Assembly (NCBI GenBank): GCA_905479565.1
Contig: CAJQMY010000037.1
Span: 1-58,308, forward strand
From: an uncultured Candidatus Nitrosopumilus sp.
GTDB lineage: Archaea > Thermoproteota > Nitrososphaeria > Nitrososphaerales > Nitrosopumilaceae
DNA length: 58,308 nt
Direction: 5' to 3'
The notes under the pieces were generated by a model. It did not search any database. It was given only the letters and a program-made list of their open reading frames with translations, and was not told the origin of the DNA. A program made the position numbers and the translations under genes. The number at the start of each line of letters is the position of its first letter. Within the stretch, counting starts at the first letter, position 1. Shown one piece after another: positions 1 through 58,308 of this stretch.

Positions 1-382
1 CTTCATGGAAATAGTCTGCAATCTTTATTGGTTCAACAAATGTTTTGATGTCTTCTTCTGGAACATGGTAGACGTTTCGTAATCCCTCCAGGATTTCTTT
101 TTCTTGTGATTGAATTCTCTTTGCCATGCCAAGAACAGGGGTACCTGTATAGTGAAATCCCATTGGGAACAATACGTTATACCCTTGCATTCTATAGAAT
201 CTTGAATGAACATCAGCTAGTGTGTATGTTCTTCCGTGTCCAATATGTTGAGGAGAATTTGGGTACGGATATGCAACTGTAATGAATTTTTTTGGTTTGT
301 CATTTGGATTTGTCTCAAAGTCTTTTGACTCTATCCATTTGCTTCTCCATTTGTTTTCAATTTTATTCCAATTAATTTCCAT
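1..382 (-). CDS. leuS: Leucyl-tRNA synthetase, N-terminal part (cut by window edge)
   Basis: Charges tRNA-Leu with leucine in the cytoplasm. Read on the minus strand, an open frame starts at the ATG at 382 and runs off the window at base 1, so only about the first 127 residues are present. The class I signature HIGH is at about residues 46-49, inside an archaeal LeuRS-like stretch (FITVAYPYPNSPQHIGHGRT). The text after it (YRMQGYNVLFPMGFHYTGTP) also fits archaeal-type LeuRS. The gene begins 4 bp after the alaS stop on the same strand, so the two synthetases probably share a transcript. The rest of the protein cannot be judged from this window. Confidence 0.93.
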   Translation of the reverse strand, partial: MEINWNKIENKWRSKWIESKDFETNPNDKPKKFITVAYPYPNSPQHIGHGRTYTLADVHSRFYRMQGYNVLFPMGFHYTGTPVLGMAKRIQSQEKEILEGLRNVYHVPEEDIKTFVEPIKIADYFHE

Positions 383-386
383 ATCT

Positions 387-3056
387 TTATCCTAAAATCA
401 TTGATTTTGCTTTGGCTATTGCCTGCTCTTTTTTAGATGTGTCTTTTCCTCCACCTTGAGCAAATTTAGCATCACCTCCACCAGAACCGCTCAAAATCGA
501 GGCTATTTCCTTGACTATCTCACTCGCATTTACGCCTGATTGCTCTCCTGCATACACCATAATTCTAATCGTCGGACCTGCCTCAAAAATTCCACAAAAT
601 GCAGTAGTGTCATTCTTGGCAACTAGTTTCTTGCCAAAGTTTTGATGGAAATAATCATCATAATTTGGACTTGCAGTAAAGCAGATTTTATTTTTTATTG
701 TAATGCCATCTAATTCTTCTGACTCTCCGGCTAGAATCTTTTCTAATAGTATGGGAATCTGTCTCCTTGCTTTTTCTTTATTTTCCTCTCTTTGTTTCTC
801 TAGTTTTTCTTTTGTAATATAATCTGCAGCTTGTTTCTTTAATTCTTTTTCTTGGTCTTTTACGTATTGAAATGCTGTATGCCCTGAGACAAATTCTATA
901 CGAACCACTCCGTCTTGAATTCTTTTTGTTTTTGTAATTTTAATTAGCTCTATCTCGCCAGTCTTTTTTACATGTGTTCCGCCGCATGCTTCAATATCTT
1001 TGTCTTCAATTGATACAATTCTGACTGATTTTACTGGGACTACTCCGCCCTGATAAATTCTAAATCCATACTTTTGTTCTGCAGTTCCTCTATCGTAATA
1101 GTCAATATTCACTGGATAATCTTCTTTTATCATTTGATTAGCTGCATCTTCAATCTGTTTTATTTGCTCGTCAGTTAGTGAAGAATGGTGTGTAATGTCT
1201 AGTCTTGCGTGATCATCATCTTTGAATGCAGAGTGTTGCCAAATCCAAGAACCCAAAATTCTTCTAGATGATACATTGATGATGTGTGTACTGGTGTGAT
1301 TTTTGGTAATGTTTGCACGTCTTGTTTCATCAACTTTACAAGATACGGTATCACCTTCTTTTGGAACACCTCCTTCTAGCTTGTGAACGATAATGTTTGC
1401 GTGTTTATCCACGTTTACAACTTTTAATCCTGCAATGGTTCCTAAATCTGGTTCTTGCCCTCCACCTCTGGCATAAAATGAAGTTCTGTCTAGTATCACT
1501 TGATCATCAAAGACCTTGATTACTTTGGCATCAAATTCCATTGGGTCATCCTTGTAAAATAGGGTCTCAGTTTCGGGTATCTCTTTTAATGGAAGTTCTG
1601 TGATTGCCTTTTTCTTTTCAGATTGGTGTAGATCAGATAGTTTAGAGTAAAATTGTGATGGGATTTCTGAAATTGCGTCTACTTCTTTGAGATATTCAGG
1701 CGTAATGCCGTCTGATTCGTATAGAGTAATGAGTTCGTCAACTGATGGCACCCCTTTCTCACGAATTTTTTCTGCTTTTTTCTTCATGTGGACTTTGGAA
1801 TCCTCGTATCTTACAGATTCAAGCTTGAGAATTGTTTTGACATCTTCTCTTTTCTCATCAAGTTCTGGGTAGGTATTTTTGAGATAGTCAATGTGAGTAT
1901 CTATCAAATCATCAATGTCTAGTTTTAGATTTAATCTGTTAATTGTTCCATTAATTCTTCGCAACATCATTCTGAGATTATATCCTCCACCTACATTACT
2001 TGGTAGTGCGCCATCGGTAATTGCAAAGATTAGTGTTCTGAGATGGTCTGCAATTAGATAGATTCCTTCAAGCGGTGTAATCATTTTGTTTAGCTGTTCA
2101 TCTGTAATTTTTACATTTTTCACTGCAAGACGTCTTACTTCGTTTAGATCATCGAAATGATCAATCTCTTTTGCAATTTCTGTAAAGTATTTTTTTAAAA
2201 TTTCAGAATCTGAATCAATTCCAATTTTTTCAAATAATTTCTGATTAACTGGACCAAAACAGCAATCATATGCTGTAGGTGTTCCCATGGTAATCCATGC
2301 AAATCTCTCAAGACCTGCACCCATGTCAATTACTCTTTGATCAAGTGTAGTATGTTGTCCTAATTCCCCCTGGAATTCAGTAAATACTGCGTTTCCTAAT
2401 TCTAATCCTCTGACAAAGTATTCCAGTGATGGACCAAAAGAGCCACCACCTGCCCATACGTCTTCTACAAATACAACTTCTTCCTTTTTAATTCCAAATT
2501 GGTTAGTCAATAACCTAAAATCTAAATCGACACATTCATCTTTCCAGTATCCTCCTAAATCTGGAACGCTATGTTGCCCTATCATGCAGAAACTTGAAAA
2601 ATGTCTACCTGTTACTCCGACATTTTCTAAATCTTTGAAGCGCAAACAAGTTTGCGGAACTACAAGTGGGTTTGCAGGAAATTCAAAAACAACTTTACTG
2701 CCCATCACTCTTTGAAAATTCACAACTGATGCAATTGTAAAAAACAGATCATCTCGCCATCTACAAACAACTGGATATCTACTAACTGATGTGTGATTGT
2801 TTTTTACAAAAAACTCTTCGACTTCTTTCCATGCTTGAGTATAGTCGAATCTCTTACTAGTTGGGGGCTCGCCAATGAACGAATATGTGTCAGTTCCATC
2901 ATCTGGACACAAATTTCTGTCAGCATTTAGAGTCCAAAAGAATCTGCCGCATTTGGTACATGCTTTCCTAACAAATCCTTGCTCTTGGAATAATTTGACA
3001 TTATAGTATTTTTCAGGATCTGCTGAAAATTCTTTTAGGATCTCTTTTTTATCCAA
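387..3056 (-). CDS. alaS: Alanyl-tRNA synthetase, archaeal type
   Basis: An 889-residue class II synthetase that charges tRNA-Ala and edits misacylated Ser/Gly. The N-terminus has the archaeal extension with a CTKC...C element (Cys33, Cys36). The aminoacylation core follows. The editing domain carries its metal site as NHTSTH near residue 587 plus CGGTH near residue 689. The C-terminal DHHA1-like end reads GSGGGDAKFAQGGG. Length is normal for archaeal AlaRS. The ATG at 3056 gives the expected start of the archaeal N-terminal extension. It lies directly upstream of leuS on the same strand. No lesion is seen. Confidence 0.97.
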   Translation of the reverse strand: MDKKEILKEFSADPEKYYNVKLFQEQGFVRKACTKCGRFFWTLNADRNLCPDDGTDTYSFIGEPPTSKRFDYTQAWKEVEEFFVKNNHTSVSRYPVVCRWRDDLFFTIASVVNFQRVMGSKVVFEFPANPLVVPQTCLRFKDLENVGVTGRHFSSFCMIGQHSVPDLGGYWKDECVDLDFRLLTNQFGIKKEEVVFVEDVWAGGGSFGPSLEYFVRGLELGNAVFTEFQGELGQHTTLDQRVIDMGAGLERFAWITMGTPTAYDCCFGPVNQKLFEKIGIDSDSEILKKYFTEIAKEIDHFDDLNEVRRLAVKNVKITDEQLNKMITPLEGIYLIADHLRTLIFAITDGALPSNVGGGYNLRMMLRRINGTINRLNLKLDIDDLIDTHIDYLKNTYPELDEKREDVKTILKLESVRYEDSKVHMKKKAEKIREKGVPSVDELITLYESDGITPEYLKEVDAISEIPSQFYSKLSDLHQSEKKKAITELPLKEIPETETLFYKDDPMEFDAKVIKVFDDQVILDRTSFYARGGGQEPDLGTIAGLKVVNVDKHANIIVHKLEGGVPKEGDTVSCKVDETRRANITKNHTSTHIINVSSRRILGSWIWQHSAFKDDDHARLDITHHSSLTDEQIKQIEDAANQMIKEDYPVNIDYYDRGTAEQKYGFRIYQGGVVPVKSVRIVSIEDKDIEACGGTHVKKTGEIELIKITKTKRIQDGVVRIEFVSGHTAFQYVKDQEKELKKQAADYITKEKLEKQREENKEKARRQIPILLEKILAGESEELDGITIKNKICFTASPNYDDYFHQNFGKKLVAKNDTTAFCGIFEAGPTIRIMVYAGEQSGVNASEIVKEIASILSGSGGGDAKFAQGGGKDTSKKEQAIAKAKSMILG

Positions 3057-3761
3057 CGATGAGCTTGCTCTAATCCGATATTAAGAATTGTCGATTAATA
3101 ACGCGTAGAATATGTTGTAACAGTCAACAACAAAAATACAACACTCCATACATCTAACACTAATCCGTGCATGAATTTTGTGTTGTATTCGTGTATGACA
3201 ATAACAAATAATTCCTCTTCAACAGTTGTTAGCGCATAGCATTATTATTATCTAGATTGAAATTACAACAAACAAGAGTTTACACCAAATCTTGTATGTG
3301 GAATTAACAATAATTCTAGTTATAATCATTGTATCATTTTCATAGTCTCCACTGTATTATGTAAAATAATTAAAAATGTGTTAGATCTTAAGACCAAAAA
3401 CTATTCAGTTTTTTGGTGACAGTTCCAACACTATTGTGTGATATTTCAAAATGATATTTAGGCAAAGCGTATGATTTGTATGAATGAATTCTCCGTGCTG
3501 GTTATATTCAAAAATGAAACAATATCGTCATGCAATGGTGCAATAACCAATTTGTGCATTGTTTATCTGACCATAGACTTTCATAACTATTAATACGTCC
3601 ATCTGCGCCATAGGAACCATTCTTTGCACCATTGCATTTTTTGAATTTTTATAAGTTTTGATTAACCGAGAAATTTCTTTAATTTTTATTTAAAAAGTGA
3701 TTAATCTACACTTTACACTGATTAATGATACATTAAATAGAATACCTGATATGATCTATTC
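3057..3761. other. Gene-free 0.7-kb interval between alaS and the 3762 gene
   Basis: No convincing coding frame was found on either strand; the longest tidy ATG frame is 37 codons at 3480-3593 and has no recognisable composition. The stretch must hold the alaS promoter at its left end and the promoter of the 3762 gene at its right end (AT-rich ttaaata near 3732, about 25-30 bp before the ATG). Two inverted repeats stand out: a 10-bp pair at 3135-3144/3180-3189 and a perfect 14-bp pair at 3530-3543/3624-3637. A non-coding RNA is possible but unproven. Confidence 0.6.
3530..3637. repeat. Perfect 14-bp inverted repeat with 80-bp spacer
   Basis: The left arm atgcaatggtgcaa (3530-3543) is the exact reverse complement of the right arm ttgcaccattgcat (3624-3637). 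The 80-bp interior is AT-rich and carries no gene. Function is unknown: it could be a long hairpin RNA, a paired regulator site, or the ends of a decayed small element. Confidence 0.75.
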
Positions 3762-4271
3762 ATGTTTGGTAGGAAACCTGTCTTAAAAGAGGGAGCTTCA
3801 GTTTTCTCAATTAAAAAAAATGGCGATTTTAATGATTTTATTTTTGGTATAGTTACTGGTGTTGATGGACGAAAGGTTGGTGTTAATGGGGTAATTGTAA
3901 ATGCAATTGGATTGAAAAATAAGATTGCTCAAGGAAAAACTGGAGAACGTTCTAGGGAAATTCTTGAACACCCAACTCCAGATAATGTTGTTTTGGCTTT
4001 GGTGTATAGAGTTGAACATGAAAATTTTGCTGAGGTACTAGATCTCGATGTTGATAAATGTGATATTATTCCTCCAAAAATTTATGGAATGCTAGATGGA
4101 TGGATTCGTGAATCTTTACCTGAATTCCTCAATGCTGTTTTGTCTTTACCGCCAGGTTCTGAAAGAGATGAAGCAAAACGAGTGTTGAAACACAGAATGG
4201 ATACTTTAACTGATCCTACTTTAAAACGAACATTATATGCTGTTTGCAGAAGTCTAAAAATTCTGAATTAA
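3762..4271 (+). CDS. Conserved-looking protein of unknown function (169 aa)
   Basis: I do not recognise this family. The protein is soluble-looking, with no signal peptide or membrane segment. The N-terminal half is beta-rich with a short glycine-valine stretch (VTGVDGRKVGVNGVIVNAIG). The C-terminal half is helical, with conserved-looking DGWIRESLPEFLNAVLSLPPG and a basic end (RVLKHRMDTLTDPTLKRTLY). An AT-rich TATA-like element sits about 25-30 bp before the ATG, consistent with a leaderless transcript. It is followed by the L12 gene on the same strand after 58 bp, which has its own TATA-like element, so the two are probably separate transcripts. Confidence 0.8.
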   Translation: MFGRKPVLKEGASVFSIKKNGDFNDFIFGIVTGVDGRKVGVNGVIVNAIGLKNKIAQGKTGERSREILEHPTPDNVVLALVYRVEHENFAEVLDLDVDKCDIIPPKIYGMLDGWIRESLPEFLNAVLSLPPGSERDEAKRVLKHRMDTLTDPTLKRTLYAVCRSLKILN

Positions 4272-4329
4272 ATTTCTAGGCGTAACTTCTCCATAGTTTT
4301 ATATTATGCCCTAAGAAAATTTTGATACA

Positions 4330-4626
4330 ATGGAATATGTTTACGCTGCTTTACTTCTTCACAAGCTAGACAAAGAAGTTAACGAGGCAAACCTCACATC
4401 AGTTGTTAAAGCATCTGGTACTGACGTTAATGAAGCCCAAGTTAAATCACTAGTTGCAGCCTTAGCCGATGTTAATATCGATGAGGCAGTTAAAGCCGCC
4501 CCAGTAGCAGTTGCAGCCGCAGCACCAGCAGCAGATGCAGCAGCCCCGGCACAAGAAGAAAAGAAGAAAGAGGAACCTAAAAACGAAGAAGCAGCCATGG
4601 AAGGATTGTCTTCCTTATTTGGCTAA
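4330..4626 (+). CDS. rpl12: Ribosomal protein P1 (archaeal L12), stalk protein
   Basis: The 98-residue acidic stalk protein of the large subunit. It binds the P0/L10 base as dimers and recruits translational GTPases. The helical N-terminal dimerisation domain starts [13 protein letters not shown]. An alanine-rich hinge (about residues 56-75) and a charged segment follow, then the diagnostic C-terminal GLSSLFG factor-binding tail. A TATA-like tttata at about 4297 is close to 30 bp before the ATG. In most archaea this gene follows L10. Here it is on the opposite strand, separated from L10 by a membrane protein gene. Confidence 0.96.
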
Positions 4627-4707
4627 GCAACTTTATTTTAATCAAATTTACTCTTAATCATTATTTTAATCAAATTTTAATTAGCGACAGATCACAGTTT
4701 GCAATGG

Positions 4708-5340
4708 ATGGCAGATTTTTCATTTCCAATAGACTGGTTCATTAGCATTTTAGATTATTTGGGGACGATTGCTTTTGCAGTAACTGGAGCTTCTAAAGCA
4801 ATTGTACACAAGGCAGATATTTTTGGGATTATTGTACTGTCTACTGTAGTTGGAGTAGGTGGTGGGGTAACTCGAGATGTAATCTTTGGACGATTTCCTG
4901 TTACATTTTCAGATCCTATCTATGTTGGATTAACAGTATTAGTTGGGGTTGTAATGTTCTTTTTGTATATAAAATTCAAAAAACAAATGGGCATATGGCT
5001 AGTTTTTGATGCAGTTGGACTAGGTGTATTTTCAATTTTGGGTGCATCAATTGCATATCAGGTAGTTGGATTAGAATTTATTCCAATGTTGTTTGGCGGA
5101 ATGATAACAGCTATTGGTGGTGGAATACTGCGAGATGTCTTTGTTCGAGAAATTCCAATTGTGTTTGTAAAAGAGGTGTATGCTATTGCAAGTGTAATTG
5201 GAATTATGATATTTTATGTAGTACTTTCATCTGGGGTGGATATGCAGATTGCATCCATAATTGGAATCGTTACAGCAACTGGAATACGATTGTTAGCAAT
5301 GAAATACAATTGGAATCTTCCTAAAGTTAGAGAGTCTTGA
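4708..5340 (+). CDS. TRIC/UPF0126-type membrane protein
   Basis: About 210 residues with six to seven hydrophobic segments. Two internally related repeats each carry a glycine-arginine motif: GVGGGVTRDVIFGRFP and AIGGGILRDVFVREIP. That duplicated GGG-x-x-RD motif is typical of the UPF0126 family (YicG-like), related to trimeric intracellular cation (TRIC) channels; some bacterial members are annotated as glycine transporters. Substrate here is unknown. A TTG at 4699 is an alternative start; the ATG at 4708 was chosen because it begins just before the first hydrophobic segment. It sits between L12 and the L10 operon, which points toward it. Confidence 0.85.
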   Translation: MADFSFPIDWFISILDYLGTIAFAVTGASKAIVHKADIFGIIVLSTVVGVGGGVTRDVIFGRFPVTFSDPIYVGLTVLVGVVMFFLYIKFKKQMGIWLVFDAVGLGVFSILGASIAYQVVGLEFIPMLFGGMITAIGGGILRDVFVREIPIVFVKEVYAIASVIGIMIFYVVLSSGVDMQIASIIGIVTATGIRLLAMKYNWNLPKVRES

Positions 5341-5439
5341 TTATGCATTGTTTATGAGATATTCAACTATGATGAATATTGCAATTAATAATGCTGCACT
5401 TACGGTTACTGTTTTCTTACCTGATATGTCTAAAAACAT
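5341..5439 (-). CDS. Possible 32-residue single-span membrane peptide
   Basis: A short minus-strand frame from the ATG at 5439 to a TAA at 5341-5343, immediately downstream of L10 on the same strand. It begins MFLDISGKKTVTVSAALL, continues into an isoleucine-rich hydrophobic helix and ends EYLINNA. The layout (short polar N-terminus, one helix, polar end) resembles the many tiny membrane proteins of thaumarchaea, but there is no clear ribosome binding site. It could also be chance. Its stop is adjacent to the stop of the convergent TRIC-like gene. Confidence 0.4.
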   Translation of the reverse strand: MFLDISGKKTVTVSAALLIAIFIIVEYLINNA

Positions 5440-5471
5440 GAATTTTTTGCAAAATTAAATGGTTTAAGATT

Positions 5472-6338
5472 TTATGCTGGAGTATAATCTTTTGCTTGTC
5501 CTGCAACTGCCTTTGCTTGAGAATCTGCTTTGCTAAGAATTTGCTCCTTTGTTTCATCAGTCATAAAGCCTGATTCAATAGATACAGAGCGTGCTGATTG
5601 AGAAGCTTTGCTAAGAATTTGTAAAATATTGTCTGCTGTGATGTATCCTGCTTCAATTGACAGTATGACTGCTTCTTGATGGAATTGAGCAAATGTCTCT
5701 CTGATTTTCTCAACATCGATTATCATTTCTTTCTCAGCATATACAGTTCCTGATTCTAATGCTGTGGTAAGTGAAATCCCTGCTTCTACTGGCTTGATGT
5801 CTAATTTACCTAGAATTGATGCTAATTTTTCATTAATTGCTTCTCCTTTTTTTACTGGAATAGTATCTTTTGCAATCCAAATTGTTCCTTGATCAATCTT
5901 AGTTGGAATTCCTGCTTCTTTGAACTCTGTAAGCATTGGTCCTGGTGCAATTCCTGTATTTTTGGCAGGAACTACAATATCAAAACTTGCAAGATCGCCT
6001 CCTCTTGCTGCCATCATAACTTTGTTTTTAGCAAGAAGAACGTTTAGCTTGAATGGTGACATGTCTGTAAACAAAAACATGCATTGTCCAGTTAGTTTGT
6101 CTGCAATGTCTTTGACTCCTGGTATATCGAGTTTTTCAAATGCTTTCTTTGCAACCTTATCTTTGATGCTGAAAAATTCCACTTCTCCTGCAAGAGTTTT
6201 TCTTAATGGGAGAATTTGTGTAGAGCGAACTTTTCTCATTTTAATTACAGCTAGAACTTTGTATTTTTTTGGAAGCTCTTGCAGTTGTTGATACATTTGG
6301 GTCTTTCTTTTAGGATATGAGGTCCTGTTTTCATGCAT
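5472..6338 (-). CDS. rpl10: Ribosomal protein L10 (P0), stalk base
   Basis: A 288-residue P0/L10 that anchors the L12 stalk on 23S rRNA. The N-terminal rRNA-binding domain reads PKKYKVLAVIKMRKVRSTQILPLRK; the archaeal/eukaryal insertion domain includes FKEAGIPTKIDQGTIWIAKD; C-terminal helices carry the repeated ILSKA/IESGF pattern that binds L12 dimers. The protein stops at AKDYTPA and lacks the acidic GLxxLFG-like tail usual for archaeal P0. It overlaps the upstream L1 gene by 8 bp, so translation is probably coupled. Confidence 0.95.
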   Translation of the reverse strand: MHENRTSYPKRKTQMYQQLQELPKKYKVLAVIKMRKVRSTQILPLRKTLAGEVEFFSIKDKVAKKAFEKLDIPGVKDIADKLTGQCMFLFTDMSPFKLNVLLAKNKVMMAARGGDLASFDIVVPAKNTGIAPGPMLTEFKEAGIPTKIDQGTIWIAKDTIPVKKGEAINEKLASILGKLDIKPVEAGISLTTALESGTVYAEKEMIIDVEKIRETFAQFHQEAVILSIEAGYITADNILQILSKASQSARSVSIESGFMTDETKEQILSKADSQAKAVAGQAKDYTPA

Positions 6339-6993
6339 ATTTTTTCTTGACCTCTTGTGCTTGTTTCACTGGCTTGCCCATTGTAGTTTTAATTAAAATC
6401 TTTTTCATATTTCTCTCTCCATTTGGTAATTTCTTTTCCATTGCAGCTAAAACCGTATGTGCATTAATTGCTAAATCTGCATCATCCATAGATACGTCTC
6501 CAATTTTAGCTGAAATTGAAAGTGATGCTCTTGCTCTTACCTTGATACAAGACCTAAATCTTTGTAAGAATGCTTCAATAGATGCATCAAAAGGAACTGG
6601 TGTTGGCATTTTTCCTCTTGGACCTAAAAGTTGACCCAAAGTTTTACCAACTGCTGGCATAATTTTTGTATCTGCTAAAAAGAAATCATATTTGCTAATG
6701 AATTTTCGAGATTCTCTTTTGTTAGTTCCGAATTTATCTAATTCTTCTGATCCAATAACTGAATCAGCTTTTGCGGCTTTAGCCTTTTGATTCATTTCCC
6801 CTGTTGCTATAATACAAACAGTTGCTGGAGAACTAGTCTTTGGAAGCTGAACAACTTCGTTAATTGCAAATCCTTTCTTAACATCAATATCTTTGAAAGT
6901 AATGATTAATTCTACAGATTCTTTGAATTTACGCTCTTTTGTAGCAATTTTTGCTTTTTTGATTAATTCTATAATTTGTGCATCTGAAATCAT
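6331..6993 (-). CDS. rpl1: Ribosomal protein L1
   Basis: A 220-residue L1 forming the mobile stalk at the E site. In many archaea it also represses its own mRNA. Recognisable stretches are the N-terminal helix (IIELIKKAKIATKERKFKES), the ADSVIGSEELD region and the conserved LGQLLGPRGKMPTPVP loop at about residues 116-131. The gene is first of an L1-L10 pair; its end overlaps the L10 start by 8 bp. The operon is separated from L11-NusG-SecE by a gene on the opposite strand. Confidence 0.96.
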   Translation of the reverse strand: MISDAQIIELIKKAKIATKERKFKESVELIITFKDIDVKKGFAINEVVQLPKTSSPATVCIIATGEMNQKAKAAKADSVIGSEELDKFGTNKRESRKFISKYDFFLADTKIMPAVGKTLGQLLGPRGKMPTPVPFDASIEAFLQRFRSCIKVRARASLSISAKIGDVSMDDADLAINAHTVLAAMEKKLPNGERNMKKILIKTTMGKPVKQAQEVKKKYA

Positions 6994-7161
6994 TACGTAA
7001 CAATTTCTAGAAAGCCTCCTTAAAATCGTTTAGAGATTGAGTTTTTTGCTCTTCGTTTATTTTAAAAAAATTACATATTTTCACTAAAATTATTACAATA
7101 AAGATGTAAATCGTACTGAAAACCTACATATATTAAATCAGCTCCATATTTTTCTAACACG

Positions 7162-7617
7162 TTGCATAGATTTGATAAATTAGATATGAAATTGCTTTAT
7201 GAATTAACCAATGACGGTTCAATTTCTATTCCTACTTTATCAAAAAAGCTAGGAATCAATGCGTCTGTTCTTTACAGTAGAATTAAGAGACTATTGAAGA
7301 AAAAACTCATTAAAAAATTCACTATTGAGATTGATGATTCGCTGTTGGGAATTGGAGTAAAGGCCTCTGTTGGAATAAACAGAGATCCAAAATTCAAAGA
7401 TTCAATTCATAAACAATTCATGGAAACTGATGAAGTTGTATCTATTTCAGAAATAACTGGCAGATTTGATATCATGATTCATATTTATGCTAAGGATCTT
7501 GAAGCTTTGCATACTATAGTAATTGAAAAAATTGGAAAAATAGAAGGTATCCAAAATACTGAAACTTTTGTAGAATTACAAAAAACCAATAAAGATCCTG
7601 TTTATCTTATTCAATAA
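7162..7617 (+). CDS. Lrp/AsnC-family transcription regulator
   Basis: A 151-residue regulator with an N-terminal winged helix (LDMKLLYELTNDGSISIPTL, then recognition helix INASVLYSRIKRLLKK) and a C-terminal RAM/AsnC ligand-binding domain (VSISEITGRFDIMIHIYAKD). Such proteins form dimers to octamers and respond to amino acids or other small effectors. The likely start is the TTG at 7162, about 25-35 bp downstream of a TATA-like tacatatatt; an ATG at 7186 is the alternative. It stands on the plus strand inside the SecE-L1 ribosomal cluster and ends 3 bp from the L11 stop. Target genes are unknown. Confidence 0.92.
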   Translation: MHRFDKLDMKLLYELTNDGSISIPTLSKKLGINASVLYSRIKRLLKKKLIKKFTIEIDDSLLGIGVKASVGINRDPKFKDSIHKQFMETDEVVSISEITGRFDIMIHIYAKDLEALHTIVIEKIGKIEGIQNTETFVELQKTNKDPVYLIQ

Positions 7618-7620
7618 TTA

Positions 7621-8097
7621 TTAAAATTTTGTATCCCATTTGCCTTCGTTAATTTCGGTAGTAATTTCTTTAGGGGTTTTGCCTTCTACTTTTATTCCTA
7701 ATGCTAGACATGTACCGATAATGGTTTTTGCAACTGATTTTAATGAAGAAGCATAAGATTTTTCAAGTTTTGTATTTGCTACTTTGATAATCGAATCCAT
7801 AGTGACGTCTCCTACCCATTCAGTGCCTGATGCTCCTGAACCTTTCATGATTCCAGCTTCTTTCATGATAAGGGCCGCAGCTGAAGGGATTCCTATTTCA
7901 ATTTCATATTTTTTTGTATCTGTATCAACGATTACTGTAACTGGAACTTTCATTCCTTCGAAATCTTTAGTTTTGTCATTAATTGATTTAATGACTTCCA
8001 TGATATTGACTCCTAGAGGGCCTAATGCTGGACCTAATGGTGGACCTGCTGATGCTCCTCCGCCTGTTACAAGTGATGATACTTTTTGTTCTCCCAT
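7621..8097 (-). CDS. rpl11: Ribosomal protein L11
   Basis: A 158-residue L11 that binds the GTPase-associated region of 23S rRNA together with L10/L12. The N-terminal domain shows VTGGGASAGPPLGPALGPLGVN (proline-glycine loop, residues 11-32). The C-terminal rRNA-binding domain ends LGIKVEGKTPKEITTEINEG. It lies 35 bp downstream of NusG on the same strand, the usual archaeal order. Confidence 0.96.
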   Translation of the reverse strand: MGEQKVSSLVTGGGASAGPPLGPALGPLGVNIMEVIKSINDKTKDFEGMKVPVTVIVDTDTKKYEIEIGIPSAAALIMKEAGIMKGSGASGTEWVGDVTMDSIIKVANTKLEKSYASSLKSVAKTIIGTCLALGIKVEGKTPKEITTEINEGKWDTKF

Positions 8098-8132
8098 GTT
8101 AAATCAAACTCAAATTGAAAATTTAATCCTTC

Positions 8133-8591
8133 CTAAGCCTCACTAGACAGTTTTAGATAGTTTGCATCTACTGTGACTGGTAATTGATATGATGCATCTA
8201 ATAAAACTACAGTTGCTTCTTCTTTGTCGACATCAATTCTAGTAATTGTTGCCTTCATTCCCTTGAATGGTCCACCTGTAATTTCTACTACATTATCCAC
8301 TGTTAATTGTGAAACTGTTGATTTTTTGATTAGATATCCTTCGATATCTTTGAATTCTAATTCTCCTCTTAGTTGACCTCGAATGTGCCTGACGCCTTCA
8401 ACTGCAAGATAAGCATCACTAGGATTAACTGCTTCAACTACAACATATCCCTTCAAGTCACTTACACAAAAAACTGATTGAATGTTAATTTGATTTGCAT
8501 TAGCTTTTGCTTCTAATAATCTCATAACCACTTTTTCCTGTCCTCCCGTGGTTCTAATTGCAAACAAGTGTGATTTTATTTCCTCAGACAA
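8133..8591 (-). CDS. spt5: Transcription elongation factor Spt5/NusG
   Basis: A 152-residue archaeal Spt5. The NGN domain (about residues 1-90; HLFAIRTTGGQEKVVMRLLE) binds the RNA polymerase clamp with Spt4, and the KOW domain (VVEITGGPFKGMKATITRID) contacts the ribosome or other partners. It sits 2 bp after the SecE stop and upstream of L11, the conserved SecE-NusG-L11 order. Confidence 0.95.
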   Translation of the reverse strand: MSEEIKSHLFAIRTTGGQEKVVMRLLEAKANANQINIQSVFCVSDLKGYVVVEAVNPSDAYLAVEGVRHIRGQLRGELEFKDIEGYLIKKSTVSQLTVDNVVEITGGPFKGMKATITRIDVDKEEATVVLLDASYQLPVTVDANYLKLSSEA

Positions 8592-8593
8592 TT

Positions 8594-8767
8594 TTATCTA
8601 CCAAATGTAATTACGGAAAAGACAAACTGAATTGTAAAACCAATAGCCCCTACTCCTGCTATTCCTAACAAAACTAGTCTAAGATGTTGTTGATATTCAT
8701 CTCTGTCTGGTTTCTTAGCCATTTTCATGGTATTGGCCATATTTTTCAAAGTCTGCCTAGGATTCAT
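8594..8767 (-). CDS. secE: Preprotein translocase subunit SecE (Sec61 gamma)
   Basis: A 57-residue protein: ATG at 8767, TAA at 8594-8596. An amphipathic N-terminal part (NPRQTLKNMANTMKMAKKPD, then DEYQQHLRLV) is followed by one transmembrane helix (LLGIAGVGAIGFTIQFVF). This is the archaeal SecE pattern; the subunit clamps the SecY halves in the membrane. Position supports the call, since it is directly upstream of NusG by 2 bp. It is short enough to be missed by length-filtered gene calling. Confidence 0.9.
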   Translation of the reverse strand: MNPRQTLKNMANTMKMAKKPDRDEYQQHLRLVLLGIAGVGAIGFTIQFVFSVITFGR

Positions 8768-8806
8768 TGCTGGAAATTAATAAGGTGTCCTTATATCTCT
8801 TATCTC

Positions 8807-9583
8807 ATGGACTTACTAGTTGCGTATCAAGATGATCCTGCAGGTCATAACATGGCAAAATTTCTTTCTAAAGAAATGACTCAAGACGGTGATATTTTTT
8901 GTGGAAAGTATTATGATCTTTTAATTATTCCAACACCTGCAATTTCTGCTGATTGGTTAGAAGAAAAATATAATTACGATGGATTTATTTTTCTCTCAAA
9001 ACATGCAGCTGAGTCTGGAGTTTTAGCTTTAACATGCCATAGCACTGGAAATTTTTCAACTGCAAAATTTGGTGGAAATGATAGACAAGTAGCCATTCCA
9101 AAATCTGATTTTCAAAAAACATATCTTCAAACTTTAAAGAAAAAACAATCGCAATTCTCAGATTTTCAAATTACTATAGAGGCAACTCATCATGGACCTA
9201 CAGCACTAACAAAACCATCAATATTTGTAGAAATTGGCACTACTGAAAATCAGTGGACTGATGAGTTTCTCTGTAATTCTGTTGCTGAATTAGTTCATAC
9301 GGTAATGAGCAAACCGATTAAAGAAAATCCTGTGGCAATTTGTTTTGGTGGAACTCATTATCCTTCAAAATTCACAAATGAGTTATTGGATGGAAAATAT
9401 GCACTTGGCACAGTCATTCCTAAACATGCATTGGACAACCTAGATGAAGTTCTTTTTTCTCATATTTTAACTCAAAATAGTACGGCAAAAACTGCTCTTT
9501 TAGATTGGCGTGGATTGGGATCTCACAAACAGAAAATACTTGATCTTTTAAAATTCACAGAACTTGAGGTGATCAAACTATGA
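8807..9583 (+). CDS. dtdA: D-aminoacyl-tRNA deacylase, archaeal DtdA type
   Basis: About 258 residues. It hydrolyses D-amino acids mischarged to tRNA, a zinc-dependent activity in this archaeal/plant family. Family-like features are FIFLSKHAAESGVLALTCHS, TIEATHHGPTAL with its metal-binding histidines, a conserved glutamate in FVEIGTTENQW, and CFGGTHYPSKF. The ATG at 8807 starts the domain directly (MDLLVAYQDDPAGHNMA); the open frame extends 41 codons further upstream over the secE promoter, which I regard as non-coding. It overlaps the following alkyltransferase by 4 bp (ATGA), so the two are co-translated. Confidence 0.93.
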   Translation: MDLLVAYQDDPAGHNMAKFLSKEMTQDGDIFCGKYYDLLIIPTPAISADWLEEKYNYDGFIFLSKHAAESGVLALTCHSTGNFSTAKFGGNDRQVAIPKSDFQKTYLQTLKKKQSQFSDFQITIEATHHGPTALTKPSIFVEIGTTENQWTDEFLCNSVAELVHTVMSKPIKENPVAICFGGTHYPSKFTNELLDGKYALGTVIPKHALDNLDEVLFSHILTQNSTAKTALLDWRGLGSHKQKILDLLKFTELEVIKL

Positions 9584-9879
9584 ATCTTCAACAAAAAATT
9601 TACAAAAAATTACTTGAAGTTCCTAAAGGCCAAATTACCACTTATGGCGAATTGGCAAAATCTGTTGGATTAAAAAATGGCCAACGTGCAGTTGGAAAAA
9701 TAATGAACAAAAACCCTTATCCTGTGATTATTCCCTGCCACAGAGTTGTAATGTCTACTGGAAAAATTGGTGGATATGCATATGGAGAATCTATTAAAAC
9801 TAAGATGCTAAATGATGAAGGAATTGAAATTCAAAACGGTAAAATTGTAGACTTGGAAAATAAGCTTTTTCGATTTTAA
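9580..9879 (+). CDS. ogt: Methylated-DNA--protein-cysteine methyltransferase (short form)
   Basis: A 99-residue DNA-binding domain of the O6-alkylguanine transferase family, which removes alkyl groups from guanine onto its own cysteine. The active-site motif IIPCHRVV is at about residues 50-57 and retains the cysteine, so this is not an alkyltransferase-like ATL. The DNA-binding helix is RAVGKIMNKNP. The usual N-terminal domain is absent, making a minimal form. It is coupled to dtdA through an ATGA overlap; its 3' end overlaps the convergent L19e gene by 4 bp. Confidence 0.93.
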   Translation: MNLQQKIYKKLLEVPKGQITTYGELAKSVGLKNGQRAVGKIMNKNPYPVIIPCHRVVMSTGKIGGYAYGESIKTKMLNDEGIEIQNGKIVDLENKLFRF

Positions 9880-10337
9880 TCTTTTCGTTTTTCTTTAATC
9901 TCTTCCATCAGAGTTCTAAGGTGAGCTTTGTTTCTGACTGTGTTTCCCCCTACTTTCTTGTAAAGAGCCCAGAATTCCGGATTGGTCAAATCTTTTCTAT
10001 CTTTTGCAATTTTTAATAATCGTCTCAACGCTCTAACTTTTGCAACATAGACTTCTTTCTTACCGACTCTTGCACCTTTCCTTCCTTGTTTAGAACCTTG
10101 AGTAGTGCCTCTTTTGTTCCTCTGATCTTTCTTATCATGTGCTCTTCCTTTTGATGTACCTGTAAATGATTTAATTTTAATTGTATTTGCTGTAATGAGA
10201 CTTCTGATATTTTCTCTTGTAATTGCGTCTGCAATATCGTCTAAGTGGTCTGTGTCAAATCTAATCCTGTGAATTCCAACACCCGTGACTCTGGCTGCAA
10301 GTCTTTTTTTAGCCTTAAGATTTACTACCACTTGCAC
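9876..10337 (-). CDS. rpl19e: Ribosomal protein L19e
   Basis: A 153-residue archaeal/eukaryal L19e, highly basic. Diagnostic parts are NLKAKKRLAARVTGVGIHRI, the lysine/arginine-rich middle (DKKDQRNKRGTTQGSKQGRK) and KVRALRRLLKIAKDRKDLTN. Its start overlaps the end of L32e by 23 bp, the two being an operon. In most archaea these two directly precede L18 in the spc operon; here they are 7.3 kb away on the other strand. Confidence 0.96.
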   Translation of the reverse strand: MQVVVNLKAKKRLAARVTGVGIHRIRFDTDHLDDIADAITRENIRSLITANTIKIKSFTGTSKGRAHDKKDQRNKRGTTQGSKQGRKGARVGKKEVYVAKVRALRRLLKIAKDRKDLTNPEFWALYKKVGGNTVRNKAHLRTLMEEIKEKRKD

Positions 10338-10719
10338 TCACTCTCGCATTAAATATTTTAAATTTTTGTTCAATTGCTTTAATTATGATTTCTTTTCTTT
10401 TCTTAGTACCTACACTGTGGCCAAATCTGACACCGTCTTTTTTTGGGTCTAATTTTTCTAAATCATTTAAGTTAAAAACTAAGTTATCTGTAAATCCTGA
10501 GGGATGTAGTCCTCTTGCTTCTTTAGGTCCGCCATATCCAATTTTAACAAGACCTGGACGGCCTCTGCTTTTTTGTTTTCTTTGGTGATGATCAATACCT
10601 TTTGGTTTTCTCCAATTAGTTTGAAGTCTAACATAACGCCAACTTTCTGGTCTTACAAAGTCTGGTTTGTTTTCTTTAACCTTTTGCCTCTTTGCAAGCA
10701 ATTCTTTGTTGATCGTCAT
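10315..10719 (-). CDS. rpl32e: Ribosomal protein L32e
   Basis: A 134-residue large-subunit protein found only in archaea and eukaryotes. Diagnostic stretches are PESWRYVRLQTNWRKPKGID and the GRPGLVKIGYGGPKEARGLH core, followed by the C-terminal HSVGTKKRKEIIIKA. It is the first gene of the L32e-L19e pair and is divergent from the PEPCK gene. Confidence 0.95.
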   Translation of the reverse strand: MTINKELLAKRQKVKENKPDFVRPESWRYVRLQTNWRKPKGIDHHQRKQKSRGRPGLVKIGYGGPKEARGLHPSGFTDNLVFNLNDLEKLDPKKDGVRFGHSVGTKKRKEIIIKAIEQKFKIFNARVSASGSKS

Positions 10720-10820
10720 GAAATTGAGTTTTGAATTTTGGAATAAATACGTTCCTAGACAAGAAAAAATTTTTTATGAGAAAAAGATAATAAGGAAACT
10801 TAGTGTGGATCGGTTATCTT

Positions 10821-10871
10821 ATGATTCAGCCTGGGTTTGATAATGATGTTTCTGGAGGTACAATCCTCTGA
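10821..10871 (+). CDS. Possible 16-residue leader peptide before PEPCK
   Basis: A short ATG frame reads MIQPGFDNDVSGGTIL and ends in TGA at 10869-10871. Its stop overlaps the proposed CTG start of PEPCK (10868-10870) in a CTGA arrangement, like the ATGA overlaps used elsewhere in this window. It may be a coupled leader peptide, the original N-terminus of PEPCK split by a frameshift, or chance. A GGAGGT Shine-Dalgarno sequence lies within its codons 12-13. Confidence 0.35.
   Translation: MIQPGFDNDVSGGTIL
10854..10859 (+). promoter_or_regulatory. Shine-Dalgarno GGAGGT placed for a CTG start
   Basis: A full GGAGGT, rare in this genome where many transcripts look leaderless, lies 8 bp before the CTG at 10868. 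No ATG, GTG or TTG in the PEPCK frame is at a suitable distance. This is the main reason for assigning the CTG as the start codon. Confidence 0.6.
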
Positions 10872-12472
10872 CTCAAGTACTCGGTACTGCAACAACTGAA
10901 AAGTTTTCATCACAATTAACTCAATTTGGAATCAAGCCATCCAAAGTCCACAGAAATCTTAGTGTAGATGATATGGTAAAATTGGCAGTTGAAAGGAAGG
11001 AAGGAGTAATAAATTCTACAGGCTCGCTTTCGGTAAATACTGGCAAATATACTGGTAGATCTCCTGATGACCGTTTTATCGTATATGATGATAAAACTCA
11101 TGATACAATTGACTGGGGACCAATTAACCATCAATTCCCAAGTGGTAAGTTTGAAAAACTCTTTGAAAAAATGAAAGACTTTGTTGATAATAAGGAACTG
11201 TTTGTCTTTGACGGATTTGTAGGAGCTGATCCAGAAACTCGTTTACCAATTAGAGTGATCAATGATCATGTTTGGCAAAGTATGTTTTCAAGTAATTTGT
11301 TTATCCGACCTACTAATGATGAGTTAGAAAAACATGAACCTGAATTTACAATCTTATGTATTAATGACTTTGTTGCAGATCCTAAAATTGATGGAACTAG
11401 AACTGATGTCTTTATTCTAATAGATTTGACAAGAAAAATTGTTTTGATTGGAGGAACAGAATATGCTGGTGAAATGAAAAAATCAATGTTTGGTGTAATG
11501 AATTTTCTTTTGCCTGGTCGCGGCATTTTCCCAATGCATTGTTCTGCAAATATTGGTGATCAAGATGATACTGCTTTATTCTTTGGTTTATCTGGAACTG
11601 GTAAAACTACTCTTTCGGCAGACCCTAATAGAAAATTAATTGGGGATGATGAACATGGATGGTCTGATAATGGTACTTTTAATTTTGAAGGTGGCTGTTA
11701 TGCAAAGTGTATTAACCTAAGTCAAGAAGCAGAACCTGAAATTTGGAATGCAATCAAACCTGGTGCTCTTTTAGAAAATGTTGTATTAAATAATGGCATT
11801 CCAGATTATGACGATAACTCATTAACTGAAAATACTCGTGTTGGTTATCCGCTTGATTATATCCCTGGTGCAGTGATTCCAAGTGTTGGTGGTAATCCTA
11901 AAGTAATTGTATTTTTGACTGCAGATGCATTAGGTGTTTTGCCTCCTGTTTCCAGACTTACAAAAGAAGGCGCCATGTATCACTTCATGTCCGGCTATAC
12001 TAGTAAATTGGCTGGGACAGAAAGAGGAATTAAAGAACCAAAATCGGTATTTTCTCAGTGTTTTGGAGCTCCATTCATGCCTAGACCTGCATCAGTTTAT
12101 GCAAAGCTTCTCGGCGAAAAAATTAATCAACATAATACAGTAGTTTACTTAATCAATACTGGATGGTCCGGTGGTGCATACGGTGTTGGAAAAAGAATAA
12201 AGATCAAATACAGTCGTGCAATGGTGACTGCTGCCCTTTCTGGTGCATTAGACATTGTAAAATACAGGCATGATGATTTATTCAATCTAGATATTCCTAC
12301 TGAAGTCGAGGATGTCCCTTCTGATATTTTGGATCCAAAAAATACTTGGGTTGACAAAGATTCCTATGAACTTTCTGCAAAAAAATTAGCACAAATGTTT
12401 GTTGAAAATTTTGCAAAATTTGAAAATGTTTCATCCGAGATTGTTAATGCTGGCCCTAAAGTTCCAAAATAG
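10868..12472 (+). CDS. pckA: Phosphoenolpyruvate carboxykinase (ATP), probable CTG start
   Basis: Interconverts oxaloacetate and PEP, a gluconeogenic step that feeds from the 3-HP/4-HB carbon fixation cycle in this group. The P-loop GLSGTGKTTL is at about residue 240, with ATP-type motifs FPMHCSANIG and NPKVIVFLTADALGVLPPVS. The first in-frame ATG (10973) would cut off homologous sequence (QFGIKPSKVHRNLSVDD). Upstream in the same frame, no ATG, GTG or TTG exists before the in-frame TGA at about 10844. A CTG at 10868 is 8 bp after a strong GGAGGT (10854-10859) and gives 534 residues, the normal family length. The body is certain; the start is inferred. Confidence 0.9.
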   Translation: MTQVLGTATTEKFSSQLTQFGIKPSKVHRNLSVDDMVKLAVERKEGVINSTGSLSVNTGKYTGRSPDDRFIVYDDKTHDTIDWGPINHQFPSGKFEKLFEKMKDFVDNKELFVFDGFVGADPETRLPIRVINDHVWQSMFSSNLFIRPTNDELEKHEPEFTILCINDFVADPKIDGTRTDVFILIDLTRKIVLIGGTEYAGEMKKSMFGVMNFLLPGRGIFPMHCSANIGDQDDTALFFGLSGTGKTTLSADPNRKLIGDDEHGWSDNGTFNFEGGCYAKCINLSQEAEPEIWNAIKPGALLENVVLNNGIPDYDDNSLTENTRVGYPLDYIPGAVIPSVGGNPKVIVFLTADALGVLPPVSRLTKEGAMYHFMSGYTSKLAGTERGIKEPKSVFSQCFGAPFMPRPASVYAKLLGEKINQHNTVVYLINTGWSGGAYGVGKRIKIKYSRAMVTAALSGALDIVKYRHDDLFNLDIPTEVEDVPSDILDPKNTWVDKDSYELSAKKLAQMFVENFAKFENVSSEIVNAGPKVPK

Positions 12473-12473
12473 A

Positions 12474-14501
12474 TTATCTTCTTTTCAATAGTCCAAATAT
12501 TCCAATCCCAATTAGAAATATGGCAATTATACCAATTTGTTTTTCTGGGATATTTGGCATGTTTATTCTATCATAGTTTCCTTCAAGTGAATTAATTTCT
12601 ATTGTATTAAATGCATTTGATGTATTTCCATTTACTCTGATCTTGGCATCTATCCAATATTTTGAATTTTCATAAATTTCAATTGATGCTTTTTTGTCTG
12701 GTGTTGTAGTTGTCGTAACAGTACTTCCATCTTTGCTGTTTGTTACTAAAATTTTAGTAAAACTCCATTCTTCTGGATGATTAATGTCAAAGTAAAGCAT
12801 TTGATTTTGTTGAGTTACAGAAATTGAACCTTCAGTATAATGCAGTAAGAATGGTATCACATAACGTATATCTTCATGATTGATAAAAATTTTCCCTTCA
12901 TGTTCTCCAAATCTTTTCTCACTCATACTCATTTTTACAAGTAATGTGTCTCCCTCAAGAATATGTGCAAATTTGATAAATTCTGGACCTACAAATTTTA
13001 TATCTAAATTATCCAATGCACCATCTAGTAATCTTAGGTCAAATTTTTGTTCTGCAACTAATTTTTCGGATGAAACATTGATTACGAAATTAGGTGGAAT
13101 TATGACTAATTTTGCATTGTATGCATTTTCAATATCTAATCTTCCGGCCCCTGCTTCATGAATTGAAAACTCTTGATCGTAGGCATCAGATACGTCCTTG
13201 ACCGTAGTCAATAATAGAGATTTAATTTCATGATGATGAAGTTCTGGGTTTTTTTGTAAAAGTAATGCTGCTGCACCACTTACATGAGGGGCAGCATAGC
13301 TTGTTCCACTTGTAAAGTTGTATCCTGCATTATTTTGAGTTGTATTGATGTATGCCCCTGGTGCTACAATTTCTGGTTTGATATAAAATGGTGATACAGG
13401 TCCTCTGGAACTAAAATGAGCAATAAAATCTGGATTATAAAACAGATGCATTATTCCTTTACTGTCTTCTTTTAATGATTCTATAATCTCAAGTCCTTCT
13501 TTTCTATCTATGGACACCACGGGAATTTGTGGTGTATAACCTGTTTCTATAAATTCATGAATTAATTCTCCCAAAAAAATTCCTGGTCTATCGTTGTAAA
13601 TAATTAATGCCTTTGCTCCTACATTTGCAGCATTTTTTTCTTTAATTGAAAAATATAGCAATTCTCCTTCTACATCACTTCCCCTCTCAACAATAGCTAT
13701 TGCATTTTGCGCATCTATTTTTTCAAAATCTTCTATTTTTCCATAACCTGCAAAAACTATCTTTTCTGTAATTCCTTTATCTAATTTCAAAGATCCAACC
13801 ATTGGAATAACTGTATATGGTTTTTCATCAATTTCTAAAGTAGCAATTAAGCTAGAAGTTAGATTGTTATATGTTGCACCTACTGTTACTGATCCAAAAT
13901 TTCTTCCTGGACTGCCAATTGTTTTTAATCCTGGCCCATCATTACCTGCTGCGGTAACAACAAAGATTTCTTTTTCTAATGCCAAATTTACTGCACGGTC
14001 AATTTTTGGATTGGTCTTGTTTACTCCTAAACTGATATTAATAATATCTGCCTCATCCTCAATTGCTTTTTCAATTGCTCTGATGATCAGGTTTGATGAA
14101 ACTCCTTCTCCATCTTCAGAAACTTTGTAAGCTAAAATCTTTGCTTTTGGCGCAATGCCTATAATCTGTCCATCTGCTGCGATTACGCCCGCAACTTGGG
14201 TTCCGTGTCCATTTGTATCAAGCGGTGGTTGTCCTTTTTGTATGAAATTAAATCCTCCGACCACTTTACCGTCCTTTCCCCATCCAAAAAGATCTGGATG
14301 ATTGAAATCGACTCCGGTGTCTATGACCGCAATTTTGATTCCAGAACCATCTATCTCATCTATTCTGGGAATTTCTGTTCCGACAAATGGGACACTTTTT
14401 TGCAAATATGTTCTAAATTCATTTTCAGATTCCAACGGATATGACAAAATAAAAATTCCTAATAGTGCTAATGATAATGAAAAAATTACTAATATTTTCA
14501 C
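12474..14501 (-). CDS. Secreted, C-terminally anchored subtilisin-like serine protease
   Basis: A 675-residue S8-family protease. An N-terminal signal peptide (about residues 1-21) is followed by the catalytic triad: Asp61 in AVIDTGVD, His99 in NGHGTQVAG, and Ser near 399 in SGTSYAAPH. A protease-associated (PA) insert lies between His and Ser (KNAANVGAKALIIYNDRPG). After the catalytic domain come beta-rich C-terminal domains. A final hydrophobic helix (IGIIAIFLIGIGIFGLL) with basic end KRR should hold it in the membrane, facing outside. Little propeptide is present (about residues 22-55). It ends 1 bp from the convergent PEPCK stop. Confidence 0.93.
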   Translation of the reverse strand: MKILVIFSLSLALLGIFILSYPLESENEFRTYLQKSVPFVGTEIPRIDEIDGSGIKIAVIDTGVDFNHPDLFGWGKDGKVVGGFNFIQKGQPPLDTNGHGTQVAGVIAADGQIIGIAPKAKILAYKVSEDGEGVSSNLIIRAIEKAIEDEADIINISLGVNKTNPKIDRAVNLALEKEIFVVTAAGNDGPGLKTIGSPGRNFGSVTVGATYNNLTSSLIATLEIDEKPYTVIPMVGSLKLDKGITEKIVFAGYGKIEDFEKIDAQNAIAIVERGSDVEGELLYFSIKEKNAANVGAKALIIYNDRPGIFLGELIHEFIETGYTPQIPVVSIDRKEGLEIIESLKEDSKGIMHLFYNPDFIAHFSSRGPVSPFYIKPEIVAPGAYINTTQNNAGYNFTSGTSYAAPHVSGAAALLLQKNPELHHHEIKSLLLTTVKDVSDAYDQEFSIHEAGAGRLDIENAYNAKLVIIPPNFVINVSSEKLVAEQKFDLRLLDGALDNLDIKFVGPEFIKFAHILEGDTLLVKMSMSEKRFGEHEGKIFINHEDIRYVIPFLLHYTEGSISVTQQNQMLYFDINHPEEWSFTKILVTNSKDGSTVTTTTTPDKKASIEIYENSKYWIDAKIRVNGNTSNAFNTIEINSLEGNYDRINMPNIPEKQIGIIAIFLIGIGIFGLLKRR

Positions 14502-14579
14502 AAACTTCGTAATTCGTTTAACAAGTAAAAATGAATTGCTTACTAAACCAATAAATTGAATAAATCTTCTAAGTCAAAT

Positions 14580-15200
14580 ATGGGAAAATACACTCTTCCT
14601 GAAATGCCATATGCATATGATGCATTAGAACCTCACATTGATGCAAAAACAATGGAGATTCATCACACAAAACATCATCAAGCATACACTGACAAACTAA
14701 ATGCAGCTCTTGAAGCATGTCCTGCTGATATTCAAGAAAAAGATATCCTTGACATTTTGTCTGATATTAAATCAATACCAGAAGCTCAAAGAGGCGCAAT
14801 TAATTTCAACGGTGGTGGTTATGACAACCATAGGTTATTTTGGAATAACATGAAACCAAATGGGGGCGGAGAACCTGGAGGATCTATTGCTGATGCAATT
14901 ACTGATTCCTTTGGAAGTTTTTCTGACTTCAAAGAGAAATTTTCATCTACTACGGCTGTAATTCAAGGCAGCGGTTGGGGATGGTTAGTATACAATCCTT
15001 CTACATCAAAGGTTGAATACAAATCAATGCCAAACCAAACTAGTCCAAGAACTGAAGGATTAGTGCCATTACTAGGCTGTGATGTATGGGAACATGCATA
15101 CTATCTCAACTACCAAAATAAAAGACCTGTCTATATTGAGGCATGGTGGAACGTTGTAAATTGGGATGAAGTAGAATCAAGATTCTCAAAAGCAAAATAA
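14580..15200 (+). CDS. sodA: Superoxide dismutase, Fe/Mn family
   Basis: About 206 residues, cytoplasmic, converting superoxide to peroxide and oxygen. Metal ligands are visible as His28 (MEIHHTKHH), a histidine in NHRLFW, and Asp and His in LLGCDVWEHAYYLNYQ. The GSGWGWLV motif is present. I chose the ATG at 14580 (MGKYTLPEMPYAYDALEP), which begins at the family's usual N-terminus; the frame has an earlier ATG at 14556. Single gene, divergent from the subtilase. Confidence 0.95.
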   Translation: MGKYTLPEMPYAYDALEPHIDAKTMEIHHTKHHQAYTDKLNAALEACPADIQEKDILDILSDIKSIPEAQRGAINFNGGGYDNHRLFWNNMKPNGGGEPGGSIADAITDSFGSFSDFKEKFSSTTAVIQGSGWGWLVYNPSTSKVEYKSMPNQTSPRTEGLVPLLGCDVWEHAYYLNYQNKRPVYIEAWWNVVNWDEVESRFSKAK

Positions 15201-15300
15201 AGTTAATCTTTATTTTTTTTTATCTTTCTTAATCTATTCTTAGCTGAGTTTTTTAAAATCTATGAATGAATTTATATCCATCAGAAAATGTTTGTTGGAT

Positions 15301-15738
15301 ATGAGTGAAGAACAGGCCGAGCAATTAATGCAACAAATGCAAATGCTTGAAACGTATTTTTCTGATTTATCTCAAAGAGAAGTAACTTTTATGAATATTT
15401 TAAGGGAAGCAGCTGCTTCAATTGAATCGATTCAATCACTTGGTAAAAATCCTGAATCTGAAACTCTGGTTCCAATAGGAATGGGCACGTATGTTCCCAC
15501 AAAAATTTCATCTAATTCTAAAATTGTTTTGAATATCGGTGCAGGAATTGCAGTTGAAAAAGATTTCCCTTCTGCAATTAATTATCTGGAAGCAAGAATT
15601 AAAGAAGTTGAAATTGCCTTACAAGATACTGCAGCAAAAAAACAGGATGCTGCTGCTAGACTAGAGCAAGGCAAAGCACAGATGAATCAAATGATGCAGG
15701 CGATGCAACAGTCAGCACAATCTCCAACTTCTGGATAA
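15301..15738 (+). CDS. pfdA: Prefoldin alpha subunit
   Basis: About 145 residues, a cytosolic chaperone subunit that with six... four beta subunits forms the hexameric jellyfish-shaped prefoldin passing unfolded proteins to the thermosome. Two long coiled-coil helices flank a central beta hairpin (VPIGMGTYVPTKI). The end is glutamine/methionine-rich. The ATG at 15301 (MSEEQAEQLMQQMQMLET) gives the family's length; an in-frame ATG at 15262 adds 13 residues of doubtful value. It ends 3 bp before ftsY, as in many archaea. Confidence 0.92.
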   Translation: MSEEQAEQLMQQMQMLETYFSDLSQREVTFMNILREAAASIESIQSLGKNPESETLVPIGMGTYVPTKISSNSKIVLNIGAGIAVEKDFPSAINYLEARIKEVEIALQDTAAKKQDAAARLEQGKAQMNQMMQAMQQSAQSPTSG

Positions 15739-15741
15739 ACT

Positions 15742-16998
15742 ATGTTTGATAAACTCCGAAGTGCATTCTCTAATGCTGCAAAAAGCCTAGGAGAAAAAGA
15801 ACTCAATGAAAAAGATATTGAAGGTATCTTATTTGAATTAGAAATATCTCTTTTAGAATCTGACGTTGCAACTGAAGTTATCGATTCTATCAAAACTGAT
15901 CTTAAAGAAAAACTAATTGGCTCAAAAGTTGGTAAGAATGAAATTGAAAAATTTGTAAAAGACAGTTTGATTTCGAGTATCTCTACACTATTTGATGTTG
16001 TAGGGGAATACAATCTTTTTAAAAAAATTAATGAAAAAAAGAAACAAGAACAACCTTTTTTGATTTTATTTGTTGGAATTAATGGAACTGGAAAAACTAC
16101 CTCTTTAGCTAAAGTTGCCTATATGTTAAAAGAAGCAAAATATTCTGTTGTTGTTGCGGCGTCTGATACTTTCCGAGCTGGTGCAATTGAACAACTAAGA
16201 GAACATACCAATCGTCTTAATCTAAAATTAGTTGCACAAAATTATAATTCAGATCCTGCAGCTGTTGCACGTGATGCAGTACTGTATGCAAAATCTCACA
16301 AAACTGATGTTGTACTAATTGATACTGCTGGAAGAATGCAGACAAGTGAAAATCTGATGCAACAAATTGCAAAAATCACCAAAGTTGTAAACCCTGACAT
16401 GAAAATTTTTGTAGGTGACTCTTTGGCTGGAAATGACACAGTCAATCAAGCACGTGAATTTCATGCGCATGTAAAATTTGATGCTTCGATTTTAACTAAA
16501 AGTGATGCTGATGCAAGAGGGGGTGCAGCACTATCTATCGTAAAAGTTACATCTACCCCTGTTCTTTATGTTGGAGTTGGACAAGAATACATTGATCTTA
16601 AACCATTTGATAAGAAAACGTTTCTAGAAACTGTTTTCGGTTCGTTAGGTAATGCGAATATTATGAAAACTTCTGAACCAACGCCGGAGCCTGAACCAAC
16701 GCCGGAGCCTGAACCAACATCAGAACTGCAATCTACTTCTGATGATCCATTTGATGGAATCAAAGATGAAGATATTATAACATACTCTGAATTATTTGAT
16801 ATCCCTCTACCTGAAAATGATGTTGATGCGATTAACTTGGGAAATAAGATTCGCCAGTGGATTAGAAATGGTAAACTTAAACCTAGAGTAGCAAATGATG
16901 ATCAACATGATGATGTTGTAGATGAGGAAAAAATGCAAAAACATGATAAGGAAGAACCTAAAAAGAAAAAGCGTAGGTTCGGGTTTTTCAGAAGATGA
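15742..16998 (+). CDS. ftsY: Signal recognition particle receptor FtsY, with C-terminal extension
   Basis: A 418-residue GTPase that receives SRP-ribosome complexes at the membrane. N domain residues 1-95; G domain with P-loop GINGTGKTTS at about 111, DTFRAGAIEQL, DTAGRMQ at about 193, TKSDADARGG at about 251 and GVGQEYIDLKPF. The NG core ends near residue 306. It is followed by about 110 extra residues: a TPEPEP repeat linker, an acidic segment containing a predicted helix (NKIRQWIRNGKLKP) and a very basic end (KKKKRRFGFFRR). In bacteria the acidic domain is N-terminal; here the extension is C-terminal. The stop overlaps argF by 4 bp. Confidence 0.95.
   Translation: MFDKLRSAFSNAAKSLGEKELNEKDIEGILFELEISLLESDVATEVIDSIKTDLKEKLIGSKVGKNEIEKFVKDSLISSISTLFDVVGEYNLFKKINEKKKQEQPFLILFVGINGTGKTTSLAKVAYMLKEAKYSVVVAASDTFRAGAIEQLREHTNRLNLKLVAQNYNSDPAAVARDAVLYAKSHKTDVVLIDTAGRMQTSENLMQQIAKITKVVNPDMKIFVGDSLAGNDTVNQAREFHAHVKFDASILTKSDADARGGAALSIVKVTSTPVLYVGVGQEYIDLKPFDKKTFLETVFGSLGNANIMKTSEPTPEPEPTPEPEPTSELQSTSDDPFDGIKDEDIITYSELFDIPLPENDVDAINLGNKIRQWIRNGKLKPRVANDDQHDDVVDEEKMQKHDKEEPKKKKRRFGFFRR
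16675..16710 (+). repeat. Two 18-bp tandem repeats inside ftsY
   Basis: Two exact copies of gaaccaacgccggagcct (16675-16692 and 16693-16710) followed by a partial third encode the EPTPEP linker after the GTPase core. The repeat is more GC-rich than the surrounding DNA and is a likely length-variable site. Confidence 0.85.
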
Positions 16999-17909
16999 AA
17001 TTAAAAACACAAAATTTACTTACTTTAGCAGAATTATCCTCAAAGGAATTTTTAGGATTAATTGATGAATCTATTAAACTGAAAAAGGAACTCAAGAAAG
17101 GTGGAAACAAGCCTCTTCTTAAAAACAAAACATTAACAATGATCTTTCAAAAACCATCTACACGAACACGTGTTAGTTTTGAAATAGGAATGTATCAGTT
17201 AGGTGGGTATGCAGTTAATCTTTTATCAAATGATATGCAGTTGTCTCGTGGAGAATCCATAGAAGATACTGCAAAAACTCTTTCGCGATATTCAAATTGT
17301 ATAATGGCACGTGTATATGATCATAAATTGTTAGAAATTCTTTCTGAACACGCAAGTGTACCTGTGATTAATGGTCTTTCTGATACTTTTCATCCTTGTC
17401 AGATATTGGCAGATTTTATGACGATTAAAGAAAAAAAGAAAACACTCAGGGGATTAAAGATTGCTTGGATTGGTGATGGCAATAATGTATGTAATTCTAT
17501 GATTTATGGTGCAGCATTATCTAGAATTAACATGTCTATTGCAACTCCAAAGGGGTTCGAACCAAACAAAACCGTTGTAAACCAAGCCAAAAAATCTACT
17601 AACATTGAATTAGTTACGGACCCATTTATTGCAACTAGAAATGCTGATGTCATAGTTGCAGATACTTTTGCATCGATTCATAATATTGATAAAAAAAGAT
17701 TACAAAAATTCTTGCCAAGGTATCAAGTCAATGATAAATTAATGAGGTCTGCAAAGAAAGATGCGATCTTTTTACATTGTCTTCCTGCAAAGCGGGAACA
17801 AGAAGTTACTTCATCTGTAATTGATGGTCCGCAATCAGTTATTTGGGATGAGACAGAAAATCGTTTACATACTCAGAAAGCTTTGCTAGCTGCTTTAATT
17901 CACGTTTAA
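16995..17909 (+). CDS. argF: Ornithine carbamoyltransferase
   Basis: A 304-residue enzyme making citrulline from ornithine and carbamoyl phosphate in arginine synthesis. Motifs are STRTR at about residue 54 (carbamoyl phosphate), HPCQ at about 132, and HCLPA at about 260 with the ornithine-binding cysteine; these separate it from aspartate carbamoyltransferase. The ATG overlaps the ftsY stop in an ATGA, so it is co-translated with an unrelated upstream gene. A hairpin follows the stop. Confidence 0.96.
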   Translation: MKLKTQNLLTLAELSSKEFLGLIDESIKLKKELKKGGNKPLLKNKTLTMIFQKPSTRTRVSFEIGMYQLGGYAVNLLSNDMQLSRGESIEDTAKTLSRYSNCIMARVYDHKLLEILSEHASVPVINGLSDTFHPCQILADFMTIKEKKKTLRGLKIAWIGDGNNVCNSMIYGAALSRINMSIATPKGFEPNKTVVNQAKKSTNIELVTDPFIATRNADVIVADTFASIHNIDKKRLQKFLPRYQVNDKLMRSAKKDAIFLHCLPAKREQEVTSSVIDGPQSVIWDETENRLHTQKALLAALIHV

Positions 17910-17932
17910 CGCATGGAAAGTGAAACTTTTTC

Positions 17933-17950
17933 AACACTTAACAAAGTGTT
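17933..17950 (+). terminator. Hairpin after argF
   Basis: AACACTT-AACA-AAGTGTT forms a 7-bp perfect stem with a 4-base loop, 23 bp after the argF stop and before the L18 promoter. It is followed by an A-rich, not T-rich, stretch on the plus strand, so it may act as a processing or terminator structure; the assignment is tentative. Confidence 0.45.
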
Positions 17951-18021
17951 AAAACAATCACCAAAATCCTCTTAATTCTGTCGGATTGCTATCGATGACG
18001 TTCTATTTTAATCCAAGATTA

Positions 18022-18032
18022 CGTATATAAGA
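18022..18032 (+). promoter_or_regulatory. TATA box of the L18-Cbf5 ribosomal operon
   Basis: The sequence cgtatataaga is a strong archaeal TATA box whose centre lies about 30 bp before the L18 ATG at 18058. The predicted transcript would have almost no leader. It is the only strong promoter seen before the nine-gene run to 24403. Confidence 0.7.
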
Positions 18033-18057
18033 GCAGATTCAAACTCGGTTTCTATAG

Positions 18058-18540
18058 ATGGCTTATTCAAAAATATTGAGACGATTAAGAGAGAAAAAGA
18101 CCAATTATAAAAAACGTGGAACCATGTTGATGGGTAAACGTGATTTTATCACTGTAAATATTACTAATGAGAATACTCAAGTTCAAATTCTTACACCTGG
18201 TATGATTGGCGACAAAGTCGTCGCCTCTGCTCATTCTAGATATCTACTCAAAAAAGGTTGGAAAGGTTCTAGAAAAAGTGTGCCTGCTGCATATCTAACT
18301 GGTTACTTGGCTGGCAAGAAGGCAATAGGAAAAGGTGCAAAGGGTGCTATTATGTATACTGGAACTAGAAAATTCACTCAAAGAATGGCAGCTGCTCTTA
18401 AAGGAATAATTGATGCTGGTCTTGAAGTCCCAGCTGATCCTGAAACATTTCCAGATGATGAAAGAATCAATGGTGAACATCTAACGGTAAAAAATGAAGT
18501 TTCAAAAATAAAATTTGCAATTGATAGTGAGGCCAAATAG
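18058..18540 (+). CDS. rpl18: Ribosomal protein L18
   Basis: A 160-residue archaeal L18, 5S rRNA-binding protein of the central protuberance. Diagnostic parts are RRLREKKTNYKKRGTMLMGK, VASAHSRYLLKKGWKG and AAYLTGYLAGKKAI. It is first in the distal spc operon (L18-S5-L30-L15-SecY...). It stops 2 bp before S5. Confidence 0.96.
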   Translation: MAYSKILRRLREKKTNYKKRGTMLMGKRDFITVNITNENTQVQILTPGMIGDKVVASAHSRYLLKKGWKGSRKSVPAAYLTGYLAGKKAIGKGAKGAIMYTGTRKFTQRMAAALKGIIDAGLEVPADPETFPDDERINGEHLTVKNEVSKIKFAIDSEAK

Positions 18541-18542
18541 AA

Positions 18543-19256
18543 ATGAGTCAAGCAGTACAAGCTAAACCAAAACAAGGTGGAAGAAGCAGAGGTCCGCCGA
18601 TATACGGTAGGGGTCCTCCAGGAGGAGTTAAAGATCGTCCGAGACGCCCAAGAAGAGAACCTGAAGAAGAAGTTTGGGTTCCAAAAACTATTTTGGGACA
18701 AAAAGTTTTATCTGGAGAAATATCATCTTTGGAAGAAATTATAGAATCTGGATTACGTATTCAAGAATCTGGAATTATCAAGAAATTATTACCTGATTTA
18801 AAAAGTGAGGTGGTAGATGTCGGTATTATTCAAAAAATGACTTCAAATGGCCAATCGACAAGATTCAAAGCAATTGTTGCTGCTGGCAATGAGAATGGAT
18901 ATTTGGGTATTGGTCAAGGAAAATCAAAACAAATGAGAATTGCAATTGAAAAAGCAACTAGTCAAGCTTTTCTTAATGTTCAACCAATTAAAATGGGATG
19001 TGGCAGTTGGGAATGTAGGTGTGATCAAAAACATTCTGTACCGTTCAAAGTAAAAGGAAAAGGTGGTAGTGTTACGATTGAAATTATTCCTGCACCCCGT
19101 GGGTTGGGTCTTGTAGCAGGTGGTAAAATTAAACGATTATTGGAATTAGCCGGTCTTAAAGATGCGTGGACTACTGCTAAAGGTTCTACTCCAACAATGA
19201 ACTCTACTTCAAAAGCAGTATTGGATTGTCTTAGACAGACATTTAGTCAGGGTTGA
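18543..19256 (+). CDS. rps5: Ribosomal protein S5
   Basis: A 237-residue small-subunit protein at the mRNA entry channel, important for decoding accuracy. A long Gly/Pro/Arg-rich N-terminal extension (about residues 1-40) is unusual in its density of arginine and glycine. Then comes the double-stranded RNA-binding-like domain (KAIVAAGNENGYLGIGQGKS) and the C-terminal domain (APRGLGLVAGGKIKRLLELA). Ordered between L18 and L30 as in other archaea. Confidence 0.96.
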   Translation: MSQAVQAKPKQGGRSRGPPIYGRGPPGGVKDRPRRPRREPEEEVWVPKTILGQKVLSGEISSLEEIIESGLRIQESGIIKKLLPDLKSEVVDVGIIQKMTSNGQSTRFKAIVAAGNENGYLGIGQGKSKQMRIAIEKATSQAFLNVQPIKMGCGSWECRCDQKHSVPFKVKGKGGSVTIEIIPAPRGLGLVAGGKIKRLLELAGLKDAWTTAKGSTPTMNSTSKAVLDCLRQTFSQG

Positions 19257-19262
19257 TAAATT

Positions 19263-19730
19263 ATGGTTAATGCATATCTTGTTGTTAGAATAAGAGGTCA
19301 GGCAGATTGCCCGTACTGGGCAACCACCACTATGACTTTGTTGAAATTAGATAAAAAATATCGCGCAACTATTCTCCCTATCAAAGACAATACTCTGGGA
19401 ATGTTAAGAAAAGTACAACACTATGTTTCCTGGGTTGAAATTGACGCATCTTTAGCAACTGAATTGTTAGATAAGAAAGCAAGAAAAGGTGGTTATCAAA
19501 AAGTAACTGCTGAAGATTTGAAAGAATTAGGATTTTCAAGTACTGCAGAATTGGGAGCATCTTTGGCTGAAGGTAAAACAACATTGTCAAAATTAAAACC
19601 CCTAAAACCTTGGTTTGCTTTAGCACCTCCTGTACACGGCTTCAAAAAAAGTACAAAAAAACTTTATGGACAGAAAGGCGTTCTTGGGCAAAATCAAGAC
19701 CTTGCCACTATTGTAAGGAGAATGATTTAA
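19263..19730 (+). CDS. rpl30: Ribosomal protein L30
   Basis: A 155-residue archaeal L30. The core ferredoxin-like domain begins YLVVRIRGQADCPYWATTTM, followed by the archaeal/eukaryal C-terminal extension. It ends GQNQDLATIVRRMI. The last 42 bases of the gene are duplicated 67 bp downstream, so the same terminal peptide is encoded twice (see the repeat at 19689). Confidence 0.95.
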   Translation: MVNAYLVVRIRGQADCPYWATTTMTLLKLDKKYRATILPIKDNTLGMLRKVQHYVSWVEIDASLATELLDKKARKGGYQKVTAEDLKELGFSSTAELGASLAEGKTTLSKLKPLKPWFALAPPVHGFKKSTKKLYGQKGVLGQNQDLATIVRRMI

Positions 19731-19805
19731 CATGGCAAAGCCATCTCACGCAAAACAAAATCAAGACCTTGCCACTATTGTAAGGAGAATGATTTAACAT
19801 GGCAA
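19689..19805 (+). repeat. 50-bp direct repeat, period 67, at the L30-L15 junction
   Basis: Copy 1 (19689-19738) and copy 2 (19756-19805) are identical over 50 bp. Each contains the last codons of L30, its stop codon, an AAGGAG-like ribosome binding site, and an ATGGCAA start. Copy 1 starts a mini-ORF and copy 2 starts L15. The unique 17 bp between copies are agccatctcacgcaaaa. This is a tandem duplication of a gene junction, or a recombination scar. Confidence 0.95.
19732..19797 (+). CDS. Mini-ORF (21 aa) created by the L30-L15 duplication
   Basis: ATG at 19732, TAA at 19795-19797. It encodes MAKPSHAK followed by QNQDLATIVRRMI, the latter identical to the L30 C-terminus. A ribosome binding site (aaggag at 19715-19720) lies 11 bp before the ATG, the same spacing as for L15, so it is probably translated. 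Whether the peptide does anything is unknown; it could also simply be a by-product that keeps translational coupling between L30 and L15. Confidence 0.5.
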   Translation: MAKPSHAKQNQDLATIVRRMI

Positions 19806-20224
19806 CTAGATTACGAAAAACAAGACGACTTAGAGGCGGACGACACATGGGGTGGGGACAAGTAGGTCAACACCGTGCAAGTGGTCACAAAGGTGGTCTT
19901 GGAGTTACTGGTATGAAGAAACATCATAGAAGTACTATGATTAAAGATGATCCAGATCATTATGGCCATGATATACCTAAAACACCTCACCCAAACATTA
20001 TCAAAAACTGGGCAAGTCTTAGAGATCTCGATGACCTGTTCATAAAATTCGGTAAAGAAGAAGGAGGCAAAAAGATTGTAGATCTTGTAAGTGCAGGGTA
20101 TAAAAAACTCCTTGGTGGCGGAAAAATAACAAATGCATATTCCGTCAAAGTTCAACAATTTACTGCATCTGCTGAAGAAAAACTAAAAGCTGTTGGGGGA
20201 GAAGTGTTAACTGAAAATGGTTGA
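19799..20224 (+). CDS. rpl15: Ribosomal protein L15
   Basis: A 141-residue L15 with the typical glycine/arginine/histidine-rich N-terminus (RLRKTRRLRGGRHMGWGQVG) and a C-terminal globular part ending in KLKAVGGEVLTENG. Its start lies within copy 2 of the 50-bp repeat. Its end overlaps secY by 8 bp, implying coupled translation. Confidence 0.95.
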   Translation: MATRLRKTRRLRGGRHMGWGQVGQHRASGHKGGLGVTGMKKHHRSTMIKDDPDHYGHDIPKTPHPNIIKNWASLRDLDDLFIKFGKEEGGKKIVDLVSAGYKKLLGGGKITNAYSVKVQQFTASAEEKLKAVGGEVLTENG

Positions 20225-21650
20225 GGGTACACTTACTACAACTATTCGGAAAATAGTTTTTAAAGCAGAGCCGTATTTACCGCAAGTTCCAAAACCTAAA
20301 AAGAAAATCCCGCTACAGGTTAGATTACTTTGGTGTGGAATTGCATTACTTATTTACATGATAATGGGTCAGACTCCTTTATTTGGAGCGACTGCACCTC
20401 AATTTGATTTTTTAGCATTTGCTAGAGTTATTTTTGCATCCCAACAAGGAACGTTAGTTGAATTAGGTATCGGGCCGATAGTTACATCTGGTCTCTTGAT
20501 GCAATTGTTGAGAGGTTCAGACATTCTCAAATTTGATTTTAAAAAACCAGAAGAGAGGGGTATTTTTCAAACAGCTACTAAAATGGTAACATATGTTGTA
20601 ATTGTTGCTGAATCAATTGTGTATGCTATAGCAGTTTATGGCCCTGGTATTACAGAACCATACGTACTGTATGTTCTGATAGGGCAGCTAATGGCGGCGT
20701 CGATAATTATCATGTTTCTTGATGAACTAATTCAGAAAGGCTGGGGACTTGGCAGTGGAATCAGTTTATTCATTATGGCGGGTGTTGCCCAACAAATTCT
20801 TTGGAGTATGTTTAGTCCGTTGCCTGCTGGAGATGGAGGGATGATTGGTATTATTCCATATATTGTACAATCTTTGACTGGCAGCGGTGATATCACAAAT
20901 ATTCTATTTCGTTCAAATCAATTACCTAGCATCTTTGGATTGTTTCTTACCGCAGGAATATTACTGATCCTTGTATTCACACAAGGTATAAAAATTGAAA
21001 TTCCAATTGTTTCGACAAAATACAGAGGCTTTGCAGCAGTTTACCCTATCAAGTTGATGTATGTCTCAAACATTCCAGTTATTTTAGCATCTGCACTTAC
21101 TGCAAACGCGGTTTTCATTTTCCAGATGTTGTGGGCAAACATGAATCCGCGTAACAATAATTTCTTTATGAACTTTGTAGCTCAATTTGATCCTACTAGT
21201 CCAAATACTCCAATTGGAGGTATAATTTACTATATTACTCCGCCAAGAGGTTTGGATGTTGCAGCATTAGATCCAATGCGTGCAGTAGGATATGTTCTAT
21301 TTATGATTGGAATCGTAATTGTATTTGGTAAATTATGGGTTGAACTTGGTGGCTTGTCACCAAAGACTGCAGCTCAAAACTTGCTTGATGCAGATGTACA
21401 AATTCCGGGATTTAGAAGATCAAATGCTCCGGTTGAAGCATTGTTAAACAAGTATATTCCATCAGTTACAATCATTGGCTCTGCAATTTTGGGTCTCTTA
21501 GCAGGAGTATCTGACGTTCTTGGTGTTTTTGGTTCTGGAATTGGAATTTTACTTATGGTAGATATTCTCATTAATTATTATACACAATTAGTTAGAGAGC
21601 AAGTCGAAGTCGCTATGCCGCGTTTGGGTGCTTTACTTGGCAGAAAATAA
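20217..21650 (+). CDS. secY: Preprotein translocase subunit SecY
   Basis: A 477-residue ten-span membrane channel for Sec-dependent export and membrane insertion. Family stretches are GQTPLFG and FDFLAFARVIFASQQGTLVE in the plug region, GIGPIVTSGLLMQLL, GWGLGSGISLFI, and the conserved cytoplasmic loop PIVSTKYRGFAAVYPIKLMY. It works with the SecE encoded at 8594-8767. It overlaps L15 upstream and adenylate kinase downstream. Confidence 0.97.
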   Translation: MVEGTLTTTIRKIVFKAEPYLPQVPKPKKKIPLQVRLLWCGIALLIYMIMGQTPLFGATAPQFDFLAFARVIFASQQGTLVELGIGPIVTSGLLMQLLRGSDILKFDFKKPEERGIFQTATKMVTYVVIVAESIVYAIAVYGPGITEPYVLYVLIGQLMAASIIIMFLDELIQKGWGLGSGISLFIMAGVAQQILWSMFSPLPAGDGGMIGIIPYIVQSLTGSGDITNILFRSNQLPSIFGLFLTAGILLILVFTQGIKIEIPIVSTKYRGFAAVYPIKLMYVSNIPVILASALTANAVFIFQMLWANMNPRNNNFFMNFVAQFDPTSPNTPIGGIIYYITPPRGLDVAALDPMRAVGYVLFMIGIVIVFGKLWVELGGLSPKTAAQNLLDADVQIPGFRRSNAPVEALLNKYIPSVTIIGSAILGLLAGVSDVLGVFGSGIGILLMVDILINYYTQLVREQVEVAMPRLGALLGRK

Positions 21651-22215
21651 AAAAGTTGTAATGGTAGGAATACCAGGTGTTGGAAAAACTACCTTGTTGA
21701 CCAAAATGGCAGAAATTATAAAGAATCATAAAAAAAGTGTTAGCGTTTTGAGTTTTGGAACTCTTATGTTTGAGGTTGCAAAGGAAAATGGTCTTAAAGA
21801 CAGAGATGGGCTAAGAAAGCTACCTGTTTCTGAACAACAAAAATTACAAAAATTTGCAGCAGAAAAAATTGCCTTACATGATGAAGACGTGGTGATTATT
21901 GATACACATGCATTCATTAGTTCTTTAGAAGGATATTATCCTGGTTTGCCAGAACACGTTCTAAAAATCATTCAACCTACAAATTTTGTCTCAGTTTCTG
22001 CAAAACCTGAAGAAATCTATAATCGAAGAATGAGAGATGATACTAGACATCGAGATAAAATCACTTTAGCCAATATTAAGAAAGAATTAGATGCTCAATC
22101 AGGAATTATTGCATCTTGTATGGTAATTTCTGGGTCTCCTGTCAAATACATTCTCAACCGCGAGGGAAAGGTTGATGAAGCGGCTGATAAAATCATTAAT
22201 GCAATAGGACTGTAA
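21637..22215 (+). CDS. adkA: Adenylate kinase, archaeal AdkA type
   Basis: About 192 residues, catalysing ATP + AMP to 2 ADP. The P-loop GIPGVGKTT is near the N-terminus; DTHAFISSLEGYYPGLP and RMRDDTRHRD are archaeal AdkA features. The TTG at 21637 (MAENKKVVMVGIPG) gives the usual start; a GTG at 21628 is an alternative. It overlaps secY by 14 bp. The secY-adk linkage is conserved in both archaea and bacteria. Confidence 0.92.
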   Translation: MAENKKVVMVGIPGVGKTTLLTKMAEIIKNHKKSVSVLSFGTLMFEVAKENGLKDRDGLRKLPVSEQQKLQKFAAEKIALHDEDVVIIDTHAFISSLEGYYPGLPEHVLKIIQPTNFVSVSAKPEEIYNRRMRDDTRHRDKITLANIKKELDAQSGIIASCMVISGSPVKYILNREGKVDEAADKIINAIGL

Positions 22216-22218
22216 AAA

Positions 22219-22848
22219 ATGGATTTAAACTTTATTCTACTCTTTATCGATATAATACATCTTCAGCTGCCCGATTTTCTTGGCGGTGGACACCAGGTTT
22301 TAGGTAGTGATGATCCTATTGTCAAAGGGATAATTCTTTCAATGTTTGCAGTCTCGGGATTTGGTATTTTACTGAACCTTTTCAATGCTGCAGTTAGAAA
22401 GAAAATGGTAGATCAAGTGAAATTAAAACGAATTATGAAAGAAACCCGGAGTTGGCAAAAAGCAAGAATGGCTGCAATGAGATCTAAAGATCAAGCAAAA
22501 ATTGCTGAACTAGGAAAAAAATCATCTTACATGAACAAAATGTCGATGGAGATGATGCAGATGAATATGAGGCCTATGATGATTACTTTTGTTCCTTTAA
22601 TTTTGATTTTCTATCTTGTATTGCCACAATTATTTTCATACACTGTAGCTTTGTCTCCAATCCCTCTAAATGTAATTCCTGGAGACATGTTTCAGTTGAC
22701 ATGTACTGCGGCACAAGCATTAGATGCTGAACACGTTTGTTTTGGAAAAGAAAATGGATTGTATCTTTGGGCCTGGTATTTCCTTTCATCTATTGCATTT
22801 AGTGGTATAATCATGAAACTAACAAAAACATCAATGGATCTCAGTTGA
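22219..22848 (+). CDS. EMC3/TMCO1-like membrane insertase (DUF106)
   Basis: A 209-residue membrane protein of the Oxa1/YidC superfamily, which helps insert membrane proteins. A first hydrophobic segment (IVKGIILSMFAVSGFGILLN) is followed by a cytoplasmic charged coiled-coil loop (about residues 60-110, MKETRSWQKARMAAMRSKDQ), a methionine-rich stretch, a second membrane segment (MMITFVPLILIFYLVLPQLF) and a C-terminal third segment. It follows secY-adk as in other archaea. It overlaps cmk by 4 bp. Confidence 0.9.
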   Translation: MDLNFILLFIDIIHLQLPDFLGGGHQVLGSDDPIVKGIILSMFAVSGFGILLNLFNAAVRKKMVDQVKLKRIMKETRSWQKARMAAMRSKDQAKIAELGKKSSYMNKMSMEMMQMNMRPMMITFVPLILIFYLVLPQLFSYTVALSPIPLNVIPGDMFQLTCTAAQALDAEHVCFGKENGLYLWAWYFLSSIAFSGIIMKLTKTSMDLS

Positions 22849-23405
22849 CCAAATCTATTGTTATATCTGGTCCTCCTGCAGTGGGGAAAACAACTGTTGC
22901 TAAAGGACTGGCAGAAGAATTTCAATTGCAATATCTTAGTGGAGGTGATGTTCTAAAAGAAATGGCCAATGAACATGGATTTGATTCTAAAGGTGATGAT
23001 TGGTGGGATACTGAAGAAGGAATGAAATTTCTGAATCAACGCGAACAGAATTCTGAATTTGATAAAAAATTGGATGAACGATTAATTACTCTTTTTGATA
23101 AGGGAGGAATGGTAATCACTAGCTATACTTTACCTTGGTTAATTAAAGATGGGATAAGAATTTGGTTGGAGGGCTCTCATGAAAGTAGTACAAAAAGAAT
23201 GCAATCTAGAGATAGTATGGGTCTTGAAGATGCCTATGAAATTACTAAAACAAGGTTTGACAAGAACAAAGCATTGTACAAAAAATTGTATGGTTTCAAT
23301 TTTGGAGATGACAAATCTGTGTTTGATTTAATTATAAATACAGATAATCTAACAGCACAACAAGTTATTGATGTAACTAAAGAAACTGTGAGAAAATTAC
23401 TATGA
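22845..23405 (+). CDS. cmk: Cytidylate kinase, archaeal type
   Basis: A 186-residue NMP kinase. P-loop SGPPAVGKTTVAKGLAEE at about residues 8-25, then YLSGGDVLKEMANEHGFD, the substrate-binding motif of archaeal CMP kinases. LID-like RDSMGLEDAYEITKTRFDKN. The start is the TTG at 22845 overlapping the previous stop (TTGA). It sits before cbf5 as in other archaeal spc operons. Confidence 0.92.
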   Translation: MTKSIVISGPPAVGKTTVAKGLAEEFQLQYLSGGDVLKEMANEHGFDSKGDDWWDTEEGMKFLNQREQNSEFDKKLDERLITLFDKGGMVITSYTLPWLIKDGIRIWLEGSHESSTKRMQSRDSMGLEDAYEITKTRFDKNKALYKKLYGFNFGDDKSVFDLIINTDNLTAQQVIDVTKETVRKLL

Positions 23406-24403
23406 CGCTTAAACAACTTGAAAATTTAGTTGAAATTGATCAGGACATCACTGATGATGCATATGGAACATATTATGATAAAAGAACAATTGAGCAATTG
23501 CTAAATTATGGAATTATTCTTTTAGATAAACCTCCTGGCCCTACAAGTCATGAGACTGTTGCATGGACAAAACGTCTTTTAAAACTTCCAAAAATTGGTC
23601 ATAGTGGTACACTAGATCCTCAAGTTTCTGGAGTTTTACCTTTGGGTTTAGGTGAAGCAACTAAAGCATTGGGTGTTTTACTTTATGGTCCAAAAGAATA
23701 CCATGCTCTGGGAAGGATACATTCTCTTCCATCTAAAGAAAAATTAAATAAAATTGTTGGAATGTTTAGAGGGGAAATCTTTCAAAAACCTCCACAGCGT
23801 TCTGCTGTGTTAAGACAAACAAGAACAAGAACCATTTATGAATTTGAAATAATTGAACAAAAAGAGAGATTACTATTAACTAGAATTTTATGTGAGTCTG
23901 GAACTTACATTAGAAAACTTTATTATGATATTGGAGAAATTTTGGGACCTGGTGCAACCATGGTTGAGCTTAGACGAACTAGAGTTGACCAATTTTACGA
24001 ACGTGATGGTTTAGTAACCTTGCATGAACTTGCAAATGCGTTTGCATTGTGGGAAGAAACAAAAGATGATAGTAAACTCTTGAAAATGATTAAACCAGTC
24101 GAATATGCCCTTAGTGAACTAAAATCTGTAGTCATTCGAGACTCTGCAGTTGATGCAATGTGTCATGGAGCACAACTTGCAATTCCTGGAATTTTAAAGA
24201 TTTCACAAAATCTGAAAAATGGTGATATTGTTGGAGTTTATACACAAAAAGGAGAGGCTGTAGCATTAGCTGAGGCTACAATGTCTGATGAAGAAATTCA
24301 AGATGCTGCAAAAGGATATGCGTTTGAAACAAAAAGAATCATTATGGCTCCTAAAACATATCCTAAAAAATGGAGAACGAAACCAACTCCTCCAAAGGAT
24401 TAA
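23402..24403 (+). CDS. cbf5: tRNA/rRNA pseudouridine synthase Cbf5 (TruB family)
   Basis: A 333-residue catalytic subunit of H/ACA guide RNPs; also makes Psi55 in tRNA. Motif I includes GILLDKPPGPTSHETVAWTK and the catalytic GHSGTLDPQVSGVLPLGLG. A C-terminal PUA domain (VVIRDSAVDAMCHGAQLAIPG) ends near residue 310, followed by a basic tail. It overlaps cmk by 4 bp and closes the operon. The L34e and L14e genes that intervene in many archaea are absent here. Confidence 0.95.
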   Translation: MTLKQLENLVEIDQDITDDAYGTYYDKRTIEQLLNYGIILLDKPPGPTSHETVAWTKRLLKLPKIGHSGTLDPQVSGVLPLGLGEATKALGVLLYGPKEYHALGRIHSLPSKEKLNKIVGMFRGEIFQKPPQRSAVLRQTRTRTIYEFEIIEQKERLLLTRILCESGTYIRKLYYDIGEILGPGATMVELRRTRVDQFYERDGLVTLHELANAFALWEETKDDSKLLKMIKPVEYALSELKSVVIRDSAVDAMCHGAQLAIPGILKISQNLKNGDIVGVYTQKGEAVALAEATMSDEEIQDAAKGYAFETKRIIMAPKTYPKKWRTKPTPPKD

Positions 24404-24429
24404 AAAATAAAGAAATTATTTTAAAATAA

Positions 24430-24876
24430 TTGTTAGCAAAAAGTCTTGTATTCTTTATTGGAATTGGTGTGGTTGCAGGTCTTACTTTTGGGATATATCT
24501 CATGGATGTTAAAAACACTAGTCAGTTAGTTTTTGTTGAAGGATCTTCAATTTCTGTAGTTACTGAAAAATCTGATTTTAAAAAAGGTGAAGAAGTAATC
24601 ATTAGGATTGTAAATTCTGGAACTGTTCCATTAACATTTTCTGATGCATCATATGGTCTTCGAATTACCGGCTTGTCTGGAATACTGATGTATACTCCTG
24701 TGTCTGCACAGGTAATATCGAATTTAGAACCTGGTGATGAAATTTCTTTTTCATGGAATCAAATAAAGAATGATGGCGATACAGTTTTGGAAGGACTCTA
24801 TAAAATATCTGCCAAAGGAATGAATGATGAAGAAAATAATGTAGAAAAATCGACAACTATTGCGATTTGGAAATAA
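24430..24876 (+). CDS. Membrane-anchored extracellular protein, Ig-like, unknown function
   Basis: A 148-residue protein with an N-terminal membrane anchor (LVFFIGIGVVAGLTFGIYLM, residues about 6-25). A single beta-sandwich-like domain faces outside (SDFKKGEEVIIRIVNSGTVP; LEPGDEISFSWNQ). The pattern recalls intracellular-proteinase-inhibitor/Ig-like domains but the similarity is only by eye. TTG start at 24430, 26 bp after cbf5. It ends before the tRNA-Ser promoter. Confidence 0.7.
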   Translation: MLAKSLVFFIGIGVVAGLTFGIYLMDVKNTSQLVFVEGSSISVVTEKSDFKKGEEVIIRIVNSGTVPLTFSDASYGLRITGLSGILMYTPVSAQVISNLEPGDEISFSWNQIKNDGDTVLEGLYKISAKGMNDEENNVEKSTTIAIWK

Positions 24877-24890
24877 TTTCTTAGTAACAT

Positions 24891-24900
24891 AATTTATAAT
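24891..24900 (+). promoter_or_regulatory. TATA box of tRNA-Ser
   Basis: The run aatttataat ends 35 bp before the first base of the tRNA, about 25 bp before a likely start point near 24926. It is the best TATA-like element in the gap after the 24876 stop. Confidence 0.55.
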
Positions 24901-24935
24901 TACATTTTACAGAACATCAATGTCGCAAGACTAGT

Positions 24936-25033
24936 GCCGGGGTCGCCTAGCCTGGTAGGGCGCGCGCCTGGAAATAATTAACCATAAAGCGCGTTCTCGC
25001 AAGGGAACGGGAGTTCAAATCTCCCTCCCGGCG
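24936..25033 (+). tRNA. tRNA-Ser(GGA) with a 14-nt anticodon-loop intron
   Basis: The acceptor gccgggg pairs with tcccggc (one G-U), discriminator G. D arm gcc/ggc; anticodon stem CGCGC (24963-24967)/GCGCG (24989-24993); T arm gggag-ttcaaat-ctccc. A long variable arm (ttctc-gcaa-gggaa) makes it class II, and discriminator G favours Ser over Leu. The 21 bases between the anticodon-stem strands fit a 7-base loop CTGGAA+A plus a 14-base intron (about 24974-24987) at the canonical 37/38 site, giving anticodon GGA. A TTTT run follows. CCA is not encoded. Confidence 0.92.
24974..24987 (+). other. Intron of tRNA-Ser (14 nt, ataattaaccataa)
   Basis: Placed between positions 37 and 38, the canonical archaeal site cut by the splicing endonuclease. 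The tgg of the loop can pair with cca inside the intron, which would contribute to the bulge-helix-bulge. The exact borders could shift by a base or two. Confidence 0.65.
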
Positions 25034-25215
25034 CTTTTAATCAAGATAAATGTAGTTAATACCAAGGGAAGCATGACCAATTCGATATCTTCTCTAAATT
25101 TTTATTTGTATGTATTTGTGGACAATATGATATTTATCGCAACTCTCAAATTGATATCCGATGTAAAGGACGGTAATGAATTTGGAGATTCACTTAACAT
25201 TAAAAAAATCATACA

Positions 25216-25659
25216 TTGATCATGGAAAAAGATAACAAGAGTAAAACCCTCAAAGATGAAAATGCATTTTCAATATGTGATCTCATGAAAGAGGACACAT
25301 CTGAAATAATCAGAAAACTTGAATCAAAAGTTCCGTCACATATTCAGAATTATTCAAATTTGTACACTGAGTACCTTCACGGATTTGATGATCTTTTCGG
25401 CACCTGCTATATTGCAGAAAAGGAGTTCTTTGATCAGATAAATATCGATTAAGGCATTCTTAGACAGGTGAGAGAACATTCTAGAATTGTAAAAGAAAAC
25501 TATCTTGATGGAGTAGAAATGGGAACAAAATTCTTGGATGAATACGTCAAGATGAGAATATTTACAATAAAGACATTTGATGGATATTTTCACACTATGG
25601 TGGAATCTTATTCCAAGATGCTTTCACAGTTTAATAATTCGCTAAAATCTTCTTCATAA
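25216..25659 (+). pseudogene. Phasin-like helical protein gene with an internal TAA
   Basis: One frame from TTG 25216 (or ATG 25222) to the stop at 25659 is interrupted only by TAA at 25450-25452. The part before reads ...VPSHIQNYSNLYTEYLHGFD...KEFFDQINID. The part after continues GILRQVREHSRIVKENYLDG...FLDEYVKMRIFTIKTFDGYF and ends in SQFNNSLKSSS. Both sides have the same helical, aromatic-rich character, so this was a single protein of about 147 residues, resembling polyhydroxyalkanoate granule-associated (phasin-like) proteins by eye. A new start at the second part is unlikely as no ribosome binding site is seen. Function of the family is not certain. Confidence 0.7.
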
Positions 25660-26159
25660 GATAGCATCTATTTTTTTGTGGTGTATATTTGAATATTTTA
25701 TGTTTGTTTTAAAAAATAGAATCAACAATTTCTAATTAAATTAGTTTATTTTGTTCATATTTTTGTTTTAATTTTGTGTATTCCGCTAAATGTTTTTTTG
25801 TTTAAACAATACCTTGTTCTGAATCTTTTTCCATTTTTGCTTGTCTTGGAAGTTTGTATTTTTTATAATTGTGTATTTTTGCAACTTTTTTTACTTTAAT
25901 GTTATAATTGATCTCATTTCTCGAATTTGTACGTTAATTTATTTTTCTGTATTGGACATTGCTTTTTTACTGTATTTTTGTGACTACATGCTTTTACGGT
26001 TCATAAATATTATGGAATCATTTGTTAAATGTTCAAAATAATAGATACTAAAATTATTAGACTCATATCATAAGCAGATTATATTAATATTATGTCATTT
26101 TAATCACTATGGATGCAATATCTTTTTCTTGACTCTGTGATTGTGTAGGGGATTTTGAA
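25660..26159. other. T-rich 0.5-kb interval with no convincing gene
   Basis: Very AT-rich on both strands. A 66-codon plus-strand frame at 25841-26041 is nothing but low-complexity hydrophobic codons from T-runs and is not believable. On the minus strand, 25736-25834 reads MEKDSEQGIV, TAA, then TKKHLAEYTKLKQKYEQNKL, a charged, protein-like frame with one internal stop (25802-25804); it might be another decayed small gene. TATA-like elements for the 26160 gene lie at the right end. Confidence 0.5.
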
Positions 26160-26941
26160 TTGTTAAAAGAAAAAACTCGATATAGAATCATTTTATTTGC
26201 ATCTATTTTGCTGATTTCTTTTGGTGTTTTTAACATGTCTACAACTATCTATGCTCAAACTATTGAAACATCTGAAATAGAACCGAAAGATTGGAGTCGG
26301 TTTTTTCAAGATACTGTTGAACAGATTCTAACTACTGTGGCACCTGTTGTTGGAGGCGCTCTTGCTCTTGGAATAAACTATCTAAGAAGTAAAGGATTGC
26401 AAATAAGTAAAGAAGCAGAAGAATATGTTATTGATGCTGCTCAATCTGTCGTGAAAACACAAGGCAGATTACTTTTTGATAAGGTTTATGAAAATAAAGA
26501 ATTACTTGCAGCTTGGGGAACGGGAAATTTTACTTTTGATGGAAAGACATCATTAAAAGAAGCATTGGAGAAATATAAAAAAGAAGCAAGAGACAAAGCT
26601 GTCTCAGATCTCACTGCTGAGATAAAATCCAGCAAATTTCAAAAAACAGCAAAAAGTATAGTTGGTGATAATATTGGTTTATTAATTGATAGAGCCTTAA
26701 CAGAAAATGAGGTCGATAAAGCAGTAAGAGCAAAAAAATTGCTAGTTGAACTCTCTGACCTGGCTATAGATGCTTCATTTTTGTATTATGATAAAAAGAA
26801 TTTGTCGATAGATGATAGGAATAAAATTATTAATGACGGAATAAGGATTATTGCAAAAATTTTGATTTTGAATCCATTGTTATGGTTCCAGATAATGCAG
26901 AACTATACCTCAAAGCCGCACTATCTAAAAAGATACCTTGA
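26160..26941 (+). pseudogene. Signal-anchored holin-like protein gene with a C-terminal frameshift
   Basis: An N-terminal signal/membrane segment (IILFASILLISFGVFNMSTT) is followed by a second hydrophobic stretch (VAPVVGGALALGINYLRSKG) and a segment like phage LL-H-type holin domains (ISKEAEEYVIDAAQSVVKTQ), then charged helices. The frame as written runs to 26969 with an odd end. In the -1 frame, from about 26855, a much more natural end appears: FDFESIVMVPDNAELYLKAA, LSKKIP, TGA at 26939-26941. The shift falls in an A5/T4 run near 26855-26863. Either the gene is broken there or the last 40 residues were replaced. Function unknown. Confidence 0.6.
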
Positions 26942-27017
26942 CAACTGTTTAATTTTAGGCAAGAATTAGTTTCTGTAAAAGCATTGGTTTTTTTACGATA
27001 GAAACAAACTAAAATTC

Positions 27018-28076
27018 ATGAAACGTGATTTAGAATCTTCTGAGATTTCCTCCTCTGAATGGTTGTCTTTGAATCAATTTCTTTATGAGATAAAACAGGT
27101 TAATTCTCCATGTGTATCTGTATATTATCCATATGGCAAAGGAGATCAAACTATTTTGCTATTGCAAGAAAATAAGCGAAATGAAACTTTTGAAAAAATA
27201 ACACTAAAAATTCAAAAAAGAATTTTAGATCTAAAAAATGACGCTTCATCCGTTGGAAAATTTGTACGCACTCTTTGTATTTTTGGTTGGATAAAAAATG
27301 GCAAAATAATAATTAAAGAAGTCGGAACTTCAAAAAAACTTCCTTACATCTACATGGTAAGTAAAAAACCATACATTAAACCATTCAATGATGTTTTAAA
27401 AACTAATTATAATGTTTTGTTGGTAACACTTGATCAAAAAACTGCAAGAATACAAAAATTTCATGGTAGTCAAATATTACAAGAAGCAAAATTCAAAATT
27501 GATTTACAGGGTAGACATAGAAAAGGAGGACAAAGCCAGGGGCGCTTTTTGAGAGCACGACAAACAAAAATTCATGTTTTCTTTAAGAAAGTTGCAAATA
27601 AAATAAAAACGATGGATTCTAATTCAGAATTACTTTTGTTGGGTGGTTCTGGTCCTGCAAAAACAGAATTTTACGGTGAACTTGATTCAGAATTGATGAA
27701 AAAATGTAGATTTGTAGAAAATCTGTCTTTTTCAACACCATCTAAAGAAATCTATGAGAAAATCATCCATCATCTATACCAACATAGGAGAAAACATGTC
27801 ATTGAATTGCTTGAAAAATATGAAAAATTATTCAAAGACGGTTTGACTGCTAAAAGAAATAATGTAATTTACAAGGCACTGGAAATGGGTGCTGTAGATA
27901 CCTTAATTGTGTCTGCCAATTATCACACAAATTCTCAATTCAAAAAAATAATCAAGATGCTTGAAATTGCAAAAAATACATCCTCCAAAATAGAATTTGC
28001 AGTTTCTCCAAATATAATCAAAAAATTAGATGTTGATAATTCTGTTTTGGCAATTCTTAGATATAAAATAAAATAA
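27018..28076 (+). CDS. eRF1-like factor of the Vms1/baeRF class with GGQ motif
   Basis: A 352-residue protein with a peptidyl-tRNA hydrolysis loop: GRHRKGGQSQGRFLRARQTK, GGQ at about residues 170-172. Before it is a beta-rich domain (VLLVTLDQKTARIQKFHGSQ) typical of eRF1 domain 2; after it an eRF1/Pelota domain 3-like fold (VIYKALEMGAVDTLIVSANY). No NIKS-type stop-codon recognition motif is present in the N-terminal part, so it is not the canonical aRF1. Known Vms1/VLRF1 proteins release nascent chains from stalled 60S subunits; an analogous rescue role for 50S-stalled peptides is inferred here. Single gene, own promoter region. Confidence 0.82.
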   Translation: MKRDLESSEISSSEWLSLNQFLYEIKQVNSPCVSVYYPYGKGDQTILLLQENKRNETFEKITLKIQKRILDLKNDASSVGKFVRTLCIFGWIKNGKIIIKEVGTSKKLPYIYMVSKKPYIKPFNDVLKTNYNVLLVTLDQKTARIQKFHGSQILQEAKFKIDLQGRHRKGGQSQGRFLRARQTKIHVFFKKVANKIKTMDSNSELLLLGGSGPAKTEFYGELDSELMKKCRFVENLSFSTPSKEIYEKIIHHLYQHRRKHVIELLEKYEKLFKDGLTAKRNNVIYKALEMGAVDTLIVSANYHTNSQFKKIIKMLEIAKNTSSKIEFAVSPNIIKKLDVDNSVLAILRYKIK

Positions 28077-28102
28077 TATTCATTAATTCAATGCTTTACA
28101 AT

Positions 28103-29410
28103 TTACTTGATTTTTTCTATAATTTCATTGAATTTCCATGGGCCACATTGTGCCTGAAGGTCTTCACATCTGAAGAGTCCTTTCTCGTTTAGATGATTTA
28201 CAATGTGTGCAGCAAATGGCAAAGCTCCTGTAGCACCTGGGGAATTATAGTTTAAAATATGAAATGATGCTTCATCATCAATTTGAATTACATCTGGCAC
28301 AAATTTTCCATTCTCATCAATGATTGATGATCTTATTCCTGCCGTGCCTTTTTCAGTTATTTTGTCTGCCTCTATTTTTGGCAAGAATTTTTTTACTCTA
28401 TTAACCATTGTAGTTTTTGACATGGATGATTGTATTTCATTCATTACGAGTTCTTGAAATTGTTTATCAAAAATTGCCTTCCTTGCACCGGAGCCTAGCA
28501 TCTCTAACATTTTTGGAATGAATTCTTTGATGTTTTCTATTTTATCATATCCGTACGGACTAAAAACTGGTACTGCATTTGGTCCAATTTCACAACTGCC
28601 ATCTACTCTGAGAATCCAATGTGGATCTAAGAATGGATATTCTGGAAATTCAGGAACAGAATATACACTAGATTTTGTAAGATTGTTGTATTCCTTAGGA
28701 GTTTTCCAATATTCTCCTCTAAAATGCACATCCGTGACTTTTTTTGCGACTCCTACATCATGTGCGATATCTACAGATTCTCCTCCTGCAGCGTTGATTA
28801 AAAATTTTGCATAAATTTTATGGTCATCATTTAATGTAATTGTCCATCTATCTTTTTCTTTTTCTATCTTTGTAACTCTTGTATCTAACAAAAATGTTGT
28901 ACCGCTTTCTTTACTGTCTTTCATTATTGAATTTGTAAGTAAAGAATAATCTGTAGATGCATCTTTGTAAACACATAACGCAGATTCACATTTAATTTCT
29001 GGTTCTATCTTTTTCATTTCTTCTTTGTTAAATAATTCAATGCTATTATCTTCCAAACCGTTTTGTTTTCCCCACCTGAGATATTTTTCAAGAACATTGA
29101 TCCCTTTTTCATCTAAAGCAACTTCAATAACTCCATCTTTTTTAAATGGCAATTTTTTTAATTTTGCATATGTTTCCCACATTTCATAACCGCGAAAAGA
29201 TGATTTTGCAAATAATTTTTTTTTTTCTGGATTGTATAGATATGGTGCATGAACTTTACCTGTATTTCTTCCGCTTGTATGAAAAGCAACATTATGAGCT
29301 TGTTCAATAACTGCTATTTTTTTTGATTTATTTAGGAATGACAAAAAATATGATATTGAAGTTCCAAGAATCCCTCCTCCAATAACGATAACGTCAAAAC
29401 TATGTGTCAA
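28103..29410 (-). CDS. FAD-dependent oxidoreductase, L-2-hydroxyglutarate oxidase-like
   Basis: A 435-residue DAO-family flavoprotein. The N-terminal Rossmann motif is VIVIGGGILGTSISYFLSFL; HTSGRNTGKVHAPYLY matches the LhgO family's conserved His-Ser-Gly-Arg-Asn flavin region; LINAAGGESVDIAHDVG is the second FAD contact. The C-terminus has GIRSSIIDENGKFVPDVIQI and a family-like SPGATGALPFAAHI. It probably oxidises a 2-hydroxy acid such as L-2-hydroxyglutarate; the substrate is inferred. A 2-hydroxyacid dehydrogenase gene and KorAB nearby fit 2-oxo/2-hydroxy acid metabolism. Confidence 0.85.
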   Translation of the reverse strand: MTHSFDVIVIGGGILGTSISYFLSFLNKSKKIAVIEQAHNVAFHTSGRNTGKVHAPYLYNPEKKKLFAKSSFRGYEMWETYAKLKKLPFKKDGVIEVALDEKGINVLEKYLRWGKQNGLEDNSIELFNKEEMKKIEPEIKCESALCVYKDASTDYSLLTNSIMKDSKESGTTFLLDTRVTKIEKEKDRWTITLNDDHKIYAKFLINAAGGESVDIAHDVGVAKKVTDVHFRGEYWKTPKEYNNLTKSSVYSVPEFPEYPFLDPHWILRVDGSCEIGPNAVPVFSPYGYDKIENIKEFIPKMLEMLGSGARKAIFDKQFQELVMNEIQSSMSKTTMVNRVKKFLPKIEADKITEKGTAGIRSSIIDENGKFVPDVIQIDDEASFHILNYNSPGATGALPFAAHIVNHLNEKGLFRCEDLQAQCGPWKFNEIIEKIK

Positions 29411-29498
29411 TTACTTTCAATCTTAATTTGATTAAGTTGATAATAAATTAAATCTCTGGCAATCAAGATTAATATCCAATAAAATTCTAAATCAAACG

Positions 29499-29780
29499 GT
29501 GTTACCTGATAAATGTTCAGTAATGGAAGAAGGAAAACAATGTGTTAATCCTCCTCAGTTCATCGTATCAATAATTTCTGAGTCTGATGAATATATGGTA
29601 GGAGTAACTTGTCAAAAACACAAGCATATTGTATCAGGTAAAATAGGCATTTTACAAAATGAGGGTAAAATGCATGACGGGAAAATTAGTTTTTCACCAG
29701 TTAAAGCAATAGGAACAGATTGTGTTCATGGTGATGCCGATGATTTTGTCCAAATTGACATGAATCGTTCCAAAAATTGA
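29499..29780 (+). CDS. Small cysteine/histidine protein, unknown function
   Basis: A 93-residue soluble protein starting with GTG at 29499. Potential metal ligands are Cys6, Cys15 (DKCSVMEEGKQC) and a CQKHKH motif at about residues 38-43, plus TDCVHGDADD near the end. It may bind zinc. I do not recognise the family. The divergent FAD oxidoreductase starts 88 bp upstream; the next gene starts 23 bp downstream. Confidence 0.65.
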   Translation: MLPDKCSVMEEGKQCVNPPQFIVSIISESDEYMVGVTCQKHKHIVSGKIGILQNEGKMHDGKISFSPVKAIGTDCVHGDADDFVQIDMNRSKN

Positions 29781-29803
29781 AATAATTTCGTTTTAAAGAG
29801 TTA

Positions 29804-30181
29804 TTGTTGCTTTTAGAATTACTATCTGATTTGATAAAAATTAATGATATTTTACTTATCATAAAAAACAATGGTGCTACAAGTGAGATTCGAAGTAATT
29901 CTCTTAGTATTCGACAGAAAGATAAATGGATTACAATTGGTGATAATGATGGACCAGCTCATATGCATCTTAACTCCGAATTGATCAAATTCGTAGAATT
30001 TATTCAAGAGCAAAAACCTGAGAAAATTAGTTTCAGTGTTAGATTCTTTGATGAAAGCAGTGATCGTATTATTACAGCATTTTTTACAAAAATGTATGAT
30101 GATTCAAAACAATTAGTCGTTGAAAGAAAAAAACTCTATGATCAACTAAATCAAAAATTTACTTCTAAAATTAATTTTTAA
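29804..30181 (+). CDS. Conserved-looking soluble protein, unknown function (125 aa)
   Basis: Starts with TTG at 29804. An N-terminal helix (LLELLSDLIKINDILLIIKN) is followed by beta strands with a prominent GDNDGPAHMHLNSELIKFVE segment and the strand-rich KISFSVRFFDESSDRIITAF. The DGPAHMH element superficially recalls haem-utilisation ChuX/HutX-type proteins; this is only a visual impression. Same strand as the preceding small Cys/His protein, 23 bp away, probably one operon. A hairpin follows the stop. Confidence 0.65.
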   Translation: MLLLELLSDLIKINDILLIIKNNGATSEIRSNSLSIRQKDKWITIGDNDGPAHMHLNSELIKFVEFIQEQKPEKISFSVRFFDESSDRIITAFFTKMYDDSKQLVVERKKLYDQLNQKFTSKINF

Positions 30182-30188
30182 AAAAAAC

Positions 30189-30205
30189 TTGTCTGAAAAA
30201 GACAA
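30189..30205. terminator. Hairpin between convergent genes
   Basis: ttgtct-gaaaa-agacaa is a 6-bp perfect stem 8 bp after the 30181 stop, facing the small minus-strand gene that ends at 30217. It could serve as a bidirectional terminator. A second, weaker stem (agtct/agact, 30213-30217/30226-30230) overlaps the end of that gene. Confidence 0.45.
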
Positions 30206-30216
30206 ACAAAAAAGTC

Positions 30217-30345
30217 TTATTCTTCAGACTCTTTTTCTTTCTTTTCTTTTTCAGATTGTAGTTTAGCTAATTCTAATTCTTCATTTGTATGTTTAAATTT
30301 TTTCAATCTATTTTTAGATTGTAATTCGATATAAAAACTGCACAT
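30217..30345 (-). CDS. Small highly charged protein (42 aa)
   Basis: ATG at 30345, TAA at 30217-30219. It begins MCSFYIELQSKNRLKKFKHT and ends in a Glu/Lys-rich helix (KLQSEKEKKEKESEE). Codon use is like the neighbours. It lies 29 bp downstream of the 2-hydroxyacid dehydrogenase on the same strand and may share its transcript. Function unknown; an uninformative but credible small gene. Confidence 0.5.
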   Translation of the reverse strand: MCSFYIELQSKNRLKKFKHTNEELELAKLQSEKEKKEKESEE

Positions 30346-30374
30346 TTAACTGGGTTCTAATCCATGCGTGAAAA

Positions 30375-31343
30375 TCAATATCCTACTGAATACGTTGGTT
30401 TTTTCCCATTTATTCCTAAATTTAAATTCTTTACAGTAATTTCAGCCATTTTGATTCTTGTCTCTTTTGTTGAGCTTCCTATGTGTGGGGTAAGTACAAT
30501 GTTTTGTAATTTTACTAGTGGATGATTTTTTTTAACTGGTTCTTTTTCAAAAACATCCAAGCCTGCACCTGAAATGATTCTTTTCTTTAATGCAATGGCA
30601 AGATCTTCCTCTTTCACTACTTTTCCTCTTGATGTGTTGATCAAAAATGATGATTTTTTCATTTTTTTAAAAATTTTCATGTTAAATAATCTATCTGTTT
30701 CTTTTGTGTGAGGTACATGTATTGAAATAAAATCACTTTCAGTGACTAGTTTTTCAAATGACACATATTTTGCATTCAGTGATTTCTCTTTAGATTTTGT
30801 AACGTGTTTTCTATTATGATATATGATTTTCATGTCAAATGCCTTTGCTCTTTTAGCAAGTGTACTGCCAATTCTACCTAGACCTAAAATTCCAATTGTT
30901 TTTCCTTGAAGATCTATTCCAACATAATCAAATGCACCGTAAATTTTTTTCCATTTTGCATCTCTGATTATTCTGTCTCCTTCAGTGACTCGTCTTGCAA
31001 TATCCAACAGTAATGAAAAAGCCATATCTGCTGTTGCATCTGTTAAAACTTCTGGAGTGTAACCGACACGGATTTTCTTTTTTTTTGAGTATTCCGTATC
31101 TATATGATCAAAACCTACACTATACGTACTAATGACTTTAAGATTTTTTCCTTCCTCGATAATCTCTTTACTAATGGTATCATATGGAAAGCAAATTAAT
31201 CCGTCGATATCTTTAATCTTTGATCGTAATTTAGTTTGTGGAATAGGAATTTGGCCTGAATGAATTTCAATTTGATATTTTTTTCTTAACTCTTTTAGTG
31301 CAAAGTCATGTAAAGTTCTTGTGAGAAAAACTTTTTTTTTCAT
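30375..31343 (-). CDS. D-2-hydroxyacid dehydrogenase (glyoxylate/hydroxypyruvate reductase-like)
   Basis: A 322-residue NAD(P)-dependent dehydrogenase. The nucleotide-binding motif GILGLGRIGSTLAKRAKAFD is at about residues 149-168. The catalytic set is Arg in INTSRGKVV, Glu in GLDVFEKEP and His in LTPHIGSST. The pattern matches GyaR/GhrB-type enzymes, which reduce glyoxylate or hydroxypyruvate; 3-phosphoglycerate dehydrogenase is less likely because there is no C-terminal ACT or similar domain. Followed by the 42-residue charged protein. Confidence 0.9.
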   Translation of the reverse strand: MKKKVFLTRTLHDFALKELRKKYQIEIHSGQIPIPQTKLRSKIKDIDGLICFPYDTISKEIIEEGKNLKVISTYSVGFDHIDTEYSKKKKIRVGYTPEVLTDATADMAFSLLLDIARRVTEGDRIIRDAKWKKIYGAFDYVGIDLQGKTIGILGLGRIGSTLAKRAKAFDMKIIYHNRKHVTKSKEKSLNAKYVSFEKLVTESDFISIHVPHTKETDRLFNMKIFKKMKKSSFLINTSRGKVVKEEDLAIALKKRIISGAGLDVFEKEPVKKNHPLVKLQNIVLTPHIGSSTKETRIKMAEITVKNLNLGINGKKPTYSVGY

Positions 31344-31396
31344 CAGTCTTGATATTCATCTTAAACCATTTATACGATTTCTTTGTAATTTTGTTA

Positions 31397-31540
31397 ATGA
31401 CTTCTGAGGTTGAAGAGGAAGAATTTGCTATTTGTGTAGAATGTGGAAATTCGATTGAAAAATGTGTTTGTGTATGTCCTTATTGTGGTGAACGTGATAA
31501 ATGTGAATGTGCATTGTTTGATGCAGCCACCGGAGGTTAG
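31397..31540 (+). CDS. Small zinc-binding protein (47 aa)
   Basis: Begins MTSEVEEEEFAICVECGNSI. Seven cysteines are arranged as CVECG, then CVCVCPYCGERDKCEC, a zinc ribbon/knuckle pattern. The ATG at 31397 was chosen because a TATA-like tttatacg at about 31367-31374 lies 25-30 bp upstream, typical of a leaderless transcript; a longer frame from 31349 would run over that element. It precedes korA by 49 bp. Function unknown. Confidence 0.7.
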   Translation: MTSEVEEEEFAICVECGNSIEKCVCVCPYCGERDKCECALFDAATGG

Positions 31541-31589
31541 TAGAAATGAACCATCTTACTATTAAAATTCAGGAAATGAGTGAATATCT

Positions 31590-33500
31590 GTGAGTTCAGT
31601 TGATTTCACGTGGCTGATTGGAGGTCCTCAAGGAAGTGGGGTTGAATCTGGTGCCAATATTTTCTCTCGTGTCTGTGCTGAAATGGGTTATCAAATTTTT
31701 GGAAAGAGAGAATTTTATTCAAATATCAAAGGTGAACACAGTTATTTTACAGTAAGAATTGCTGATAAAAAAATTCATTCAAATGTCGATGATGTAAATT
31801 TAATGGCGTCTTTTGATGCTGAAACTATTTTCCGTCATTATGATGAAGTAGTTTCTGGTGGCGGAATAATATATGATTCAGATATTACAGAAACTAAAAC
31901 TGATGCAGTTCACACTCTTGATGCACCATTTAAAGAAAGACTGCACAAAGAACTAGAGTCAAAAAATAAATTGTTTACTGTTGCAGGAGTTTTAGAGATT
32001 GCAAAAGAAAAAGGCGTTTTACTATATCCTGTATCTTTCAAATCAATTCTTTTGACCTTATCTGAGGAAGCTGAAAACCCACGTCTAAAGGGATTAATTC
32101 GAATGTACAATGTAATTGGAGTATCATTATCTTTGGGTCTTGTAAAAATGCCTCCTGATTCTTTGCAAAAAATAATTGGATCAATGTTTTCAAAAAAACC
32201 TGAAGTTGCAAAAATCAATCAACAAACTGCAACATACTCTTATAATTTCGCTACAGCAAAATTTGAAAACTTTGCTTACACCTTACTTGGAACACAAAAA
32301 GAACCAGGAACGTTACTTGTTCAAGGATTTCAGGGAACAGCGTTAGGAAAGATGGTATGCGGATGTAGATTCCAACCATACTATCCAATTACGCCAGCTT
32401 CTGATGAATCAGTATACTTGGAATCAAATGAAATTTTAGAAATCATTGGTGATAGGCCCGGCTCTACTGCAGTAATTCAAACTGAAGATGAAATTTGTGC
32501 AATAGGGATGACTATTGGTGGTGCTTTAACTGGAACCCGTTCTGCTACTTGTACATCGGGACCTGGATTTGCATTAATGACTGAAATGCTAGGTTGGGCT
32601 GGAATGAATGAAGTTCCTATAGTAATTACTACATACCAGAGGAGTGGCCCGTCAACTGGATTGCCAACAAGACATGGACAAGATGATTTACTATTTACAG
32701 TATTTGCCGGACACGGTGATTTTCCAAAGATTGTTTATGCATCAGGAGAAATTGAGGAGAGTTTCTATGATACTGGTAATTGTTTTAACTATGCTGATAT
32801 TTTTCAAGTTCCAGTAATTCATATGATGGATAAATTCCATGCGAGTTCTGTTATTACTTGCAAAAGATTTGACACTGAAAAAATTTCAATTGATAGGGGT
32901 CTATTACTGGATAAAGTTGAGGATGGTTACAGAAGATTTGAATTCACTGAAGATGGTATTTCCCCTCGCTCAAGACTTGGGATGGATAATGGAATTTTTT
33001 GGAATACTGGAGATGAATCAGATGAAACAGGCCATATCACAGAAGATCCAATTTCACGTGTAAATATGATGGATAAGAGAATGTCTAGATTGGATTTAAT
33101 TTTAAAACGCATTCCAAATGAAGAACAAGCAGTATCATATGGGATTGAAGATTATACAATAATTTCTTGGGGTTCTACAATTGGTCCAGTTAAAGATGCA
33201 ATAGACATGCTAAAAAAAGAAGGAATTTCAATAGGATTGCTTCAACTAAAACTGATGCATCCATTTCCAGCAGAATATGTTTCATCTTTACTTAAAGACA
33301 CTAAAATAATAATTGATGTAGAGGCAAATCACTCTGCTCAGCTAGGAAAATTATTCAAACAAAATGTTGGACGTAATATCGACTATTTTATCTTAAAATA
33401 CTCTGGACGTGCAATGACTAGTACGGAAGTTTATGATGCACTTAAAAAAATTGTTCAAAACAAAGCAGAAAAAAGAGAGGTTCTAATGCATGGCGCTTAA
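31590..33500 (+). CDS. korA: 2-oxoacid:ferredoxin oxidoreductase, fused gamma-alpha subunit
   Basis: A 636-residue fusion. The N-terminal gamma domain ([20 protein letters not shown]) is joined to the alpha domain with the substrate-binding [15 protein letters not shown] at about residue 266. With the beta subunit it interconverts 2-oxoacid + CoA and acyl-CoA + CO2 using ferredoxin and thiamine diphosphate; 2-oxoglutarate and pyruvate are likely substrates as in two-subunit crenarchaeal enzymes. GTG start at 31590. It overlaps korB by 11 bp. Confidence 0.93.
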
Positions 33501-34452
33501 ACCTACTGAATTTAAAACCGATGTTCACAATGACTGGTGTCCTGGATGTGGGGATTTTGGTATCGTTAATGCTATACAGATGGCACTAGCTGATATGGGT
33601 GTCCCACGAGACAAGACTGCCATATTTTCAGGAATTGGGTGTTCTGGGAAAACATCCCATTACATTAACACATATGGTGTTCACACATTACATGGTAGAG
33701 TTTTGACGTTTGCCCAAGGTGCAAAGATTGCAAATCCTGAAATGACTGTAGTTGCTGTAGGGGGAGATGGTGATGGTTTAGGAATTGGTGCTGGTCATTT
33801 TGTAGCTGCTGGCAGACGAAATGTAAACATGACATACATTATTTTTGATAATGGGGTTTATGGCTTGACAAAAGGTCAGGCATCTCCTACTTTGAAACTA
33901 GGGGAAAAAACAAAATCATTACCTTCTCCAAATACAAATTCTAATGTTAATCCAATTGGGTTGGCAATTGCCAGTGGTTTTACATTTGTAGCTCGTGGTT
34001 ATTCCTATGATGTTAGGCATCTCAAAGATTTGATAGTCCAAGCTGTAAATCACAAAGGTCTTTCATTTCTTGATGTATTGCAACCATGTCCAACTTACAA
34101 TGATCTTAACACTCGAGATTGGTATGCCGGTGCTGATTTAATGGACGAGGCTCAAAAAAGACATTCTAGAATTTACAAACTAGAAGAAACTGGGTATGAG
34201 CCAATAGTCCATTATGATTCTGAAGTTGAAGTTAACGAAAAACTATCTCAGGCTTTGATTAAATCCCTTGAATGGGGAAATAAAATACCCACTGGAGTAT
34301 TTTATAAAAATGAAAACACTACTCCATACACTGTAAGATTACAAGATAAAATTCCAAATTATTTGGAAAATCCTCCTGCAAAACAAAATATTTCAAAAAA
34401 TGGTTATTCTAATACTGATATTTCAAAAATATTGGATTCTTTAGAAGTCTAA
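33490..34452 (+). CDS. korB: 2-oxoacid:ferredoxin oxidoreductase, beta subunit
   Basis: A 320-residue thiamine diphosphate- and Fe4S4-binding subunit. Cysteines are in [10 protein letters not shown] and [18 protein letters not shown], with a third in the LQPCPTYN motif; [20 protein letters not shown] is the thiamine/Mg site. It overlaps korA, so the heterodimer is made stoichiometrically. It would generate reduced ferredoxin or support the TCA cycle; the 316-residue ferredoxin at 55661 is a possible partner. Confidence 0.94.
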
Positions 34453-34509
34453 ATTGTTGACTTGAACCTAAGAAGTTATAGGCAAGTTTCATAGAATAAT
34501 ATTTTACAT

Positions 34510-34944
34510 TTGAATATTAATGAAGCAAACAAAATATTTCGAAAATCTATCATTAGGGGTTTTTTTGAACCTCAATTAGTAAATCTAGATTTTAAGAAAT
34601 CATCTGTTAAACATCCCTCTATTAGTGATGATGGTCTTATGCAGTCTGATTTACTACATGTATTTTTTGACGTGGAGACTGGTTCTGATTATCCGGATGG
34701 CGATGAATGGTTTATTGTAGACATTCTATTCCCTCATGATGTGAAACTTCCTGATTTTTTGAAGGGTACTGATTATTTTACTACCTTGTCTGTTGATGAG
34801 AATCAAACGTTTTGGCATCATAGAGAACTAATTCGTTACAAATATGGAAAATCTAAAAAACTTGTTGATGCATTAAATTTTTTGGAATCAAAGTATGAAG
34901 AATTACATGGGTTGTTAGAGCCTTTGCAAAAAGATCTCAAGTAA
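34510..34944 (+). CDS. Protein of unknown function (144 aa)
   Basis: Begins with TTG at 34510. Soluble, no signal. A beta-rich centre (LLHVFFDVETGSDYPDGDEW) is followed by VKLPDFLKGTDYFTTLSV and a helical C-terminus (LVDALNFLESKYEELHGLLE). I do not recognise a family. Its 3' end overlaps the convergent 34937-35470 gene by 8 bp. Confidence 0.65.
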   Translation: MNINEANKIFRKSIIRGFFEPQLVNLDFKKSSVKHPSISDDGLMQSDLLHVFFDVETGSDYPDGDEWFIVDILFPHDVKLPDFLKGTDYFTTLSVDENQTFWHHRELIRYKYGKSKKLVDALNFLESKYEELHGLLEPLQKDLK

Positions 34945-35470
34945 TTTCGTTCCAAGTATCTCCTGTGAATGTATACTTTTTATTTTTAGATGAGGCTGTA
35001 GCTGGACGCCATCTAATTGTCTCTGAATTAAATTTGTATGTTATTTTAGAAATATCAGATGGAATCTTTTTTGGATCTAGATGATATGGCAACAGTTCTA
35101 ATACAAAATCGATTTTTTCTAACGCATTATCAAACCATTGTTTGTTTTCAATATCTATTCTAAAAACTATTTTTGGTTTTCCAGAAAAATTGATTACAAT
35201 TTTTAAAGCATTTCCACTGCCTCTCCGTCTCTTCATTTCCCTAAACACAGCTTTGATTTGTTCCCAACGTTTGAAATCAAACCATTGGAAAAATTCTTCA
35301 TTAAATTGAAGTGGAATATCAATATCTAAAGAACTGACAAAATTTTCATCATCAGCCTCTATTTCATCTTGAATTATGGTGAAGCGGGCATTTAGATATC
35401 CGTATAGAACCTCAATCTCCCATGGTGAAATTCCATAATATCGTAATGTTGTTTTCACATTTTCTGACAA
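34937..35470 (-). CDS. Protein of unknown function (177 aa)
   Basis: A soluble 177-residue protein: helical N-terminus with YYGISPWEIEVLYGYLNARF, an acidic stretch, then FFQWFDFKRWEQIKAVFREM and a beta region (ALKIVINFSGKPKIVFRIDI). The tryptophan content is high. No known motif seen. It is divergent from the 35575 gene and ends tail-to-tail with 34510-34944. Confidence 0.7.
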   Translation of the reverse strand: MSENVKTTLRYYGISPWEIEVLYGYLNARFTIIQDEIEADDENFVSSLDIDIPLQFNEEFFQWFDFKRWEQIKAVFREMKRRRGSGNALKIVINFSGKPKIVFRIDIENKQWFDNALEKIDFVLELLPYHLDPKKIPSDISKITYKFNSETIRWRPATASSKNKKYTFTGDTWNEIT

Positions 35471-35574
35471 TGATTTAAAACTCTAAAAATTGTAATTAAA
35501 TCTTCAAATTTACTTAATCTAGTGCAAATTGACCTTAAAATTAAAATTATATTGAATCAGATACAATTTTAGAT

Positions 35575-35901
35575 ATGAAGAAAGAATTTGTAGTAAAAAG
35601 CATTGATTCAGCACCTGACGGGGCACCTTATGTTGTAGTTTCATTGTCCTCCCTTAAGGATCTAAAGGAAGGGACACAAACCCAACCTCCTGCTTTTGGA
35701 ACGCCAAAGGTAATGGGATTTTCAAATATGAATGACATGATGAAAGACTTGAACAAGATGATGTCTGGTATGGGCGGATCTGGCATACAATCCGGTGTTA
35801 CTCAATTGAAACTCGAAATGCATGAGTACAAAGAGATAGGTCTTTCAGTTGGAGATAAGGTCTTTCTAGAGTTAAGTAAGGCTGAAACTCTCGGTGTATG
35901 A
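35575..35901 (+). CDS. Small protein of unknown function with Met/Gly linker
   Basis: A 108-residue protein. Beta strands at both ends (FVVKSIDSAPDGAPYVVVSL; GDKVFLELSKAE) flank a flexible methionine-rich segment (NMNDMMKDLNKMMSGMGG, about residues 52-69). It looks like a small beta barrel interrupted by a helix-loop insert. I do not recognise the family. It ends 1 bp from the convergent tail-anchored protein gene. Confidence 0.65.
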   Translation: MKKEFVVKSIDSAPDGAPYVVVSLSSLKDLKEGTQTQPPAFGTPKVMGFSNMNDMMKDLNKMMSGMGGSGIQSGVTQLKLEMHEYKEIGLSVGDKVFLELSKAETLGV

Positions 35902-35902
35902 T

Positions 35903-36457
35903 CTACCAGATCGTGTTAAAATATTTCCAACCGTAAAATGCTGCTATAGTGCCAATTACAAACAGCATTGGTTTCCATGCAAAAACTGGGATGCTAGGTG
36001 TTGCCAGTTTTACTTTATAATTATCAACTATGGCATGTACATTTTTTTTAATTTTATCATGCCAAATATTATAATCTACTTGATATTTTTTTAAAATTTC
36101 TTCTATTTCATAAACTACTGGTGTTCTCTGAGAAAACAAATGTTGTAGATAGTCCCTTGAAACTTCTACTTCTGCATGAATGCCGATTAACCCTTTTTTC
36201 AAATCAACCATTCTCACATGCATTTCCCAAGGTTTTTTTAATTTTAAATTTAGGCCGCTTCCAATTTGATCCGGTTGTTTGTGTTCTAGTTTAACTTTAG
36301 TAAAACCTTCATTTGTAAAAATTTTCGTTAATTCTTCAAAACTTTTCTTAACTACGATATGAAGTTGCTCTACACCATCTTTACTATCAACATCAATCTT
36401 ATGTTTGATTCCATCAAAGAATGACACTGTTTTGGGATATGTAGTGAGATATTCCAT
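35903..36457 (-). CDS. Tail-anchored protein of unknown function (184 aa)
   Basis: A soluble domain with alternating beta strands and helices (HIVVKKSFEELTKIFTNEGF; KPWEMHVRMVDLKKGLIGIH) reaches to about residue 150. One C-terminal membrane helix (WKPMLFVIGTIAAFYGWKYF) follows, then a very short end, so the domain should face the cytoplasm. No enzymatic motif seen. It is 48 bp downstream of cofE on the same strand and may share its transcript. Confidence 0.65.
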   Translation of the reverse strand: MEYLTTYPKTVSFFDGIKHKIDVDSKDGVEQLHIVVKKSFEELTKIFTNEGFTKVKLEHKQPDQIGSGLNLKLKKPWEMHVRMVDLKKGLIGIHAEVEVSRDYLQHLFSQRTPVVYEIEEILKKYQVDYNIWHDKIKKNVHAIVDNYKVKLATPSIPVFAWKPMLFVIGTIAAFYGWKYFNTIW

Positions 36458-36505
36458 TGAGTTTTACACCGAATTCCTATATTTAAAGCAGAACCAGATT
36501 CTAGG

Positions 36506-37282
36506 TTAGAATTTTGGAGGATTCGACAAACCTCTAACGTAAACACATTGATCGGGAGAAATTGCCATCTCTGATGGGTTGATTTTTCTATCCGTAAGAG
36601 TAGCTTCTGAATTTCTAACTATTGCAAATGGTTTTGATTCTGCTCCTTCTCCCATTTTGTGATTTGCAATTGTCGCAAGATTATCTACAACTGCTTGAAA
36701 TGTAACTTTTAATGGATTATCATCAAGATCTTTTTTTGCTCTTATATCTAAAACTGGTTCAATTCCTGCACAAGACACTGCGATGCCTGATGTGCCGATT
36801 CTTGCAGGCATTAGTCTACTGTCTACAAGAATCACTCCTACGTGAATAAAGAATTTTAAGAAAATTTTTCTGCGAATTTCTTCTGCCGTTAGATATGGGT
36901 TTATTGGATATAATATGGCCAACCCTTTTTTTGTATTTGATTTATCGATTCCTGCATTTGGTGCCATAATATTGTCTGATGAAGTAATCACAAATCCTCC
37001 AATCCCTCCAAAAATTTTATCTGATTCTCTAATGATTATTTCTGCAATTTCTGGTTTTAATTGATATTCTTTTGATATTTTTTTCCCTTTCTCTGATGTA
37101 ATGATTTTCTTTAAATCTACAATTCTTTCTTGTGAGTTTGAAATGTATTTTGTAGATATTACCAAAACATCCCCTTCTTCTAAAGACTCATTGTTATTTT
37201 CTAATGTTTTTAACAATGTTTCAAAAACATCAAATTTTTTATTCATTCTTTTTGCTAAAAGTGTAAAAACCGTGAGCTGCAT
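36506..37282 (-). CDS. cofE: Coenzyme F420-0:L-glutamate ligase
   Basis: A 258-residue enzyme that adds glutamates to F420-0. Family features are DVLVISTKYISNSQERIVDL, the metal/GTP-binding GGFVITSSDNIMAPNAGIDK, VILVDSRLMPARIGTSGIAV and SCAGIEPVLDIR. Supports use of the deazaflavin F420 by this organism. The start MQLTVFTLLAKRMNKKFD is plausible but slightly diverged from the usual N-terminal 'PIRTPLI' type. The tail-anchored protein gene follows. Confidence 0.93.
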   Translation of the reverse strand: MQLTVFTLLAKRMNKKFDVFETLLKTLENNNESLEEGDVLVISTKYISNSQERIVDLKKIITSEKGKKISKEYQLKPEIAEIIIRESDKIFGGIGGFVITSSDNIMAPNAGIDKSNTKKGLAILYPINPYLTAEEIRRKIFLKFFIHVGVILVDSRLMPARIGTSGIAVSCAGIEPVLDIRAKKDLDDNPLKVTFQAVVDNLATIANHKMGEGAESKPFAIVRNSEATLTDRKINPSEMAISPDQCVYVRGLSNPPKF

Positions 37283-37347
37283 GATATTTTGTATATTCCT
37301 TTTCTTTTTTATTGTTGTGAATAATTAGAGTATGCTAGAGATTAGAA

Positions 37348-37563
37348 ATGGAACAAAACAAAATAGATGAAATTTTAGCTCATATTAACACCAAAATCGC
37401 TGAAGATGTTCCTAGTATTGTAAAGATGCTTATTAGAAAAAAAATAAGCGGTTTTCAATCATTTGAAGCTGAATCTTTGCCTGATTCGTTAAGAAACTGT
37501 TCTGTTGAAGAATTGATTTCTATAGTTAAACATGGTATTGATACTGGAAAATTAAAAATTTAG
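37348..37563 (+). CDS. Small helical protein, unknown function (71 aa)
   Basis: All-helical 71-residue protein: MEQNKIDEILAHINTKIAED, VPSIVKMLIRKKISG, then SVEELISIVKHGIDTGKLKI. No cysteine or membrane segment. Divergent from cofE, with 65 bp between them. I do not recognise the family. Confidence 0.6.
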   Translation: MEQNKIDEILAHINTKIAEDVPSIVKMLIRKKISGFQSFEAESLPDSLRNCSVEELISIVKHGIDTGKLKI

Positions 37564-37583
37564 ATCTAGATCAGATTTTAAAA

Positions 37584-37676
37584 TTAGGTCTTTCCATTTG
37601 TCTCCACGTCTGACAAAAAGTATCCGATTACACAAATCATAATGACAAACAATGCTGTTGGTGCTACATCTCCTAC
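37584..37676 (-). pseudogene. Small single-span membrane ORF lacking a normal start codon
   Basis: On the minus strand an open stretch reads VGDVAPTALFVIMICVIGYF, then LSDVETNGKT and TAA at 37584-37586. It has the form of a small one-helix membrane protein, but the codon where a start is expected is GTA (37674-37676) and an in-frame TAA lies just upstream. Either the start codon was mutated, or the frame is a remnant. It neighbours other damaged ORFs. Confidence 0.35.
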
Positions 37677-37699
37677 ATTTTGTTAATGATTAGCACCAT

Positions 37700-37835
37700 T
37701 CACAAAAATGCATGTATTGCAAATTCTGTATTTTCTACATCTGGATGATAAAGAATACCTTGCAACATGGCATCCCCTGCATCTTTAGGTATTACGTACA
37801 ATTATTATGAGATTATCAAATACATCTTGAATCAT
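37700..37835 (-). pseudogene. Frameshifted small ORF remnant
   Basis: From the ATG at 37835 one frame reads MIQDVFDNLIIIVRNT and stops (TAA at 37785-37787). The adjacent frame carries on without a start as VIPKDAGDAMLQGILYHPDV, ENTEFAIHAFL and TGA at 37700-37702. The second part has natural protein composition, so the two are probably one gene of about 45 residues broken by a one-base shift near 37790. Family unknown. Confidence 0.4.
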
Positions 37836-37860
37836 AATTTTGGAGATACGTGAAATGAAA

Positions 37861-38421
37861 CTAGGAATTTTCTTCTGAGATGTCATTTATTGTGACATAC
37901 ATATGAAACTCACTTTCGTCTATCTTAACTGAAAAATCATCAATTGTAGAATAGTATTTTTTGTTCTCTTCTGAGTCCTCTGTGGTCAGTAAACCGTGGG
38001 ATATTAAATATGAAATGTTTTCAGAAAATTCTAAGCTGTTATATTTCATCCTTGATGCAATTTCCCATAGAGTTAACGGGTAATCAAATGCCGCATCTAA
38101 GATGTGTTTTTTGAGGGGATCATCATATGAATTTAAAATTGAATTTTTTAGTGCCTCGTCTTTAATTTCTATTTTGTGTTTTGATTGGGGTTCTAGATGG
38201 CAAATCTCCTCTAGTGTTTTTTTTATTTTAGTTGAACCATCTTAACCTAGGAATTTTTCTGTGACACACTCAAACTTTTCAAAGTCTTTTAGTGATGATG
38301 CAAGTGTAATCTGATATTGTTGGAATAGATTGTCTTTGATTTTTGTAATGTCGTCATCGTTTACAAAACCTGTAAATGTTTTCTCAAAAGATGTGGCAAG
38401 GAGAGTTTCCATTGCAGTCAT
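37861..38421 (-). pseudogene. Winged-helix regulator-like gene with one internal TAA
   Basis: One frame from ATG 38421 to the stop at 37861-37863 is interrupted only by TAA at 38242-38244 (VTEKFLG, stop, DGSTKIKKTLEE). The 185-residue product would have a helical N-terminus (MTAMETLLATSFEKTFTGFV) and a C-terminal winged helix (DPLKKHILDAAFDYPLTLWE, IASRMKYNSLEF, ISYLISHGLL). Its ATG overlaps the stop of the upstream regulator gene in an ATGA, so the pair was made together. A single base change from AAA/GAA/CAA would restore the frame. It is either recently inactivated or produces a 59-residue N-terminal piece. Confidence 0.75.
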
Positions 38422-38927
38422 GAATAAACTGCCTCTCCTATCCTTGATTTGGGTAAACGTGACAAGTTTACCTGAAGTCTTATCTGACTGACTTTGGTTG
38501 AGACACTAAACTCTGCTTTTGAAATTATTTTGTCATAAACTCTCGCCCTTTTTTCTGATTTTGTATATCCAACTGGTAGAATGAATCCATCTCGTAGCAG
38601 CTCATTGAACTTGTGATATGCTGAAGACAATGATACTTCACATTTTAGCAGTAGCTCGTCTTTTGCAATTGGTTTGTCAATATGCAATAAAATTTTCCGT
38701 TTTACTGGATCACTGTAAATATCTATGATTTTTTCTGCAAGATTGTGTTCGTATAGCTCAATCCACAAAGTATAGTCGTGATCCTTGCTTATCGTAAGAG
38801 CTGATTTTATTGCTAATCTTGGAAGTTTGTTTTCGCATGCAAGCATTGTTCTCTGACCTGGTTCCAGGTTGTTGTTTGCATTTCGAATTGTGTCCATGCA
38901 TAGTAGCTGGGAAAACTGGTTTGGCAT
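38418..38927 (-). CDS. Winged-helix transcription regulator
   Basis: A 169-residue protein. The central winged helix runs about residues 70-125 (IYSDPVKRKILLHIDKPIAK, DELLLKCEVSLSSAYHKFNE, LLRDGFILPVGYTKS), followed by a beta C-terminus (AEFSVSTKVSQIRLQVNLSR). It is like thaumarchaeal ArsR/PadR-type regulators. It is divergent from the small operon at 39066-39678 and overlaps the following HTH gene by 4 bp. A TATA-like element is seen near 38953-38962 on its strand. Target inferred to include itself or the divergent operon. Confidence 0.75.
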   Translation of the reverse strand: MPNQFSQLLCMDTIRNANNNLEPGQRTMLACENKLPRLAIKSALTISKDHDYTLWIELYEHNLAEKIIDIYSDPVKRKILLHIDKPIAKDELLLKCEVSLSSAYHKFNELLRDGFILPVGYTKSEKRARVYDKIISKAEFSVSTKVSQIRLQVNLSRLPKSRIGEAVYS

Positions 38928-38997
38928 TGTATCACAACATAGGTCAAAATCTTACTTAAGAAATTCTATTTTTTGTTATTTTTGGAAAAAAAATTAT

Positions 38998-39007
38998 TGC
39001 TTATATA
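38998..39007 (+). promoter_or_regulatory. TATA box of the small surface-protein operon
   Basis: The run tgcttatata/tatagg places a TATA box near 39000-39007; a start about 25 bp later would be near 39027-39032, right at the foot of the hairpin at 39027-39050. Confidence 0.5.
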
Positions 39008-39026
39008 GGAGCAAAAATTTAGGGGT

Positions 39027-39050
39027 GACAAGGGGATTTAACTCCCTGTC
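39027..39050 (+). promoter_or_regulatory. Hairpin in the leader of the 39066 operon
   Basis: gaca-a-gggg...ctccc-tgtc can form a stem of 8 pairs (one bulge, one G-U) around an atttaa loop. A second small stem (ccaca/tgtgg, 39050-39069) follows and would include the GTG start at 39066. In a genome where most leaders appear absent, a structured leader may control translation or be a regulator-binding site. Confidence 0.45.
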
Positions 39051-39065
39051 CACATAGGTTGGACT

Positions 39066-39137
39066 GTGGCATTCATTTTACTTGGAGTATATATTTTTAG
39101 AAAATCCTGGACTAAACTTGATGGGAATAGAAAATGA
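39066..39137 (+). CDS. Possible 23-residue membrane peptide
   Basis: GTG at 39066 to TGA at 39135-39137: MAFILLGVYIFRKSWTKLDG and NRK. One short helix with a basic end; the frame can be read a little further upstream but without a start codon. The stop overlaps the next ATG in an ATGA, matching the coupling seen between the following genes. It may be a truncated remnant. Confidence 0.35.
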   Translation: MAFILLGVYIFRKSWTKLDGNRK

Positions 39138-39550
39138 AAACAATTTTTTTAATTTTATTGCTGGTTTTTGGTATTGTAATTTCTCAAGAATCTTTTTCTG
39201 AGGATTATTTCTCGATTCCTTCTTGTTATGTTGGTGTTTTTGTAATTGATCATGTACAGTGTTCCACAAGAGATTCCCCTCCATGTCCAGAACCGTCATT
39301 TGAAAAAAATAGATTTTGTGTAGTGAAGAAAATTGATATTTGTGAGGCAGGGTCTGTGCTTAAAGATGGTTTATGCATTGAAGACGCTCATCTTTTTCGA
39401 GTAGATGATCCTACATTCACGCGTCAATCTTTGCAAACAGGTGAATCTTTGGGTGATTTCACAAATCTATTTGGATGGTCTGGATTTGCATTATCTGGGT
39501 TCATTGTTTTTGCATATGTAATTATGAAAATAAAAAAGAGGAAAAAATGA
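39134..39550 (+). CDS. Secreted cysteine-containing protein with C-terminal membrane anchor
   Basis: A 138-residue protein with a signal peptide (MKTIFLILLLVFGIVISQES), an outside domain of about 80 residues with seven cysteines (IPSCYVGVF, VQCSTRDSPPCP, NRFCVVKKIDICEAGSVL, DGLCIED) that could form disulfides, and a C-terminal helix (GFALSGFIVFAYVIMKI) ending in KKRKK. Type I orientation with a tiny cytoplasmic tail. The ATG and TGA both overlap neighbours (ATGA), so it is the middle gene of a three-gene operon. Family not recognised. Confidence 0.75.
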   Translation: MKTIFLILLLVFGIVISQESFSEDYFSIPSCYVGVFVIDHVQCSTRDSPPCPEPSFEKNRFCVVKKIDICEAGSVLKDGLCIEDAHLFRVDDPTFTRQSLQTGESLGDFTNLFGWSGFALSGFIVFAYVIMKIKKRKK

Positions 39551-39678
39551 ACGATTTTGGAAATAGATGTGTTTGCGGACATGAAAAAAATGAACATGTG
39601 TGGATACAAAAAAGTGTATCAAAATTAGAATTTTTGAGGTATGATGATGTGAATTATTCATTTCAGTATAGAAAATGA
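39547..39678 (+). CDS. Small zinc-knuckle-like cytoplasmic protein (43 aa)
   Basis: Begins MNDFGNRCVCGHEKNEHVWI; the CVCGH-x4-H pattern is a likely metal site. It ends SFQYRK, shorter than expected if a second Cys pair once followed. The ATG overlaps the stop of the cysteine-rich membrane protein (ATGA), so both are made from one message. A 12-bp hairpin follows the stop. Confidence 0.55.
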   Translation: MNDFGNRCVCGHEKNEHVWIQKSVSKLEFLRYDDVNYSFQYRK

Positions 39679-39691
39679 TGTATTGTATTTG

Positions 39692-39725
39692 TCATGGATC
39701 ATTGATTTGAACAAATGATCCATGA
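39692..39725 (+). terminator. 12-bp perfect hairpin after the 39066-39678 operon
   Basis: tcatggatcatt (39692-39703) and aatgatccatga (39714-39725) are exact reverse complements with a 10-base loop, 14 bp after the stop of the zinc-knuckle gene. It could end the operon, or protect its 3' end. No long T-run follows. Confidence 0.6.
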
Positions 39726-40046
39726 ATGTTATAAGATGATTTTACAATAGTGTGACATGACAAATAATGAATCATGGGAAGTATTACTGAGATTGTCTTG
39801 GATTATGATTGATGATAAATAATACCTCAGATTCGACCAAGAAGGCTTTGTGCCTTTAGCATTTTTTGGATGATTCCTGAAATCGTTTATTTTGATCAAA
39901 CCTGAGTCCTCCTGCAATGACTATAAACCAAAAAGCGTTAGGAGCAGCATTACTAGAGTGAAAATGGATTAAAGGAGCAGGTTATTGTGAAATTTTAACA
40001 TGCTTAAGTTTATACAAAATATAAAAAACATAGGTGCAGTCACCTC
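39726..40046. other. Interval with no convincing gene
   Basis: A 62-codon minus-strand frame at 39729-39917 has unconvincing composition. A short plus-strand frame at 39918 (MTINQKALGAALLE, then TGA) recalls the beginning of a signal peptide but goes nowhere. At the right end, tttatacaaaatata is a TATA-like promoter region for the 40047 gene, and aggtg-cagt-cacct (40032-40045) is a small hairpin that hides its AGGTG ribosome binding site. Confidence 0.5.
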
Positions 40047-40977
40047 GTGATTATTTTTCTTATGCCTGCATTCTCTACATTATTTCTGATTTACCAAACC
40101 TCTAATGGTGTACCAAAATCCATGTCACTTAAAAAATATTCTGATGATCTAGTTGCAATGAATCAATTATCCAAAAAACATCAATTGACAGATGATGAGT
40201 AGAGATTCGAGAATTCGAAAAGACTGATGCAAGAAAAACTAAAAGAGATTTCTTTAGACTATATCGGTCTGAAAATTGTACATGTGGAATTGCTTGAAGG
40301 ATATTTCCATTTCAAAACAGTACTCATTGGGCAGAACGATTTGATTTAGAGTCTTCGTCTGTATGTGACTTTGAACGCGTAATACTTTTGCATATGCAAA
40401 AACTCGCGCAAACCGAAAATTTTAAAATATTTGTAAAAAATATATCTTACATAACCTTGAATTATCAATACAAGATGAAAGAAGCTACTAATCCAATATC
40501 CACTATGGATTATTTGCAATAAATAACAACAATCAGAGTGCATCAACCTATTTTCATCTGAGTTCATGCACTGATGAGATAACTGACAAGGAATCATTGT
40601 TTTTACATTGTTTTGATGGTGGTACTGATTATAGATATGCAACGTACAACTATGATGATGTGATGTCTAGTTATTCAAACGGGGAATTTTGCAATATTGT
40701 TTTGGACTCGTGGCGCCAACCCCTTCATGATTACTCTCAACGATTACGTGAAAAACAAAAGCAGTTAGAGCAAGAATTCATGGAGAATACTTTTGATCAA
40801 GAATTACAATGGATATTTTTCTCGGATATGAACAAGCAAGGAGAACTGAGAAACATTGTTGGAAATATGATTCATGGAAAATTTGATGAGCAAAGTACTC
40901 AGGATATGATAAAGCAGTATGAGAAGCAGTGTGGCAGTCTGTCTGATGAACTATTGGAGTTAATTGAGAAGAGATGA
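40047..40977 (+). pseudogene. Membrane-anchored protein gene with a stop codon and two frameshifts
   Basis: Reading starts at GTG 40047 with a membrane segment (MIIFLMPAFSTLFLIYQTSN). It meets TAG at 40200-40202 (QLTDDE, stop, RFENSKRLMQEKLKEIS). The frame changes between 40298 and 40347 (EGYFH to FQNSTHWAERFDLESSSVCD) and again between 40492 and 40522 (TNPISTMDYL to INNNNQSASTYFHLSSCTDE), then is open to TGA 40977 (QRLREKQKQLEQEFMEN, a coiled coil). Joined, about 309 residues. The last part alone (TTG 40597, 126 residues) may still be translated and overlaps the next gene by 4 bp. Family unknown; a sensor-like outside domain is a guess. Confidence 0.6.
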
Positions 40978-41264
40978 AAACTAGACTTTTGATAATCATT
41001 GGAATTGTAATATTAGGTACATTTACAGCGACAGTTGCTGGCAGTATTGCATCTATCTATCTATACAACAAGGCTTGGTTGGCAAGTGGTAATGATATTT
41101 CTGAATGTATGAGATTTGCATATGTTGAGAATTGCACTTTGGGAAATGAATACCTTGAGGGTCTTGATTTTTGGGACAAACTAGTTTGATTTGGAATTTT
41201 AATTGCAGGTGCTGTGCTTGGTGTAATTATATGTAGAAAGGAAATAATTCCAAAGAAGCAATGA
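40974..41264 (+). pseudogene. Two-span small membrane protein gene with an internal TGA
   Basis: From the ATG at 40974: MKTRLLIIIGIVILGTFTAT, VAGSIASIYLYNKAWLASGN, an outside loop with two cysteines (ISECMRFAYVENCTLGNEYL), EGLDFWDKLV, then TGA at 41187-41189. The same frame continues FGILIAGAVLGVIICRKEII and PKKQ to TGA 41262-41264. The second part is an evident second membrane helix with a basic end, so the intact protein would have 95 residues and a hairpin topology. The shortened product keeps one helix. Overlap (ATGA) with the previous gene. Confidence 0.7.
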
Positions 41265-41500
41265 TGAAGACCATGTCAAAATGTGGATGAGGCGATGAAT
41301 TTCATTAATAATTATCTCTTCGATGAATCTTTTCTTTTGTAGTACGATGTGAGGTCTGCTCAAGAGAATAATCCTCCAAAAAGAAGGTGATATTGATTTT
41401 TTTGAGGGTTTTTTGGATGTAGGGATTGGATTTGGTATTTTTACATCTAACGCTTGGACATCTGAAAAGCTTTTAATCTGTAGAAAAAGCTTTTTTGATT
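41265..41500. other. Interval before leuC with ORF fragments
   Basis: GTG 41283 begins MDEAMNFINNYLFDESFLL, TAG, YDVRSAQENNPPKRR, TGA; the neighbouring frame then reads EGDIDFFEGFLDVGIGFGIF. These look like pieces of one small decayed gene but are too short to be sure. The right end should carry the leuC promoter (cttttaatctg near 41468). Confidence 0.35.
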
Positions 41501-42769
41501 ATGAATATTGTAGAGAAGATTCTTGCTCGTGGTGCAGGAAAGTCTTCCGTTGCCCCAGATGATGTGGTTTTTGCTAAAGTAGACAAGGTTATGATGCATG
41601 ATGTGTCTGGACCTGGAGTCATTAAGGTATTTGATAAATTAAAAAAACAAGGAATTTCGGTAGACAAATTATGGGATTCATCCAAGGTTTGGGTGGCCGA
41701 AGATCACTTTGTTCCATCAGCTGAAAAGGTGTCTGCTGAAAATATTGTAAAATTATCCAAATTTACTAAACAATATGGAATTGAAAAACATTTCAAATAT
41801 GGGATGGGTCAGTATGGAATTTGCCATACTATATCTCATGAAGAAGCAATGGTGATGCCCGGCGATATCTATGTTGGTGGAGATTCCCACACTAATACCA
41901 CCGGTGCATTGGGTGCATTTGCTTGTGGTTTGGGACATACTGATATTGCATATGTTTTACTTAATGGACAAATTTGGTTCAAAGTTCCTGAAACTTATTA
42001 CTTTAAGCTAAATGGAAAATTACCTGACCATGTCATGGCCAAAGATCTAATTCTAAAAATTGTTGGAGACATTGGAACTGATGGTGGTGCATATCAAACA
42101 ATGCAGTTTGGTGGAAGTGGTGTTGATGAAATGTCTGTGGAAAGTAGACTAACATTATGTAATATGACTACTGAGGCTGGTGCAAAGAATGGTATTGTTG
42201 AACCTGATCAAAAAGTAGTTGATTATCTCACTCAGAGAGGAGCAACCAATTTCAATTTAATCAAAGGTGATGAAGATGCAGAATATGCTAAAGTTTTTGA
42301 ATACGAAAGTTCAGAGATGGAGCCCACTGTGGCAAAACCATTTTCTCCTGAAAACACATGCGTCGTAAGGGAAGCCTCTTCAGTTGAATTGGATAAATCA
42401 TACATTGGCTCTTGCACTGGAGCAAAATACGAAGATTTAGAGGCTGCTGCAAGAATTTTAAAGGGAAGAAAAGTCAAGATTAGGACAGAAATTTTACCTG
42501 CTGCAATTTCAATTTATCAGAGAGCTATGGAGAATGGGTTGTTGAAAATTTTCTTAGATGCTGGAGTTACAGTCGGACCTCCCACTTGTGGTGCTTGCTG
42601 TGGAGCCCATATGGGAGTTTTAGCCAAAGATGAAGTTTGTATCAGTACAACAAACAGAAATTTCCCTGGTAGAATGGGCCATGTGGAGTCACAAACATAT
42701 CTTGCATCCCCTCTGGTGGCAGCAGCTTCTGCAGTAACTGGTAAAATCACTGACCCGAGGGATTTGTAA
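41501..42769 (+). CDS. leuC: 3-isopropylmalate/homoaconitate-type dehydratase, large subunit (archaeal type)
   Basis: About 422 residues of the aconitase superfamily, two-subunit archaeal LeuC/HacA type. The Fe4S4 ligands are in SYIGSCTGAKYEDLEAAARI and TCGACCGAHMGVLA; VGGDSHTNTTGALGAFACGL is the substrate/cluster region. It isomerises 2- to 3-isopropylmalate, or related tricarboxylic/methylmalate substrates. The ATG at 41501 begins MNIVEKILARGAGK; a TTG at 41495 adds two residues. It abuts the small subunit (stop/start overlap at 42769). Confidence 0.9.
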   Translation: MNIVEKILARGAGKSSVAPDDVVFAKVDKVMMHDVSGPGVIKVFDKLKKQGISVDKLWDSSKVWVAEDHFVPSAEKVSAENIVKLSKFTKQYGIEKHFKYGMGQYGICHTISHEEAMVMPGDIYVGGDSHTNTTGALGAFACGLGHTDIAYVLLNGQIWFKVPETYYFKLNGKLPDHVMAKDLILKIVGDIGTDGGAYQTMQFGGSGVDEMSVESRLTLCNMTTEAGAKNGIVEPDQKVVDYLTQRGATNFNLIKGDEDAEYAKVFEYESSEMEPTVAKPFSPENTCVVREASSVELDKSYIGSCTGAKYEDLEAAARILKGRKVKIRTEILPAAISIYQRAMENGLLKIFLDAGVTVGPPTCGACCGAHMGVLAKDEVCISTTNRNFPGRMGHVESQTYLASPLVAAASAVTGKITDPRDL

Positions 42770-43260
42770 TGAAAGGTAACATCATAAAATATGCTAGGGA
42801 CAATATTGATACTGATGTTATCATTCCTGGTACATATCTGAAAATTCATGATTATACAGAACTTGCAACACATGCAATGGAGGGATTAGATCCTGATTTT
42901 CATTCCAAAGTAAAAGAAGGCGATTTTATTTTATCTGGTAAAAATTTTGGATGTGGATCTTCTCGTGAGCATGCTCCAATAGCATTATCGCATTCTGGAA
43001 TTAAAGCGGTTCTTGCATTATCTTTTGCAAGAATTTTTTATAGAAATGCAGTAGATGGAGCATTTTTGTTACCTATTGAAATAGAACAGGATGCATATGA
43101 TGGAATTTCAGAAAACGATGAAATAGAAATCGACGTGTCTAAAAATGAGATTACAAATATCACAAAAAATCAAACATACAAAATGAAACCATTTTCAGAA
43201 ATTATTGGAAAGATAATTGCTGCTGGTGGACTCTTCAAGTACAAACCAGACCAGGATTAA
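42769..43260 (+). CDS. leuD: 3-isopropylmalate/homoaconitate-type dehydratase, small subunit (archaeal type)
   Basis: A 163-residue swivel-domain subunit partnering the preceding large subunit. Family features are [20 protein letters not shown] and the substrate loop [20 protein letters not shown], then [19 protein letters not shown]. Its ATG shares a base with the upstream stop (TAATG). The second, different large subunit starts 1 bp after its stop. Confidence 0.91.
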
Positions 43261-43261
43261 A

Positions 43262-44677
43262 ATGGGAAAAACTCTTTTTGAAAAAATCTGGGAATCTCAT
43301 ATTGTTGTTGAAAAACCCAACAACCCATCGTTAATTTACATAGATCGACATTTAGTTCACGAAGTAACTTCTCCGCAAGCTTTTGAAGGCTTGCGTATGA
43401 ATAACAGAAAAGTTAGACGTCCTGATCTTACCATTGCCACAATGGATCATAATGTTTCAACAACTGACAGATCCCTTCCAATTTTAGACCAAACATCTTC
43501 TGTTCAAATCAAAACTCTTGAAAAAAACTGTAAATATTTTGGAATTAAATTATTTGACATTGATAGTCCAAATCAAGGGATTGTTCATGTGATTGGTCCT
43601 CAGTTGGGAATTACTCTGCCTGGCTCTACAATTGTGTGTGGGGATAGTCATACATCTACACATGGGGCTTTTGGAGCATTGGCTCTAGGCATTGGAACTA
43701 GTGATGTGGAACATGTTTTAGCATCTCAAACCATGTGGCTAGAAAAACCAAAGTCTTTTGAAATCCGAGTTGAAGGGAAAAGAAAAAACCCTCATGCAGT
43801 AACTGCAAAAGATATTGTTCTGTCAATTATAAAAAATATTGGAACTGGTGGAGGAACTGGCACTGTAATTGAATATCGCGGTGAAGGAATCACGGATCTT
43901 TCAATGGAGCAACGAATGACTATTTGTAACATGTCTATTGAGGCAGGAGCTCGTGCAGGATTGATAGCACCTGATGAAAAAACCTTTGATTATCTACGAG
44001 ATAGAGAATACACTCCGAAGAACTATGAGTCTTTAGTTGATTCTTGGAAAGGCAATCTAAAAACTGACAGTGATGCGAAGTTCGAGAAAGAGTTTACTTT
44101 ACACATTGATGATATTGCTCCTCAAGTAAGTTGGGGAACGAATCCTGGCATGACGTGCAATGTTACTGATTCTATTCCTTCTCCTGATGAATTTTCTAAC
44201 GGTGATTTAAATCAAAAGAGAGGAGCTGAGAAAGCACTTGAATACATGGCTCTGGAACCTGGAACTTTAATAGAAAATATCAAAATAGACAGGGTGTTTA
44301 TTGGTTCATGCACCAATGCTAGATTGGAAGATCTGATTGAAGCATCTAAGGTAATCAAGGGACAAAAAATTTCTTCACATGTTCAAGCGATGGTGGTTCC
44401 TGGTTCTCAAATGGTAAAAAAACAAGCTGAAGAAATGGGGCTTGACAAAATTTTCATTGATGCCAATTTTGAATGGAGGGAAGCTGGTTGTAGTATGTGT
44501 CTTGGAATGAATCCTGATATTTTGTCTCCTGGAGAGCGATGTGCAAGTACATCAAATAGAAATTTTGAAGGTAGACAGGGTACGGGGGGACGAACTCATC
44601 TAGTTAGTCCAGTAATGGCCGCAGCTGCTGCAATTCACGGGCATTTTGTAGATGTGAGGGAGCTGGATTTGGATTAA
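43262..44677 (+). CDS. leuC: 3-isopropylmalate dehydratase, large subunit (bacterial type)
   Basis: A 471-residue LeuC of the longer bacterial kind. It begins [57 protein letters not shown] and the cluster ligands in [20 protein letters not shown] and [12 protein letters not shown] are all present, along with the C-terminal [20 protein letters not shown]. This is a very good match to leucine-pathway isopropylmalate isomerase. The ATG at 43262 is one base after the archaeal-type leuD stop. Confidence 0.95.
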
Positions 44678-44678
44678 G

Positions 44679-45263
44679 ATGGACTCTTTTAAAAAAATAA
44701 CTAGCATTGTGACTCCCCTTGACAAAGTGAATGTGGATACTGATCAAATTGTTCCAAAACAATTCTTAAAACTAGTTCAAAAATCTGGATTTGGAAAATT
44801 TCTATTCTTTAATTGGAGATATGATGAACAAGAAAATAAAAAATCTGATTTTGTCTTGAATAATCCAAAATATGAAAATTCACAAATTCTCGTGGCAGGA
44901 GACAATTTTGGCTGTGGATCTAGTAGGGAACATGCTGTTTGGGCCTTACTTGATTATGGATTTGTAGTAATCATTGCCCCTTCTTTTGCAGATATTTTCT
45001 TTAGTAATTGCTTCAAAAATGGAGTTTTACCAATTATCTTAGACCAAAAAATTGTGGAAAAATTGCTTCAAGAAACTGGTATGATTGAAGTAGATTTGAA
45101 AAATCAAATTATCAAAACCTCTTCAAGTAAAATGTCCTTTGAGATTGATTCGTACCAGAAAAAAATTCTTTTAGAAGGACTAGATGATATTGCGATTACT
45201 TTTGAATATGAAAATAAAATTTTAGATTTTGAAAAACAATCTAAAATCCCATCTGTTTTATAA
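44679..45263 (+). CDS. leuD: 3-isopropylmalate dehydratase, small subunit (bacterial type)
   Basis: A 194-residue Leu[41 protein letters not shown], and SFADIFFSNCFKNGVLPI. Starts 1 bp after its large subunit. The last 23 bp overlap the end of the convergent nucleotidyltransferase gene. With the archaeal-type pair just upstream this makes four consecutive aconitase-superfamily genes in one apparent operon. Confidence 0.95.
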   Translation: MDSFKKITSIVTPLDKVNVDTDQIVPKQFLKLVQKSGFGKFLFFNWRYDEQENKKSDFVLNNPKYENSQILVAGDNFGCGSSREHAVWALLDYGFVVIIAPSFADIFFSNCFKNGVLPIILDQKIVEKLLQETGMIEVDLKNQIIKTSSSKMSFEIDSYQKKILLEGLDDIAITFEYENKILDFEKQSKIPSVL

Positions 45264-45960
45264 TCTTCTTTACTATTTTCTCGTTTCTCTCTAAAACCAT
45301 TGGGGATTCTGCATCTATCCATTCTTTCTCACCTATATCAAATGCACTAATTTTCCCCTCTTTAGATAATTTCTGCAAAATATCAAATGATAGATTGATT
45401 TTATTTTGTTTTTGTTTTGATTTAATTTTTTTGATAATATCTTTCCCTAGCATGTATACTCCTAGACATTCTGATAACTGTAACTTCATTATTGGTTTTT
45501 CTTTGAATTTTTTTATAATTCCATTTTCTACTGTGGCAAATCCTGTCTCTTCTTTTCTTTTAGTTCTAGTTGCAATGCATGCTAAACTTTTCTTCTCTTT
45601 GAAAATCTCTTTCATTTTTTCAAGATCTATTGCACACAAGTTATCTACAAACCATAATACAAACTCTGATTCATTTTTGAGCTTGTTTGCAATGTGTAAT
45701 AGGTCTACCCCTGTCCCATTTTGTGAATCTTGAGCAAATGTGATGTTTTTTTGATTTCCATAATAATTTTTGATTTGTCCACCTAATCCGTTAAAATCTG
45801 ATATGACTATCACCTCATCTACAAAACTAAATGATTTTAGATATTTTACAATGTAGTCTATCATTGGTTTTCCATTGATTGGAGTCATTGCTTTTGGAAA
45901 ATACTCGGTATATGGTTTGCCTCTGGTTCCCTTGTCGCCTGCAAGAATTACAGCCTTCAC
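45241..45960 (-). CDS. Sugar nucleotidyltransferase-like protein
   Basis: A 239-residue NTP_transferase-fold enzyme. The N-terminal signature reads MKAVILAGDKGTRGKPYTEY, where the usual GxGTRL/MxP motif has become GDKGTRGKPYT, followed by FPKAMTPINGKPMIDYIVKY. The metal-binding Asp is probably in VLWFVDNLCAIDLEK, an unusual replacement of the typical GD at this place. It probably transfers a nucleotide to a sugar 1-phosphate for glycan synthesis. It lies downstream of S9 on the same strand (3 bp gap), possibly by read-through. Confidence 0.83.
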   Translation of the reverse strand: MKAVILAGDKGTRGKPYTEYFPKAMTPINGKPMIDYIVKYLKSFSFVDEVIVISDFNGLGGQIKNYYGNQKNITFAQDSQNGTGVDLLHIANKLKNESEFVLWFVDNLCAIDLEKMKEIFKEKKSLACIATRTKRKEETGFATVENGIIKKFKEKPIMKLQLSECLGVYMLGKDIIKKIKSKQKQNKINLSFDILQKLSKEGKISAFDIGEKEWIDAESPMVLERNEKIVKKIIKQMGF

Positions 45961-45963
45961 GGT

Positions 45964-46413
45964 CTAACGGTATGATTTCTGCTTTCTTCTTCTTGCACCA
46001 GGTCCGCCAAATTTCTTTGGTTCTTTTCTTCTGGCATCTCCACTGACTAGGTATTTATCAAAATCAGTGATTCGTTTTCTAAGGTCTTCTCTAGTTGATT
46101 TTGGGAATGGATGATCTTTTGGTTCTTTTTTAGATTTTGTCCATCCTGTCAATGCTCGTGAAATCCCAGTTGCGATTGCACTTGCCTGACCCATGAAACC
46201 TCCACCTCTAACTCTAACAGAAATATCGATTTTATTTCTTAAATCACCTGTAATTTCTAATGGTGCTAGAATTACTTCACGAGCAGTTTCTTGTGGAATC
46301 ATTTCTACTGGAACGTTGTTAATTCTAACTTTACCTTTTCCTTTAGTAATGTAAACATGGGCACTAGCTGTTTTTCTTGTTGCAAAATAAATTTCAGTTT
46401 TTGGAGTTGTCAT
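45964..46413 (-). CDS. rps9: Ribosomal protein S9
   Basis: About 149 residues. The start MTTPKTEIYFATRKTASAHV was chosen because its ATG (46413) overlaps the L13 stop in an ATGA; an ATG at 46437 would lie within L13. Conserved parts are VRVRGGGFMGQASAIATGIS and RALTGW, and the universally conserved basic end RRKQKSYR that reaches the P-site tRNA. Confidence 0.95.
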   Translation of the reverse strand: MTTPKTEIYFATRKTASAHVYITKGKGKVRINNVPVEMIPQETAREVILAPLEITGDLRNKIDISVRVRGGGFMGQASAIATGISRALTGWTKSKKEPKDHPFPKSTREDLRKRITDFDKYLVSGDARRKEPKKFGGPGARRRKQKSYR

Positions 46414-46919
46414 TCCGTCCACCCTATTATTCTGCATAATTCCCCAAGTGCAGTATAGTTTGATGAGGTTTTTCTAATTAATGCTTTTTCAAATTGAATT
46501 TTTTCTAGTGATTTAATTTCTTTAGGAGAACCAATGTATGTTCTAAGTCTTTGATGTGCTGCTTTGCCTGACGGTTTTCTATCATATGGTAGCATTTGAC
46601 GAATCATTTTCGCCATTAAAGTATCTGGTCTTCTATAGTGTACAGGACCGTGTTTGTAATTGATGATACTGTTAATTTCTAAAAATTCTCTTTGTTCTTT
46701 AATTTGATTACTTCTTGTTCCACTCATCATGATTTTTTCACAATTTACAACTGAAACTCTATTGCCCTGCATTAGTAATTTTGCAACATTTGATGATAGT
46801 CTTCCGGCAATATGGTTAGTTGCATCTACAACAATCGGTCTGTCTGTTCTAACGATCATTTCTTGTTTAGATGTATTTGAATTTCTTCCAGCCGGTCTGT
46901 TGATTCTTCCATTAGCCAA
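46410..46919 (-). CDS. rpl13: Ribosomal protein L13
   Basis: A 169-residue L13. The core begins PIVVDATNHIAGRLSSNVAK; HGPVHYRRPDTLMAKMIRQM and LPYDRKPSGKAAHQRLRTYI are diagnostic. A 20-residue basic N-terminal extension (MANGRINRPAGRNSNTSKQE) is longer than in most archaea; starting at the internal ATG (MIVRTDRP) is an alternative. The chosen ATG overlaps the L18e stop by 8 bp. Confidence 0.94.
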   Translation of the reverse strand: MANGRINRPAGRNSNTSKQEMIVRTDRPIVVDATNHIAGRLSSNVAKLLMQGNRVSVVNCEKIMMSGTRSNQIKEQREFLEINSIINYKHGPVHYRRPDTLMAKMIRQMLPYDRKPSGKAAHQRLRTYIGSPKEIKSLEKIQFEKALIRKTSSNYTALGELCRIIGWTE

Positions 46920-47259
46920 GTAGTACTACTCCTTTTCCAGTTGGGTTTTGTTCAATTAAATCTGAATAAGTGATTAGTTTTCCACCTTTTTTAATAATTT
47001 TGGTTGCTGCAGAATTTGAAATTGAAAATGAGAATAATGTAATTTTGTGCGAAATGTTCCCTGTTCCAAGAACCTTGCCTGGGAATACTACAATATCGTT
47101 TTCTTTGGTTAATTGATCGATTCTATGCAAATTGAGATCTCTTCTTGCAATAGATGGTTTTAATGCATATTCTGCTAATTTTTCCCAAATTACTGCATCG
47201 TTTTTTGTAGATGCTTTCTTTAGATCTTTTGCCATATGTATTACTACTTGACTAGTCAT
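46912..47259 (-). CDS. rpl18e: Ribosomal protein L18e
   Basis: A 115-residue archaeal/eukaryal protein homologous to bacterial L15 in fold. Conserved parts are RRDLNLHRIDQLTKENDIVV, FPGKVLGTGNISHKITLFSF and GGKLITYSDLIEQNPTGKGV. An internal ATG (MAKDLKKAS, residue 9) could be the true start. Standard archaeal order Rpo3-L18e-L13-S9. Confidence 0.94.
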   Translation of the reverse strand: MTSQVVIHMAKDLKKASTKNDAVIWEKLAEYALKPSIARRDLNLHRIDQLTKENDIVVFPGKVLGTGNISHKITLFSFSISNSAATKIIKKGGKLITYSDLIEQNPTGKGVVLLG

Positions 47260-47303
47260 GTGAATAATGCGGTTTGAAACCCAAATATAATGTCTATGTT
47301 TAA

Positions 47304-47942
47304 TTACGCTTCAACTTGGTCAATCATTTCTTTAAATTGACCTATTCTATTGCTGACCTCATCAACTCCAGAAACAATAATTTGCTCTGGTTTTAGGGCT
47401 CCTGTTGATTCAACGGTTAGTACTTTGATATCTTCTTTGTCAGTGTCTGTAAGTGTAGATATATTTGCAGAATTCCATTTTGCGTGTTCAGTTCCACGTC
47501 CTAGTTTAGCATAGCATTCAATTTTGATTCTTTGACCTGGTGCTAGTTGAACAATTGGAATTTTGTCTGAAACTGGTTTAATTGAATCATCTTCTGAAGA
47601 TAATTCATTAGTGAGAACAGATCTTGTAACATCTGAGTCTCCTGAATCTAAAACTAACATTACTTTACAATTTGAACATCCTGTCTCACTTTGACATTCA
47701 CATTTTGATGGTTCATTGAATCTAGTCAAATCTGTAGTGATTGGAATAAGTCCTAATCTGTGGGCTAAACCCTCATCTGGTAATACCGAAGAATTTTCGA
47801 TGATATCTACTGTATCGATTGCAAACACTGGAACTCCGTTTAGGCATACACGTCTAAGTGCATTTGCATACTGTAATGGAATGCCTTTGAGCTTTACAGA
47901 TATTTTCTGATCATCTTTACTAATAATATCTAATGAGGACAA
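47304..47942 (-). CDS. rpo3: RNA polymerase subunit Rpo3 (RpoD), with cysteine cluster
   Basis: A 212-residue alpha-like subunit that dimerises with Rpo11 to start RNA polymerase assembly. The N-terminal dimerisation part reads LKGIPLQYANALRRVCLNGV; the insert domain carries four cysteines (CECQSETGCSNC, about residues 79-90), like the Fe-S-binding motif known in some archaeal subunits. It is the first gene of the Rpo3-L18e-L13-S9 run; the S13-S4-S11 genes that usually precede are not in this window. Confidence 0.95.
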   Translation of the reverse strand: MSSLDIISKDDQKISVKLKGIPLQYANALRRVCLNGVPVFAIDTVDIIENSSVLPDEGLAHRLGLIPITTDLTRFNEPSKCECQSETGCSNCKVMLVLDSGDSDVTRSVLTNELSSEDDSIKPVSDKIPIVQLAPGQRIKIECYAKLGRGTEHAKWNSANISTLTDTDKEDIKVLTVESTGALKPEQIIVSGVDEVSNRIGQFKEMIDQVEA

Positions 47943-48065
47943 TGAGCAAAATCTTCAAAATCCACATAAAAATCTAGCTGGTTTTAGGCATAATAGAAAC
48001 ACTGTTTTTTGGTTTTGTTTAATTTCTTTAGATGTGCTTAAGTTCATAATTTATGTATTTAATTT

Positions 48066-48425
48066 GTGGATTTTGACAAGTTGTTTTCTGATATTCTGAA
48101 CATTGATTTTGGTATTCGTTATGTTGCAATTCAAGACACTACTGGCAAAATAATTACTGGATGTTTTCGAGAAAATGTCACTCCAATTCTAAATGATGAG
48201 GATATTCAAATGATGCATCATTATGCATCTCAGAGATGGTAAACCCGAAAAAATATTGAGCATAAACTTGATTCTGCAAAATATGCTTTGGCTGAATATG
48301 ATGAAATCAAAAGGATTTCATTCACAATTGATGAAAAACACTTGTTAATGGTTACATCTGAGTTAATCTTAGATCATACAAATGTTGTTGCCCAAGTTCT
48401 TGAATTAATTAATCATTCAAAATAA
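48066..48425 (+). pseudogene. Small thaumarchaeal-type protein gene with an internal TAA
   Basis: From GTG 48066 the frame reads MDFDKLFSDILNIDFGIRYV, AIQDTTGKIITGCFRENVTP, then MMHHYASQRW and TAA at 48240-48242. It continues TRKNIEHKLDSAKYALAEYD, EIKRISFTIDEKHLLMVTSE and ends in LELINHSK with TAA at 48423-48425. The intact product would be about 118 residues with a mixed beta/alpha, roadblock-like look (IRYVAIQDTTGKII). One nonsense change separates two otherwise well-kept halves. It precedes the SBDS operon on the same strand by 82 bp but is probably a separate unit. Confidence 0.72.
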
Positions 48426-48507
48426 TAGTCGAAACCATGAAAATAACAATTGATGTCCTTACCATGTTAGTACAGATAAATAGCAAATCCTCATATCTAC
48501 TTTAGAA

Positions 48508-49194
48508 ATGGTCGATGTAACATTAGTAAGATATTCCTTTGAAGGAGAAAAGTTTGAGATTATGGTGAAACCTGATCCTGCACTTGATTACAAAATGGGG
48601 AAGAAAAAAGACATTTCTGCTGTTTTGATATCTGATGAAATTTACATTGATTCTGGAAAAGGCACAAGACCTTCTGCTGAGAAATTACTAAAAGCATTCA
48701 AAACTGAAGACCCAACTGAAATTGCCCAAATAATTCTTGAGAAAGGTGATCTAAATCTTACTACTGATCAAAGACGAAAAATGATAGAAGACAAGAAAAA
48801 ACAGATTGTCACGTATATTGCTAAAACATACGTGGATCCTAAATCCCATTTGCCACATCCTCCATTGAGAATTGAACAGGCTATGAAAGATGGAAGAGTT
48901 TCAGTTGATCCTCAAAAAAGCGTTGATGAACAGATAAAAGATATTGTAGAACAACTACGTTCCATAATTGCGCTAAAATCAGAAAGCCTGAAATTAGAAA
49001 TTATAATTCCGGCACAGTTTGCATCTCAATCATATGCTGTGCTAAAATCTGTGGGTTCTTTACAATCTGAAGAATGGCAAAATAATGGTTCGTTAAAAGC
49101 AATACTTGAAATACCCGCTGCAGCAAGACCAAATGTGATAGATAGATTAGGTTCTATAACCAAGGGTTCTGCTTCAGTAGAGGTAGTTCAATGA
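48508..49194 (+). CDS. sdo1: Ribosome maturation protein SBDS (Sdo1)
   Basis: A 228-residue protein with the three SBDS domains: N-terminal FYSH domain (VTLVRYSFEGEKFEIMVKPD), the helical middle (TTDQRRKMIEDKKKQIVTYI) and the C-terminal ferredoxin-like domain. In eukaryotes it removes eIF6 (aIF6) from the 60S subunit with EFL1. It heads the exosome operon, overlapping rrp4 by 4 bp; the link SBDS-exosome is a conserved archaeal arrangement. Confidence 0.94.
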   Translation: MVDVTLVRYSFEGEKFEIMVKPDPALDYKMGKKKDISAVLISDEIYIDSGKGTRPSAEKLLKAFKTEDPTEIAQIILEKGDLNLTTDQRRKMIEDKKKQIVTYIAKTYVDPKSHLPHPPLRIEQAMKDGRVSVDPQKSVDEQIKDIVEQLRSIIALKSESLKLEIIIPAQFASQSYAVLKSVGSLQSEEWQNNGSLKAILEIPAAARPNVIDRLGSITKGSASVEVVQ

Positions 49195-49877
49195 TGGATA
49201 ATAAAAGAAAATATGTTATTCCAGGCGATGTTGTAACTACTGGTCCGTTTAGACCTGAACAAAACGTAATCCTTGAAGGTGAAAAGATTATTTCTACAAC
49301 TATAGGTATTTCTGAAATTTATGAGGATTCTGTTAGAGTAATCACATTAACTGGAAAATATATCCCAAAAATCGATGATCTTGTTATTGGCAAAGTAAAT
49401 TCACACACTTCCTTATCATGGGAGTTAGATATCAATTCATGTTATGTTGGATTTTTGCCTGCACAAGATGTTTTTGGACGAGATTTTTCTGCTCATTCTG
49501 ATGAACTTGCAACTAAACTAAAAACAGGAGATCTAGTGGCAGCAAGAATTGCTAATTTTGATAGAACAAGAGATCCACTGGTAACAATTTCTGATAGAGA
49601 TTTGGGTAAAATTGATTCTGGTGACTTGGTTAAAATTTCACCGAGCAAGGTTCCACGCTTAATTGGAAAGAGAGGTAGTATGATTCAGATGATTGAAATG
49701 GCTACAAATGCTGCAGTTACAATTGGTCAGAATGGTTGGGTTGTAGTTTCTTGTGAGACTACAGAGGGATTATTAAAGGCTAAAAAAGCAATAGAAATGG
49801 TCGATCAGAAAGCACATGTTGTTAATTTGACTGACCAAATTAAAGAAATGTTAGAAATAAAGGATGATGAAACTTAA
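49191..49877 (+). CDS. rrp4: Exosome RNA-binding subunit Rrp4
   Basis: A 228-residue cap protein of the archaeal exosome. N-terminal strand-rich domain (KYVIPGDVVTTGPFRPEQNV), S1 domain (GDLVAARIANFDRTRDPLVT region) and KH domain (VPRLIGKRGSMIQMIEMATN). It threads RNA into the Rrp41/Rrp42 ring. Its two candidate ATGs (49191 and 49194) overlap the SBDS stop. Shares base 49877 with the next gene. Confidence 0.94.
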   Translation: MMDNKRKYVIPGDVVTTGPFRPEQNVILEGEKIISTTIGISEIYEDSVRVITLTGKYIPKIDDLVIGKVNSHTSLSWELDINSCYVGFLPAQDVFGRDFSAHSDELATKLKTGDLVAARIANFDRTRDPLVTISDRDLGKIDSGDLVKISPSKVPRLIGKRGSMIQMIEMATNAAVTIGQNGWVVVSCETTEGLLKAKKAIEMVDQKAHVVNLTDQIKEMLEIKDDET

Positions 49878-50611
49878 TGGGCGGACGAGACGCAACAATG
49901 GTCTTATTGGATGAAAATGGTGTTCGTTGTGATGGTCGTAAAATAGACGAGACACGAAGAATTATGATTAGAGCTGGTGGACTAAAAAATGCCGATGGTT
50001 CTGCTTATATTGAATTTGGTGACAATAAAATTTTGGTCGGAGTTTTTGGTCCAAGAGATGTACATCCAAAACATATGTCAAATACTGATACTGGAATTTT
50101 AAGAGTTAGATATCATATGGAGCCATTTTCTGTCGGTGAGAGAAAAAATCCTGCACCTTCAAGAAGAGAAATTGAAATATCCAAAGTAATCAAAGAAGCA
50201 CTAGAACCAGCAGTAATGCTGGAAAAATTCCCTCGAACTGCAGTTGATGTGTTTATTGAGGTATTGCAAGCTGATGGTGGAACTCGTTGTGCTGCACTTA
50301 CTGCCGCATCTGTTGCATTAGCTGATGCCGGAATTCCGATGCGAGACATGGTTGCGGCAGTTGCATCAGGAAAAGTTGCAGATACTATAATTCTTGATGT
50401 TAACAATGAAGAAGATCAAGCAGGTCAAGCAGATATGCCAATTGGTTACATGCCAAGTCTTAATAAAATCACATTATTACAATTAGATGGAGTTTTGACT
50501 CCTGATGAGTACAAAAAATGTGTTGATGTTGGAGTAAAGGGTTGTAAAATTGTTTATGAACTACAAAAGAAGGCACTTAAAGACAAGTACTTTGGAAATG
50601 GAGGGGACTAA
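49877..50611 (+). CDS. rrp41: Exosome catalytic subunit Rrp41
   Basis: A 244-residue RNase PH-fold protein, the phosphorolytic 3'-5' exonuclease of the exosome. Phosphate- and RNA-binding residues are in RMIMIRAGGL-type N-terminus (TRRIMIRAGGLKNADGSAYI) and VEVLQADGGTRCAALTAASV-like segment (QADGGTRCAALTAASVALAD, with the conserved GGTR). It is followed 2 bp later by its partner Rrp42. Confidence 0.95.
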   Translation: MGGRDATMVLLDENGVRCDGRKIDETRRIMIRAGGLKNADGSAYIEFGDNKILVGVFGPRDVHPKHMSNTDTGILRVRYHMEPFSVGERKNPAPSRREIEISKVIKEALEPAVMLEKFPRTAVDVFIEVLQADGGTRCAALTAASVALADAGIPMRDMVAAVASGKVADTIILDVNNEEDQAGQADMPIGYMPSLNKITLLQLDGVLTPDEYKKCVDVGVKGCKIVYELQKKALKDKYFGNGGD

Positions 50612-50613
50612 AA

Positions 50614-51432
50614 TTGACATCTGTTTCTGTTATTGATGAATTGAAGAAATCACAAATTTTTGAACTATTAGAACAAGGAAAACGTGTTGATGGACGTGCA
50701 CTTGATGAACCACGTGAAATTAAAATTGAAATTAATGCAATCCCAAAAGCAAATGGCTCAGCAAGAGTCTATCTTGGTGATACTGAAGTAATTTGCGGAG
50801 TAAAAATTCAACCTGATAGGCCTTTTCCAGATACTGGTGATCGTGGCCTTTTCATTTGTACCGCTGAACTCTTACCGTTATCTCATCCAACAGTAGAAAC
50901 TGGACCTCCACAACCATATGTAATTGAATTAGCAAGAGTTGTTGATAGAGGAATTAGAGAAAGTCATATGATTGACGTTTCTCAATTAGTTATTGAAAAA
51001 GACAAATCTGTAATTGGTGTATTTGCTGATAATGTTGTTGTTGATTTTGATGGAAATCTCTTTGATGCGTGCTCTTATGCTGCAACAGCTGCTTTACTTA
51101 CATCAAAAACCCCTAAATGGGATTGGGTTGATGACAAACCAACACTTGTTGAAGGTGAAGAAACTGCTTTGCCAATATCCACAATTCCCGTATCTGTAAC
51201 TATGGGAAAAATTGGCAATCATATCATAGTTGATCCAAATGGAGATGAATGGGCTAGTATGGATGCTCGTATTACAATTACTAGTGATTCTGATGGAAAT
51301 ATTTGTGCATTACAAAAAGGTGGCATCGATGGATTCACACAAGATGAAATTAATCAATGCGGTGAAATTTCTGTACGTGTAGGCTCAAAAATAAGAGAAA
51401 TAATAAAAGAAGCTCAAAAGGGTAGTCAATAA
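50614..51432 (+). CDS. rrp42: Exosome non-catalytic subunit Rrp42
   Basis: A 272-residue RNase PH-fold partner that completes the Rrp41 active site. Features are GKRVDGRALDEPREIKIEIN, GSARVYLGDTEVICGVKIQP and the conserved PDRPFPDTGDRG loop. It lacks the GGTR phosphate motif seen in Rrp41, as expected for the inactive subunit. TTG start at 50614. L37Ae follows after 1 bp. Confidence 0.94.
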   Translation: MTSVSVIDELKKSQIFELLEQGKRVDGRALDEPREIKIEINAIPKANGSARVYLGDTEVICGVKIQPDRPFPDTGDRGLFICTAELLPLSHPTVETGPPQPYVIELARVVDRGIRESHMIDVSQLVIEKDKSVIGVFADNVVVDFDGNLFDACSYAATAALLTSKTPKWDWVDDKPTLVEGEETALPISTIPVSVTMGKIGNHIIVDPNGDEWASMDARITITSDSDGNICALQKGGIDGFTQDEINQCGEISVRVGSKIREIIKEAQKGSQ

Positions 51433-51433
51433 A

Positions 51434-51655
51434 ATGGTCAAGCATTCTAAAGCAAAAAAAGCACTCAAAGGATTAGGTGCTCGTTACGGAATCAAACTTC
51501 GAAAACAATATTCTAAAGTACATTATACTTTAAAAGAAAAAAGAACTTGTCCTGAATGTGGCTCACAAAATTTTGGACGTGATGCAGTTGGAATTTGGTC
51601 TTGTAAAAAATGCAGCTACAAAGTAGCCGGAACTGCATATGACATTAAACTTTAG
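51434..51655 (+). CDS. rpl37ae: Ribosomal protein L37Ae (eL43)
   Basis: A 73-residue zinc-ribbon protein of the large subunit. Basic N-terminus (KALKGLGARYGIKLRKQYSK) and CPECG...CKKC zinc site (residues about 38-60). Linked to exosome genes in many archaea. Its end overlaps the Pcc1-like gene by 17 bp. Confidence 0.95.
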   Translation: MVKHSKAKKALKGLGARYGIKLRKQYSKVHYTLKEKRTCPECGSQNFGRDAVGIWSCKKCSYKVAGTAYDIKL

Positions 51656-51884
51656 TGCAAAAATTATTGTTGATGCAAAAGATGAGACAAAAGCGATTTT
51701 TGATTCTATAAATATAGATAATGAATTTTATCCTGAAAACCCTGTAAAAACACAAATAACTTTTGATGAAAAAATTACCATTGTTGCTGGAACTGAACAA
51801 TTAGCTCATCTTAGAGCAAACTTGAATTCCACACTTCGATTAATTCAGGCAAGTTATGATTCCATAGAATCGGTAAAGATATAA
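51639..51884 (+). CDS. pcc1: KEOPS subunit Pcc1-like protein
   Basis: An 81-residue protein of the Pcc1/CTAG family: strand-rich N-terminus (LNFSAKIIVDAKDETKAIFD), ITFDEKITIVAGTEQLAHLR and the helix ANLNSTLRLIQASYDSIESV. Pcc1 dimerises at the edge of the KEOPS complex, which makes t6A in tRNA. Overlap of 17 bp with L37Ae supports co-translation. Confidence 0.85.
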   Translation: MTLNFSAKIIVDAKDETKAIFDSINIDNEFYPENPVKTQITFDEKITIVAGTEQLAHLRANLNSTLRLIQASYDSIESVKI

Positions 51885-51907
51885 TGAAACAAATTTTTTG
51901 GTAAATT

Positions 51908-52309
51908 ATGTCAACAGGACAAATGCCACCATGGCTTCAAGAACAAGTAATGAAAATGCAACAATCACAACAGAGTCTTCAATCGGTGATGACTCAAAAA
52001 CAACATCTTGAAATTGAAAATGCAGAAACAGGAAAAGCCCTTGAAGAACTACGAAAAGTTGCTGACGATGATGCCGTGTTTAAACAAGCTGGTACTGTTT
52101 TGATTAAATCAAAAAAACAAGAATTGATTGATGAATTAGAAGAGAAAATTGAGCTTACCAAAACTCGTGCAACAGTTCTTGAAAAACAAGAAACACGTCT
52201 TAAAGAAACTCTAAAGGAACAAGAAGCAAAAATCACTGAACAAATGAAAGGTGGCTCTGCAGGCGCTCCTCCAAACTCGCCATCCGCAGAGGACAACCCT
52301 AGAAAATAA
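51908..52309 (+). CDS. pfdB: Prefoldin beta subunit
   Basis: A 133-residue coiled-coil protein: two long helices (PPWLQEQVMKMQQSQQSLQS; ELEEKIELTKTRATVLEKQE) around a beta hairpin (VFKQAGTVLIKSKK). With the alpha subunit encoded at 15301 it forms the cytosolic prefoldin hexamer. Part of the exosome superoperon, as in many archaea. Ends in a low-complexity Gly/Ala/Pro tail. Confidence 0.93.
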   Translation: MSTGQMPPWLQEQVMKMQQSQQSLQSVMTQKQHLEIENAETGKALEELRKVADDDAVFKQAGTVLIKSKKQELIDELEEKIELTKTRATVLEKQETRLKETLKEQEAKITEQMKGGSAGAPPNSPSAEDNPRK

Positions 52310-52361
52310 TTTTTCAGCTTAATTTCATACAAGATATTAACAATTCTTTCTTAGCAATGAT

Positions 52362-53048
52362 GTGAATTTAGAAAATCTTCGAATCATAGTGGATGAACGG
52401 GAGCGAAAAAGTGGAATTCCAGATTTATTAAAATCAATTGGAGTGAATATTGAAATGAAGACACTTCAGATTGGCGATTATATTGTTGCTCCTGAAACAA
52501 TTGTTGAAAGAAAAAGTATTCATGATCTTATGGCTTCGGTTTTTGATGGTAGACTTTTTGATCAATGCTCTCGATTAAAAGAACACTTTGAACATCCTGT
52601 TGTTCTCATGGAAGGCAATGTTGATGAAATTGAAGTAATTACCGAAAATCCTTTGATTTTTTATGGTGCGCTATCTACGGTGGTTCTTGATTTCAAAATT
52701 CCTGTAATTCCAACACCTAGTGCTGCTCATACTGCCAAACTTTTGGTTTCAATGTGTTCTAGAAAAGATGCTCCTAAAGGTCCATATCTAAAAAAGATAA
52801 AGAAATCTTCTAATTTAGAAAAACAGCAGCTTTCAGTTCTTTGCAGTTTACCTGGAATTGGGGAGAAATTTGCAGTTAGAATGCTGACAAAATTTGGAAC
52901 TCCTTTAAAAGTTTTTAGTGCCACTACTGCTGAATTGGCAAAAGTTGAAGGTTTAGGCGAGGCTCGTGCAAAAAAAATCAAAAAAACTCTGGATACTAAA
53001 AGTAAATTCCTAAAAGCATCAAATCAAAAAACTTTACACGATTCTTGA
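52362..53048 (+). CDS. ERCC4-type (XPF/Hef-like) structure-specific nuclease, short form
   Basis: A 228-residue nuclease with helix-hairpin-helix DNA binding. The active site VDERERKSG at about residues 9-15 and GDYIVAPETIVERKSIHDLM with ERK at about 47-49 gives the GDx(n)ERKxxxD signature. HhH tandem: LCSLPGIGEKFAVRMLTKFG and KVEGLGEARAKKIKKTL. Cleaves branched or flap DNA in repair. It has no N-terminal helicase, the crenarchaeal XPF arrangement. GTG start at 52362. It ends the superoperon. Confidence 0.92.
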   Translation: MNLENLRIIVDERERKSGIPDLLKSIGVNIEMKTLQIGDYIVAPETIVERKSIHDLMASVFDGRLFDQCSRLKEHFEHPVVLMEGNVDEIEVITENPLIFYGALSTVVLDFKIPVIPTPSAAHTAKLLVSMCSRKDAPKGPYLKKIKKSSNLEKQQLSVLCSLPGIGEKFAVRMLTKFGTPLKVFSATTAELAKVEGLGEARAKKIKKTLDTKSKFLKASNQKTLHDS

Positions 53049-53087
53049 TGTGTGATTGAACTAATTTTAAATTCTAACTATCCAATT

Positions 53088-53573
53088 TCATCTGCTCTGT
53101 TTAAGCAATTTTCTTTTCAATGAAGTTCCGCACATTGGACATTCATTCCCTGTTGTATGATTGGTTCTACACCCGGGGCAATAGTGAATCCATTTCCCTA
53201 TATCTTTAATTCCCTTAGTCATGATGGGAATGATCTCCAAACCTAGATTTTTGACCACATTTGAAATTGCAAAATCATCGCTAATTATTTGACCCTTCAT
53301 TTCAATAGCTAATGCAATAATGGAAATATCTTGTTTTGATAACTGAGGAAAATCTCCTGTATCCTTTGATGATTTGATTGCATCTTTTGTAGATTCTAAA
53401 TTAGGTTCTCTGATTTTTAATCTCTTAGTTTCAAGTAAAGTTTCTAAGGCGTCATGGCTTTTTTTTATGTGTTTAATTTCTTCATAAATCAATGATGTTG
53501 TGTAACAATCTTTTGATGATCTAAATGGAACCCCTGCATAAAATGCACTGGCATCTAAAATTTTAAAATCCAA
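53088..53573 (-). CDS. nob1: Nob1-type PIN endoribonuclease with zinc ribbon
   Basis: A 161-residue protein. PIN domain: ILDASAFYAGVPF with catalytic Asp8, the Glu in LIYEEIK, and the acidic residues in LSKQDISIIALAIE and IISDDFAISNV. A zinc ribbon (YCPGCR...ECPMCG) lies at the C-terminus. Nob1 cuts pre-16S rRNA at its 3' end. Its start overlaps nadK by 11 bp. Confidence 0.92.
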   Translation of the reverse strand: MDFKILDASAFYAGVPFRSSKDCYTTSLIYEEIKHIKKSHDALETLLETKRLKIREPNLESTKDAIKSSKDTGDFPQLSKQDISIIALAIEMKGQIISDDFAISNVVKNLGLEIIPIMTKGIKDIGKWIHYCPGCRTNHTTGNECPMCGTSLKRKLLKQSR

Positions 53574-54378
53574 GCTTGCTCATCTGTCTTAGTCCTCTTT
53601 TCTTTAGTCTTAGAAAGACTGCTGGTTTTTTGTATTTACTAATGGTAATTGATTCTTCATATCCAACTGCTCTGACGACTTGTGCATCCATTGCAATATT
53701 GCAATCATGAGAGCATGCAATTTCAATTTTTTCATCTGGCACAATCAATGATGCTAATCGATATACTGGTGCAACAGGCGTTATGATTAAAACATCTAAA
53801 CTTTCATGTAAAATCGGACCTCCTAATGAAAAAGAGTGACCTGTAGAACCACTTGGGGTGGCAATGATCACTCCATCCATTTTCTGCTTGACTATGTCAT
53901 CTTGAAATTTAATTTTAATTTCTGCAGTTTTAGTTAAGTTTGTTCTAGTAATGTAAATTTCGTTTAATGCTGGTGGAAATTCTTTTCCTCCGCTTGATGC
54001 AATTACTCTGGTTCTTTTATCTAAAAAGAACTTATCTTTTAAAATTTGGTCAATTGCATCATCAATTTCTTCAATTGTAATTTCTGCTAGAATTCCTCTA
54101 TTTCCTCCCACGTTAATTGTAAGAATTGGAGTCTCGTTTTCTAAATTTCTAAATACGCGAAGTGTTGTTCCATCTCCACCTAAGGTGATTACCAAATCCA
54201 GTTTTTCTTTTTTTAATTCTTCCAATGTGTCCATTTGTTTTGCGCCTTCGACTTCAATTGGAGATATAGTAAATACTGTTGATTTTTTTGCTAATAGCTT
54301 TCTTGTGACATCTTTTGCAGCCTGTTCTGAATCTTTGGAACCTACCTTACTAACTACTGCCACTTTATGTAATTTCAA
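53563..54378 (-). CDS. nadK: NAD kinase
   Basis: A 271-residue (poly)phosphate/ATP NAD kinase producing NADP. The diagnostic GGDGTT is at about residues 66-71 (LVITLGGDGTTLRVFRN), then PILTINVGGNRGILAEI, and GVIIATPSGSTGHSFSLGGP. Cytoplasmic. First gene of the nadK-nob1 pair, divergent from the rhodanese gene. Confidence 0.95.
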   Translation of the reverse strand: MKLHKVAVVSKVGSKDSEQAAKDVTRKLLAKKSTVFTISPIEVEGAKQMDTLEELKKEKLDLVITLGGDGTTLRVFRNLENETPILTINVGGNRGILAEITIEEIDDAIDQILKDKFFLDKRTRVIASSGGKEFPPALNEIYITRTNLTKTAEIKIKFQDDIVKQKMDGVIIATPSGSTGHSFSLGGPILHESLDVLIITPVAPVYRLASLIVPDEKIEIACSHDCNIAMDAQVVRAVGYEESITISKYKKPAVFLRLKKRGLRQMSKLGF

Positions 54379-54468
54379 GCAGTTCTTCTGAAATCTATTT
54401 ACATAAAAATGATATTTTTGTTATTACTTAGAAAAACAAATAAGTATGAAAACAAATTTCTATAAATC

Positions 54469-55314
54469 ATGAGTTATGCACATCCTGAGGTTTTAGTTGA
54501 TACAGAATGGGTATTACAAAATCCTCCTAATGAAAAAAGAAAATTAGTTGAAGTTGATTATGATCCTGTAAATGGATATGAAAAAGGTCACATTAATGGT
54601 GCCAGTTTAATTTGGTGGAAACGAGACATTAATGATCCTGTTACACGGGATATCATTAGTAAAAAAGAATTTGAAATATTAATGGCTAAAAATGGAATCA
54701 CTGCAGATACTGAAGTTATTCTTTATGGTGACTTTAATAATTGGTTTGCAGCATTTGTTTTTTGGGTTTTCAAAATTTATGGTCATGAAAATCTAAAGAT
54801 CATGAACGGTGGAAGAAAAAAATGGGAATTAGAAAACAAAAAGTACACTACTGATGAACCTCAAATAGCATCAGCAACTTATGTTGGACAACCTCCGGAT
54901 GAAGGATTACGCGCATATCTATTTGATGTTAGTAGAGCTTTAGGAAAAGAAGATACTGTAATGGTAGATGTAAGATCTCCTGCAGAATTTACTGGTCAAA
55001 TTACTGCACCTCCAGAATATCCAATGGAGCATGCACAAAGAGGCGGCCATATTCCTGATGCAAACAATATACCTTGGGCCACTGCAGTTAATGATGTAGA
55101 TGGTACTTTCAAAACTGTCGAAGAATTAAAACAAAATTATGAACCAAAAGGAATCACTCCTGACAAAGATGTAATTTGTTACTGTAGAATTGGCGAACGT
55201 TCTTCCCATAGTTGGTTTGTATTGAAATATCTACTTGGATACCCAAAAGTTAGAAACTATGATGGTTCCTGGACTGAATGGGGAAACATGATAGGAAATC
55301 CAGTGGAAAAATAA
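54469..55314 (+). CDS. Thiosulfate/3-mercaptopyruvate sulfurtransferase (two-domain rhodanese)
   Basis: A 281-residue tandem rhodanese. The first, inactive domain (residues about 5-130) reads LVEVDYDPVNGYEKGHINGA. The second (about 160-275) has VMVDVRSPAEF and the active loop ICYCRIGERSSHSWFVLKYL with the catalytic cysteine. It moves sulfane sulfur to cyanide or other acceptors. Followed after 1 bp by a small unknown gene, probably co-transcribed. Confidence 0.94.
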   Translation: MSYAHPEVLVDTEWVLQNPPNEKRKLVEVDYDPVNGYEKGHINGASLIWWKRDINDPVTRDIISKKEFEILMAKNGITADTEVILYGDFNNWFAAFVFWVFKIYGHENLKIMNGGRKKWELENKKYTTDEPQIASATYVGQPPDEGLRAYLFDVSRALGKEDTVMVDVRSPAEFTGQITAPPEYPMEHAQRGGHIPDANNIPWATAVNDVDGTFKTVEELKQNYEPKGITPDKDVICYCRIGERSSHSWFVLKYLLGYPKVRNYDGSWTEWGNMIGNPVEK

Positions 55315-55315
55315 A

Positions 55316-55624
55316 TTGCTTTTAGACCTTCCTGTTCTTGAGAAAGGTACTTTCTTTTTTATCAAAGATGGCGAGTCTGATATTATTATGGAGGACAAGA
55401 CAAAACGTGGTCTTGAAGTTAAAGAAACATCTATTGATGAAAAAATCAATGTCAAGGCCGATAAAGGAATGATCCATGATATGGATGGAATTGGCCATTG
55501 GGTCCCAATTCGTTGGTATTTTGCAAAGGATTCCTATGATCTATCCCAGATACTGGTTCATGCAGAAGCGATGGAGGAAAAGTACACTAAGCTCCGAGAA
55601 CTCACATGCCCTGATGATGACTGA
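55316..55624 (+). CDS. Small protein of unknown function linked to rhodanese
   Basis: About 102 residues, TTG start at 55316, only 1 bp after the rhodanese stop, so co-transcribed and possibly related in function. It reads LLDLPVLEKGTFFFIKDGES, then EVKETSIDEKINVKADKGM and WVPIRWYFAKDSYDLSQILV; a single cysteine lies near the end (ELTCPDDD). No family recognised. A start at the ATG at 55388 is an alternative. Confidence 0.65.
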   Translation: MLLDLPVLEKGTFFFIKDGESDIIMEDKTKRGLEVKETSIDEKINVKADKGMIHDMDGIGHWVPIRWYFAKDSYDLSQILVHAEAMEEKYTKLRELTCPDDD

Positions 55625-55660
55625 TAACCTTTTTATCTAAAATAATGCTACTAGATTTTG

Positions 55661-56608
55661 ATGTCTTTACTCCTAAAAGATCGAGTATGGTCAATGGAGG
55701 CCCCAACTGCAAAACGTGGTGTTTATCCTTTACATGGATTCAAACTTGGACTATACCGTTTACCAATTAAACTCGAAGAACCAGTTGAACTAAAATCTGT
55801 TCATGATGGTCTCAAAAAGGCATTTGAAATGGATATGTATGCTGATAGAATTTATGCAACATATCGTTGGAAAGAACAAAACATGGATGATCCTGATGCC
55901 AAAGGGTATCAAGAAGTTGATTTGTCAGTTACCGTCGAAATTGTTACTGGCGAAGTTGTAGATATCATTTATCAAATTTTTCCAATTGAAAAATTTGGTG
56001 ACCCTAATTGGGTTAAAGATTATAGGAAAAAGGCTGACCATTTTGCTAAAATGGTTATTGATACAATTTTGCGAAACACTATCCTGGCTGACAAAATGAT
56101 TTCATATTTTGCAAAAACTGAAAAAATTTCTGAAATTTCAGCCATTCAGAAACTTGAAGAACTAACTCCTCTTGCAAAAATTGTTCTTGGTGCAAAACCA
56201 AAACCAGTTGAGGCAAAAGAAGATGATGAAGAAGAAGATGACAGTGAGATTGAAATTCCAGATGGGGCAAAACCTGGCCCAATTGACGTTGATTACAAAT
56301 CAAAAATGAAACCTTCATCAGCATATGAAGCCACTGAACACACAATCAAAACTTGGGGAAGAAGAGGCACAAGTAACGGTATCATGGGCGTCTGGGGAGA
56401 GTTTGTTTCAGTAGATTATGATATTTGTGTAGCAGATGGCGGATGCATTGAAGCATGTCCTGTTGGTGTGTACGAATGGTTTGATACTCCTGGAAATCCT
56501 GCATCCGAACAAAAACCGTTAATGTCAAAAGAGCCTGATTGCATTTTCTGTCTTGCATGTGAAGGTGTATGTCCTCCGCAAGCAATTAAGATCTATGAAC
56601 AAAAATAA
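55661..56608 (+). CDS. Two-cluster 4Fe-4S ferredoxin with long N-terminal extension
   Basis: About 315 residues. The last 65 form a two-cluster ferredoxin: CVADGGCIEACPVGVYEW at about residue 256 and CIFCLACEGVCPPQAIKI, similar in spacing to crenarchaeal zinc-ferredoxins. Before it come some 190 residues of mixed alpha/beta of unknown fold (RVWSMEAPTAKRGVYPLHGF) and an acidic linker (AKEDDEEEDDSEIEIPDGAK). A TATA-like ttttatct about 25-30 bp upstream supports the ATG at 55661. A candidate partner for KorAB. The extension might target it to a specific enzyme. Confidence 0.88.
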   Translation: MSLLLKDRVWSMEAPTAKRGVYPLHGFKLGLYRLPIKLEEPVELKSVHDGLKKAFEMDMYADRIYATYRWKEQNMDDPDAKGYQEVDLSVTVEIVTGEVVDIIYQIFPIEKFGDPNWVKDYRKKADHFAKMVIDTILRNTILADKMISYFAKTEKISEISAIQKLEELTPLAKIVLGAKPKPVEAKEDDEEEDDSEIEIPDGAKPGPIDVDYKSKMKPSSAYEATEHTIKTWGRRGTSNGIMGVWGEFVSVDYDICVADGGCIEACPVGVYEWFDTPGNPASEQKPLMSKEPDCIFCLACEGVCPPQAIKIYEQK

Positions 56609-56661
56609 TCTGAGTTTCTTACAAGTATAAATAGCGATTAGTAATTCTGTGAATTTGGGAC

Positions 56662-58308
56662 ATGGCATTAAACCCTTTTACCTCATTTGTGTTTGATCTG
56701 TTTATTTTGTCTGCTATAATTATCACGGCTTATACTGTTAATTTTTATTATTTGGCGTTCATTTCTAGAACTAGAAAAAATACTCCATCTACCATTGATT
56801 GGGGTACTCCGTCAGTAACAATCCAACTGCCAATTTACAATGAAAAATACGTGGCAAAAAGACTCGTAGATGCAGTTTGCAATATAGATTATCCAAAAGA
56901 TAAGATGCGAATTATGGTGTGTGATGACTCTGATGATGATACTGTTGAATTGCTTCGAGATGTTGTAAATGATTACAAAATACAAGGATTTCAAATTGAA
57001 CATGTAAGACGTGGAACAAGAAAAGGGTACAAGGCAGGTGCACTAAAACACGCAATGAAAACAACTGATACTGAACTTGTCGCAATATTTGATGCAGATT
57101 TTATCCCTCCCACATGGTTTCTTAAACGAGCAATACCTCACTTTTCTACATCTAAAATTGGTTTAGTTCAATGTCGCTGGGGTCATGTAAATGAAAATTA
57201 TTCCACTATTACTCAAGTGCAGGCACTCAGTCTTGACTTTCATTTTCTTGTAGAACAAAAGGCAAAAAGCAATTCTCATTTATTTATGAATTTTAACGGT
57301 ACTGCTGGAATTTGGAGACGGAACTGCATTGAAGATGCAGGTGGATGGCATACTGCCACTCTTGTTGAAGATCTTGATTTAAGTTACAGGGCTCAAATGA
57401 AAGGCTGGAAATGTGTATTTTTACCTGATATTGTAGTTGATGCAGAATTACCTGCACAAATGAATGCAGCTAAAAGACAACAGTTTCGTTGGGCAAAAGG
57501 ATCTATTCAATGTGCGGTAAAATTACTTTCTGATGTCACACTAAAACGTAAAGTATCTGTTGAAGCAAAAATTCAAGCGTTCATCCAACTAACTCGTCAC
57601 ATTGTATATCCTTTGATGTTGATACAATTTTTGGCATTGCCAATTTTGCTAGCCGGTCAAATGAATCTCTATGTGGTGAGTGTTCTACCTGCATTGACTA
57701 TAGCTACCTATCTTGCAATGGGACCTGGTGCATACATCGTCATTATCCAGGGCATGTATGGCAGGTCATGGAAATCAAAAGCAAAGTTACTTCCAGCATT
57801 ATTGGTGTATAATGCAGGAATGTCTGTTAACAATACTGTTGCAGTTTTTGATGCGGTACTTGGCAAGAAAAATGAGTTTCTCAGGACTCCCAAATATGGC
57901 ATTGTTACAAAAGATGATGATTGGAGAAACAAGGCATACAATTTACCATTTACCCAAACCACTCTCTTAGAAATCTTTTTTGGCGTTTATGGAATTATAG
58001 GAATTTTTATTTCTATATTCTCGAATAATCCTGTGTTTGCACCTATAATTTTACTACAAACCCTTGGTTTTTTCTATATTGCTTACATGAGTTTGTCTCA
58101 TACTAGATTTAAAAAAAATAAATCTGCAAATGATAAACCTCTTACCAAGAAGGAAAAAACAGCTAGCAATATTTACAAACTTGCAATAGTTGGAATCCTT
58201 TCGATAATTCTTTTTGGTGGCTACATGGCAATCTCTGGTTACAACACTGACATTTACCCTCTGGATAGGATTCGAGGAAATCTTGATGGTGTAGTCTCTT
58301 CTTCTGAT
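56662..58308 (+). CDS. Family-2 glycosyltransferase, membrane-bound (cut by window edge)
   Basis: Starts at ATG 56662 and is open through the last base of the window, so at least 549 residues. An N-terminal membrane segment (FVFDLFILSAIIITAYTVNF) is followed by the GT-A domain: VTIQLPIYNEKYVAKRLVDA, DDSDDDT, the metal motif DADF at about residue 143, GTAGIWRR, LVEDLDLSYR (catalytic-base-like ED) and QQFRWAKGS at about 272. Then four or more membrane helices. This is the cellulose-synthase-like/BcsA-related GT2 type. It may make or extend a surface polysaccharide; the product is unknown. Confidence 0.9.
   Translation, partial: MALNPFTSFVFDLFILSAIIITAYTVNFYYLAFISRTRKNTPSTIDWGTPSVTIQLPIYNEKYVAKRLVDAVCNIDYPKDKMRIMVCDDSDDDTVELLRDVVNDYKIQGFQIEHVRRGTRKGYKAGALKHAMKTTDTELVAIFDADFIPPTWFLKRAIPHFSTSKIGLVQCRWGHVNENYSTITQVQALSLDFHFLVEQKAKSNSHLFMNFNGTAGIWRRNCIEDAGGWHTATLVEDLDLSYRAQMKGWKCVFLPDIVVDAELPAQMNAAKRQQFRWAKGSIQCAVKLLSDVTLKRKVSVEAKIQAFIQLTRHIVYPLMLIQFLALPILLAGQMNLYVVSVLPALTIATYLAMGPGAYIVIIQGMYGRSWKSKAKLLPALLVYNAGMSVNNTVAVFDAVLGKKNEFLRTPKYGIVTKDDDWRNKAYNLPFTQTTLLEIFFGVYGIIGIFISIFSNNPVFAPIILLQTLGFFYIAYMSLSHTRFKKNKSANDKPLTKKEKTASNIYKLAIVGILSIILFGGYMAISGYNTDIYPLDRIRGNLDGVVSSSD

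Follow-up and report, generated by a model that had tools for sequence, protein, structure and literature searches.

Alternative end joining in C. elegans that lack HELQ, the homologue of Hel308, leaves tandem duplications as well as templated insertions of a patchwork kind (PMC8654963), and in Saccharolobus islandicus the primase promotes microhomology end joining (PMC12019639). Chimeric molecules produced by phi29 amplification are mostly inverted and close, the direct and distant ones (>10 kb) amounting to about 12%, with complementarity in 27.6% of those (PMC1855051). Under the name of templated insertions, no archaeal precedent was found in the literature searched, most subscription journals lying outside its scope. 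The locus described here, a 67-bp insertion between two ribosomal protein genes of a marine, ammonia-oxidising archaeon of the Nitrosopumilus group, resembles the products of alternative/theta-mediated end joining in C. elegans helq-1 (PMC8654963) in its short direct duplication, its filler from elsewhere and the microhomology at its joins; it differs in that the bearer is an archaeon, the donor lies in another gene and not beside the break, and the case is a single natural one. With microhomology-mediated break-induced replication / FoSTeS it would share two successive switches, at microhomologies of 5 and 10 nt, and the return to the original locus, whereas the tract copied here is very short (17–27 nt). 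The HELQ case and the archaeal primase case are analogies for the present scar and not tests of it. Polymerase theta is not expected in the archaeon bearing the insertion.

The insertion was located in a stretch of 58,308 nt, referred to as the window. A repeat search showed that the 50 bp at positions 19689–19738 (CAAAATCAAGACCTTGCCACTATTGTAAGGAGAATGATTTAACATGGCAA) recur without mismatch at 19756–19805 on the forward strand, with a spacing of 67 (chance expectation about 3e-21), and this is the sole direct repeat of at least 20 bp within 600 bp reported for the whole window. The repeat straddles the stop codon of the uL30 gene (19263–19730, forward strand, 155 aa; Pfam PF00327, 42.6 bits; protein 94% identical in the nearest relative) and the start of the uL15 gene (19799–20224, forward strand, 141 aa; Pfam PF00828, 49.4 bits), both of which are intact despite the insertion. 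Each copy consists of the last 13 uL30 codons, the stop, 1 base and the first 7 bases of uL15; the first copy holds L30 codons 143–155 together with the former L15 start ATGGCAA, and the second holds the L30 tail followed by the L15 start that is now used. Between them lie 17 bp of filler, AGCCATCTCACGCAAAA (19739–19755, forward strand), which have no counterpart beside the repeat and stem from neither L30 nor L15. The initial annotation had described a 67-bp tandem duplication; the 50-bp direct repeat, with its perfect match and its period of 67, stands, but only 50 of the 67 bp are doubled. The other 17 come from an unlinked locus, a point that the initial annotation had overlooked and that gives the chief indication of how the insertion arose.

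That locus could be identified within the same genome (64 contigs, 1.42 Mb). The 32 nt at 19734–19765, comprising the filler and both of its flanks, match C10:8751-8782 exactly and occur only once elsewhere, and the 17-nt core, corresponding to G000:C10:8756-8772, is found only in the window and at this donor site even when 1 mismatch is allowed. By chance about 8e-4 matches would be expected for a 17-mer and about 3e-12 for a 32-mer. The donor stretch lies antisense within a 675-codon ORF with a Thioredox_DsbH/DUF255 match (PF03190, E 1e-76), and since relatives carry a homologous stretch at the corresponding place, it is native coding sequence there. Alleles of the relatives read, for example, AAGTCATTTCACGTAAAACAAAATCAAG; the patch in the window equals the donor allele of its own genome and none of the alleles of the 11 relatives compared, and it was therefore copied after the lineage had separated. 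The patch was also looked for, as an independent record, in viral contigs and was not found. In the complete relative G036 the donor and the insertion site are about 750 kb apart in the same orientation (C1: 380 kb versus 1,127 kb); the contigs of the bearing genome are unordered.

Alignment with the donor revealed microhomology at both joins. At the left join (19734–19738, forward strand) the insertion reads TTTAACAT GGCAA followed by AGCC, the donor reads TTCA GGCAA AGCC and native L15 reads ACAT GGCAA CTAG, so that the 5 nt GGCAA are common to the L15 start and the donor. At the right join (19756–19765, forward strand) GCAAAA CAAAATCAAG is followed by ACCTTG, while the donor reads CAAAATCAAG TGTTTT and native L30 reads TTGGG CAAAATCAAG ACCTTG, giving 10 nt common to the donor and the L30 tail.

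Comparison with relatives established the junction without the insertion as ancestral and the insertion as the derived state. A search of the genus gave a match to the region in 85 of 95 genomes; among the matches listed, the two halves of the query overlap on the target, which means a single copy. Across 95 locus sequences, some of them one genome fetched twice, the L30 stop lies 1 nt from the L15 ATG; 18 of the 95 were left unclassified by motif, their sequence context showing the stop directly before the ATG (one at 0 nt), and a distance of 68 nt is found only in the window's own copies. A pattern that combines the junction with a second CAAAAT was detected in 1 of 250 family genomes, namely the one bearing the insertion. 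None of the genus and family relatives examined carries the insertion, and their L30 stop and L15 start are 0–1 nt apart. The suggestion that the duplication is recent is borne out by the identity of the two copies, by their absence from every relative examined and by the filler being the genome's own donor allele. A 1-Mb scaffold, L041 (NZ_LFTY01000001.1, titled Candidatus Rhodobacter lobularis), encodes an L30 with 87% identity to that of the archaeon, so that its record would seem to be mislabelled or mixed.

The window is largely collinear with the nearest complete relative, and apart from the insertion its aligned blocks contain just six indels of at least 7 bp, the largest of 15 bp. No further short-range repeats or comparable insertions were found in the window. 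Alignment with G036 is absent, partial or out of order at 3100–3720, 25041–27033 and 37562–41438, probably because of gene-content differences. Separately, an exact 18-bp tandem repeat of 2.6 copies (CTGAACCAACGCCGGAGC) is present at 16673–16718, upstream of the gene at 16995, and sits where the alignment with the nearest complete relative breaks off, the block ending at 16726/16675.

Most likely, the insertion is a real but ordinary private mutation, and we hold with reasonable confidence that it is a mutation rather than an artefact. Its probable origin is a double template switch during repair or replication restart, which would have left a private templated-insertion scar. A strand whose 3' end lay at the L15 start (..ATGGCAA) may have annealed through the 5 nt GGCAA to the unlinked gene, where 17–27 nt of the distant DUF255/thioredoxin-domain gene would have been copied; the nascent strand would then have returned to the L30 tail by pairing over the 10-nt CAAAATCAAG, landing 50 bp upstream of its point of departure, and synthesis would have continued into L15. 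One such excursion, out at GGCAA and back at CAAAATCAAG, could account for the whole insertion, and the reverse direction on the other strand would yield an identical product. Either synthesis-dependent microhomology repair or template switching in replication may have been at work. The genome encodes the primase small subunit PriS and shows a marginal match to the Hel308 C-terminal domain (24.4 bits against a cut-off of 24.3), and a search of it for Ku found none.

The concern about an assembly artefact raised in the initial annotation is legitimate. It is possible, if rather unlikely, that the insertion was instead generated in vitro by a polymerase that switched templates while the whole genome or the library was amplified, the assembler having kept a double-chimeric molecule and walked the 50-bp loop twice. 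In phi29 amplification, strands do form chimeras when they re-anneal where they are complementary over a short length (PMC1855051), a likeness to the present joins; identical copies are what a graph loop produces by construction, and the insertion is present in one assembly only, a draft of 64 contigs. However, joins of 5 and 10 nt fall below usual assembly k-mers and are too short for a pure graph error, which is unlikely, and chimeric molecules must therefore have existed. The chimeras described for phi29 are mostly inverted and within 10 kb, whereas the insertion here is double and probably direct and distant: 85% of them were inverted, and 58 of 475 were direct joins spanning more than 10 kb, of which just 27.6% showed complementarity (PMC1855051), while the present donor, if synteny with G036 holds, lies about 750 kb away in direct orientation, with homology at both joins. 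A completeness of 95% is moreover high for a single-cell genome, and the window holds no second repeat of such kind.

The tail of L30 adds a further aspect to the order of events. Codon 145 has changed from AAA to CAA (K145Q) in both copies, A being present in 63 of 64 relatives, and codon 148 has changed to GCC (Ala; D/G148A), a private state that is likewise seen in both copies. Taken as a whole, the stretch 19689–19710 (L30 codons 143–149) departs from the nearest relatives by three A-to-C changes inside 11 bp, of which K145Q and D/G148A are private; a third template for this cluster (CAAGACCTTGCCA) was sought and rejected, as the sequence was found only in the two copies themselves and at no other genomic donor. 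It is with the C of codon 145 that the homology to the donor reaches its full 10 nt, and at the donor locus this C is conserved (10 of 11 relatives). K145Q may thus either have arisen first, enabling the switch, or have been brought from the donor and then homogenised or collapsed in the assembly. As a point against the templated-insertion scar, the private L30 bases in both copies fit a prior substitution but would also fit assembler collapse or later homogenisation. We regard as doubtful the more elaborate scenario of a genuine natural double switch driven by microhomology in a Ku-less archaeon, perhaps with Hel308 or primase, in which K145Q was transferred from the donor in one event and copied into both repeats.

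The insertion creates a 21-codon mini-ORF (19732–19797, forward strand) encoding MAKPSHAKQNQDLATIVRRMI, which was recognised in the initial annotation as properly spaced and is indeed present in the ORF listing, beginning 1 nt after the L30 stop and ending 1 nt before the L15 ATG. Many relatives have AGGAG-N11-ATG and stop-C-ATG in front of L15, and here this arrangement now stands before the mini-ORF as well as before L15. Since this ribosome binding site and the stop/start spacing are kept before L15, the insertion probably hardly affects L15 synthesis and would be nearly neutral. No stop codon occurs in the filler, and the L30 tail that was copied continues the frame opened by the former L15 ATG; a ribosome ending on L30 could therefore traverse the 21 codons and finish 1 base before the L15 ATG. 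It has been proposed that the mini-peptide might act in regulation or as a competitor of L30, and that the duplication might be maintained. Such a functional mini-gene, whose 21-aa peptide with the last 13 L30 residues would compete with L30 or regulate the operon through leader-peptide-like control of L15, is very improbable, even though its frame is open and its upstream AGGAG and stop-1nt-ATG spacing are those of L15. Only one genome has it, a search for a conserved mini-ORF in relatives, including the 250 family genomes, having found none; the peptide matches no Pfam family, and the RNA fold of the region is unremarkable (z = -1.6). The frame and start were inherited from the duplicated sequence, so that the ORF follows automatically from an in-frame duplication, and the odds of the frame arising without selection are one in three. 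Its N-terminal 8 codons are the L15 start joined to antisense sequence of an unrelated gene. A regulatory leader peptide or uORF was considered as well and rejected, the ORF not being conserved upstream of L15 and being missing from all relatives examined. As a by-product of the insertion, the mini-ORF has no support as a maintained feature, a selected peptide or a regulator.

Replication slippage or unequal exchange could produce a simple tandem duplication, which with later divergence of 17 bp would give a direct repeat with a 67-bp period. This reading is refuted and retains a practically negligible probability, as the whole period is not present twice (50 of 67 bp) and, next to two identical copies of the 50 bp, the 17 bp have no match up- or downstream of the repeat but match the distant locus exactly.

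Caution is warranted when a tidy duplicated junction with a mini-ORF is met, as such a structure can be a by-product of mutation or of technique. The anatomy of the insertion suggests a simple screen of archaeal genomes, for a short direct repeat with a filler that matches elsewhere in the genome. If real, the insertion is a readable mutation scar with its donor and both microhomologies identified, in an archaeal lineage whose break repair is little studied, and if the natural switch is true, it would be evidence for patchwork templated insertions in Thaumarchaeota.
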